From positions 1 to 40,928 of the forward strand of contig JAGGVT010000027.1 in assembly GCA_021157815.1 (NCBI GenBank): a stretch of 40,928 nucleotides of DNA, written 5' to 3'. Position 1 is the stretch's first letter, and each line of letters starts with the position of its first letter. The DNA comes from a bacterium (lineage in GTDB: Bacteria > JAJVIF01 > JAGGVT01). A program made the translations under genes and the position numbers. Under the pieces are notes generated by a model. That model did no database searches, had not been told where the DNA came from, and worked only from the letters and a program-made list of their open reading frames with translations. Below are positions 1-40,928 of the stretch, in pieces.

Positions 1-16
1 ATCAAGTATATTCAAT

Positions 17-90
17 GTCATTCCGGGCTTGACCCGGAATCCATCTTCAAGCCTGGAAGACGTGGATTCTGAATCAAGTTCAGAATGACA
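17..90. repeat. Interspersed inverted-repeat element, family A (gtcattccgggcttgacccggaatcca ... tggattctgaatcaagttcagaatgac)
   Basis: Both arms are palindromic and are near-complements of each other; further copies at 28256-28331 and 31934-32007. Confidence 0.85.
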
Positions 91-189
91 ATTTGCCATC
101 TTTGAGTGAAGATAAAATTAAAACAGGATTTCTCAACAGCCCCAGAATGCCTGCACCACAATAAAGTCCTGTTTTAGTCTTATTCCATA

Positions 190-1110
190 CTATTCCTCAG
201 GCTTAATCGAAACCTGCCCCTCATCGAGAGTTATCTCCCTGCCGTGGTTAAGATCAAGCACAACTCGCTTTCCCTTAACTTCCTGCCCCTTGTAAACAAC
301 CACTACATCACTCGATGATGAAATCGATTGAAGAATCAATTTGCCCTCATCTCTGCTATAGATAACCTTGTCCGCTTTACCGTTCATATCCGGGTCATTA
401 AATTCGACATTCCCCTCACAAACGACCTTTATGATTTCATTTTTATCGTAATCAAGTATCGCTTCCGAGCAGGAGATTGCAGTTGTTTCCAGTTTGAAAT
501 TCACATCACCGGATGCTATTACGGTTTGCGATTTCCCATCAATCACCATTCGAGTGCAATCGATTGTGTATGTAACAATTTCATCCGGGGATTCGCTATC
601 GACAAGCAGCGGGATTCGCCTTGTTTTAGCCTCATAATGCACGAATCCATCCGCGGAGATTTTTTCATCCCGGCGTTCATAAGTCAGGCGTGACGATTTA
701 AGAAGCATATCGTTTCCACTCAGGGACACTTTGCCGGTTAGTTTGACAACATCGGATTTGAAATTAAAATCGGCATTTGCGCAGGATGCTGAATAGCCGT
801 TCTCATCGCTGTATTTGATATTTCCGTTTACAGTGAGATGAAGCGGGGTTCTGTTTTCGCTTCCCTCATCACGTTCGAGTTCAAGGACACCGGAATCCCC
901 CATGATTGAATGGCCATCGTGGCTGAAATCGATTGGCCCATCCAGATTGACGGTTTCATGTAATCCATCAATTGTGATTTCAACATCACCCGCGGTGAGT
1001 CGTGTTTGAATCTCTCGTATAACCAGCGCGAAAATGGCGGAAGCTGTCGCTATGATTACAAGCGCGATTAGTAATGTTATCCACGAGAATTTCCGCATTT
1101 GAAATTGCAC
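190..1110 (-). CDS. LptA/OstA-like protein with N-terminal membrane anchor (LptC/LptA-type LPS transport)
   Basis: 306 aa; N-terminal TM segment followed by repeated beta-rich OstA-like pattern (VKLTGKVSLSGNDMLLKSSRLTYE, VIASGDVNFKLETTAISCSEAILDY, VVCEGNVEFNDPDMNGKADKVIY). Confidence 0.7.
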   Translation of the reverse strand: MQFQMRKFSWITLLIALVIIATASAIFALVIREIQTRLTAGDVEITIDGLHETVNLDGPIDFSHDGHSIMGDSGVLELERDEGSENRTPLHLTVNGNIKYSDENGYSASCANADFNFKSDVVKLTGKVSLSGNDMLLKSSRLTYERRDEKISADGFVHYEAKTRRIPLLVDSESPDEIVTYTIDCTRMVIDGKSQTVIASGDVNFKLETTAISCSEAILDYDKNEIIKVVCEGNVEFNDPDMNGKADKVIYSRDEGKLILQSISSSSDVVVVYKGQEVKGKRVVLDLNHGREITLDEGQVSIKPEE

Positions 1111-1116
1111 GCTTCC

Positions 1117-2295
1117 CTATTCTCCCAAAAAGCTTTGACCGAAGTTGATATTCTTCAGTTCGAAATAATCCGCTATTGTCTGTGCCAGATCACCGAAAGA
1201 ATCGCGCCTGCCAAGATTTTTCCCTTTGAATATTTTCGGCGCGTACGCCAGAATCGGAACATGCTCGCGCGAGTGGTCTGTTGATGCTGTTGTCGGGTCG
1301 CATCCATGATCGGCGGTTATGAAAAACGGAACATCATCGCCGATAAGGTCAAGCAAATCAACAAGCCACGAATCGACCGCTCGCAAGCCCTCATAAAACT
1401 CAGCTGGCTTGTTGCGATGTCCCCACATCATGTCAAAATCGATTAGGTTTACAAACAGCAGTCCATTGAATCCGGCATTGAACCTGTCAGTGGTTCGTTT
1501 CATGCCGTCCGCGTTTCCTGCAGTATGAATTTTTTCCGTTATCCCCCTGCCTGTGAAAATGTAATCTATTTTTCCAATTGTAATAACATCTCTGTTGTCC
1601 TCTTTAAGCACATCGAGAAGAGTTTCAGAAGGAGGGGGAATGCCGTAATCCTTGCGTTCATAAGTACGCTGAAATTTTCCCAACTCACCAATAAAGGGTC
1701 GAGCAATCACTCTGAGAACCTGATGTTCTCCTGTAAGCATTTCACGGGCTGTTTCGCATATTGAGTAAAGGTCCTCAAGCGGGATTACATCCTTGTGGGC
1801 GGCAATCTGGAAAACGGAATCAGCGGATGTGTAGATGATCGGATTTCCGGTTTCGAAATGCTCCCTTCCAAGTTCCTCGATTATCACTGTACCGCTTGCT
1901 GCCGTATTCCCAAGAACTTTTTTCCCAATCGCTTTTTCAAACGGCTCAATAACCTCAGGCGGGAAACCATCGGGATATAACGGCGCGATGATATCTGAAA
2001 CAACGCCCATCAGTTCCCAGTGCCCTGTGGTTGAATCCTTGCCACTCGATTTAGGCGCCATTTTACCATACGATGCAATCGGTTCGATATCGCTGCTCAT
2101 GCCGTCAATTGGCCTGATTTTACCCAAGCCGAGTTTTTCCAAATTCGGTAGATCAAACCCGCCCACAAACCGCGCAACGTTTCCAAGGGTGTCGCTGCCG
2201 GCATCGCCGTATTTATCGGCATCAGGCATTTCACCGATTCCAACGCCATCGAGAACGAGAACAATCGCCTGTTTTTTGTTTTTGTGCATTGACAT
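1117..2295 (-). CDS. deoB: Phosphopentomutase
   Basis: 392 aa; alkaline-phosphatase-superfamily motifs AIVLVLDGVGIGEMPDADKYGDAGSDTLGN, KDSTTGHWELMG, FFITADHGCDPTT. Confidence 0.95.
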   Translation of the reverse strand: MSMHKNKKQAIVLVLDGVGIGEMPDADKYGDAGSDTLGNVARFVGGFDLPNLEKLGLGKIRPIDGMSSDIEPIASYGKMAPKSSGKDSTTGHWELMGVVSDIIAPLYPDGFPPEVIEPFEKAIGKKVLGNTAASGTVIIEELGREHFETGNPIIYTSADSVFQIAAHKDVIPLEDLYSICETAREMLTGEHQVLRVIARPFIGELGKFQRTYERKDYGIPPPSETLLDVLKEDNRDVITIGKIDYIFTGRGITEKIHTAGNADGMKRTTDRFNAGFNGLLFVNLIDFDMMWGHRNKPAEFYEGLRAVDSWLVDLLDLIGDDVPFFITADHGCDPTTASTDHSREHVPILAYAPKIFKGKNLGRRDSFGDLAQTIADYFELKNINFGQSFLGE

Positions 2296-2335
2296 ATTTT
2301 AGCATAGAGAACAGGTTGCTGCGAAACGATTACAT

Positions 2336-2609
2336 GGAATAGCAGAGTGTTTTAGAGTATGTCGGGAAGGTTTTACAATCAAATTCTCCCCCACCCCAGC
2401 CCTCCCCGCGAACGGGGAGGGAGAATGTTGTTTTTCCTTTTCGCATGTATGAGGGAGAATGTTGACTTTCCCTTTCACATGTATATTGACAAGATATATT
2501 GTTTGCCAATGCGAAAAACATCTCCCCCCGCTCGCGGGGGGATTAAGGGGAGGATGAGAAATAAAAACAACCTTTTCCGGCAAGCTCTTAAACCCTCTGC
2601 TATTCCATG
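2336..2609. repeat. Composite inverted-repeat element between deoB and xer (outer arms ggaatagcagag..., inner hairpins tccccgcgaacgggga and tccccccgctcgcgggggga)
   Basis: Outer arms ggaatagcagagtgttttagagtatgtcgggaaggtttt / aaccttttccggcaagctcttaaaccctctgctattcc are near-complementary. Confidence 0.8.
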
Positions 2610-2616
2610 TATTGAT

Positions 2617-3516
2617 TCAAGCCCTGGGATGCGAATTAAGAAATACCTTTCGCTTGAAATCCTCAACGATGTTCGTATAGATTTCAGTTGTGGCAAGGCT
2701 TTCATGGCCAAGCAGTTCCTGCAGGACTCGTAAATCAGCGCCATTCTCCAGCATGTGAGTCGCGAATGAATGGCGGAGAATATGCGGATAAACCCGCTTT
2801 TTCAATCCAGCCCAACCGGCGTATTTCCTGATGAGTTTCCACAGGTCCTGGCGGGTGAATTGTTTACTTCTCGTTTTAACGAAAACTCTTTTCACTCCTG
2901 TTTTATTCTGAAGAAGTCGCGCTCTGGGTTGAGTAAGATATTTCTCCAGCCACAACCAGCCATCCTGATGTAGCGGCACTATTCTTGTCTTGCCGCCTTT
3001 TCCAGTAATCCTGATAACTTTCTCCTTTTGGTTCAGATCCGATAATTCCAGCTTAACAAGTTCAGTCGCTCTCAATCCGGTTCCATACATCAGCTCAAGA
3101 ACAGCTTTGTCGCGGAGACCCTCATCGCTGTTTGTATCAACAGCATTAAGAAGTTTGTCAACCTCATCCCGAGAAAGAACCTCGTAAAGATTTTTATCAG
3201 TTTTAGGAATTTGAATATTAGCGACAGGAGATAATTCGCACGATTTATTTATGGAAATATATTTATAAAAACCGCGTATCGCGCTTATTCTCCGTGCGAT
3301 TGTCCTTGATGAAATCCCTCTTGCATTCTCATGGTTGATAAAGCCAATAACCTGAGCGCGCGTGGTTTCCATGATTGATGAATCATAAAACTCATCGAGA
3401 AACATCGCTAGCAATGCGAGGTCTCGCCGGTATGAATCAATCGTATTGCGCGACAACCTGCATTCAAGAGCAAGATAATCGAGAAACTTTTCTATTTCGG
3501 AATCATAAAAAATCAA
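2617..3516 (-). CDS. Tyrosine recombinase, XerC/XerD type
   Basis: 299 aa; SAM-like N-terminal domain and catalytic motifs GLRATELVKL, HILRHSFATHMLENGADLRVLQELLGHESLATTEIYT. Confidence 0.93.
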   Translation of the reverse strand: MIFYDSEIEKFLDYLALECRLSRNTIDSYRRDLALLAMFLDEFYDSSIMETTRAQVIGFINHENARGISSRTIARRISAIRGFYKYISINKSCELSPVANIQIPKTDKNLYEVLSRDEVDKLLNAVDTNSDEGLRDKAVLELMYGTGLRATELVKLELSDLNQKEKVIRITGKGGKTRIVPLHQDGWLWLEKYLTQPRARLLQNKTGVKRVFVKTRSKQFTRQDLWKLIRKYAGWAGLKKRVYPHILRHSFATHMLENGADLRVLQELLGHESLATTEIYTNIVEDFKRKVFLNSHPRA

Positions 3517-3539
3517 AACAGTTTATCCTTCTGGAATAT

Positions 3540-3785
3540 CTAACTTGCTAACCTGCCACCCTACTAACCTGCTAACCTACTAACCTGCTAACCTACTAAC
3601 TTGCTAACCTGCTAACCTGCCAACCTGCTAACCTACTAACCTGCTAACTTGCTAACCTGCTAACTTGCTAACCTGCTAACCTGCTAACTTGCTAACCTGC
3701 TAACTTGCTAACCTGCTAACTTGCTAACGTGCTAACCTGCTAACTTGCTAACGTGCTAACCTGCTAACCTGCTAACTTGCTAACG
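3540..3785. repeat. Octamer tandem array (~30 units of CTAACCTG / CTAACTTG and variants)
   Basis: Uninterrupted 8-bp periodicity; stop codons (TAA on +, TAG on -) recur so it is non-coding on both strands. Confidence 0.95.
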
Positions 3786-4268
3786 TTTTCATGGTATAAT
3801 TATCACATATTACAGGGATGAAAAGAAACGATACATGTCACGTTGATAATAACGGACATGATGTAAGTAAATAATACACCCCTGGCGATATAATAATGGA
3901 TACTAAACGAGGAAGTATTTTAAGAAATTTAAAATAAGCATATAACACTTAATATTTGATTAATAGATGGGAAAAAGGCAAGGAAACTATTGATATTTCC
4001 TTTATTTTATGTTTAAATAATATGACGCATTTATTGATTACGTGCGAACGGTGTGTGTATTTCGAAGCGGATGTATGAATTTGTCGCAATCACGCATCTA
4101 TTTATTTAGAAGAAGTTCAATGATGTAAAAGTTATATTGTGGGATTCTGGATTTATGGGTTATATTTTAATCAGGATATGCTATAATGATACTATCCCAC
4201 CCACTGAAACTATCGTTGAATAACAACAATAATTCAAACAGTTGATCACCAAGGTCATCTGGAGGTAA

Positions 4269-7157
4269 ATGGTGATGAGAATTTTTGGATTTGGACTACT
4301 AACAGCGCTCGTTATGCTTTGGGCGATAAGCTGCAGCAGCAGCAGTTCCGAACCAGTTACACCAGGATCATCTTTTGTGGATAATCCTGCCAATGATTTC
4401 CCGCTGTATGTCAGCGATTTTGACGTCGATGGTTCACCGTCAGGTGGCAGCGGCGCTCTCGGTGTCTTTGAGGTTCACATCGACACCAACACTCTCGAAT
4501 ATGAGATGAATCCATTAAGAAGCAACGCAGGCTCAACAAAGGATACTCTTGAGGTTATCGACGTAACCAACTTCATGACGTTGTTGCCCTGCAGAGACTG
4601 CGCCACTCTGTTAGAGGTTGGCTATACTGGCACATATGACAGGCTCAATCTTCGTTTTGGAATTAAGCACCCATTCGCTGCGCCTAATTTCTCCGAGCCT
4701 ATCAGCGGGAGGAATCGAGCCGACCTGCATATCTTCAACGTTGAAGGAATGCTGGTATTCGCAGACAACGCGACATTGTATCCCGAGCTTGGTGTCAGGA
4801 TGAGCACAATTGACAGGTTGGCAAACGCGGATGGTTATTCAGGTTACCTTGATGAGTCACTTGATAACATCCTGCCGACAAACGCCGATATTCATCCGTA
4901 CAAGACATTTTTTGTCAACTATGAGGACGGCAACTATGACCCATCCAACGAGTTTGGCTTTGCAAGTCTTGTATCACCAAGCGGATATATGGTTATGAGA
5001 CAGGGTTCCCTGCAGGATACACGTTTTTACCACGTTAATCACACACCTGGTGAACAGCTGGATTTCCTCTTTGTTGTTCAGGCAAGCTGGGGAGCATCGA
5101 CTGAAAATTATACACAAAGATTCCAGGCGGTTTATGACTGTCCGCAGTTTAACAAGAAAGCCGCGAGTTTTGTTGAAGTCGAGGTCATTGGTGACCTTAT
5201 TGCCGGTGACCCGTCATCAGCATGCGATGTCGATGTGAATGTTCTCGATATCAACTACGATACACCGGTTGGTCCCGGACTTGGTGAAATGCTCGATGAA
5301 AGCACCATTTCATCGATTAAAATTGAGGTACCGAATGTAACAGCCGGAGTATTGGAATTTGTCAATCCGACACCTCTCAGCGGTGACCCGCGAGACCCCC
5401 AGAATCCGCTGCATTTCGAATTCGAAATCAGGAACCTGGATGGCGAAACAGAGGGCACTTACAATGGACTGGTTGAGGTAATTGACAGCTACGCACCCAA
5501 ACAGAATCCAAATCCGATTATCGGGGACAATGACGGTGCCGAGCGTGTTGAGGTTGGTTTAAATCCCCTCACCGGGCTTATTGAAATAGATCACTTCTCG
5601 ACATACATGTCACTTAATGTAGTGATTGGCGAGGCGAATCAGCCACCGGTCGCTGTGTTCCACACTGTGCCTCCGGCTGACTGTTATTTGCCAAGAGAAG
5701 TTGATATTCTGATTGACGCGTCAGATTCGTTTGATCCGAACTTCGGTTCCGGCCCATGCGGCGACGTTGTGCAGTATGAATTCGACTTTGAATGGAACGG
5801 TGTTCCTGCTGATTTCTCACATGATTACATTGGTCCCGACTCAGCGCAAACCTACCAGTTCCTGCAGAGTGGCCCTAATGTTATCGGAGTTAGAGTTACA
5901 GATGGATGTGTTCCGCAGCTTAGCAGTCCCATCGAATCTTTGAACGTTATCATTGGTAACCCGGAGGAGTTCAGGCCTGAACAAACCCAACTCTCCCGGC
6001 CAATGGAGACTAATAATAATCCTTTAAACCCCTTTCAACCGGTTTTAAACACGACCCCGATGTGCGTTTCCGGTAATAATGTTTATGTCGCATGGACAGC
6101 TCATGACACAGTTCTTGATCTTGACTATGTCTATTGCGCAAGAAGCGCGGACGGCGGATGTACATGGGGTGACGCGGACAAGATTTATCACCACGCTAAT
6201 TGTGCTGTTGTAACATACGTATTTGTCGCTCTTGACACACTTGCAGATGGCAGCCCGATTCTGATGGTTATCAGTCCGGGTACTGTTACCTGTAACTTCC
6301 AGGCATGGTTCTTCATTGGACGAAATTTGCCAGGTAACGCTGTTGACTGGGGCGAGGAGCACGCGGCTGACCTTTATGGCGCCAAAAGTGCGTTTATCGA
6401 CCTGAAGGGACACCCGACTGATGAAACAATTGCCTATATGGTGCAGTGGCGATATGACGATAACGCGCCAAATAACCTTATGTTTGTCAAGGTTAAATAC
6501 ATCGGATCACCCGAACCCTGGTTCCCGCACTGGGAAGTTGATGTCGGACAAACCATTTACAATCTCGACCTTGAACTTGAAGAAATAGGACCTGACCCCA
6601 AGATGCACGTTGTTTACACCACAAACACACAGGTCAAGTACCTGACTCTCATGCCAACAGAATTGGTAACTCCGGTTGTTGAAGGACCAATTACAGTCAC
6701 ATCAGTTGGAGAGAATGATTCGAAATTCGCAAGGCTGACTCTCGACAGGTTCAACATGCCAATAGTCGTTTACCAGTCGAAATATCCCGGCACTGATTAC
6801 AACGTACTTCTGAAAGCCGGAACCGGTTCACCGGTTACATTCCCCGCAACGCCTGATTTCTATACCGATATGGCAGGCGATCAGCTGCGACCGGAACTCA
6901 GGTATAACGAATATTTCAATGACTGGTGGATGGTTTACGATGATGATGGCCAGATTTACTATGAAACACTCGATTCTTCTTTCACTTCAATAGCAAACGG
7001 TGTAGTGAACACAGAAGATCCGGGCACTGATTATCGCTATTTTGACCCATCAATCGTTTTCAATCCGGATGAGCACTCAACGAACGTTGTCTGGGTCAGG
7101 GCTGAAAATGCACCAGAGCCGTATGAGGTCGGTTGTGTCTTCAATCGAACTAATTAA
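4269..7157 (+). CDS. Large secreted lipoprotein with lineage N-terminal module, PKD-like domain and C-terminal Asp-box/BNR beta-propeller-like region
   Basis: 962 aa; RBS ggagg upstream; signal peptide plus Cys followed by poly-Ser; PKD-like segment (PPVAVFHTVPP...ILIDASDSFDPN...YEFDFEWNG); Asp-box SADGGCTW. Confidence 0.8.
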   Translation: MVMRIFGFGLLTALVMLWAISCSSSSSEPVTPGSSFVDNPANDFPLYVSDFDVDGSPSGGSGALGVFEVHIDTNTLEYEMNPLRSNAGSTKDTLEVIDVTNFMTLLPCRDCATLLEVGYTGTYDRLNLRFGIKHPFAAPNFSEPISGRNRADLHIFNVEGMLVFADNATLYPELGVRMSTIDRLANADGYSGYLDESLDNILPTNADIHPYKTFFVNYEDGNYDPSNEFGFASLVSPSGYMVMRQGSLQDTRFYHVNHTPGEQLDFLFVVQASWGASTENYTQRFQAVYDCPQFNKKAASFVEVEVIGDLIAGDPSSACDVDVNVLDINYDTPVGPGLGEMLDESTISSIKIEVPNVTAGVLEFVNPTPLSGDPRDPQNPLHFEFEIRNLDGETEGTYNGLVEVIDSYAPKQNPNPIIGDNDGAERVEVGLNPLTGLIEIDHFSTYMSLNVVIGEANQPPVAVFHTVPPADCYLPREVDILIDASDSFDPNFGSGPCGDVVQYEFDFEWNGVPADFSHDYIGPDSAQTYQFLQSGPNVIGVRVTDGCVPQLSSPIESLNVIIGNPEEFRPEQTQLSRPMETNNNPLNPFQPVLNTTPMCVSGNNVYVAWTAHDTVLDLDYVYCARSADGGCTWGDADKIYHHANCAVVTYVFVALDTLADGSPILMVISPGTVTCNFQAWFFIGRNLPGNAVDWGEEHAADLYGAKSAFIDLKGHPTDETIAYMVQWRYDDNAPNNLMFVKVKYIGSPEPWFPHWEVDVGQTIYNLDLELEEIGPDPKMHVVYTTNTQVKYLTLMPTELVTPVVEGPITVTSVGENDSKFARLTLDRFNMPIVVYQSKYPGTDYNVLLKAGTGSPVTFPATPDFYTDMAGDQLRPELRYNEYFNDWWMVYDDDGQIYYETLDSSFTSIANGVVNTEDPGTDYRYFDPSIVFNPDEHSTNVVWVRAENAPEPYEVGCVFNRTN

Positions 7158-7179
7158 TTGAACAACCATATTGAATACA

Positions 7180-7209
7180 AACGCCCGGCTAAATGCCGGG
7201 CTTTTTTAT
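7180..7209 (+). terminator. Rho-independent terminator after the 4269-7157 lipoprotein gene
   Basis: gcccggctaaatgccgggc stem-loop followed by tttttt. Confidence 0.9.
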
Positions 7210-7717
7210 GGATAGCAGAGAGTTTAAACCCTCTGCTATTTCACTAAAAAGTATGCCATTTGCTATAAACTAAAATCCTCCCAAAAGGGAGGATTTAGAG
7301 GGAATTAACAGGAAACGCGGGTCGTGATAGGAATGCGATAAAACATTCGCCTATATTCAGGCTCCCCGCAGCCTTCTTATTCTTTGGTAATCAAGCCCAT
7401 AGACCTGAATGTTCGATCACTGCCCAGAATAAACAGAAATATCAGGGCAGTTGGCAGGTTAAATATGGATTTCAGAAATTTCATGTATTTCACCTTCACC
7501 TTTTTATATAACAATAAACATGCCAGTTTTGATGGATTTGCCCCTTTCCATCGAGAGCCTCCTCACTTCTTTAAATCCCTTTATTTATGCGCTTTTTAGG
7601 GTTGCATCAGTTGATTACATTGAAATGATGATTCGATTATAGAGATATTCACAGAAAACTATACAAAAAAGCGATGCAAATTGCATCGTTGGAGGGATTG
7701 GTTTTGATGAAATATTG

Positions 7718-8095
7718 ATGTCTGACACCAATGGCGCATTTATAAGTGTATGGCTTATTTCATTTAGATTTAACATCTATCATAACAGTATTGTTGATTT
7801 TAGTGGTCATAACAAGCACAGTGACAATCGTCATTCCGAAACTCGACGCAGTCGAGGGGTCGGAATCTCTCTCTTCGATAGAGTTCACTATTATCAAGGT
7901 CTCGATATTTAAAGGGATTCCGACCATCCACTTCGCGAATGTCGGAATGACGCGCTCTCTGTCCTTTTTTCCAGATATGATGGCACATACGCTGGAACGC
8001 GCTAACGGAATAACTGTCAAATTAATTTCATAATAACTAATTTGTATCAATGCAAAATATAGCCTCCTAAAAAAGCGCCATTGGTACCAGGTACG
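7718..8095. repeat. Nested inverted-repeat region: outer arms tgtctgacaccaatggcgc / gcgccattggtaccaggtac, inner gtcattccgaaa...gtcggaatgac
   Basis: Outer ccaatggcgc/gcgccattgg arms flank an inner element at ~7831-7952. Confidence 0.7.
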
Positions 8096-8197
8096 AATTA
8101 ATTCATGGCGCTTTTCATAATAATTTGAAGAATATTTGAAAAATAGGATATCCCATATGATATAATAGTTAAAGTTATAACAGTTAAATTATTTTAC

Positions 8198-10444
8198 ATG
8201 AATGGAGAATTAGATGAGAATAACCGAATTGTATTATTACTAATTGTAATAACTGCTGGTTTTTCTATGACCGTTATTTTTTTCTCGGGATGTTCAGGTA
8301 ATAATCCTGTAACATCCTTACACGATCAAAATGATTCAGATATCCCAGTCCTCACCGAGAATATACCGGTGCAAATGTATGATGTGGAAAATTCCGGAAG
8401 GGATATACTTGGTCAATGGATTATTGATTATGACACCACTTCAGGCACTGCGTCTGTGACACCTGATCGCAATGCTGCATTCAGATTTAATGTTACTACA
8501 ATGCTTCCAACTCCGACAATTAACTTGAATAGTTATGATGTATTAACCGGGATTTTGGATGTTGATGTTACTATGAATAATCCATATGGTATGAGTGGTT
8601 ATGACCTGAGGTTGATTATATTCAATAATAATGGTCATAATCTTATCAATTCTGACGATTGGACCGATGCATGGGATTTACCCGGTAGATTGCCCATTAA
8701 TCCATTCAAGGTTTATGCTACCGATTACACGGATCGAGTTTTTCATGCATATTCTCAAGTCACTGAAAATTTAATGATCTTTTGTCCGGGCGGTAATACA
8801 TCTGTAGGATTTGCAATCGACATTGCGTATCCGGGAAATTGCACTTAACCATATGAGATTGACAATTATTTTCAGGAGACTCTTGTGGATGATATGGGTG
8901 CATCAGCCAATATCTGGATTGATGTTTTAGACTGGCAAAACGATGTGGGTTCAGTATATCTGTACTGCCCTGCGATAACTGCTGAACCCCTGGTGCCTTT
9001 TACACAGGTTGATAACACCCTATTTCAGCTGGAACTTGTAAACAACACTGCAGCCGCTGCGGGTGAGTATCCCGGTGTTATTATTGCCTATTCTTCCGGT
9101 GTCCCGCTTTTTGATTTCGTAACGATCAAAGTATCAGTTGAGCAAAATACAATTGGGATGATTCAAAACCTGCCAGGATCATTTGAGGGATATACCTTAT
9201 TTAGTCCTGGGAAGAATCCCGGAGCATATCTCATTGACATGGATGGTAACCTGGTTCACTCCTGGGAAAGTGATTACATTGTAGGCTCTAGTTGCTACCT
9301 GTTGGAGAATGGAAATTTATTGTATTCCTGCAGGGGAACCGGCCCTGGTCCTATTGGTGGCAGGATAGAGGAGATCGACTGGGATGGAAACCTGATTTGG
9401 GAATATGACTTCCCTGCAGGGGAGTATCGATTTCATCATGATATTGAACGATTACCTAATGGAAATACACTGTTTGTCGCGTTCGAATTCATGGAAGCCC
9501 AGGAAACACTTGACGCTGGACGTGATCCGGCATTACTTCCCACTCGTGACTTTAGACCGGACTCAGTTATCGAAATAAAGCCTTATGGATCCAATTCGGG
9601 TAATATCGTATGGGAATGGCATACCTGGGACCATATGAGTAGTGTGCTTGGAGGCACAGCAAATGGGCAGCCTGTAAGCACTGATATAACAGATCCGGGG
9701 AAGTTGAACATAAACTTCCCGGAAAATGATTCAGATGACTGGCTGCACATTAATGCGGTTGATTACAATCCCGAGTATGACCAGATCATTTTAAGCAGCA
9801 GGCATCTCAGTGAGGTGTTAATTATTGATCACAGCACAGCCGATTATCTCCATCCCCAGTCGGGAATAGATGCTGCGCGCGGACCTGCAGGTGATATCCT
9901 TTACAGGTGGGGGAATCCACAGGCTTACGGTGCTGGTGATGAATCTGACCAGAAGTATTTTGGCCCGCATGATGCGCAGTGGATCGAACCCGGCCTAAAT
10001 GGTGAAGGCAATATACTCGTGTTTAATAACGGTCGTTTTAGAGGCTCTGACTATTCTTCAATTGATGAAATAGTACCGCCGGTAGATGAATTCGGGAATT
10101 ATGAATTAATTCCTGGAGAGTCGTTTGGTCCGGCTGAGCAGTCATGGATTTATACAACTGAAATCCCGGAAGATTTCTTTTCAGGGGCACTATCAGGAAC
10201 TCAAAGGTTGCCAAATGGGAACACCCTGATTTGCGAAGGTAACACCGGAAGGTTTTTTGAGATTACTCCAGACGAAGAAATCGTTTGGGAGTATATAAAT
10301 CCGATTACTGCTGATGGACCTCAGAAACAAGGAACCATCGTGAAAAGCAAAGTTTTCAGGTGTTATCGATATTCTGCGGATTATCCCGCACTTGCAGGAA
10401 GAGACCTTACACCGGGAGATCCGATAGAACTTCCACGAGAATAA
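8198..10444 (+). pseudogene. Arylsulfotransferase (ASST)-like lipoprotein gene split by an in-frame TAA at 8846-8848
   Basis: ORFs 8198-8848 and 8885-10444 are in the same frame; reading through TAA gives ...AIDIAYPGNCT*PYEIDNYFQETLVDDMGASANIWIDVLDWQ...; C-terminal part has ASST-like motifs (YLIDMDGNLVHSW, FHHDIERLPNGNTLFVAFE, DDWLHINAVDYNPEYDQIILSSRHLSEVLIID). Confidence 0.75.
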
Positions 10445-10567
10445 AAACAGGAGAATTGAGTCAATTTCAATTTGCCTGATTTTCATCTCACTTGGATATT
10501 AGATTGCTTTTTAGATAGATGAGAATGCGATTAAGAAATAGAAAGGAATCTGTTTCCTGATAAAAAC

Positions 10568-10596
10568 ATCCCGGTAGATGGCTACCGGGATTTTAG
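10568..10596 (+). terminator. Probable rho-independent terminator after ASST-like gene
   Basis: atcccggtagatggctaccgggatttta stem-loop. Confidence 0.7.
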
Positions 10597-10708
10597 ATTG
10601 CTTTTTAGATTTCCAACAACTCTCGTTATAGTTGATTCAGTTTCAGTGTGAATATATCCGACCAGCTGGGGTTAATTCGTACCGTGTACGAATTAAATCA
10701 GGCATATT

Positions 10709-12379
10709 TTAAAACAAGCCTACAATATTCTCATTGTTATCGATGTCCATCCCTACGGCTGCCGGGGTTTTGGGGAGGCCGGGCATGGTCATTATTTCAC
10801 CTGCGTAAACGACTACGAATCCAGCGCCGGTGTTGACTTTTACATCGCGGATTTCAGTTAGGTCACCGACAGGACGGCCTTTCTTTTCGGGATCATCCGA
10901 AAGAGAATTCTGAGTTTTGGCGATGCAAATCGGTAGATTGCCATACCCCCATTTTTCAATTTTTTCGATTTTCCGTCTTACCGATCTTGGAATGGTCGTT
11001 CCAGCAGCACCGTAGATTTTCTCTGATACTTTCTTGATTTTATCCGTGATTGAATCATCAAGATTGTATGTATATTGAACATCGCCATTATTCGTTTGAG
11101 TGGCATCCCATACCCCCTCAGCCAGATTTAACGCGCCTTTACCGCCATCCGACCAGACATCGACGTGATAGCATGAGGCTCCGGCTTTCTCTACCAGACT
11201 TTCAAGCGCTTTGATTTCATCCTCTGAATCAGTAGTGAACCTATTGATTGCGACCAACACAGGGCGATTGAATGATTTCATATTCTCGATATGTTTCTCC
11301 AGATTCGGGAAACCATCCTCAACCGCTTTCGGATTGGGGTCTTTCAGTTTCTTTTTACTCATCCCCCCCTGATATTTGAGAGCTCGGATTGTCGCTACAA
11401 TCACGACCGCATCCGGTGATGCCATCCCTTTTTGCCGCGACACCAGATTGAAAAACTTCTCGGCGCCAAGGTCACTTCCGAAACCAGCCTCTATGACTAC
11501 AATATCAGCAAGCCGCCTCGCCATGTCAGTTGCGATAACGGAATTTGTTCCATGAGCGATATTCGCAAATGGGCCTGTATGAATTATCGCCGGATTACCC
11601 TCTAGTGTTTGTACGATATTCGGCTTGATTGCATCCTTGAGAAGGATCGTCATTGCGCCGTTTGCGTTAATATCAGATGCTGTTATCAGTCCTTTTGTAT
11701 CGCTGATTGCAACAGTAATTTTGCCAAGTCTTTGCTTGAGATCATCAAGATCGTACGCCAATCCCATTATCGCCATGATTTCACTCGCTGCGGTTATCTC
11801 AAAACTCGTTTCCCGAATCTGACCACCCTCATCACCCAAACCCACGACGATATCCCTCAAAGCCCTGTCGTTCATGTCAACGGTTCTGTTCCATAGAACT
11901 TTGCTGGCTTTTATAAACAGACTGGGATCGTTGAGACGAGTGTATGCGTTATCCATCATTGCCGCCAGAAGATTGTGGGCTGCTGATATGGCGTGAAGAT
12001 CTCCGGTGAAATGGAGATTTATTTCATCCATTGGAATTACCTGCGACCATCCACCGCCAGCAGCGCCGCCTTTCATGCCGAATACCGGTCCCAGCGACGG
12101 TTCACGCAGAGTGACAAGTCCTTTATGTCCGAGCTGGTTTAAAGCATCATGAAGCCCTATCGAAACAGTGGTTTTACCCTCACCAGCCGGGGTTGGAGTC
12201 ATGGCGGTAACCAGCACAAGTTTCGCATTTGGGTTTCTTGAATTTCTTGCTGAGAGTTCTATCTTTGCTTTATATTTTCCATAGTGGATTAGATCATCTG
12301 CATTAAGTCCGACCTTCGCAGCGATTTCATCAATTGGCTTGCACGGTACGGATTTAGCTATTTCGTAGTCAGTTTTCAT
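10709..12379 (-). CDS. fhs: Formate--tetrahydrofolate ligase (formyltetrahydrofolate synthetase)
   Basis: 556 aa; MTPTPAGEGKTTVSIGLHDAL, EPSLGPVFGMKGGAAGGGWSQVIPMDEINLHFTGD, IHTGPFANIAHGTNSVIAT. Confidence 0.97.
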   Translation of the reverse strand: MKTDYEIAKSVPCKPIDEIAAKVGLNADDLIHYGKYKAKIELSARNSRNPNAKLVLVTAMTPTPAGEGKTTVSIGLHDALNQLGHKGLVTLREPSLGPVFGMKGGAAGGGWSQVIPMDEINLHFTGDLHAISAAHNLLAAMMDNAYTRLNDPSLFIKASKVLWNRTVDMNDRALRDIVVGLGDEGGQIRETSFEITAASEIMAIMGLAYDLDDLKQRLGKITVAISDTKGLITASDINANGAMTILLKDAIKPNIVQTLEGNPAIIHTGPFANIAHGTNSVIATDMARRLADIVVIEAGFGSDLGAEKFFNLVSRQKGMASPDAVVIVATIRALKYQGGMSKKKLKDPNPKAVEDGFPNLEKHIENMKSFNRPVLVAINRFTTDSEDEIKALESLVEKAGASCYHVDVWSDGGKGALNLAEGVWDATQTNNGDVQYTYNLDDSITDKIKKVSEKIYGAAGTTIPRSVRRKIEKIEKWGYGNLPICIAKTQNSLSDDPEKKGRPVGDLTEIRDVKVNTGAGFVVVYAGEIMTMPGLPKTPAAVGMDIDNNENIVGLF

Positions 12380-12451
12380 TTCAGGCTCCTTAAACCAATT
12401 TAATATTTTCGGTCAATGATATTACATATTGGGCGCTAAGTCAGGATAAGA

Positions 12452-12716
12452 AACAAGATTCCGTCATTCCCGCGAAAGGGGCTTGTTGAAAAAGGGATAG
12501 ATTTTAATGTAACCTGGAACGCCTTTATAAAAAAGCATGAATCAATTCTACAACGTTCGCAGGCATTCCGGGGTTCCGCATAGATAGCCACTTCCCCGGC
12601 ATGCCTGATTTACCTTATAGGTAATTGTTGCTTTTGTCCGGGACGGCATGACCGGGTTACGGTATAAATAAGCTTTTTCAACAAGCCCCTTTCGCGGGAA
12701 TGACTGAATCTTGTTC
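12452..12716. repeat. MITE-like nested inverted-repeat element, family B copy 1
   Basis: Terminal arms aacaagattccgtcattcccgcgaaaggggcttgttgaaaaa / tttttcaacaagcccctttcgcgggaatgactgaatcttgtt; internal caggcattccggggttccgca...tgccccggcatgcctg-type arm pair. Confidence 0.88.
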
Positions 12717-12882
12717 ATTAGGTGGATATGCACCATTTTTCCCGGCTAATGGGAAGCAAAGCTAGAATAAAACCAGTTCTAAATATAGGTGTCTGACACC
12801 AACATTAAATGCAAAATGCCACGCTCTTGTTTTATAACAAAAGGTGGCATTATAGTTTTAAGAGAATATGAACTACTTCTGA

Positions 12883-14532
12883 TTACTCAATTATTTCGAC
12901 ATCCAAATCCATTGCAGGCCAGTCAAATTTGCTTTCCTCGCCGTGGCATACATTGCATGTATATGCATCTTTCAGGCTCACACCGTGCGACATCGGCAGA
13001 TAAACCGCTCTTTCACGCCATTTGTCAACCTCTCCCAAGACAGCGCCTGTAACGGGATCAACCGATAGCGGATTGCCATCACCATTAACAGGTTCACGAA
13101 TCACAGCCATTCTATATGGAAACAGCATGCCGTCGCCTTTATCGCCATAGGGATTGCCGTAGATATCCGTCGTGCGATTAAACCATTTGTAAACTACCTT
13201 TGATTTCATTTCCATCGGAACATCTTTATTCGCAATATCCAGGTTGATTTCGATAGGACCGCCGTTGTCAGGTACATGGCATCCCGTGCAAGCCATGAAT
13301 GATGCCATTTTCGTGTAGTCATCATTGATATGGGCATCCCTGTGGCATCTGACACATCCCTGTTCCATATCAGGCGCATCCGCAGCCTGCAGAGATGAGG
13401 ATATCTGGCGTCTGAATATGTGGTCGCGGTCATAATGGCAATCGAAACAACTTAATCCCAAAGCGGCATGGATATCGGTTGCAGGCTCGAAAGCGGTGCC
13501 TCGAAGGTTGCTGTAAACCGGTGAAACTGATAATGCAGGCTTGATTGATGTCAGCGCGAGATGGCATCGCTTGCATGCTTCTGTGGAAGTATGGTTGATG
13601 TTTTCCATTAGCGGAGTCAGAGCGGCAAAGTTCTTGTTGAGCCTTTCAGTATTGGATAGTGAATATCCCTCCGTCACATGGCAGATGAGACAATCGATAT
13701 TACCAAATTCAGATTCCCGGAATATCCTCTCAGAACCCTCGGCTAATGGCTTAAGGCCATAACCGATATGGCATGTTTTACACGCCCCGCTGAATTCAGC
13801 ATCCCACGCATCATCGGCGAGGATTCCCCAAAGGCGTCCCGGACGGTTAATCATGCCGACTTCAGATTCTAATTCGCTTTCAGGATCACCCGACAGATAT
13901 TCGGAATCATAACCGTTGCTCAGTTTATAATGAGTCGTGTTTTGCAGTTCCTCGATTTTGCCCTTATGGCATTCTTCACATGTCCCGGAGCCATCATAGC
14001 TATCAATGAGTTTCGCATGGTCAGGGACATTAGGCAGATGGCATTCTCCGCAGCCAGTAGGCCCGCCCATGTTGTTATGGCAATCAATGCAGCTACGATG
14101 ATACGCGGCTTTCAATCCGGGTATCATCATCATTACGCCCTCATCTGTAATAACATTACGAACATCGGGCGACGCATCCGGGTCGTGGCAGACATCACAC
14201 GCGAAATTCCTGCTCATGCTGTCGAATTTTTCCGACGCGTGGCATGAGTCGCATTTATCAGCCGGAACTATCTGGTCGTTATAGTGCTTTTCGAAATGGT
14301 GATGGCATACCGTGCAGTCCTTTACAATTTGAGCATGATATTTATGCCTGAAAAGAACCTCGCCATATAGATTTCCCAGAACATCGGACGATTTAACCTT
14401 GTTAATTATGATTGTTTTCGGTCCGAATACAGGGTCCAAATTGACATTTTCAGCGCTGGTGACTAAAAATATACCAGCCGTGAATATCAACACAAGAATG
14501 AATATCGCGCTCAGGTGAGCTGTCGTTTTCAT
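12883..14532 (-). CDS. Multiheme c-type cytochrome (13 CXXCH motifs)
   Basis: 549 aa with N-terminal signal/anchor; 13 CXXCH counted (CTVCH, CDSCH, CDVCH, CIDCH, CGECH, CEECH, CKTCH, CLICH, CKRCH, CFDCH, CVRCH, CTGCH, CNVCH). Confidence 0.93.
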   Translation of the reverse strand: MKTTAHLSAIFILVLIFTAGIFLVTSAENVNLDPVFGPKTIIINKVKSSDVLGNLYGEVLFRHKYHAQIVKDCTVCHHHFEKHYNDQIVPADKCDSCHASEKFDSMSRNFACDVCHDPDASPDVRNVITDEGVMMMIPGLKAAYHRSCIDCHNNMGGPTGCGECHLPNVPDHAKLIDSYDGSGTCEECHKGKIEELQNTTHYKLSNGYDSEYLSGDPESELESEVGMINRPGRLWGILADDAWDAEFSGACKTCHIGYGLKPLAEGSERIFRESEFGNIDCLICHVTEGYSLSNTERLNKNFAALTPLMENINHTSTEACKRCHLALTSIKPALSVSPVYSNLRGTAFEPATDIHAALGLSCFDCHYDRDHIFRRQISSSLQAADAPDMEQGCVRCHRDAHINDDYTKMASFMACTGCHVPDNGGPIEINLDIANKDVPMEMKSKVVYKWFNRTTDIYGNPYGDKGDGMLFPYRMAVIREPVNGDGNPLSVDPVTGAVLGEVDKWRERAVYLPMSHGVSLKDAYTCNVCHGEESKFDWPAMDLDVEIIE

Positions 14533-15839
14533 TATTCCGCACCTCCCGCAGTTGATGCAGCCATTTCAGGTTGCGGTTCGGCCTCGGGTTGTGGTTTTAT
14601 ATCGCCGCCTTTTTTCATAATCGGGACGTATATCACGATAAATCTGTAGAACACAATTATTGATGCAATCAATCCGACGGTAAAGAAGAACTCCGCAGTT
14701 GACGGCACATATACGTGTTCAACGCCCGGAGGCCTGTATGCTGTAACCAAAACATTCTGACGATTAGCCGCCATCGAAACCATGGCGAACGTGCTTGCCA
14801 TGAATAACCAGTTTGGAGTTTTTCGCACTTTGGGCAGCATGAACATCAGCAATGCGAGCACAAGCAGTCCGACCTCCAGAAGCCATGCCCATTTCTGAAT
14901 ACTTGGTTCGTAAAGATAAACATTCGCGCCGCGATAGTTTAGATCGTACATCTTTAGAATGAAATATATTCCAAGCAGCCAGGGAGTGTAATTTGCCAGC
15001 TGCGAAAGGATTTTCATTTCAGGTTTCTTTCCGAATGAATATGAATTTATAAGCGATACAAATATCAAAACCGGGAATCCAACAGCAAATGCCGACATAA
15101 GAAACAACAGCGGCAGCATCGGGCTCTGCCATAGTGGATGAAGTTTTTCACCGGCAATCACCATCAGTGTGCCAAGCGATGACTGATGCAGGCATGAGAG
15201 AACGACACCGAGAATCACAAAAAACGCAAGAAGCGGCATTCTGATAATTGGAATGTTGATTTTGAGAAGGATGAAATCCGCTATCCAGAGAAACCACTCA
15301 GTGAGCCTGTTGAACATCGACAATGGCCAGAACCATGCGACTTTCCCTTTATATTTCTCAATGACAAACGGCATAAACTCTATTAACAATACTGTGAGAT
15401 AAAGCATAACGCAGATTGCTACTTCGAACAGCACCGAATTTCCCTGCCACCATCTGGGGAATATCGGATGCCAGAACAGCCAGTATCGCCCCAAGTCGAT
15501 AAGCAGGCTTATAGGGGCAAAAGTATAGCAAAGCAATCCGAAAACAACTCCCTGCCTGCTTAGAGTGCTGTATTTATGATGCCCATATATGTGCGCGATG
15601 AAAGCCATTGTGAATCCGGCAGCTCCGAGCACAATGAAGGTCGCTATATTTATTCCCTTCCAAATACCCCAGGGATAATCGTTGTCTAAATTTGTCACCG
15701 CTGACAGACCGAAGAAAAAGCGTCCGAATGCGACTCCTGCGCAAATCATGATAAGCCCGATTAAAACCCATGTTCCGGGAGTGAAAAACCTGTAGCCTTT
15801 ATCGTACATTCGTTCAACTTGAGGTTCGTGATTTGACAT
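14532..15839 (-). CDS. NrfD/PsrC/HybB-type integral membrane quinol oxidoreductase subunit
   Basis: 435 aa polytopic; WGIWKGINIATFIVLGAAGFTMAFIAHIYG, LLIDLGRYWLFWHPIFPRWW, CLHQSSLGTLMVIA typical of HybB-like subunits; stop overlaps downstream start (TAATG). Confidence 0.9.
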   Translation of the reverse strand: MSNHEPQVERMYDKGYRFFTPGTWVLIGLIMICAGVAFGRFFFGLSAVTNLDNDYPWGIWKGINIATFIVLGAAGFTMAFIAHIYGHHKYSTLSRQGVVFGLLCYTFAPISLLIDLGRYWLFWHPIFPRWWQGNSVLFEVAICVMLYLTVLLIEFMPFVIEKYKGKVAWFWPLSMFNRLTEWFLWIADFILLKINIPIIRMPLLAFFVILGVVLSCLHQSSLGTLMVIAGEKLHPLWQSPMLPLLFLMSAFAVGFPVLIFVSLINSYSFGKKPEMKILSQLANYTPWLLGIYFILKMYDLNYRGANVYLYEPSIQKWAWLLEVGLLVLALLMFMLPKVRKTPNWLFMASTFAMVSMAANRQNVLVTAYRPPGVEHVYVPSTAEFFFTVGLIASIIVFYRFIVIYVPIMKKGGDIKPQPEAEPQPEMAASTAGGAE

Positions 15840-15842
15840 TGC

Positions 15843-16769
15843 CTATTCCTCCTCCCCTTCGTGATTTGATTTATTATCCATTCGACTGCTTCTGAACATC
15901 ATCAGAAACAGGAAAATATACAGCGCAACCGGAGGAATGAAATATTTGAATACGCTGTGCTGGATAGTTTCAGATAACTGCCCGGCTGGAACATCGCTTT
16001 GGACAAGCAATCCCAGTTTCACAGGTGGAACAGGCAGAAGGTACAGCCAGCTTGTGCCGCCGGCAGTATGTTCGCCATATATTTCAGTCTCATAGATATC
16101 CGTATTTTGTTCTATGATTCCATGTCCGAGTTTGAGAAGGTCTCCACGCCTGCCGAAGGTCATTGCCTCCTGTGGGCAAGCCTCCACACATGCCGGAAGT
16201 TTATCCGGTATTCGATGAATACATAACGTGCATTTTTGAATGACCGGAAAAAGAGGCTCATCGAATTCAAAAACGGGTATCTGGAAAGGACATGCAATCA
16301 TGCAGTATCGGCATCCGATACAGGCTGATTCGTCATAAAGGACAGGACCTTCCGGAGTTTTCCTCAACGCGCCTACAATACACGCTGATACACACGCCGG
16401 TTCGTTGCAGTGCATACACTGCTGTTTTAGAAAAACCGGTTTATGGTTCATCCGCGCGTCATCACCATACGGATAAAACCTGTTTATAACTGTGTGCGTG
16501 GTTTCATCGGTTCGACGTTTTTTTGCAAGTACCCGCAAATCCTTGAAGTCTATATCCGGCTTGTCCAGATCATTTGTCATGTTACAGGCGAGTTCGCATA
16601 TACGGCATCCGATGCATTTAGTCGCATCGTAAAGCACAGCATAGTTATTCTCAAACTCAGCCGGGTCGTGACCATGTCCGGAGGCGTGCGCTTCACCGGG
16701 AATCATCGAACCCGCAATTACAGCACCGCCGGTAACGGCGGCATTTTTAAGAAATTTTCGTCTGTCCAT
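15843..16769 (-). CDS. HybA-like 4x[4Fe-4S] ferredoxin subunit, Tat signal, C-terminal TM helix
   Basis: 308 aa; DRRKFLK twin-arginine motif; CIGCRICELAC, CMHCNEPACVSAC, CIGCRYCMIAC, CTLCIHRIPDKLPACVEAC; C-terminal hydrophobic helix YFIPPVALYIFLFLMMF. Confidence 0.92.
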   Translation of the reverse strand: MDRRKFLKNAAVTGGAVIAGSMIPGEAHASGHGHDPAEFENNYAVLYDATKCIGCRICELACNMTNDLDKPDIDFKDLRVLAKKRRTDETTHTVINRFYPYGDDARMNHKPVFLKQQCMHCNEPACVSACIVGALRKTPEGPVLYDESACIGCRYCMIACPFQIPVFEFDEPLFPVIQKCTLCIHRIPDKLPACVEACPQEAMTFGRRGDLLKLGHGIIEQNTDIYETEIYGEHTAGGTSWLYLLPVPPVKLGLLVQSDVPAGQLSETIQHSVFKYFIPPVALYIFLFLMMFRSSRMDNKSNHEGEEE

Positions 16770-16819
16770 TATCTAGTCGCTCTATCCCCCAAAATTGTTT
16801 TTAGAAATAATGTTTTATT

Positions 16820-18079
16820 CTATCTGGACCAGTGGCAGTCAACACATAACATGCTGCTGTCCATGTGATCCTTGTAATCTGTATGACATTCAAGGCAGAT
16901 ACTTCTCTCCCTCGGTGACCAATTATGTTTCACGTGACACGAAACGCATCCTAAATCGGTATGCTGAGGATGCAATCCGCTTTCTATTCCATCATGACAA
17001 TTCGTGCAAGAATCCCAGGATGCCTTCCAGCTGTGCGGCACATGGCACATCAAACAATCCTTCTTGATATCGCTTTGCGAACACGCAGCTGCTTCATCCG
17101 AATGGCACGACGTGCATGAATCCGGGATTATGCTGGAGAAATCGCCCTTTTCGTGGCATGTATTGCAATCCTGATGAAGATTGCTGCCTGATTTCATTAT
17201 GCCTGAAAAATCCTCACCATGGCATAACTCGCAGCTTGAATCTCCAGTGATACCAAAATGATGAGGAGTATGGCACGTCAAGCAGTCAAGACTCTGATGT
17301 CCGCTAATATTATGCGTAGCTACAAGGTTGAGTTCATTTTCCCTGTGGCAGTTTTTGCATGTTATTTCCTCGGATGGGTCCTCGCTTTGGTGAGGAGTGT
17401 GGCAAGTTCCGCAGCTTGATTTTGCGATGTGCGGGTCGGCTAAAGCTGCTCTGAACGAATCAGCATCCAACTCAGCGGATTTATCCTCAAGAATGTGGCA
17501 GGCACCGCATCGGGAAGAGTCATAGGGATAATCTCCCCTGCTTTTTCCCAATATCGACGTTCCCTTGAATCCGTGGCAGATAGTGCAGTGGCCAGATGCC
17601 ATCATCTGCGCGTTGTCTTCAGTTTCCTTATGGCATTCGGAACATTCAATCACATTGGAAAGATTGTGCCCTTCGGTATGGCAGTCGATGCATCGCATGG
17701 GACTGCCGTTCAATTTTGCTCTTTCGCCCAGATGCTGCCAGTGTCCGGGATTTGAATACCTGTCGACTGGATGGCATAACAGGCATCGTCCTTCATTGAT
17801 GGCTACATTTTCGTAGGTGCCATCGAAACCAAGCTCGCGACGTTCAAGGTGGCTATTATTTACAGCATGACATTCAAGGCAGTGAATTTCAGCGTGTGCG
17901 ACAATCTGTGGTTTTTTGAAAATGAGATCTTTTACATGGCATTTCGCGCATTTGTCAGGCGATGTATTCCATTCAGCAAGCGATATAGCGTATGGTCGAG
18001 TGCATCCTGCGTAAAGAACAGAAGTTATTAAAAGGACGCATAAAAACGCAATTGCCCGATGTGTAATCGTTTTTGTCAT
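16820..18079 (-). CDS. Multiheme c-type cytochrome lipoprotein (18 CXXCH motifs)
   Basis: 419 aa; lipobox LYAGC; 18 CXXCH motifs counted by eye from CAKCH to CVDCH. Confidence 0.93.
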   Translation of the reverse strand: MTKTITHRAIAFLCVLLITSVLYAGCTRPYAISLAEWNTSPDKCAKCHVKDLIFKKPQIVAHAEIHCLECHAVNNSHLERRELGFDGTYENVAINEGRCLLCHPVDRYSNPGHWQHLGERAKLNGSPMRCIDCHTEGHNLSNVIECSECHKETEDNAQMMASGHCTICHGFKGTSILGKSRGDYPYDSSRCGACHILEDKSAELDADSFRAALADPHIAKSSCGTCHTPHQSEDPSEEITCKNCHRENELNLVATHNISGHQSLDCLTCHTPHHFGITGDSSCELCHGEDFSGIMKSGSNLHQDCNTCHEKGDFSSIIPDSCTSCHSDEAAACSQSDIKKDCLMCHVPHSWKASWDSCTNCHDGIESGLHPQHTDLGCVSCHVKHNWSPRERSICLECHTDYKDHMDSSMLCVDCHWSR

Positions 18080-18202
18080 AGCACTCGATTAATACCTTAT
18101 ATTAAAGGTATCAGCCATATGGAATGAAATGCAAAAATACAGTGTATATTTTTACCGGTGAAAGTGCAATATAAAAATTTAAGAGATAAATATGCAAATG
18201 AA

Positions 18203-18228
18203 AAAACCCGCTTTCGCGGGTTTGGATC
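18203..18228 (-). terminator. Rho-independent terminator downstream of tetraheme cytochrome gene
   Basis: On - strand: aacccgcgaaagcgggttttttca. Confidence 0.85.
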
Positions 18229-18249
18229 TTTAAATAGATGGATGTGAAT

Positions 18250-18807
18250 TTACTTCTTGTCAGCTTTTTTCTTTCCGTGCTTAATCAAAGCCCATTTCTT
18301 GTCGAAATCGAACGGAACGTATGTTGGTGATTCCTCGTTGTGGCATTTCTTGCATCCTTTGACATCCGGGACAATCAATCCGTTCTTGATACAGGCTTCA
18401 TGATCTCGCATGACGGGCATGGGTTTGTATTTCTCACCGGGACCGTGGCATGCCTCACAGGTAACGCCCTCTTCATATTTGAATTTCTTGCCATGCTGGT
18501 CCTCTTTGCCGTAAGCGGTTACATGGCATTTAAGGCATTTCGGGGATGCCGATGCATCTTCAATACCCATTTCTTTGGCGATTTTCTTTGATTCATCATT
18601 TTTCAAAGTCTCAAAGGCTTTGCTGTGGGGTCCATTAGCATACTTTGTGTATTCAATGCCGCCGATTGAATCCCTTGAATGACATGTTTTACACGCGGTC
18701 AAGCCCTCATATTTGAGTTTTGCTTTCTTCTCCTGAGCTGTTACAAGCGAGGAAAAAACAATCAGAAGCAATCCTGTAATGATTAATAAAGGAAGATATT
18801 TTTTCAT
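18250..18807 (-). CDS. Tetraheme cytochrome c (cytochrome c554-like family)
   Basis: 4 CXXCH (CKTCH, CLKCH, CEACH, CKKCH), signal peptide; start placed at MKKYLPLL with upstream RBS ggag; ORF track extends to 18831. Confidence 0.85.
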   Translation of the reverse strand: MKKYLPLLIITGLLLIVFSSLVTAQEKKAKLKYEGLTACKTCHSRDSIGGIEYTKYANGPHSKAFETLKNDESKKIAKEMGIEDASASPKCLKCHVTAYGKEDQHGKKFKYEEGVTCEACHGPGEKYKPMPVMRDHEACIKNGLIVPDVKGCKKCHNEESPTYVPFDFDKKWALIKHGKKKADKK

Positions 18808-19345
18808 GAAATTACTCCTGCGAATCAACATTAGTAAATATGAATGGAGGAAAGTGCATTACCGCTCAGCTCCACTATTAAAATTATACGCTGGCATTGT
18901 AATAATGCAAGCCTGTCATACTATATCGGAGTGGTTTTAGCATTGTGAAGTTCGGATTTAATAATGGGCTGTTCAGCATCAGCCAGGAAATAATGGCATT
19001 CAACAATTTAGTACATTAGTTATTTTACGCTATACAACTTGATATGGGCTGTCACCACGGCTGTCACCATGGCTGTCACTTTTAGTATCAGATTGGATTG
19101 AATTCTGAATTGACCTATATAAAGTATAACAGATTCGATGTGGGATTGCATTTTGGTGGCTTTATATATTGGCGATATACTAATATACAACTTGATATGG
19201 GCTGCCACCGTGGCTGTCACCGTGGCTGCCACAATATTCCAATATTCAATGTTGCACTATTTCACAACGATAATGCTCAATCGTAAAGTTCAAGATAAAT
19301 CGACACTACACATCTTAATCGAATGTTGTATAATCTCTTTTCGTT

Positions 19346-19422
19346 GGGTGGGTAGCTCAGCTGGTTAGAGCGCTACCCTTACAAGGTAGATGTCGGAGGT
19401 TCGAATCCTCTCCCACCCACCA
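19346..19422 (+). tRNA. tRNA-Val (anticodon TAC)
   Basis: Acceptor GGGTGGG/CCCACCC, D-arm AGCTCAGCTGGTTAGAGC, anticodon stem CTACC-CTTACAA-GGTAG, T-arm GGAGGTTCGAATCCTC, encoded CCA. Confidence 0.97.
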
Positions 19423-19432
19423 TTCCGATTCA

Positions 19433-20545
19433 CTACCCTATCGTTTTTCGAAATCGCCATGATGCCAGCATTACCATAACAACGCTGTAAATTATCAGTG
19501 CGGTAAATTCCTGTGTAAGCGCAACGAATCCAACACCCTTGATAATCACTCCACGCAGAATTGTGATGAAATATCGCAGTGGAATGATATATGTTATTTT
19601 CTGAATCCATTCAGGCATGGATACAATCGGGAATAGATATCCGCTGAGCATCATGGACATCAGCATTACGAACATAACGAAATAAATCGCCTGCTGCTGG
19701 CTGTCTGAAATAGTGCTGATGAACAAGCCAATCGCAAGGTTTCCAATCACAAAGAAAATGGAAAGGAACATCAACAAAAGAAGGCTGCCTGCCGGCACGA
19801 TCCCAAACATCAGGTAAGCTGCCAAAATGATGATAAGCAAATCCCAGAAACTGAGAATAAGATATGGTGTAAGTTTTCCGACTACAATCTGCCACGCTGG
19901 AACAGGCGATGTCAGCATCAGTTCCATTGTGCCTCGTTCCTTTTCGCCGACAATGGACATCGCGGCAAGCACAAGTCCGACCTGGGTCATAATAAGGCCG
20001 ATTAATCCTGAAATGTAAAATGGATAACCTTGTAAATCGGGATTGAAATAATAGCGGTCGCGAACCTCGAATCCGGCTATCATGCTGTTTTGTGAAATGA
20101 TTTTATACTGATAATCGGTAAGAATCAGCTGGATGTAATTCATGATGGGAATCGCTGATGTCGGGTCTGATCCGTTGATTAACACCTGAATCGGTGCAGA
20201 TTCACCTCTTGTTAAACTGTTGGAAAACCCAGGAGGGATAACAAGCGCGACCATCGATGAGCCTTTCTGGAAACTGCTGTCTATTTCATCATAGCTGAAA
20301 AGCTCAACCGGGGGATTGAATTCATTTGTTCGAGCGATTTTTTCCCCCAGCTCACGACTGCCCTCTGTTCTGTCGAGATCCCATATACCCCACTCGATAT
20401 TGTTGATTTCACCAGTAATCGCTGTACCGAAAAGCAATAGAAAGACAATCGGCATGATGAAAATGAATCCGATTGTACGCTTGTCTCTTATGATATGAAA
20501 CATTTCCTTGCGAGCTATGCTGATTAGACCATTCACTTTACGCAA
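19433..20545 (-). CDS. ABC-2 type transporter permease
   Basis: 370 aa; ARKEMFHIIRDKRTIGFIFIMPIVFLLLFG, VGEKERGTMELMLTSPVPAWQIVVGKL. Confidence 0.9.
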   Translation of the reverse strand: MRKVNGLISIARKEMFHIIRDKRTIGFIFIMPIVFLLLFGTAITGEINNIEWGIWDLDRTEGSRELGEKIARTNEFNPPVELFSYDEIDSSFQKGSSMVALVIPPGFSNSLTRGESAPIQVLINGSDPTSAIPIMNYIQLILTDYQYKIISQNSMIAGFEVRDRYYFNPDLQGYPFYISGLIGLIMTQVGLVLAAMSIVGEKERGTMELMLTSPVPAWQIVVGKLTPYLILSFWDLLIIILAAYLMFGIVPAGSLLLLMFLSIFFVIGNLAIGLFISTISDSQQQAIYFVMFVMLMSMMLSGYLFPIVSMPEWIQKITYIIPLRYFITILRGVIIKGVGFVALTQEFTALIIYSVVMVMLASWRFRKTIG

Positions 20546-21656
20546 CCCTCCTGTTGAAAAGTTTCACTGTTATCGCAACGTAAACCACAACAAAAACGGT
20601 TAGAATGCCAATATGCGGCAGACATTCAATAATCCCCCACCCTTTTAGATATATTCCCCTGAACGCTATCAAGGCAAAAGTCAGTGGTAACGCGTTTGAG
20701 ATAATTATATATATGAATGGCATAGTGAAAATTGGATACATAAAACCGCTCAGGAGAAGTCCGGGTATCGCAATTGACACAGATGCCTGAGTCGCCTGCA
20801 GTGTATTCTGAGATATGACACTTAGAAACAAACCACCTGCAAGCATGCTTAGAGAAAAAACAGCCGCGACAATAATCAGCGCGAAAACACTTCCACCAAC
20901 ACCAATTCCGAATGTTAAATATCCGGCAAGTGCAATCAGAGCTCCGATAACCATTGCCACAACACCAAACGGAAGTAACTTTCCAACGATTACCTCCAGA
21001 CGAGTTACCGGCGTAACAAAAAGCTGCTCCAATGTTCCGCTCTCTAATTCCTTGACCATTGCAAGCGCGGTTATTACCAGTGTCAGAAAGGCAAGAATAT
21101 ATGCTAATAGGCCCGGCACCATATATTTTTCCGTGGACAAATCCTCGTTGTAGAGAATGCGCAGGCGAACATCCAGAGGAGGCGCCATTTTAAAAGATGC
21201 ATTTACTGCGATTTTATCGAGATAGAAATCCCCCATCATCGCCTGGAAATAACCTGTAGTATTGCGCGCAAGATTAGGGTCAGTGCCATCGATTAAAAGC
21301 TGAATCTGTGTTTGTTCTCCTCGAATAAAGGAACTCGAAAAATCAGTCGGCAGAACAGCGATAGCGTAAATCTCACTGGATGACAATGCATCTTCAGCAT
21401 CTGAAAGCAACATGAAATCCTTAACCTCGAAATTCTCACTCACTACAAACCGGTTTCTAAATTCGCGCGACTCTATGCTGTTATCACTGTCAATCCATCC
21501 GATTGGCAGGTTGTGAAGGTCGTTCTGCACTGCGAATGTAAAGAGGACTAACTGCAGGATTGGGATTAGAGCCATCACTATCATGGTTCTACGGTCTCGA
21601 AACAGTTCGATGAATTCCTTGCGGATTATTGCGCTGAATCGTCGAGTCGATATCAT
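20538..21656 (-). CDS. ABC-2 type transporter permease
   Basis: 372 aa; IRKEFIELFRDRRTMIVMALIPILQLVLF, KELESGTLEQLFVTPVTRLEVIVGKL; overlaps downstream permease. Confidence 0.9.
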   Translation of the reverse strand: MISTRRFSAIIRKEFIELFRDRRTMIVMALIPILQLVLFTFAVQNDLHNLPIGWIDSDNSIESREFRNRFVVSENFEVKDFMLLSDAEDALSSSEIYAIAVLPTDFSSSFIRGEQTQIQLLIDGTDPNLARNTTGYFQAMMGDFYLDKIAVNASFKMAPPLDVRLRILYNEDLSTEKYMVPGLLAYILAFLTLVITALAMVKELESGTLEQLFVTPVTRLEVIVGKLLPFGVVAMVIGALIALAGYLTFGIGVGGSVFALIIVAAVFSLSMLAGGLFLSVISQNTLQATQASVSIAIPGLLLSGFMYPIFTMPFIYIIISNALPLTFALIAFRGIYLKGWGIIECLPHIGILTVFVVVYVAITVKLFNRRVA

Positions 21657-22594
21657 CGCGCATCACCGCTTTTCATCATCAATGTGAAAACATCCTCCAT
21701 GCATGGCAACTCAAGCGCCACTTTGAATGGCAATCCGCTGGCTTCGAGTTTTGATTTCAACTCATTCAGTTTGTTTTCAGATTTGAGAATGGCTTTATAT
21801 TTATTCTGGACTAATGTGAGATTGAATTCTGCCACAATGTTATTTGGGATTTCAAGTTTCTGGTTTTTGCCCGACGCATATATTTGTACTGGCAAACCAC
21901 CAGCAGTTTCGATTTTCAAATCCTTTATTGAGCCAAGTGCAATAAGAGCGCCTTTGTCGATTAATCCGATTCTCTCACAGTGTTCGACCTCATCCATATA
22001 ATGCGTTGTGACAAAAACAGTAATGCCGGACGCGGACAAATCATGAATCCAATCCCAGAAAACGCGGCGCTGCGATGGGTCAACTCCCGCAGTCGGTTCA
22101 TCCAGGAATAAAATATTGGGTTTATGAATGTAACTTACTCCCAGCGCGAGTCTTTGTCTGACTCCAGCCGGCAGGTCTCGGGCAAGTTTGTTTTTGTATT
22201 CATGAAGAGCAAGCCTGTCTATTATGCCCGAAATTCCCGAATTCACCTCATTGATTGGAATTTCATAGACATCGGAATAGAATCGCAGATTCTCCATTAC
22301 AGTCAGGTTTTGATATAGGCTGAATTTCTGTGACATGTATCCGATACTGCCTCGAACAGCTTCCGGATTATTGGAAACATCAAACCCGGCAACAATCCCC
22401 TCACCGCCGGATGGCATCATAAGCCCTGTCAGCATTTTAATTGTTGTTGATTTCCCGCTTCCATTCGAGCCAAGGAATCCAAAAATCTCCCCTTGTGCCA
22501 CTTCGAAACTGACATTGTCAACCGCTGTGAAATCTCCGAATTTCCTTGTCAGGTTCCGTGCAATAATCGCTGGTGTACGATTATCAGAGGACAT
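21653..22594 (-). CDS. ABC transporter ATP-binding protein
   Basis: Walker A GSNGSGKST, LPAGVRQRLALGVSYIHKPNILFLDEPTAGVDP; start placed at MSSDNRT (ORF track start 22654 would overlap upstream gene by ~70 nt). Confidence 0.92.
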   Translation of the reverse strand: MSSDNRTPAIIARNLTRKFGDFTAVDNVSFEVAQGEIFGFLGSNGSGKSTTIKMLTGLMMPSGGEGIVAGFDVSNNPEAVRGSIGYMSQKFSLYQNLTVMENLRFYSDVYEIPINEVNSGISGIIDRLALHEYKNKLARDLPAGVRQRLALGVSYIHKPNILFLDEPTAGVDPSQRRVFWDWIHDLSASGITVFVTTHYMDEVEHCERIGLIDKGALIALGSIKDLKIETAGGLPVQIYASGKNQKLEIPNNIVAEFNLTLVQNKYKAILKSENKLNELKSKLEASGLPFKVALELPCMEDVFTLMMKSGDAR

Positions 22595-23525
22595 TGTTAT
22601 CCGCCTCCTGCCCCAGATGCACAAAGACATCCTCCAGCTCAGGTTGAATTTCATCCCAGCTTATGTCGTTGAATTGCGGCTGAAGTTCCTGATGAATAAA
22701 CCTTTCAAGACTGTCTAAATCAGATTCACCGGCTGCATGAACACTGTCGGCAAAGAAATTAACATGAATGAATCTCCCGCTGCCTGTAAGAAAATCTCTT
22801 AACTCTCTGAGCTTTTCCGATTGGAATTTTATTAGTTTCAACGGATAATCAGCTCGAATTTTCTGAACTGAACCATCAGCGCATATACGGCCATCACGAA
22901 GATAAGTTACTCTTTTGCATCTCTCCGCCTCATCCATATAGGTAGTCGCCACAATAACGATGATTCCTTTTTCGACAAGAGAATTGAGAATATCCCAGAA
23001 TTCCTGCCTGCTGATTGGATCGACACCCGCGCCCGGTTCATCGAGAATAAGCAGTTTCGGATCATGAATAAGGCACGCGCAAAGCGCAAGTTTCTGTTTC
23101 ATCCCGCCTGATAGTTTCCCCGCCGGCCTGTCCTCAAACATATCAAGGCTTGCAAATTCGAGAAGTTCAGGCATGCGCTGCGCGATTTGCGATTTTGCCA
23201 TGCCGAATATTTCCGCAAAAAAGATCAGGTTTTCCCGTACGGATAAATCCTGATACAATCCAAAAATCTGAGGCATATATCCGATATGCCTTTTCGCATG
23301 ATTGCTTTCTCGTGGATACTGTGAACCAAGCACCGCTACATTGCCTTTGAAAGACATAACTCCGGCGATTATCCGCATCAGCGTTGTCTTGCCAGCGCCA
23401 TCCGGGCCTACAATGCCAAATGGGCCGGTTCCAGTGAATTCAAGCGAAATGTCATCGAGAGCTTTATTAGCGCCGAACGATTTAACAAGCTTTTCAATCC
23501 TGATTTCGTTTTTAGGATTAATCAA
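22584..23525 (-). CDS. ABC transporter ATP-binding protein
   Basis: Walker A GPDGAGKTT, signature LSGGMKQKLALCACLIHDPKLLILDEPGAGVDP. Confidence 0.93.
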   Translation of the reverse strand: MINPKNEIRIEKLVKSFGANKALDDISLEFTGTGPFGIVGPDGAGKTTLMRIIAGVMSFKGNVAVLGSQYPRESNHAKRHIGYMPQIFGLYQDLSVRENLIFFAEIFGMAKSQIAQRMPELLEFASLDMFEDRPAGKLSGGMKQKLALCACLIHDPKLLILDEPGAGVDPISRQEFWDILNSLVEKGIIVIVATTYMDEAERCKRVTYLRDGRICADGSVQKIRADYPLKLIKFQSEKLRELRDFLTGSGRFIHVNFFADSVHAAGESDLDSLERFIHQELQPQFNDISWDEIQPELEDVFVHLGQEADNNVL

Positions 23526-24703
23526 TCCACACCCTTGAGATTCAAATATACATTCCCTTCCATGCCGGTTTTAACAAGATGAGCGTCATCGATGATATCC
23601 ATTCTGACCTCGTAAACCTGCCTGACTCGCTCCTTCTTGATTTGCACATTCTTGGGAGTGAACTCAGCTTCTTCGGAAATGTAACTTATTCTGCCGGTAA
23701 ATTCATGGTCGGGAAAAGCATCCAGTTTGATTGGCAATTCATCGCCGGACTTAAATGAGCCTAGATATGTAGCGGGAACATAGACACGAATCCACTTTTC
23801 ATCCGGCTTTATTAAAGTGACAATCGCTGTTCCCATCGACACCAGTTCACCTGCTTCTACGTGTTTACGTGTAATGATACCGTCAATCGGAGAACATATT
23901 GTGTAATCCGCGATTCGAGAATGTCCAAGTTCGATTTTACTTCGCAGCGCATCGCATCTGCTTTTAAGAGCATCTATCTCACGATGTTTAAGTTCAATTT
24001 CGTCACGCGCGGCGATGGCATCCTGATGATTCAACCGCGCGATTTCCGCGTTTTGTTCAGCCTGCATTTTCTTCTGGGCATCGAATCCCCTTTCGAGTTT
24101 TCGGTATGTTTCCTCTCTTATCTGATATTCCTTCTGAGCCGCATTGAAAGCTCTCTCAGCTTTTTCAAACTCGTTTTCAGATATCACACCTTTTTCAAAT
24201 AGGCTTTTGAAACGGTTGAAATCATTCTGAGCAAAATCAAGATTCCTTTTCGCAAGTTCCATTGTGAGCCTTGCCGATTCTACATCCTCAACCGGGTAGC
24301 CATCGAGTATGTCATCAAGCTGCTGATTTGCTATATCCATAGCTGCCTGAGCTTTCTGCACATTACGCTCAACCGAATTTTCAAAAAGTACAAGCGCGCT
24401 TTCAGCTCTTGCGATATCAGTTTCCAAAGCTGCCAATTCCGCTTCTGATGCGTTCAATTCAAGATGTGCTTTGTGTGAATCGAGATTGGCAATAACATCC
24501 CCCACAGCAATCCTGTGCCCCTCTTTGATGTTTATTTCATCCACCTGGCCGGCAGCCTCGGAACGTAAAACAACCTCCGTACCCTCGATGAATCCTGACA
24601 ACACAATGACATTAGCATCCTGAGAATTAACCATCAGACGCCACACCAAAATCGCGGTAACGATAATAACAATCACAACAGCCACAACAGGTTTGCTTTT
24701 CAT
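23522..24703 (-). CDS. HlyD-family periplasmic adaptor (membrane fusion protein)
   Basis: N-terminal TM, biotinyl/lipoyl-like halves (VDEINIKEGHRIAVGDVIANLDSHKA ... ICSPIDGIITRKHVEAGELVSMGTAIVTL), long coiled coil. Confidence 0.92.
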   Translation of the reverse strand: MKSKPVVAVVIVIIVTAILVWRLMVNSQDANVIVLSGFIEGTEVVLRSEAAGQVDEINIKEGHRIAVGDVIANLDSHKAHLELNASEAELAALETDIARAESALVLFENSVERNVQKAQAAMDIANQQLDDILDGYPVEDVESARLTMELAKRNLDFAQNDFNRFKSLFEKGVISENEFEKAERAFNAAQKEYQIREETYRKLERGFDAQKKMQAEQNAEIARLNHQDAIAARDEIELKHREIDALKSRCDALRSKIELGHSRIADYTICSPIDGIITRKHVEAGELVSMGTAIVTLIKPDEKWIRVYVPATYLGSFKSGDELPIKLDAFPDHEFTGRISYISEEAEFTPKNVQIKKERVRQVYEVRMDIIDDAHLVKTGMEGNVYLNLKGVD

Positions 24704-25161
24704 TTTTTCGCCTCCTCTGAAATGAGCGTTTTAATCTTTCTTATCAAAACCAAAAATTGCTTTTTTTCCTCATTGTTCAATCCAACGACAACCGGACGCC
24801 ATACATTCTGAACATGCTTCTCAAATTCCGCTCCAGCTTTTTTGCCTTTTTCAGTCAGTTTGACAGTTACAACCCGTCTGTCATTCGGATCATCACCGCG
24901 AACCACAAGGTCTCTTTCCACAAGCCGATTGACAATTCCGGTCGTGGTCGGCATAGTCGATGAAATTCGTTTTGCTATATCGCTCATGCGAAGGCCGTCC
25001 GGCATATCCCGAAGCATCATGAGCGCTGAAACAAGCGGCGGTGTAAGCTCTCCGCGGTCGAACATGGCGAATCGAATACGGGTGAACATCATTAATGGAA
25101 TATCCGCGACTTCCCGTACAAGTTCATTGATATCCGGTGCTTTTGATTTGCTTTTTTTCAT
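24700..25161 (-). CDS. MarR-family transcriptional regulator
   Basis: winged-helix motif LRMSDIAKRISSTMPTTTGIVNRLVERDLVVRGDDPNDRRVVTVKLTEKG; start placed at MKKSKSK because the upstream ORF extension lies in an interspersed repeat. Confidence 0.9.
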   Translation of the reverse strand: MKKSKSKAPDINELVREVADIPLMMFTRIRFAMFDRGELTPPLVSALMMLRDMPDGLRMSDIAKRISSTMPTTTGIVNRLVERDLVVRGDDPNDRRVVTVKLTEKGKKAGAEFEKHVQNVWRPVVVGLNNEEKKQFLVLIRKIKTLISEEAKK

Positions 25162-25199
25162 TTGTTTTGTCCTGTTAATCGTTATTATGTTATGAATTA

Positions 25200-25350
25200 G
25201 CACCAAGCTAAAGCATAGCGTTATTGCTATTGTTTTAACCCGCATTTCACCCACAAATCACAAAAAGACGTGATGTGTGGGCGGCACCCAACGTGGTCTA
25301 TGGTTTCAACCAGTTTTAATTAACACCATGCTTTAGCATGGTGTTATTGT
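25200..25350. repeat. Composite hairpin repeat (caccatgctttagcatggtg hairpin + cacccacaaatcacaaaaagacgtgatgtgtgggcggcaccc), copy 1
   Basis: Same components recur in opposite orientation at 37858-38056. Confidence 0.8.
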
Positions 25351-25357
25351 CTCGGTT

Positions 25358-25507
25358 TTAACCTGCTAACCTGCTAACCTGCTAACCTGCTAACTTGCTA
25401 ACCTGCTAACTTGCTAACCTGCTAACTTGCTAACCTGCTAACCTGCTAACTTGCTAACCTGCTAACCTGCTAACCTGCTAACCTGCTAACCTGCTAACTT
25501 GCTAACT
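25358..25507. repeat. Octamer tandem array (~18 units), second copy of the TAACCTGC/TAACTTGC family
   Basis: Uninterrupted 8-bp periodicity identical in consensus to 3540-3785. Confidence 0.95.
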
Positions 25508-25630
25508 ATTTGTTTTACTCCCCTAATAATTAGCTATTTGAAATATTATCGCATCTAAACTATATTTTGTCAACCACTTCGCCTTGTTACATTTCAGTAT
25601 GGCGAGTAATATATCCGATGGTGATAACTA

Positions 25631-26356
25631 ATGAATGGTAATGTTATTTCAAATAACCTGACAATAGCGCGACAGAAAATTGGTGATGCCCGGAAGGTTT
25701 CCGGAGTCGAGGATGTCGTTATTGTCGGCATAACCAAGACACGGACTGCACAGAATGTGGTTGATCTTATTGAAGCTGGATGCAGTACTATCGGGGAGAA
25801 TCGGGTTCAGGAATGGGAGAATAAATATCCGCTTGTTCTGGATGAGATGAAAGCAAGAGGCATTAATAGCAAATTTACATGCCATCTGGTTGGGAATCTC
25901 CAGTCGAACAAGGCAAAGCGAGCTGTAAAGGATTTCGATTTCATCCAGTCATTGCACTCAATCAAACTGGCACAAAGGATTTCCAGAATTATTGAGGAAA
26001 GCAACAAAGAACCGCTTCAGTGCCTGATTCAGGTTAAACTTGGCGAAGAGGAGACAAAATCAGGAATTGGAAAGGCGGAACTCCTGCGGGATTTTGAACA
26101 GTTCATTGGGTTAAAATCAATTAGAATTAGCGGCTTGATGCTCATCGCGCCATTATGGGGGATAGGTGAGGAGGCGCGGCCATACTATAATGAAATGCAT
26201 GAATTATTCCAGAGTATGAAAAAACAGGAGGATTCGCGTTTCGAGATGAAATACCTGTCGATGGGTATGAGCGCCGATTTTGATGTCGCTGTCGAGGAGG
26301 GCGCGAATATGGTTCGCATTGGCCGTGCGCTATTTGATGGATTTGACAATCTATGA
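25631..26356 (+). CDS. YggS-family pyridoxal phosphate homeostasis protein
   Basis: 241 aa; VVIVGITKTRT, GENRVQEWENKY, HLVGNLQSNKAKRAV, LSMGMSADFDVAVEEGANMVRIGRALF. Confidence 0.95.
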   Translation: MNGNVISNNLTIARQKIGDARKVSGVEDVVIVGITKTRTAQNVVDLIEAGCSTIGENRVQEWENKYPLVLDEMKARGINSKFTCHLVGNLQSNKAKRAVKDFDFIQSLHSIKLAQRISRIIEESNKEPLQCLIQVKLGEEETKSGIGKAELLRDFEQFIGLKSIRISGLMLIAPLWGIGEEARPYYNEMHELFQSMKKQEDSRFEMKYLSMGMSADFDVAVEEGANMVRIGRALFDGFDNL

Positions 26357-26440
26357 TTGAATAGACAAAGAGCTTGATTAGACAAGGGGCTTAAGCCCCT
26401 TGTCATATTAAATTGTGCTCGAATATAGAATAGAGAAAAT

Positions 26441-26600
26441 GGATTCCCGCTTTCGGGCTTGTTGAAAAATCTTGTTTTATCCGGAACCGTAGGAGCATCC
26501 CTCTGTGGCTGCCCTGTATTTACAGCAAACCTAAAGGCAGGCACAGAGGCCTGCCCCTACATAATTAGGTTTTTCAACAGTCCCTTTCGCGAGAATGACA
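26441..26600. repeat. MITE-like inverted-repeat element, family B copy 3, alternative internal segment
   Basis: Arms ggattcccgctttcgggcttgttgaaaaa / aggtttttcaacagtccctttcgcgagaatgaca; internal gtaggagcatccctctgtggctgccc...ggcaggcacagaggcctgcccctac. Confidence 0.75.
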
Positions 26601-26661
26601 TTACGTATGACTGCATATTGTTTGATGTCAAATTGGTATCAGACCTTAATATGATTAAGAA

Positions 26662-28206
26662 TTGAAAACGACGAATAAATATTCAACGGTTTTGGAAATA
26701 CTCGGATTCATTCTTGCCGGATGGGCGTGTGTGCGCCTTGGGATTCATGTATTTCATTATTTGGGTTATCCGCTCGCGCTTGATGATGGCGAGGGGCATG
26801 TGCTGAATCAGGCTATTTTAATAGCGTCGGGGCAACTTCCCTATCTTCCCATCAGTTCACCGCCGTATATTGTTACAAATTATCCGCCTTTTTATGCGGC
26901 AATCGCGGCATCCACGTTCGGATTCCTCGACCAGGTGCAGGTAATGAGCGGCGTTACTGTCTTTCCCGGATTGATTGTAACCCGCTTGATATCCGTTCTC
27001 TCAGGACTCGGGATCGCATTTTTAATCTACAAAACATCAATCAAATCAAACGCCAGTCCAGACAGTTCGGCGATTTCCAGTTTGCTTTTTCTCGCGATGC
27101 CGATTGTCTATTTCTGGTTTTCGATCGGCAAGCCGGACATGCTCGCGATATTCCTCGGGCTTTTCGGATTATATCTGGGCATCGCTAATTATGACAAGGG
27201 GAACCGAATTTTCCTGTCGCTGATTCCGCTTGTCCTGGCGGTTTTCACAAAGCAAAATGAGATCGCGCCGTTTCTTGCCATCGCGCTTTTTCTTCTAATA
27301 AAGAAAGACAGGCGGCTGATAACTTTCATCGCGATATACGCCGCGTTTATCCTGCTGATAACGGGTGTTTTGCAGACAGCATCAGGCGGCGAATATCTAA
27401 GCCACATTATCACATACACAAAAACCCAGTTTTATGCCAATCGGCTTTACTCAACATGGTCGTTTTTCTTTCTAAACGCGTCACTTCTTCTTGTTGTCGC
27501 ATTTTTTTCAACGATACGGTCGCTTGTCAGGCGTGAATTCAACATGGCGGTTTTCTATTTCGTATTCGCCTTTCTTATCAGTTTGACATCGGGGAAAGTC
27601 GGCAGCGATTTGAATTATTTTCTTGAGACAATAGTCGCGGCGCATATTATTCTCGCTATTTTCATCAAGGATGGCTACAGGCGCAACCTAGCTTTTTCAG
27701 CAAGGCTCATCGCGGCAGGACTGGCTTTTCTTATCGCGCTTGATTACGCTTTCCTGCATGACAATCGCCGGTACTCATACGAGCCGAATAACGATGACAG
27801 GCAGTACGGAGCGATTCTTGCCAGCATGATTAAAGAGCAGCAAGGCCCTATTCTCAGCGAGGATGAGGCAATGGCGGCGGTGTGCGGCAAGGAGGTTGTG
27901 TTTAATCCTTTCATCATGTCGGAATTAGCCAAGGAGGGAATCTGGGATCAGACTGATTTTGTCAATTCGATTAAAGATAAAAAATATGACCTTCTGATTT
28001 TGCGGTTTAAAGTAACCGACCCAAATCATGAAGACAAGCCCGGACTCGGCGGCCATGCCGGATGGGACAGATGGACAGAGGAAATGGAGGCTGCCATAAG
28101 TGAGAATTATCGAAATTACGCCACTATTCCGCTTCGTCGCCAGTGGTATGTTTACTATCCGCTTCGTCCCGAAATAATCGAGAAGCTTGGAGATTTCAGG
28201 GAGTAA
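26662..28206 (+). CDS. Polytopic membrane glycosyltransferase-like protein (GT-C / PMT-like)
   Basis: 514 aa, multiple TM helices, early periplasmic acidic motif LALDDGEGHVLN; likely TTG start. Confidence 0.6.
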   Translation: MKTTNKYSTVLEILGFILAGWACVRLGIHVFHYLGYPLALDDGEGHVLNQAILIASGQLPYLPISSPPYIVTNYPPFYAAIAASTFGFLDQVQVMSGVTVFPGLIVTRLISVLSGLGIAFLIYKTSIKSNASPDSSAISSLLFLAMPIVYFWFSIGKPDMLAIFLGLFGLYLGIANYDKGNRIFLSLIPLVLAVFTKQNEIAPFLAIALFLLIKKDRRLITFIAIYAAFILLITGVLQTASGGEYLSHIITYTKTQFYANRLYSTWSFFFLNASLLLVVAFFSTIRSLVRREFNMAVFYFVFAFLISLTSGKVGSDLNYFLETIVAAHIILAIFIKDGYRRNLAFSARLIAAGLAFLIALDYAFLHDNRRYSYEPNNDDRQYGAILASMIKEQQGPILSEDEAMAAVCGKEVVFNPFIMSELAKEGIWDQTDFVNSIKDKKYDLLILRFKVTDPNHEDKPGLGGHAGWDRWTEEMEAAISENYRNYATIPLRRQWYVYYPLRPEIIEKLGDFRE

Positions 28207-28255
28207 GTGCTTTACGAGTTTCACATTAACTCCAATATCCAGGATTGGACTCGTT

Positions 28256-28331
28256 GTCATTCCGGGCTTGACCCGGAATCCATCTCGATAGCCGATAAAA
28301 ACATGGATTCTGAATCAAGTTCAGAATGACA
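28256..28331. repeat. Interspersed inverted-repeat element, family A copy 2
   Basis: gtcattccgggcttgacccggaatccatc ... atggattctgaatcaagttcagaatgaca. Confidence 0.88.
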
Positions 28332-28523
28332 ATTTTACACACCGTTGTAAATATTTTACCAACATAAAAACGGAACTTTACTACACAGCCTGCACGATAC
28401 AAGCGTTTCGAAAATCTAATATCCAATCATGGATTTTGAATTAATTTATTACCTTGCATACATTCAATCTGACGCTTAAACTGATGGGTTTGATTTGCAT
28501 ACTCACCATGAAAGGATTTCCTT

Positions 28524-29201
28524 ATGGAATTGCTCAAGGAAATAGCGGACTGGAAAAGCATACGGAAATATCTCGACAAACCAGTCGAAGATGAAAAGAT
28601 AACACAATGCCTTCAAGCGGCGCGCCGTGCGCCATCGTGGGAGAATTACCAGCCGTGGCATTTTATTGTTATTGCCAATCCTGAGATTAAATCCCTTCTG
28701 ACTGAACTGTCAGGCGGACAGAAGTTAATTCAAAAGGCTCCGGTTGTAATTCTTGTCGCATCTGAAATAAGCTGCTTTTCTGAAGACAATGCCAGAAAAC
28801 AGATTCTTGAACTAATCGAGGCAATATCCGGAAAACCTGCGAATGAGGATTTTGTCAACAAGGCGTTCATCGACAGGCCCTTGATGACACCATCCAAACT
28901 GGGGGATGAAATTGTTTTCGCAAGAGCGCTTGAGCAATTAAGCTACGCTATATCATTCATGATTCTTCAGGCATCGCATGTTGGGCTTGGCACCTGTGTT
29001 GTCGGAGCATTTGGAAACAAGGCAACGAAACAGATGCCTGAAATGTACGATAAACTTATCGGGGAATTGAATCTGCCGGATGATATACTCCCTCTCGTTT
29101 TGGTAACAATGGGTTATCCTGATGAGAATCCGAAATCACGTCCGAGGAAGGATTTTAATAAAATCTGTCATAGGGAAAAGTTCTCCAATCCATGGCCGTA
29201 A
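28524..29201 (+). CDS. Nitroreductase family protein
   Basis: 225 aa; SIRKYLDKPVEDEKITQCLQAARRAPSWENYQPWHFIVI, ASHVGLGTCVVGAF. Confidence 0.9.
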   Translation: MELLKEIADWKSIRKYLDKPVEDEKITQCLQAARRAPSWENYQPWHFIVIANPEIKSLLTELSGGQKLIQKAPVVILVASEISCFSEDNARKQILELIEAISGKPANEDFVNKAFIDRPLMTPSKLGDEIVFARALEQLSYAISFMILQASHVGLGTCVVGAFGNKATKQMPEMYDKLIGELNLPDDILPLVLVTMGYPDENPKSRPRKDFNKICHREKFSNPWP

Positions 29202-29997
29202 GAAAGGTCGAAAAAAATTGCAATTATTTAGAAATGAATCCACGAGTCTTGTAAGAGCATTCCAATACATACGCAACAGAGGCGGCGAGGCTGATGTCGC
29301 CCCCTTGATGCGCAAAGCTCTTAACCTTAAAGGCAGGCACCCAAAACACATCGATGAAATCGCAAGGGATGTTTTCTCCGCCAATCGTGATTTTTACGAG
29401 GCGGAAGAGGGTGTCTGGTCGTATAAATACCCAGCGCTGTTTAACGATTCATTTAAAAAGCAGCACTATGTCGCTGTGGACATTGAGGCAACAGGCGGCA
29501 AGCCTCCTCAAGAGAAGATGGTTGAAATAGGCGCGGCGAAATACAGAAACTCAAAGGAAACCATGGAATTCGCATACCTGATAAATCCTGAAAAGCCGAT
29601 TCAACCATTTGTCGCGAAGATGACCGGGCTTAACGACAAGCTTCTAAGCAAGGCTCATTCGATTGAATGGGTCATGGAAAAGTTCCTTGAATTTATCAAG
29701 GATGAAATCCTTATCATGCATGACCCTTTTCCCGACATGTCATTCATTGATGATGCGTCGCTTCGATGTTTCGGCGGTGTGCTGATTAATCCCATTATCG
29801 ACACGCTGAGCCTGGCAAAGAGAAAACTTGGCCTGCACGCCGGATTGAATTTATGCAAAATAGCGACTCGCCTGAACATAATCCAGGATGATCAGCATCG
29901 CGCACTTGCGGACGCTCGCACCACTGCCAGCGCGTATTTCATAATGCGTGAAATGGAGGATTTACCGGATGAAAAAGAGGAGGAAGAAGATTCATGA
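29122..29997 (+). CDS. DnaQ-like DEDDh 3'-5' exonuclease domain protein
   Basis: VAVDIEATGGKPPQEKMVEIGAAKY, ILIMHDPFPDMSFID, HRALADARTTASAYFIM; true start uncertain because the ORF start overlaps the nitroreductase gene. Confidence 0.8.
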   Translation: MRIRNHVRGRILIKSVIGKSSPIHGRKKGRKKLQLFRNESTSLVRAFQYIRNRGGEADVAPLMRKALNLKGRHPKHIDEIARDVFSANRDFYEAEEGVWSYKYPALFNDSFKKQHYVAVDIEATGGKPPQEKMVEIGAAKYRNSKETMEFAYLINPEKPIQPFVAKMTGLNDKLLSKAHSIEWVMEKFLEFIKDEILIMHDPFPDMSFIDDASLRCFGGVLINPIIDTLSLAKRKLGLHAGLNLCKIATRLNIIQDDQHRALADARTTASAYFIMREMEDLPDEKEEEEDS

Positions 29998-31364
29998 CAC
30001 ATTACGACGGTGTTTTCATCGGGGGCGGTCCCGGTGGATATGAAGCCGCCTTATACGCTCAACGGCTTGGGAAAAAAACTCTGATTCTGGAAAAATACCA
30101 ATTGGGCGGAACATGCCTTCATTCAGGTTGTATTCCAACAAAAACGCTTCTGGCATCATCAAAACGGTTTCTTCGGTCACAGCACCGCGATAAATACGGG
30201 CTTCCTCGAGTGGGACATCAGGAGGTTGACTGGACAGTTATAAGCGAACGCCGGGTGAAGGTTATCGAAGACAACACTCGCGGACTTGAAAAACTGATGG
30301 AAGCTAAGGGAGTAGATGTCGATTATGGAATCGCATCTTTCCTTGATGAGAAAAATATTCGAGTTACACACGATGATGGGAAAACCACGGATGTCTCAGG
30401 CGACAAAATTTTCATTGCGACTGGCAGCAAATCTGCACCTGTTTCGGGGGTCCAGTGGCTTGATGGTTGGGTCATTCCCGGCGAACACTGCCTTTCATGG
30501 CATACATTGCCTAAATCGATTCTAATTGTCGGCGGCGGGGTTATGGGATGTGAGTTCGCCTGTATGTTCGCGCCGTTTGGCGTAAAGGTGCATATCGTTG
30601 AAATGCTCGATGATGTCCTGCCAATGGAGGATATCGATGTTTCAAAAACACTCAGGCGTGAATTGAAAAAACTTGGTGTCTCTTTATATCTAGGTAAAAA
30701 AGTTGAAAACTATAAACAACAGAATGGGCAAATTTCATTAAACATAGAAGGCAACAAGCAAATCATTGTGGACAAGGTGCTTGTCTGTACTGGACGTAAA
30801 GCTATTCTGGATAATCTTGAGATTGAAAACTCCGGTGTTAAACTTGAACCGCACGGCAGCATCAAAGTTGATATCCATCAAAGAACAAACGTTAATAACA
30901 TATATTCGTGTGGTGACGTTACAGGCCCTCCACTTCTGGCACATGCGGCGTCATACGAGGGGAAAGTCGCTGTCCAAAACGCTTTTGGCAATGCTGTTGA
31001 CAGAGACCTTCGTGCGATACCCGCTGGCATTTTTACAATACCGGAGGTAGGCCGTGTCGGCATGACTGAACAACAGTGCATTGCAAAGGGAATTGAATAT
31101 CGTACCGGACTGGGGCATATGCGCCAGGTCGGCAGATCGCACGCTGAGGGTGATACAGCCGGATTCGCAAAGATAATCGTTGATTCAAAAGATAAAATCA
31201 TCGGTGGGCACATTGTAGGCAAGCAGGCTGGTGAGATAATTCATGTTCTCGCGCTGGCGTTATCACTTGGAATTACAGCAGTTGAATTCGAGGAGCGCAT
31301 TATATTTTCTCATCCAACACTCTCGGAAGTTATTTGGGAAACCTTAAAGGAATTGAACGTGTAG
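29994..31364 (+). CDS. lpdA: Dihydrolipoyl dehydrogenase
   Basis: 456 aa; FIGGGPGGYEAALYAQRLGKKTLILEKYQLGGTCLHSGCIPTKTLL; C-terminal HPTLSEVIWE; ATGA overlap with upstream gene. Confidence 0.93.
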   Translation: MTHYDGVFIGGGPGGYEAALYAQRLGKKTLILEKYQLGGTCLHSGCIPTKTLLASSKRFLRSQHRDKYGLPRVGHQEVDWTVISERRVKVIEDNTRGLEKLMEAKGVDVDYGIASFLDEKNIRVTHDDGKTTDVSGDKIFIATGSKSAPVSGVQWLDGWVIPGEHCLSWHTLPKSILIVGGGVMGCEFACMFAPFGVKVHIVEMLDDVLPMEDIDVSKTLRRELKKLGVSLYLGKKVENYKQQNGQISLNIEGNKQIIVDKVLVCTGRKAILDNLEIENSGVKLEPHGSIKVDIHQRTNVNNIYSCGDVTGPPLLAHAASYEGKVAVQNAFGNAVDRDLRAIPAGIFTIPEVGRVGMTEQQCIAKGIEYRTGLGHMRQVGRSHAEGDTAGFAKIIVDSKDKIIGGHIVGKQAGEIIHVLALALSLGITAVEFEERIIFSHPTLSEVIWETLKELNV

Positions 31365-31385
31365 AATAATTCAGCAGAACTTTTC

Positions 31386-31513
31386 AAATTACCCATCAGA
31401 TCGAATTACCCATCAGATCGAATTACCCATCAGATCGAATTACCCATCAGGTCGAATTACCCATCAGGTCGAATTACCCATCAGATCGAATTACCCATCA
31501 GGTCGAATTACCC
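31386..31513. repeat. 17-bp tandem array (gaattacccatcagatc / ...ggtc), ~7 units
   Basis: Direct head-to-tail copies with A/G polymorphism at one position; no spacers. Confidence 0.95.
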
Positions 31514-31748
31514 GTCATTCCCGCGAAAGGGACTGTTGAAAAACCCCCTTTCTCGTAGCCCGACATGCCCTTATTAAAAAATGTGAATATATCTCAATAA
31601 CAATCGCGGGCATGCCGGGGTTTCCGCATATCCAGCCACTTCCCCGGCATGCCTGCGAAGGAAAACGAGTTGGATTCACATTTTCGCATAAAGGCATGTC
31701 GGGCTACGGTTTGAATAGGTTTTTCAACAAGCCCGAAAGCCGGAATCC
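31514..31748. repeat. MITE-like nested inverted-repeat element, family B copy 2
   Basis: Arms gtcattcccgcgaaagggactgttgaaaaa / aggtttttcaacaagcccgaaagccggaatcc; internal ggcatgccggggtttccgcatatccagccacttccccggcatgcc shared with copy 1. Confidence 0.88.
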
Positions 31749-31853
31749 ATTTTTTCTTAAATCGGACTATCGTATAGGTCTTTCCATTCATGGTTAAAGT
31801 CCTTGATCGACTCAATCCCCACGTATAGTCTCATATCTGAATCAGAAGAAAAT

Positions 31854-32077
31854 TGGATTCCCGCTTTCGAGCCTGTCGGAAAAGCCTAAATAAGTTAATA
31901 AAGTAATAACAAAAGCCAGCCATTGTGTTTATTGTCATTCCGGGCTTGCCCCGGAATCCATCTTCCTGCCAACAAAGCATGGATTCTGAATCAAGTTCAG
32001 AATGACAATTTATCAGCTTAGAATAAAACTGGAACAAAGAATCAACCTTTTCCGACAGGCTCTTTCGCGGGAATGAC
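31854..32077. repeat. Nested element: family B outer arms (copy 4) enclosing a complete family A element (31934-32007)
   Basis: ggattcccgctttcgagcctgtcggaaaag ... ccttttccgacaggctctttcgcgggaatgac with gtcattccgggcttgccccggaatcc...cagaatgac inside. Confidence 0.85.
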
Positions 32078-32137
32078 GAACTTTTAGCATTTCCGACAGG
32101 CTTTTAAACCATCTGCCACATATATATTATAAAAAAA

Positions 32138-32167
32138 AGCAGAGGGTTAAAACCCTCTGCTATTTTT
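32138..32167. repeat. Hairpin repeat agcagagggttaaaaccctctgct (also at ~7213-7240)
   Basis: Near-perfect palindrome immediately downstream of the 32171-33763 gene; may act as its terminator. Confidence 0.75.
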
Positions 32168-32170
32168 CTG

Positions 32171-33763
32171 CTATTTCCGACGTCTCTTTTTATCCTTCCT
32201 ATCCTTCTTGCCTTGCTTATCCTTCTTATGGAATTTCCGTGGCTCCTCATCAAGAAGATTTCGAAGTTCCTGTTTTATCTCAGGCGGAAGATTCCTTATG
32301 AAATCCCTTACTCGTTCCGGATTTTCCATCATGAAATGCAACATCATCCGAGGCATTTCCCTCTCAAAGTTTCTAAACATAAATTCATCATGTTCTTGCA
32401 TGCCGTCACGATCGCGCATTCCGTTATGGTCACGCATCATTGGGGGACGTTCCATCCTGGGATGTTCCATTCTGGGACGTTCCATCCTGGGATGTTCCAT
32501 TCTGGGATGTTCCATTCTGGGATGTTCCATTCCGGGATGGTGTTCATCTCGATTAATCCTCTCACGTCCCGGACGCATTCGAAACATCTCTCCACGATCT
32601 CGCATCATGCTGCGTTCATCCTGCCTGAAACGCTGTGAATCGCCTTTCTCTTTCATACTTTTGAAATGGCCAGCCATTTTCTTCTTCAGCATTTTCTTGA
32701 TAGCAGATTTATGATCTTCAGGCAACATTTTCTTGAGTTTCTTCTTAAGTTCAGGATTCTGCTCGATTAATTTCATGATCTCAGCACCCTTTTGCTTCAT
32801 GACTTTTTCCGCCATGAAATCGAGTCTCTTCTCAGGTGATGCCTTCGAGAATTTCTTTCTCTGCTCTGGAGTCATCTTCTTTAGAAATTCCAGCGCTCCA
32901 CGATGCTGCATGTTCCTCTGCTGAGGTTGGCGTTCACGGCGAGGCTGCATTTGCCTGTCTTTCATGCCCTTCTTGAAATCGCCAGCCATTTTCTTCTTAA
33001 GCATTTTCTTGATAGCAGCTTTACGATCTTCAGGCAACATTTTCTTGAGTTTCTTCTTAAGTTCAGGATCCTTCTCGATGACTTTCCTTATCTCACCGCC
33101 CTTATGCTTCATGGCTTTTTCCGCCATGAAATCGAGTCTCTTCTCAGGTGATGCCTTCGAGAATTTCTTTCTCTGTTCTGGAGTCATCTTCTTTAGAAAT
33201 TCATACTCTTTACGCCCCTGTTCAAACCCACGAACACCGCCGCGTCTTGATTTCTTCACCTTGTTCTGAATATGAAGTTTCAAACCGCGCTCAAGAATTT
33301 CAGGTTTTTCCTTTTGAGAAGCGTTGTCGTATTTCTTCTTGAACTTCTTGTTCCTGCAAAGCCGCTTCGCAATCATCGGAGCTTTGCGCTCGACAAGGCG
33401 CTCAATCATCCAGTTGGCTCTACGATTTCGAGGAATGTCCTTCAGCTGCTTTCGAATCTCCCAGGGAAGCTGCATTAACAGTTCTTCCTCGACAGGATTC
33501 ATCCCAAGCCCCCCGTGAAGTTTCTTCATCTTCATGAGCTTTTTATTAGCCGCTTTTTGCTTGTTGCGTTTGGCTTGTTTTTTCTCAGCAGCGTCTTTGG
33601 AAATCTCACTCGCTGGTTTCTTGCCAAGCGTATTTGTGGACTTTGCTGATGCAATCATGGTTGAGCCATCATCCCTGGTCTCATCCGCTCCCGCCATCTG
33701 GGACATCGTTAAAATGCCCAGACACATCATTACTGATAACATAATGGAAAGATACCGTTTCAT
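32171..33763 (-). CDS. Secreted, highly basic Met/His/Lys-rich repeat protein of unknown function
   Basis: 530 aa; signal peptide MKRYLSIMLSVMMCLGILTMSQMAGA; two near-identical modules (FLKKMTPEQRKKFSKASPEKRLDFMAEK...KKKMAG) and (MEHPR/MERPR) pentapeptide repeats. Confidence 0.85.
   Translation of the reverse strand: MKRYLSIMLSVMMCLGILTMSQMAGADETRDDGSTMIASAKSTNTLGKKPASEISKDAAEKKQAKRNKQKAANKKLMKMKKLHGGLGMNPVEEELLMQLPWEIRKQLKDIPRNRRANWMIERLVERKAPMIAKRLCRNKKFKKKYDNASQKEKPEILERGLKLHIQNKVKKSRRGGVRGFEQGRKEYEFLKKMTPEQRKKFSKASPEKRLDFMAEKAMKHKGGEIRKVIEKDPELKKKLKKMLPEDRKAAIKKMLKKKMAGDFKKGMKDRQMQPRRERQPQQRNMQHRGALEFLKKMTPEQRKKFSKASPEKRLDFMAEKVMKQKGAEIMKLIEQNPELKKKLKKMLPEDHKSAIKKMLKKKMAGHFKSMKEKGDSQRFRQDERSMMRDRGEMFRMRPGRERINRDEHHPGMEHPRMEHPRMEHPRMERPRMEHPRMERPPMMRDHNGMRDRDGMQEHDEFMFRNFEREMPRMMLHFMMENPERVRDFIRNLPPEIKQELRNLLDEEPRKFHKKDKQGKKDRKDKKRRRK
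32446..32539 (-). repeat. 15-bp in-frame tandem repeat encoding M-E-H/R-P-R pentapeptides
   Basis: gggatgttccattct / gggacgttccatcct units in the + strand. Confidence 0.92.
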
Positions 33764-33898
33764 TTACCTGACCTCCGGAAATAATTGACACTCTATCTAT
33801 CTATGAACCATGGACAGATATAAATGTTCACTGATTTAATTTGACGATATATATATAAAGATGTTCCGAAATAACTGTAGGTGTAATGGAATTAATAA

Positions 33899-35734
33899 TT
33901 AATGTGGATCTACATCAATCAGGGTTTCGCCGCTGACATTTCTCTTTTTCAAAGCGATACGATAGGCATCGAAAATATTGGTTCTTGTGAGTATTCCCCT
34001 TAACTTAAAGGGATCGTTCGAATCAACGACCATTATCATTCTAACATCACGAGGCATGAATTTGGAAAGAACCTGTTTCAAATCATCATCCTCGGTGACA
34101 GTTACAAGCCTTCGCGAACAGATTTCGCTTATTTTAGTTTCATCCGGCATATCCTTGCGGCGGCAATAGTCATTATATGTGAAAACTCCGTACAGCTTGT
34201 CGCCATCCATTACCGGGAAAGCATGATGATTCATATCCATAAAAGCTTCTTTGAATTCAGCTATTGTTAAATCTTTCTTGAAAGTTTCAATGTCTTTTAT
34301 CATGACATCCTTTGCCAGAAGCGATGAGAGGATACCAAGGTCATGTCCGGCAAAAAGCTGCGTGCCCCGCCGTGTCAGTTTTAAAGTGTAGATTGAATCC
34401 TGCTGGAAATGATTCGCGACAATCCCGGCAACAACAACCGAAATCATCAAAGGAAGGATGATATTGTATTCACCGGTAAGTTCGAAAAGTATGATAATCG
34501 CGGTAAGCGGAGCACGAGCGGAACCGGCGAAAACAGTGCCCATTCCAACGAGCGCATACGCTCCAGGTTCCGCAATTGCACCATCGTAGAAAAACGGGAT
34601 AGCGTACCCAAAAGCGCCTCCGAACATCGCGCCGATAAACAACGATGGCGCAAACACTCCTCCCGACCCACCTGAACCCAATGAAAGAGATGTTGCAAGT
34701 ATTTTTGCAAAGACCAGCGCAATCAGTATTTGAAACCCAATTCTGTTCTGAAGGCATAATTCGATTGTTTCATAACCCACACCTTGAACCTGTGGGAGAA
34801 AGAATAATACTAATCCCAGAAACAGGCCGCCAAGCGCGGGTTTGGCAAGTTCGTGAATTTTGATTCGATCAAAAATATCTTCAAAGAAGTAAATGGAGTT
34901 TGTATATAATAATGAGACAAAAGCGCCAAGGATGCCCATTATTGTATAGAAGAAAAGTTCCCGCCAGTTCACAAGTGTATATTCGGGAACAATAAACGCC
35001 GGGACATCACCGAAAAAATAATGCCCCACAACACTGGCGGCAACACTGGCAAGCACGATTGATGTAACTGTTTTCAAAGTCGCCTGGCGAAGAATAACCT
35101 CCATCGCGAACAATACACCCGCGATTGGCGCATTAAAAGTAGCCGCGATTCCACCAGCCGCTCCGCATGCGACAAGCCATCGACGGCGTTCGGTTGACAT
35201 GTGAAACGCATTACTGAAAGTTGACCCCATTGCAGAACCTATCTGGACAATGGGCCCCTCCCGTCCGACACTTCCGCCTGAACCAATGCAGATTGCTGAA
35301 ACCAATGCTTTTACCCAGACAATGCGAAGGCGAAACCGTCCGCCTCGAAGCGCAACAGCCTCTATAACCTCCGGTACACCGTGACCTTTCGCCTCACGTG
35401 CCAAGTAATAAATTATCGGAGCTATAATCGCGCCGCCTATAACTGGAATGATAATTATTGTGTAATCGAATGGCATTGCTGAAACCGAGGAGATCCAGAT
35501 TCTTATAGCTGGAAACCAATCATTTTTAAAAAGATTTATCAGCAATCTGAATCCAACGGAGCCAAATCCTGCAATTAGTCCCACCGCAAGCGCGAGATAA
35601 TTCGTAACGATACTCTCGTTTAAATGCAGGTGATAGATATCAAGAAAATTGGCAAGAACTTTCTGCACTCTTATCAGAAAGGGTTGATTATTGTAAATCG
35701 TCCAGGGCTTGAATATCTCTTTGAATTTCTTCAT
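33899..35734 (-). CDS. ClC-family chloride channel/transporter with C-terminal CBS pair
   Basis: 611 aa; GSGGSVGREGPIVQIGSAMGS, GSGGSGGVFAPSLFIGAMFGGAFG; CBS-like region MIKDIETFKKDLTIAEFKEAFMDMNHHAFPVMDGDKLYGVFT. Confidence 0.93.
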   Translation of the reverse strand: MKKFKEIFKPWTIYNNQPFLIRVQKVLANFLDIYHLHLNESIVTNYLALAVGLIAGFGSVGFRLLINLFKNDWFPAIRIWISSVSAMPFDYTIIIIPVIGGAIIAPIIYYLAREAKGHGVPEVIEAVALRGGRFRLRIVWVKALVSAICIGSGGSVGREGPIVQIGSAMGSTFSNAFHMSTERRRWLVACGAAGGIAATFNAPIAGVLFAMEVILRQATLKTVTSIVLASVAASVVGHYFFGDVPAFIVPEYTLVNWRELFFYTIMGILGAFVSLLYTNSIYFFEDIFDRIKIHELAKPALGGLFLGLVLFFLPQVQGVGYETIELCLQNRIGFQILIALVFAKILATSLSLGSGGSGGVFAPSLFIGAMFGGAFGYAIPFFYDGAIAEPGAYALVGMGTVFAGSARAPLTAIIILFELTGEYNIILPLMISVVVAGIVANHFQQDSIYTLKLTRRGTQLFAGHDLGILSSLLAKDVMIKDIETFKKDLTIAEFKEAFMDMNHHAFPVMDGDKLYGVFTYNDYCRRKDMPDETKISEICSRRLVTVTEDDDLKQVLSKFMPRDVRMIMVVDSNDPFKLRGILTRTNIFDAYRIALKKRNVSGETLIDVDPH

Positions 35735-35746
35735 TACTTATACGCT

Positions 35747-36301
35747 TTAAGCGGAATCCTTCGGACCATATCTTTCATACTCGGAAAAGATACAGCCACA
35801 ATATCCCTGTCGGTACATATCGTGTTTTTTTGATATTTCACGGCTAAGATCATAGAAACGCCGCATGTCTTCGCTAAAAAACTCAACGCCATATTTATCC
35901 CCCATCTCATTCCCAACCTTAATAAGCAGTTGTTGTTTCTGATACGGGCTGATTAGCAGCGTAGTAGTATAATGTGTAAAGTCATTTTCGCAAGCTATTT
36001 TAGCCGTTGATTCCATGCGGTTTCTAAAGCAGAATTCGCACCTGTCATCCGCTTCAAGCATTCCCGCGAGTATTTCCTTTAAGGGGTAATCATCCGAATA
36101 TTCAAATCCATCCAATCCAAACTTTTTTTCATTCATGCGCACATGATGCCGCCGCTTCTTGAATTCCTTATATGGATGAATATTCGGATTGTAGAAATAT
36201 CCGTTGATGCGCTCAAAATCAAGCGATTTGAGATAGCCAACAATTCCAGACAGGCACGGAGCGCAGCAGACATGTATGAGAAGTGATCGATGGTCGTTCA
36301 T
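35747..36301 (-). CDS. queH: Epoxyqueuosine reductase QueH family (DUF208)
   Basis: 184 aa; LLIHVCCAPCLSGIVGYLK, FYNPNIHPYKEFKKRRHHV, CEFCFRNRMESTAKIA, YRQGYCGCIFSE. Confidence 0.92.
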   Translation of the reverse strand: MNDHRSLLIHVCCAPCLSGIVGYLKSLDFERINGYFYNPNIHPYKEFKKRRHHVRMNEKKFGLDGFEYSDDYPLKEILAGMLEADDRCEFCFRNRMESTAKIACENDFTHYTTTLLISPYQKQQLLIKVGNEMGDKYGVEFFSEDMRRFYDLSREISKKHDMYRQGYCGCIFSEYERYGPKDSA

Positions 36302-36440
36302 TATTTTATTTCTCTCTTGTGTTGCATCGATGAGTATTATAACAATAATATGATTTCAAGATAACGCTAAATGGTTTTTATCCTGAATGGCGGTCGTTCT
36401 GTTCACCAGGAGGAAACTATCTTGGCATGATTGATTGTAG

Positions 36441-36520
36441 TTGTGGTGCGGGCATCCTGCCTGCAATTTTGAGATGTCCTCAATATATTAATAGATGCAG
36501 GCAGGATGCCCGCACCACAA
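36441..36520. repeat. Perfect 25-bp inverted repeat (ttgtggtgcgggcatcctgcctgca / tgcaggcaggatgcccgcaccacaa)
   Basis: Exact complementarity with 30-bp spacer. Confidence 0.92.
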
Positions 36521-36572
36521 AAAAACACCATTTTATATTTTAATCACTTTAAGCGGTCGCGTTCCCAGGGGT

Positions 36573-36612
36573 AAAAAAAAAGAGCCACCTTGAGGGCGAG
36601 TTCAAGGCGGCT
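36573..36612 (-). terminator. Rho-independent terminator downstream of CPBP-family gene
   Basis: On - strand: agccgccttga-actcgccc-tcaaggtggct followed by cttttttttt. Confidence 0.9.
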
Positions 36613-36669
36613 GGGAGATTATCCCCCTATTGTTTGGGGGACGTCGAATGTATTAAAACCTGATTAATG

Positions 36670-37584
36670 TTATCCAATCCATTGTTGCCGGTCCCGTACT
36701 GATCGCGGACGAGGGCGCCTTACAGGCGCTTCGGGGTAATCCAGCGCGTCCTCAAGCGGAATGATCTTTTTATTCTTAACGAGATATCTAAGCAGAATCA
36801 GCAGGCATACCAGAATCACGGTTACCGGTATTCCGGCAAATGCTGTTACTTCACTGCCGAACCAGCTTTTGTCAAGGCCCGTCAGCATGTTTGGCCTATC
36901 AAGGAAAGACAATTCACGCACTGGAACTCTCATGAAAAAGGCTGAGAAATAAATGGATAACGATAACGTTGCCGGCAGCCAGAGGTCGTGGAACATTCGA
37001 TAGCAGTAACACAGCAGGACATTGAAAAGGAAAACGTTGATAAATTCGATTGTTGAATAGTGCTCAAGCCGTCCCGCGAATATCGCCACGAAAAGCGGGA
37101 TTCCCCATGTCGGAGCGCTTTCGCCGAATCCCCTGGCGATGAACTGAAACATGAATCCCCTTAGCAGAATTTCACGCGATACCACAATCATGGCTAATGT
37201 GATAAACACGACAAGGGTGCTTTCGACAGCAGGTCCCGATGCCAGTTCGCCTCCTGCGATTATTTCACCCTTATACAATTGAGACAGGCTGACTGACAGT
37301 ATTCTGATAATAAACCAACCTGTTAATATGCCTGCCAGGCCTGACAGGAAGGTTAAGTCATCATTGAAACTGCTTTTAAACAGCCTGATATTATGTATGA
37401 ATGAATAAAGGGCAATAAGCACAATAAAATCTGCCAGAGCTGAGTAGAATATGATTGGAAAATCGGTTGTCGCATTCTGGAACCACACTGCTGAAAACAG
37501 CCATGATTTGATTAACGATGCAAATATCACATACGCAATCAATACTCCTAAAGTCATATACAACGCTGTTCCCTGTCTGCTCAT
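36670..37584 (-). CDS. CPBP-family intramembrane glutamic protease-like protein
   Basis: 304 aa polytopic; VVSREILLRGFMFQFIARGFGE and downstream FINVFLFNVLLCYCYRMFHDLWLPATLSLS consistent with Abi/CPBP. Confidence 0.75.
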   Translation of the reverse strand: MSRQGTALYMTLGVLIAYVIFASLIKSWLFSAVWFQNATTDFPIIFYSALADFIVLIALYSFIHNIRLFKSSFNDDLTFLSGLAGILTGWFIIRILSVSLSQLYKGEIIAGGELASGPAVESTLVVFITLAMIVVSREILLRGFMFQFIARGFGESAPTWGIPLFVAIFAGRLEHYSTIEFINVFLFNVLLCYCYRMFHDLWLPATLSLSIYFSAFFMRVPVRELSFLDRPNMLTGLDKSWFGSEVTAFAGIPVTVILVCLLILLRYLVKNKKIIPLEDALDYPEAPVRRPRPRSVRDRQQWIG

Positions 37585-37857
37585 CGCGTCACCTGGAAAA
37601 GTTTGATTTGATGAAATACCACTACGAAGGGGGGAAAATCAGAAATGGAAAATCTAAAAAATCTATTTATTTAAATAACCTGTGCACTGCATTTAATTTG
37701 GCTTTACATCAGGGGGAGTAATTTCTAAATTTACTGGCCTTTGATTTGAATATACCACATGATTTGAAATTCAACATGGGTGGTTAAAGAATTTTTATAA
37801 ATTTATTTTTGAAATACGTCACGCCTAATAATATTGGTTATTACATGGTTTTAAAAT

Positions 37858-38056
37858 AACACCATGCTTTAGCATGGTGCGTCTTCTCATCGCTTACACA
37901 TACCAGAGCCGGGTGCCGCCCACACATCACGTCTTTTTGTGATTTGTGGGTGCGTGCAAATTAGTAACATTCACCCATAAAGCCCGGAGGGCTGTATGGG
38001 CGGCACCCGAGTACTGGATAAAATGAAAAAAACACCACGATAAAGCGTGGTGTTAT
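37858..38056. repeat. Composite hairpin repeat, copy 2 (inverted relative to 25200-25350)
   Basis: caccatgctttagcatggtg, gggtgccgcccacacatcacgtctttttgtgatttgtgggtg, and caccacgataaagcgtggtg. Confidence 0.82.
38024..38056 (-). terminator. Terminator-like hairpin downstream of VWA gene, formed by one end of the composite repeat
   Basis: On - strand: aacaccacgctttatcgtggtgtttttttc. Confidence 0.75.
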
Positions 38057-38080
38057 CACAATCTGCATATTGTTTGAACA

Positions 38081-39148
38081 TCAATCAAAGAGACCGTTAA
38101 ACCAATCAGCAACTCGAACATACCACGGCTTCCTTTTCTTAATAACAGTTGTTTCCTTGATCTTAACTGTCATTTCCGAGTCATCATATTTCGCGCCCTG
38201 CATTTCAGCCTGAATCTGAATCTGGCGACGGATAACCGTATCGAGATTATTCTCCATCGATTGAGTCGCATACGAATTTGTCAGTTCACTGACACCAGTT
38301 TCCTTATCCTCACCCGTCACTTCATCCTTGAAATGAATCTTTTCAGATTTCTCAGTTCCCCTGACCTTTCCTTCCTCCTTGAGTTCCACAGCGCCCTTTC
38401 GCCATTCGCTGCTGCTTAACATATCCGGCTCGGCGATTGACGCATCGTCGCCGGTGATTAAAAGTGTTTTTCTTTCGCCATCCTGCTCAATGTCCATTTT
38501 ATAGGTCAGGAATTCAAATTGTCCTCCGGTCAGTGTCGCGATTTCGGTGAACTCGTTGATTTCTCTCTGGTCGATTCCACTGCACCCGATTGAGAAAACC
38601 TGTATGCCTTTGTTAGTGGCTATTTTAGCGGTTTTGTCATACGGCACAGTCTGTTCATAATCCATGTGGGGACCGGCATCTCCGATAAGGAATATCATTC
38701 TCGCTACACCATTTCTATTATCCCACTCAAGATTATTCACAGCGGTTCTGAATCCCTTGTTGACATCCTCGCGCTTGTCGCCTCCGCCTGTGGCTCGAAT
38801 CTGCATCAGATCAGCGTGAATCCTGTCAACGTCCCGTGTGAACGGAATTGTTTTAACGATATACTCATCTCCCCTGTCGCGATAGGTTACGATGCTGAAT
38901 CGGACATCCGGCCTGGGATCGCCGAGGAGAATGTCATTTACAATTTCCCAGATTTTCTCTTTAACGACATCAATTTCATCCGCCATGCTTCCTGTTGAAT
39001 CCAGAAGGAAACAGACATCAATCCGAGCCGCTTTCTGTGGGTTCATTCTGGATGATGTCTGCGCGGATGCCATGGTTGACATGAACACAAACAACGTGAA
39101 TATGGCGGCAAGGATATACAACGGTTTTGTTTTTACGATAGAAGTCAT
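38081..39148 (-). CDS. Secreted VWA-domain protein
   Basis: 355 aa; signal peptide; MIDAS motif VCFLLDSTGSMADEI, IVTYRDRGDEYIVKTIPFT, MIFLIGDAGPHMDYEQ. Confidence 0.9.
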   Translation of the reverse strand: MTSIVKTKPLYILAAIFTLFVFMSTMASAQTSSRMNPQKAARIDVCFLLDSTGSMADEIDVVKEKIWEIVNDILLGDPRPDVRFSIVTYRDRGDEYIVKTIPFTRDVDRIHADLMQIRATGGGDKREDVNKGFRTAVNNLEWDNRNGVARMIFLIGDAGPHMDYEQTVPYDKTAKIATNKGIQVFSIGCSGIDQREINEFTEIATLTGGQFEFLTYKMDIEQDGERKTLLITGDDASIAEPDMLSSSEWRKGAVELKEEGKVRGTEKSEKIHFKDEVTGEDKETGVSELTNSYATQSMENNLDTVIRRQIQIQAEMQGAKYDDSEMTVKIKETTVIKKRKPWYVRVADWFNGLFD

Positions 39149-39282
39149 TTCTTCTCTCCTTGAAAATGGATTTGGTTAATCACATAGTCAAACGTGAGAG
39201 GTGATGATTTTGTTCAAAATAATTTGAGGGTTTATGTGAAATAACACCAGGCTTTAGCGTAGTGCTGCTCAAATAAGCGAAA

Positions 39283-39314
39283 ACGTAGGGGTGGGTTTTA
39301 AACCCACCCCTACG
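39283..39314. repeat. Perfect palindrome cgtaggggtgggttttaaacccacccctacg
   Basis: Self-complementary hairpin between radical SAM gene end and VWA gene start. Confidence 0.85.
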
Positions 39315-39349
39315 TGAATGATGCGATTCTTTCATATCCCAGAACGTTC

Positions 39350-40585
39350 TTATTTCGCGGCTCGACGAGCTTCTGCTTTTTTCACTCGCTGATTAAACAG
39401 TGTCTTGACAGCGACTTTCATCGCGGCGAGTTTCAATTCAGTCAGTTTGTATTTGTTTCGATTTTCAAGGAAATACCGTCCCTCATCGGGTTGGATGACG
39501 ATACTGATTTTCAGATTCGGCGCGAGTCCAACCGGGATGCCATGTTTCATGCACGCCTCGTACATGTGTGCGAACACTTCCTTGAGAGGTTCGGGTTCAG
39601 GCGATGGCTTGTCGCCGTAATCCGTGCCGGGAATAGGCCTGAAAACGCAAACTGTCGGGAATGCTTTGTTTTCAGTAATCCAGTCGATTGCCTTGTGTGT
39701 CCATTCAATCGGTTCGAGTCCGGCGATTATCTCACCTGAGACGAATCCTTTACCGAACAGGTTTGCGGAATATTTAATCGCGTCGAAATATCTTTCCTGC
39801 GTGATGTATTTTTCCTTGCCAGGGCATATTTCAGCGAACGCTTCCGGTGAGTGAAATTCATAGCAGAAACTTAAATGGTTTACGCCCATTGCTTTCATTT
39901 CATCGTAGATTTTAAAATCCTTCGCGGGAGTTGCCTGCACGCCGACCAGAAGCCCTGTCTCCTCGATTACGGCTTTGGCGTACGGCATAAGCCTTTCAGC
40001 GCCCTCACCATCAAAATATCCGGCGTTGAAATGGACGAATGAGATGTTTTCATCCCTACGGGCGGCTAATACAGTATCGATAACATCCTCGACTTTCTTT
40101 TCCTCTTCCTCCAATGGCCCAAGGTTCAATCCGGTTGAGCAGAATTTGCAGTTGTTGCCTTTGTATTTCGTCCAGAATGAGCAGACATCGGTAGCGTAGA
40201 TTCCAAGATATGTTCCCTGCATCTGCGCGACACGGCTCATGATTTTTCCGCTTTGGGTTTTCTTGTCGTAAAATCCCGGCGCCGGCGGGAGTTCAACCTG
40301 TGTGATGTGCTTATCGTCTTTGTAAACATGATAGGTAGCGTCATCATGGCGTTTGATTGCAAACGGCGTGTTCTCCACAAATGATTCCGTAACCGGCACG
40401 TTTGCATGAATGTTATCATCAAGCCTTACCTCAAGTCCGCTGCCAAGCCCCGCTCGAAGGCGGCTTATCTTACGGGCGTCCTTCTCGACATGGCATGATT
40501 CATCGATTTTTATTCCCCTGCAGAAGAGTTCCAGTTTAAGAACTCCGGGATTAACTTTTCCATTTTCTATCAGTTGAGCTGCCAC
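39350..40585 (-). CDS. Radical SAM protein with non-canonical CX10CX2C cluster motif
   Basis: 411 aa; GIYATDVCSFWTKYKGNNCKFCSTGLNLG; VHFNAGYFDGEGAE, GEIIAGLEPIEWTHKAIDWI. Confidence 0.82.
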   Translation of the reverse strand: MAAQLIENGKVNPGVLKLELFCRGIKIDESCHVEKDARKISRLRAGLGSGLEVRLDDNIHANVPVTESFVENTPFAIKRHDDATYHVYKDDKHITQVELPPAPGFYDKKTQSGKIMSRVAQMQGTYLGIYATDVCSFWTKYKGNNCKFCSTGLNLGPLEEEEKKVEDVIDTVLAARRDENISFVHFNAGYFDGEGAERLMPYAKAVIEETGLLVGVQATPAKDFKIYDEMKAMGVNHLSFCYEFHSPEAFAEICPGKEKYITQERYFDAIKYSANLFGKGFVSGEIIAGLEPIEWTHKAIDWITENKAFPTVCVFRPIPGTDYGDKPSPEPEPLKEVFAHMYEACMKHGIPVGLAPNLKISIVIQPDEGRYFLENRNKYKLTELKLAAMKVAVKTLFNQRVKKAEARRAAK

Positions 40586-40928
40586 TTTCTATATCTCCAG
40601 AATAAAAGATTTAGCCCCACCTTCAGGCGGAGCGGAATACAATGCGACATTTGATTTTATCACACAGTCCATTTTCCACAAAGACCGCACATATATTTAA
40701 GATGCGTTTGATGCTCGAATTAATATCGCATTTGTGATGATTAATCAGACCTCACCCCCTAGCCCCATAGCCCCATAAGCGCTAAGTTATTTAGTCGCTA
40801 TTGAAAAACCTTCTTTTGAGTATGAGAAAAATGTTTTCCCCTGGGAGCGCTGGTCTCTGACCGGCACCTGTGCAGGCTAACCTGAAATGAGATAAAGGAA
40901 TTATCTCGGACTTGGTTGATAAACTCAA

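Follow-up and report, generated by a model that had tools for sequence, protein, structure and literature searches.

A putative menaquinone-linked cytochrome complex with a fused, apparently eroded domain of the octaheme tetrathionate reductase family

The 13-heme cytochrome c13, encoded beside a HybA/HybB-type quinone module in a bacterium from a little-known class, is almost certainly a fusion of a five-heme module of the HmcA/NhcA type and an eight-heme domain of the octaheme tetrathionate reductase (OTR) family. The eight heme motifs of the OTR-family domain are intact and the reactive residues of the canonical active site are gone, suggesting that it is most likely an eroded reductase retained as an electron conduit. 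The gene lies in a row of five on the minus strand (positions 12883 to 18807) of the window, by which we mean the whole 40.9-kb contig (C206; 40,928 nucleotides) of a 3.2-Mb, 91%-complete genome; all genome-wide absences given below are limited by that completeness. The five genes encode 4-heme, 18-heme, HybA-like, HybB/NrfD-like, and 13-heme proteins, with the following features.

18250 to 18807, minus strand: c4, tetraheme cytochrome of the c554 type (4 CXXCH motifs) with a cleavable signal, probably on its own transcript
18204 to 18223, minus strand: intrinsic terminator between c4 and c18 (8-bp stem, T-run)
16820 to 18079, minus strand: c18, 18-heme putative lipoprotein (18 CXXCH in 419 aa), class III/c7-like, with NrfH-like first hemes
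15843 to 16769, minus strand: HybA/HmcB-like Tat-exported 4x[4Fe-4S] protein with a C-terminal transmembrane segment (family models, 16 Cys)
14532 to 15839, minus strand: HybB/HmcC-like quinone-reactive membrane subunit of the NrfD family (PF03916)
12883 to 14532, minus strand: c13, 13-heme fusion protein (13 CXXCH in 549 aa)
14023 to 14442, minus strand: c13 residues 31 to 170, pentaheme module homologous to the HmcA/NhcA C-terminal domain
12886 to 14022, minus strand: c13 residues 171 to 549, octaheme OTR-family domain
13837 to 13839, minus strand: Gly232, replacing OTR Cys64 (residue alignment)
13504 to 13506, minus strand: Leu343 (CTT), replacing OTR Lys153 (residue alignment)
13306 to 13308, minus strand: Met409, replacing OTR His226 (residue alignment)

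Shuffled c4, c18, and c13 sequences contain on average 0.01, 0.30, and 0.05 CXXCH motifs, with a maximum of 3, so that the real counts of 4, 18, and 13 are far beyond chance and exactly those of the original prediction. That prediction treated the five co-oriented genes as a set. Adjacency and strand hold, but c4, which starts at an ATG at 18807 preceded by AGGAG, probably forms a separate transcript because the strong intrinsic terminator lies directly 3' of it (18223 to 18204). The likely operon is therefore the four genes c18-hybA-hybB-c13. Only 3 bases separate hybA from hybB, and the TAA of hybB overlaps the ATG of c13 as TAATG. The flanking genes encode an ABC-2 exporter set, which includes HlyD and MarR proteins, and a formate-tetrahydrofolate ligase; none encodes a redox subunit. 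The locus was examined for hydrogenase, molybdopterin, and porin partners, and all were rejected, none being found; the absence of molybdopterin and NiFe subunits from the locus had been anticipated, and no NiFe hydrogenase was detected in the 91%-complete assembly either. A search of a plasmid collection gave no match. Two repeat elements flank the row: MITE-like 48-nt inverted repeats (94% complementary) around 178 nt just downstream of c13 (12447 to 12720), and a 49-nt direct repeat upstream of c4 (19031 to 19232) with two good copies (90% alike) and internal GTGACAGCCACGGTG-like repeats.

Different families account for the two halves of c13. NCBIfam models assign residues 184 to 422 to the OTR family (TIGR04315, 60 bits) and residues 94 to 165 to the HmcA C terminus (40 bits). 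A profile of c13 and its relatives matches OTR (PDB 1SP3) at 6e-152 and the HmcA C terminus at 2.5e-34, with HmcA/NhcA matches spanning about 1e-34 to 1e-19, and the two matching stretches are separate and adjacent. Each half also exists alone: standalone five-heme proteins equivalent to residues 40 to 165 directly precede HybA-HybB in many Desulfobulbaceae, Desulfuromonadales, and others, and standalone eight-heme proteins equivalent to residues 171 to 546 are found elsewhere. The OTR part carries 5.3 kDa per heme and the N-terminal module 3.1, and c13 contains no CXXCK, the motif of the active-site heme of NrfA/ONR. To the 13 motifs and the coupling to hybB described originally, these results add a division into 5 plus 8 hemes. 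The heme chain could not be traced, because the AlphaFold models of c13 (pLDDT 49, alignment of 29 rows) and c18 (pLDDT 35, no alignment) are poor and their heme geometry is unreadable; Foldseek ranks 1SP3 first for the c13 model, yet at an E value of 0.086 and a TM score of 0.18 to 0.21.

Scanning genome contigs with the c13 sequence alone returned no match; an alignment of the pentaheme module, run against 84,980 genomes, recovered 80 loci. One of these, L065 ("bacterium isolate AUK090"), repeats the HybA-HybB-13-heme order of the window, with identities of 48% for HybA, 46% for HybB, and 33% over full c13. The proposed check by synteny thus bears out the three-gene core, but neither c18 nor c4 is present near HybA in L065, whose contig ends just after c13. 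A pentaheme module with a canonical OTR domain occurs in 12 of the 14 scan loci with HybB more than 38% identical; L065 is the 13th, and L135 encodes a 13-heme protein without OTR. The N-terminal module is present and OTR absent in the 60 scan loci with distant HybB. The HybA-HybB-pentaheme-OTR set recurs in Desulfobacterota, including Desulfatibacillum alkenivorans, with full-strength OTR domains (in L070, from that species, 528 bits against a TIGR04315 cut-off of 375). HybB and the cytochrome half often form one in-frame fusion of about 1090 aa in Desulfobacterota and in two bins classified as Myxococcota. HybB trees place the window inside the clade of loci with HybB more than 38% identical (100/100). 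In the OTR tree the window, L065 (100/98), and the standalone OTR of L044 (100/99) group together and away from the Desulfobacterota fusions, so two origins of the pentaheme-OTR fusion are possible; the window branch in this tree is long and its exact placement unsure.

Active-site residues, given in 1SP3 numbering, were mapped via an alignment of the L053 protein to 1SP3. In window c13, Cys64 is replaced by Gly232, Lys153 by Leu343, and His226 by Met409. All eight heme motifs are intact in OTR order. Among 43 columns conserved at 95% or more in 28 OTR relatives, c13 has lost 8, including these three, and retains all 24 heme residues together with 11 further ones; the D-x-H motif (Asp353, His355) is retained. 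In the surveyed relatives, position 64 is Cys or an in-frame UGA except in L065 (Ser) and L069 (Gly), position 153 is Lys with the sole exception of L069 (Ser), and position 226 is His with the sole exception of L065 (Met). As read from the alignment, the loss is selective, in that the reactive residues are gone but the heme attachment sites and most of the axial histidines remain. With all three residues replaced, including the lysine at 153 and the Cys/Sec at 64, c13 falls outside OTR proper, and its 60 bits lie far from the curated TIGR04315 cut-off of 375.

Lys153 is reportedly the axial ligand of the active-site heme 2 in OTR. Heme II of OTR is catalytic, and the enzyme reduces nitrite, hydroxylamine, and tetrathionate (PMC4484225). 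We initially read c13 as an active OTR and dropped this reading once the residue survey showed Gly, Leu, and Met; the residues suggest that the octaheme domain is rather likely non-catalytic. Loss of Lys153 and Cys64 does not by itself prove loss of catalysis, since heme 2 could take the histidine of its CXXCH as axial ligand, as happens in HAO, and keep an open site. The change of His226 to Met, seen in both L065 and the window, would by ligand counting be compatible with His/Met ligation of a heme. The original description of a module with "no catalytic subunit" thus needs qualification: half of c13 is an OTR-family reductase domain, intact in syntenic relatives, and the statement survives as "no obvious catalytic site" because the active-site residues are lost in the window.

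The HybA-like protein has the 16 cysteines, Tat signal (TIGR01409), and C-terminal hydrophobic segment expected from the original prediction. It scores 322 bits with the HmcB model (cut-off 420) and 250 bits with the HybA model; the HybB-like protein, a PF03916 match as foreseen, scores 199 bits with the HmcC model (cut-off 550) and is encoded by the only NrfD-family gene in the assembly. The suggested model search thus returned HmcB- and HmcC-like matches, but below the Hmc cut-offs. Mutating Arg89, Tyr99, Glu148, or His184 impairs E. coli HybB (PMC8076601), and all four are kept in the window (Arg95, Tyr105, Glu154, and His218). The genome also contains a futalosine-pathway menaquinone gene (PF02621, MqnA-type). 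These features agree with a quinone-linked Fe-S/NrfD module that is connected to multiheme cytochromes, and the locus is very probably a menaquinone-linked conduit.

The heme counts of 4, 18, and 13 match no named complex, as had been supposed, and by the tests made the locus is not a member of OTR, Hmc, hydrogenase-2, or MtrCAB. The C-terminal half of c13 aligns with Shewanella oneidensis OTR across all eight heme motifs, but OTR is a free periplasmic protein, whereas c13 is fused to a pentaheme module and linked to HybAB. Hmc of Desulfovibrio shares HmcB- and HmcC-like subunits, and the N-terminal module of c13 and the C-terminal heme domain of HmcA are homologs; however, Hmc has a 16-heme HmcA and a cytoplasmic HmcF-type partner, and neither is encoded in the operon. 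Nhc and Ohc (nine- or eight-heme cytochrome, Fe-S protein, NrfD) have the same layout, and NhcA (1DUW) is homologous to the N-terminal module, but they differ from the locus in heme number and lack an attached OTR-derived domain. In MccACD and NrfABCD, quinol:sulfite and quinol:nitrite reductases, an octaheme or pentaheme enzyme is fed by Fe-S and NrfD proteins. This is the layout of the intact relatives L066 to L078, in which, however, the domain is of the OTR rather than the MccA/NrfA type and is fused to the electron-input module; in the window its site is eroded. QrcABCD shares a 10-TM quinone module of the HybB/QrcD group and a cytochrome subunit, but that cytochrome has 6 hemes rather than 13, and no Mo-type QrcB is encoded at the locus. 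The NiFe large subunit of hydrogenase-2 (HybOCAB) is likewise absent from the locus.

The original count and length of c18 (18 CXXCH, about 419 aa) are exact, and c18 is likely a lipoprotein, as predicted, though its lipobox (LYAG|C) is non-canonical, with Tyr at -3. Its 2.4 kDa per heme place it in the electron-transfer class, defined by less than 5 kDa per heme (PMC7096707). In genome G305 (L160), the gene for a 23-heme relative of c18 overlaps one for a HybB-like protein; in genome G146, a c4 relative (L164, 8305 to 8871; 34%) lies near a HybAB fusion. These neighbors support, without proving, membership of c18 and c4 in the predicted complex. Beside the same HybAB fusion, L164 (1205 to 6048) encodes 11-heme and 19-heme cytochromes with several transmembrane segments, one with a cytochrome b561 domain. 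Elsewhere in the window's own genome, contig C37 (L150, 4204 to 8010) encodes a Tat-exported FDH-N alpha subunit with an in-frame UGA (selenocysteine) and an Fe-S beta subunit. No gamma subunit gene lies beside them, and the best cytochrome b candidate is unconvincing at 17 bits. Contig C61 (L041, 5550 to 6911) encodes an HAO-family octaheme cytochrome (best PDB match 4QO5 at 2.6e-40), possibly a terminal reductase, and contig C128 (L043, 4578 to 6815) a 745-aa, 20-heme protein with an N-terminal NapC/NirT-like anchor. The gamma-less formate dehydrogenase and the HAO-family octaheme are likely candidate partners of the complex.

We propose that c18, HybA, HybB, and c13 probably form a menaquinone-linked membrane complex in which the octaheme domain extends the wire. 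HybB would bind (mena)quinone close to the periplasmic side of the membrane. It is probably electrogenic: this property has been demonstrated for QrcD and proposed for both HybB and HmcC. The four [4Fe-4S] clusters of HybA would exchange electrons with the pentaheme module at the N terminus of c13. The OTR-derived domain would most likely be an eight-heme extension of the wire, because its eight hemes are kept but the canonical active site is lost. From there, c18 and perhaps c4 would pass electrons between c13 and periplasmic partners such as the formate dehydrogenase (electrons to quinone, as in Qrc) or the HAO-family octaheme (electrons from quinol). Alternatively, the complex might oxidize menaquinol in the manner of Nrf or Mcc, with the c13 octaheme as terminal reductase of a nitrogen or sulfur compound and heme 2 ligated by its own CXXCH histidine. 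The shared polypeptide with an electron-input module, the intact sites of relatives with the same architecture, the retained D-x-H motif, and the known OTR substrates favor such activity, but the replacement of Lys153, Cys64, and His226, the low TIGR04315 score, and the long branch make it unlikely.

Wire extension is compatible with either direction of flow, and flow towards quinone has somewhat less than an even chance. A possible course, falling short of probable, is a Qrc-like cytochrome:menaquinone reductase that takes electrons from periplasmic formate, or from outside, via c18/c4 and c13 to HybAB and menaquinone. The exported formate dehydrogenase without a convincing gamma subunit points this way, as does the assignment of Nhc and Ohc to the same direction. 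QrcD is electrogenic, and it has been classed together with HybB and HmcC as a quinone reductase (PMC6303296). Against it, an origin from a reductase fusion argues for quinol oxidation by the relatives, FdhB has a transmembrane helix, and a gamma subunit may sit in the missing 9% of the genome. More tentatively, a reductase once fused to a quinone-linked input module may have lost its active site and become a wire, the complex now running in reverse as a Qrc analogue. A conduit ending in an outer-membrane porin-cytochrome complex, raised in the original prediction, would suit the probable lipoprotein c18 with its very dense hemes and the anchored 20-heme protein; it is improbable, as no MtrB/PioB porin (PF11854) was found in the 91%-complete genome, multiheme loci are few in it, and no MtrC-type cytochrome is encoded at the locus.

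In Shewanella, electrons reach OTR via CymA and a soluble tetraheme cytochrome; the fusions described here would give OTR-type enzymes a dedicated quinone connection by covalent attachment. None of the papers searched describes HybAB fused to OTR. The HybA-HybB-pentaheme-OTR family, some of whose members probably contain selenocysteine, would, in sulfate reducers, form a previously undescribed class of quinol-linked octaheme reductases. Within its single architecture, active sites range naturally from intact (Cys or Sec, Lys) to eroded, which makes it possible to test at what point a multiheme reductase turns into a simple conductor.

Both Cys64 (now Gly) and Lys153 (now Ser) have been lost a second time, independently, in a HybB-OTR fusion (L069, 3586 to 6924). 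Five OTR-family proteins, including four HybAB-linked pentaheme-OTR fusions, have an in-frame UGA exactly at the position of OTR Cys64: L075 (9815 to 11881), L076 (4181 to 6280), L077 (2538 to 4520), L078 (2 to 2227), and L049 (minus strand). Splitting L075 to L078 into five-heme and seven-heme genes was rejected, as each is a single gene with the UGA inside. These proteins are probable selenocysteine octaheme reductases; one Sec-containing TIGR04315 protein has been listed (PMC13188914).
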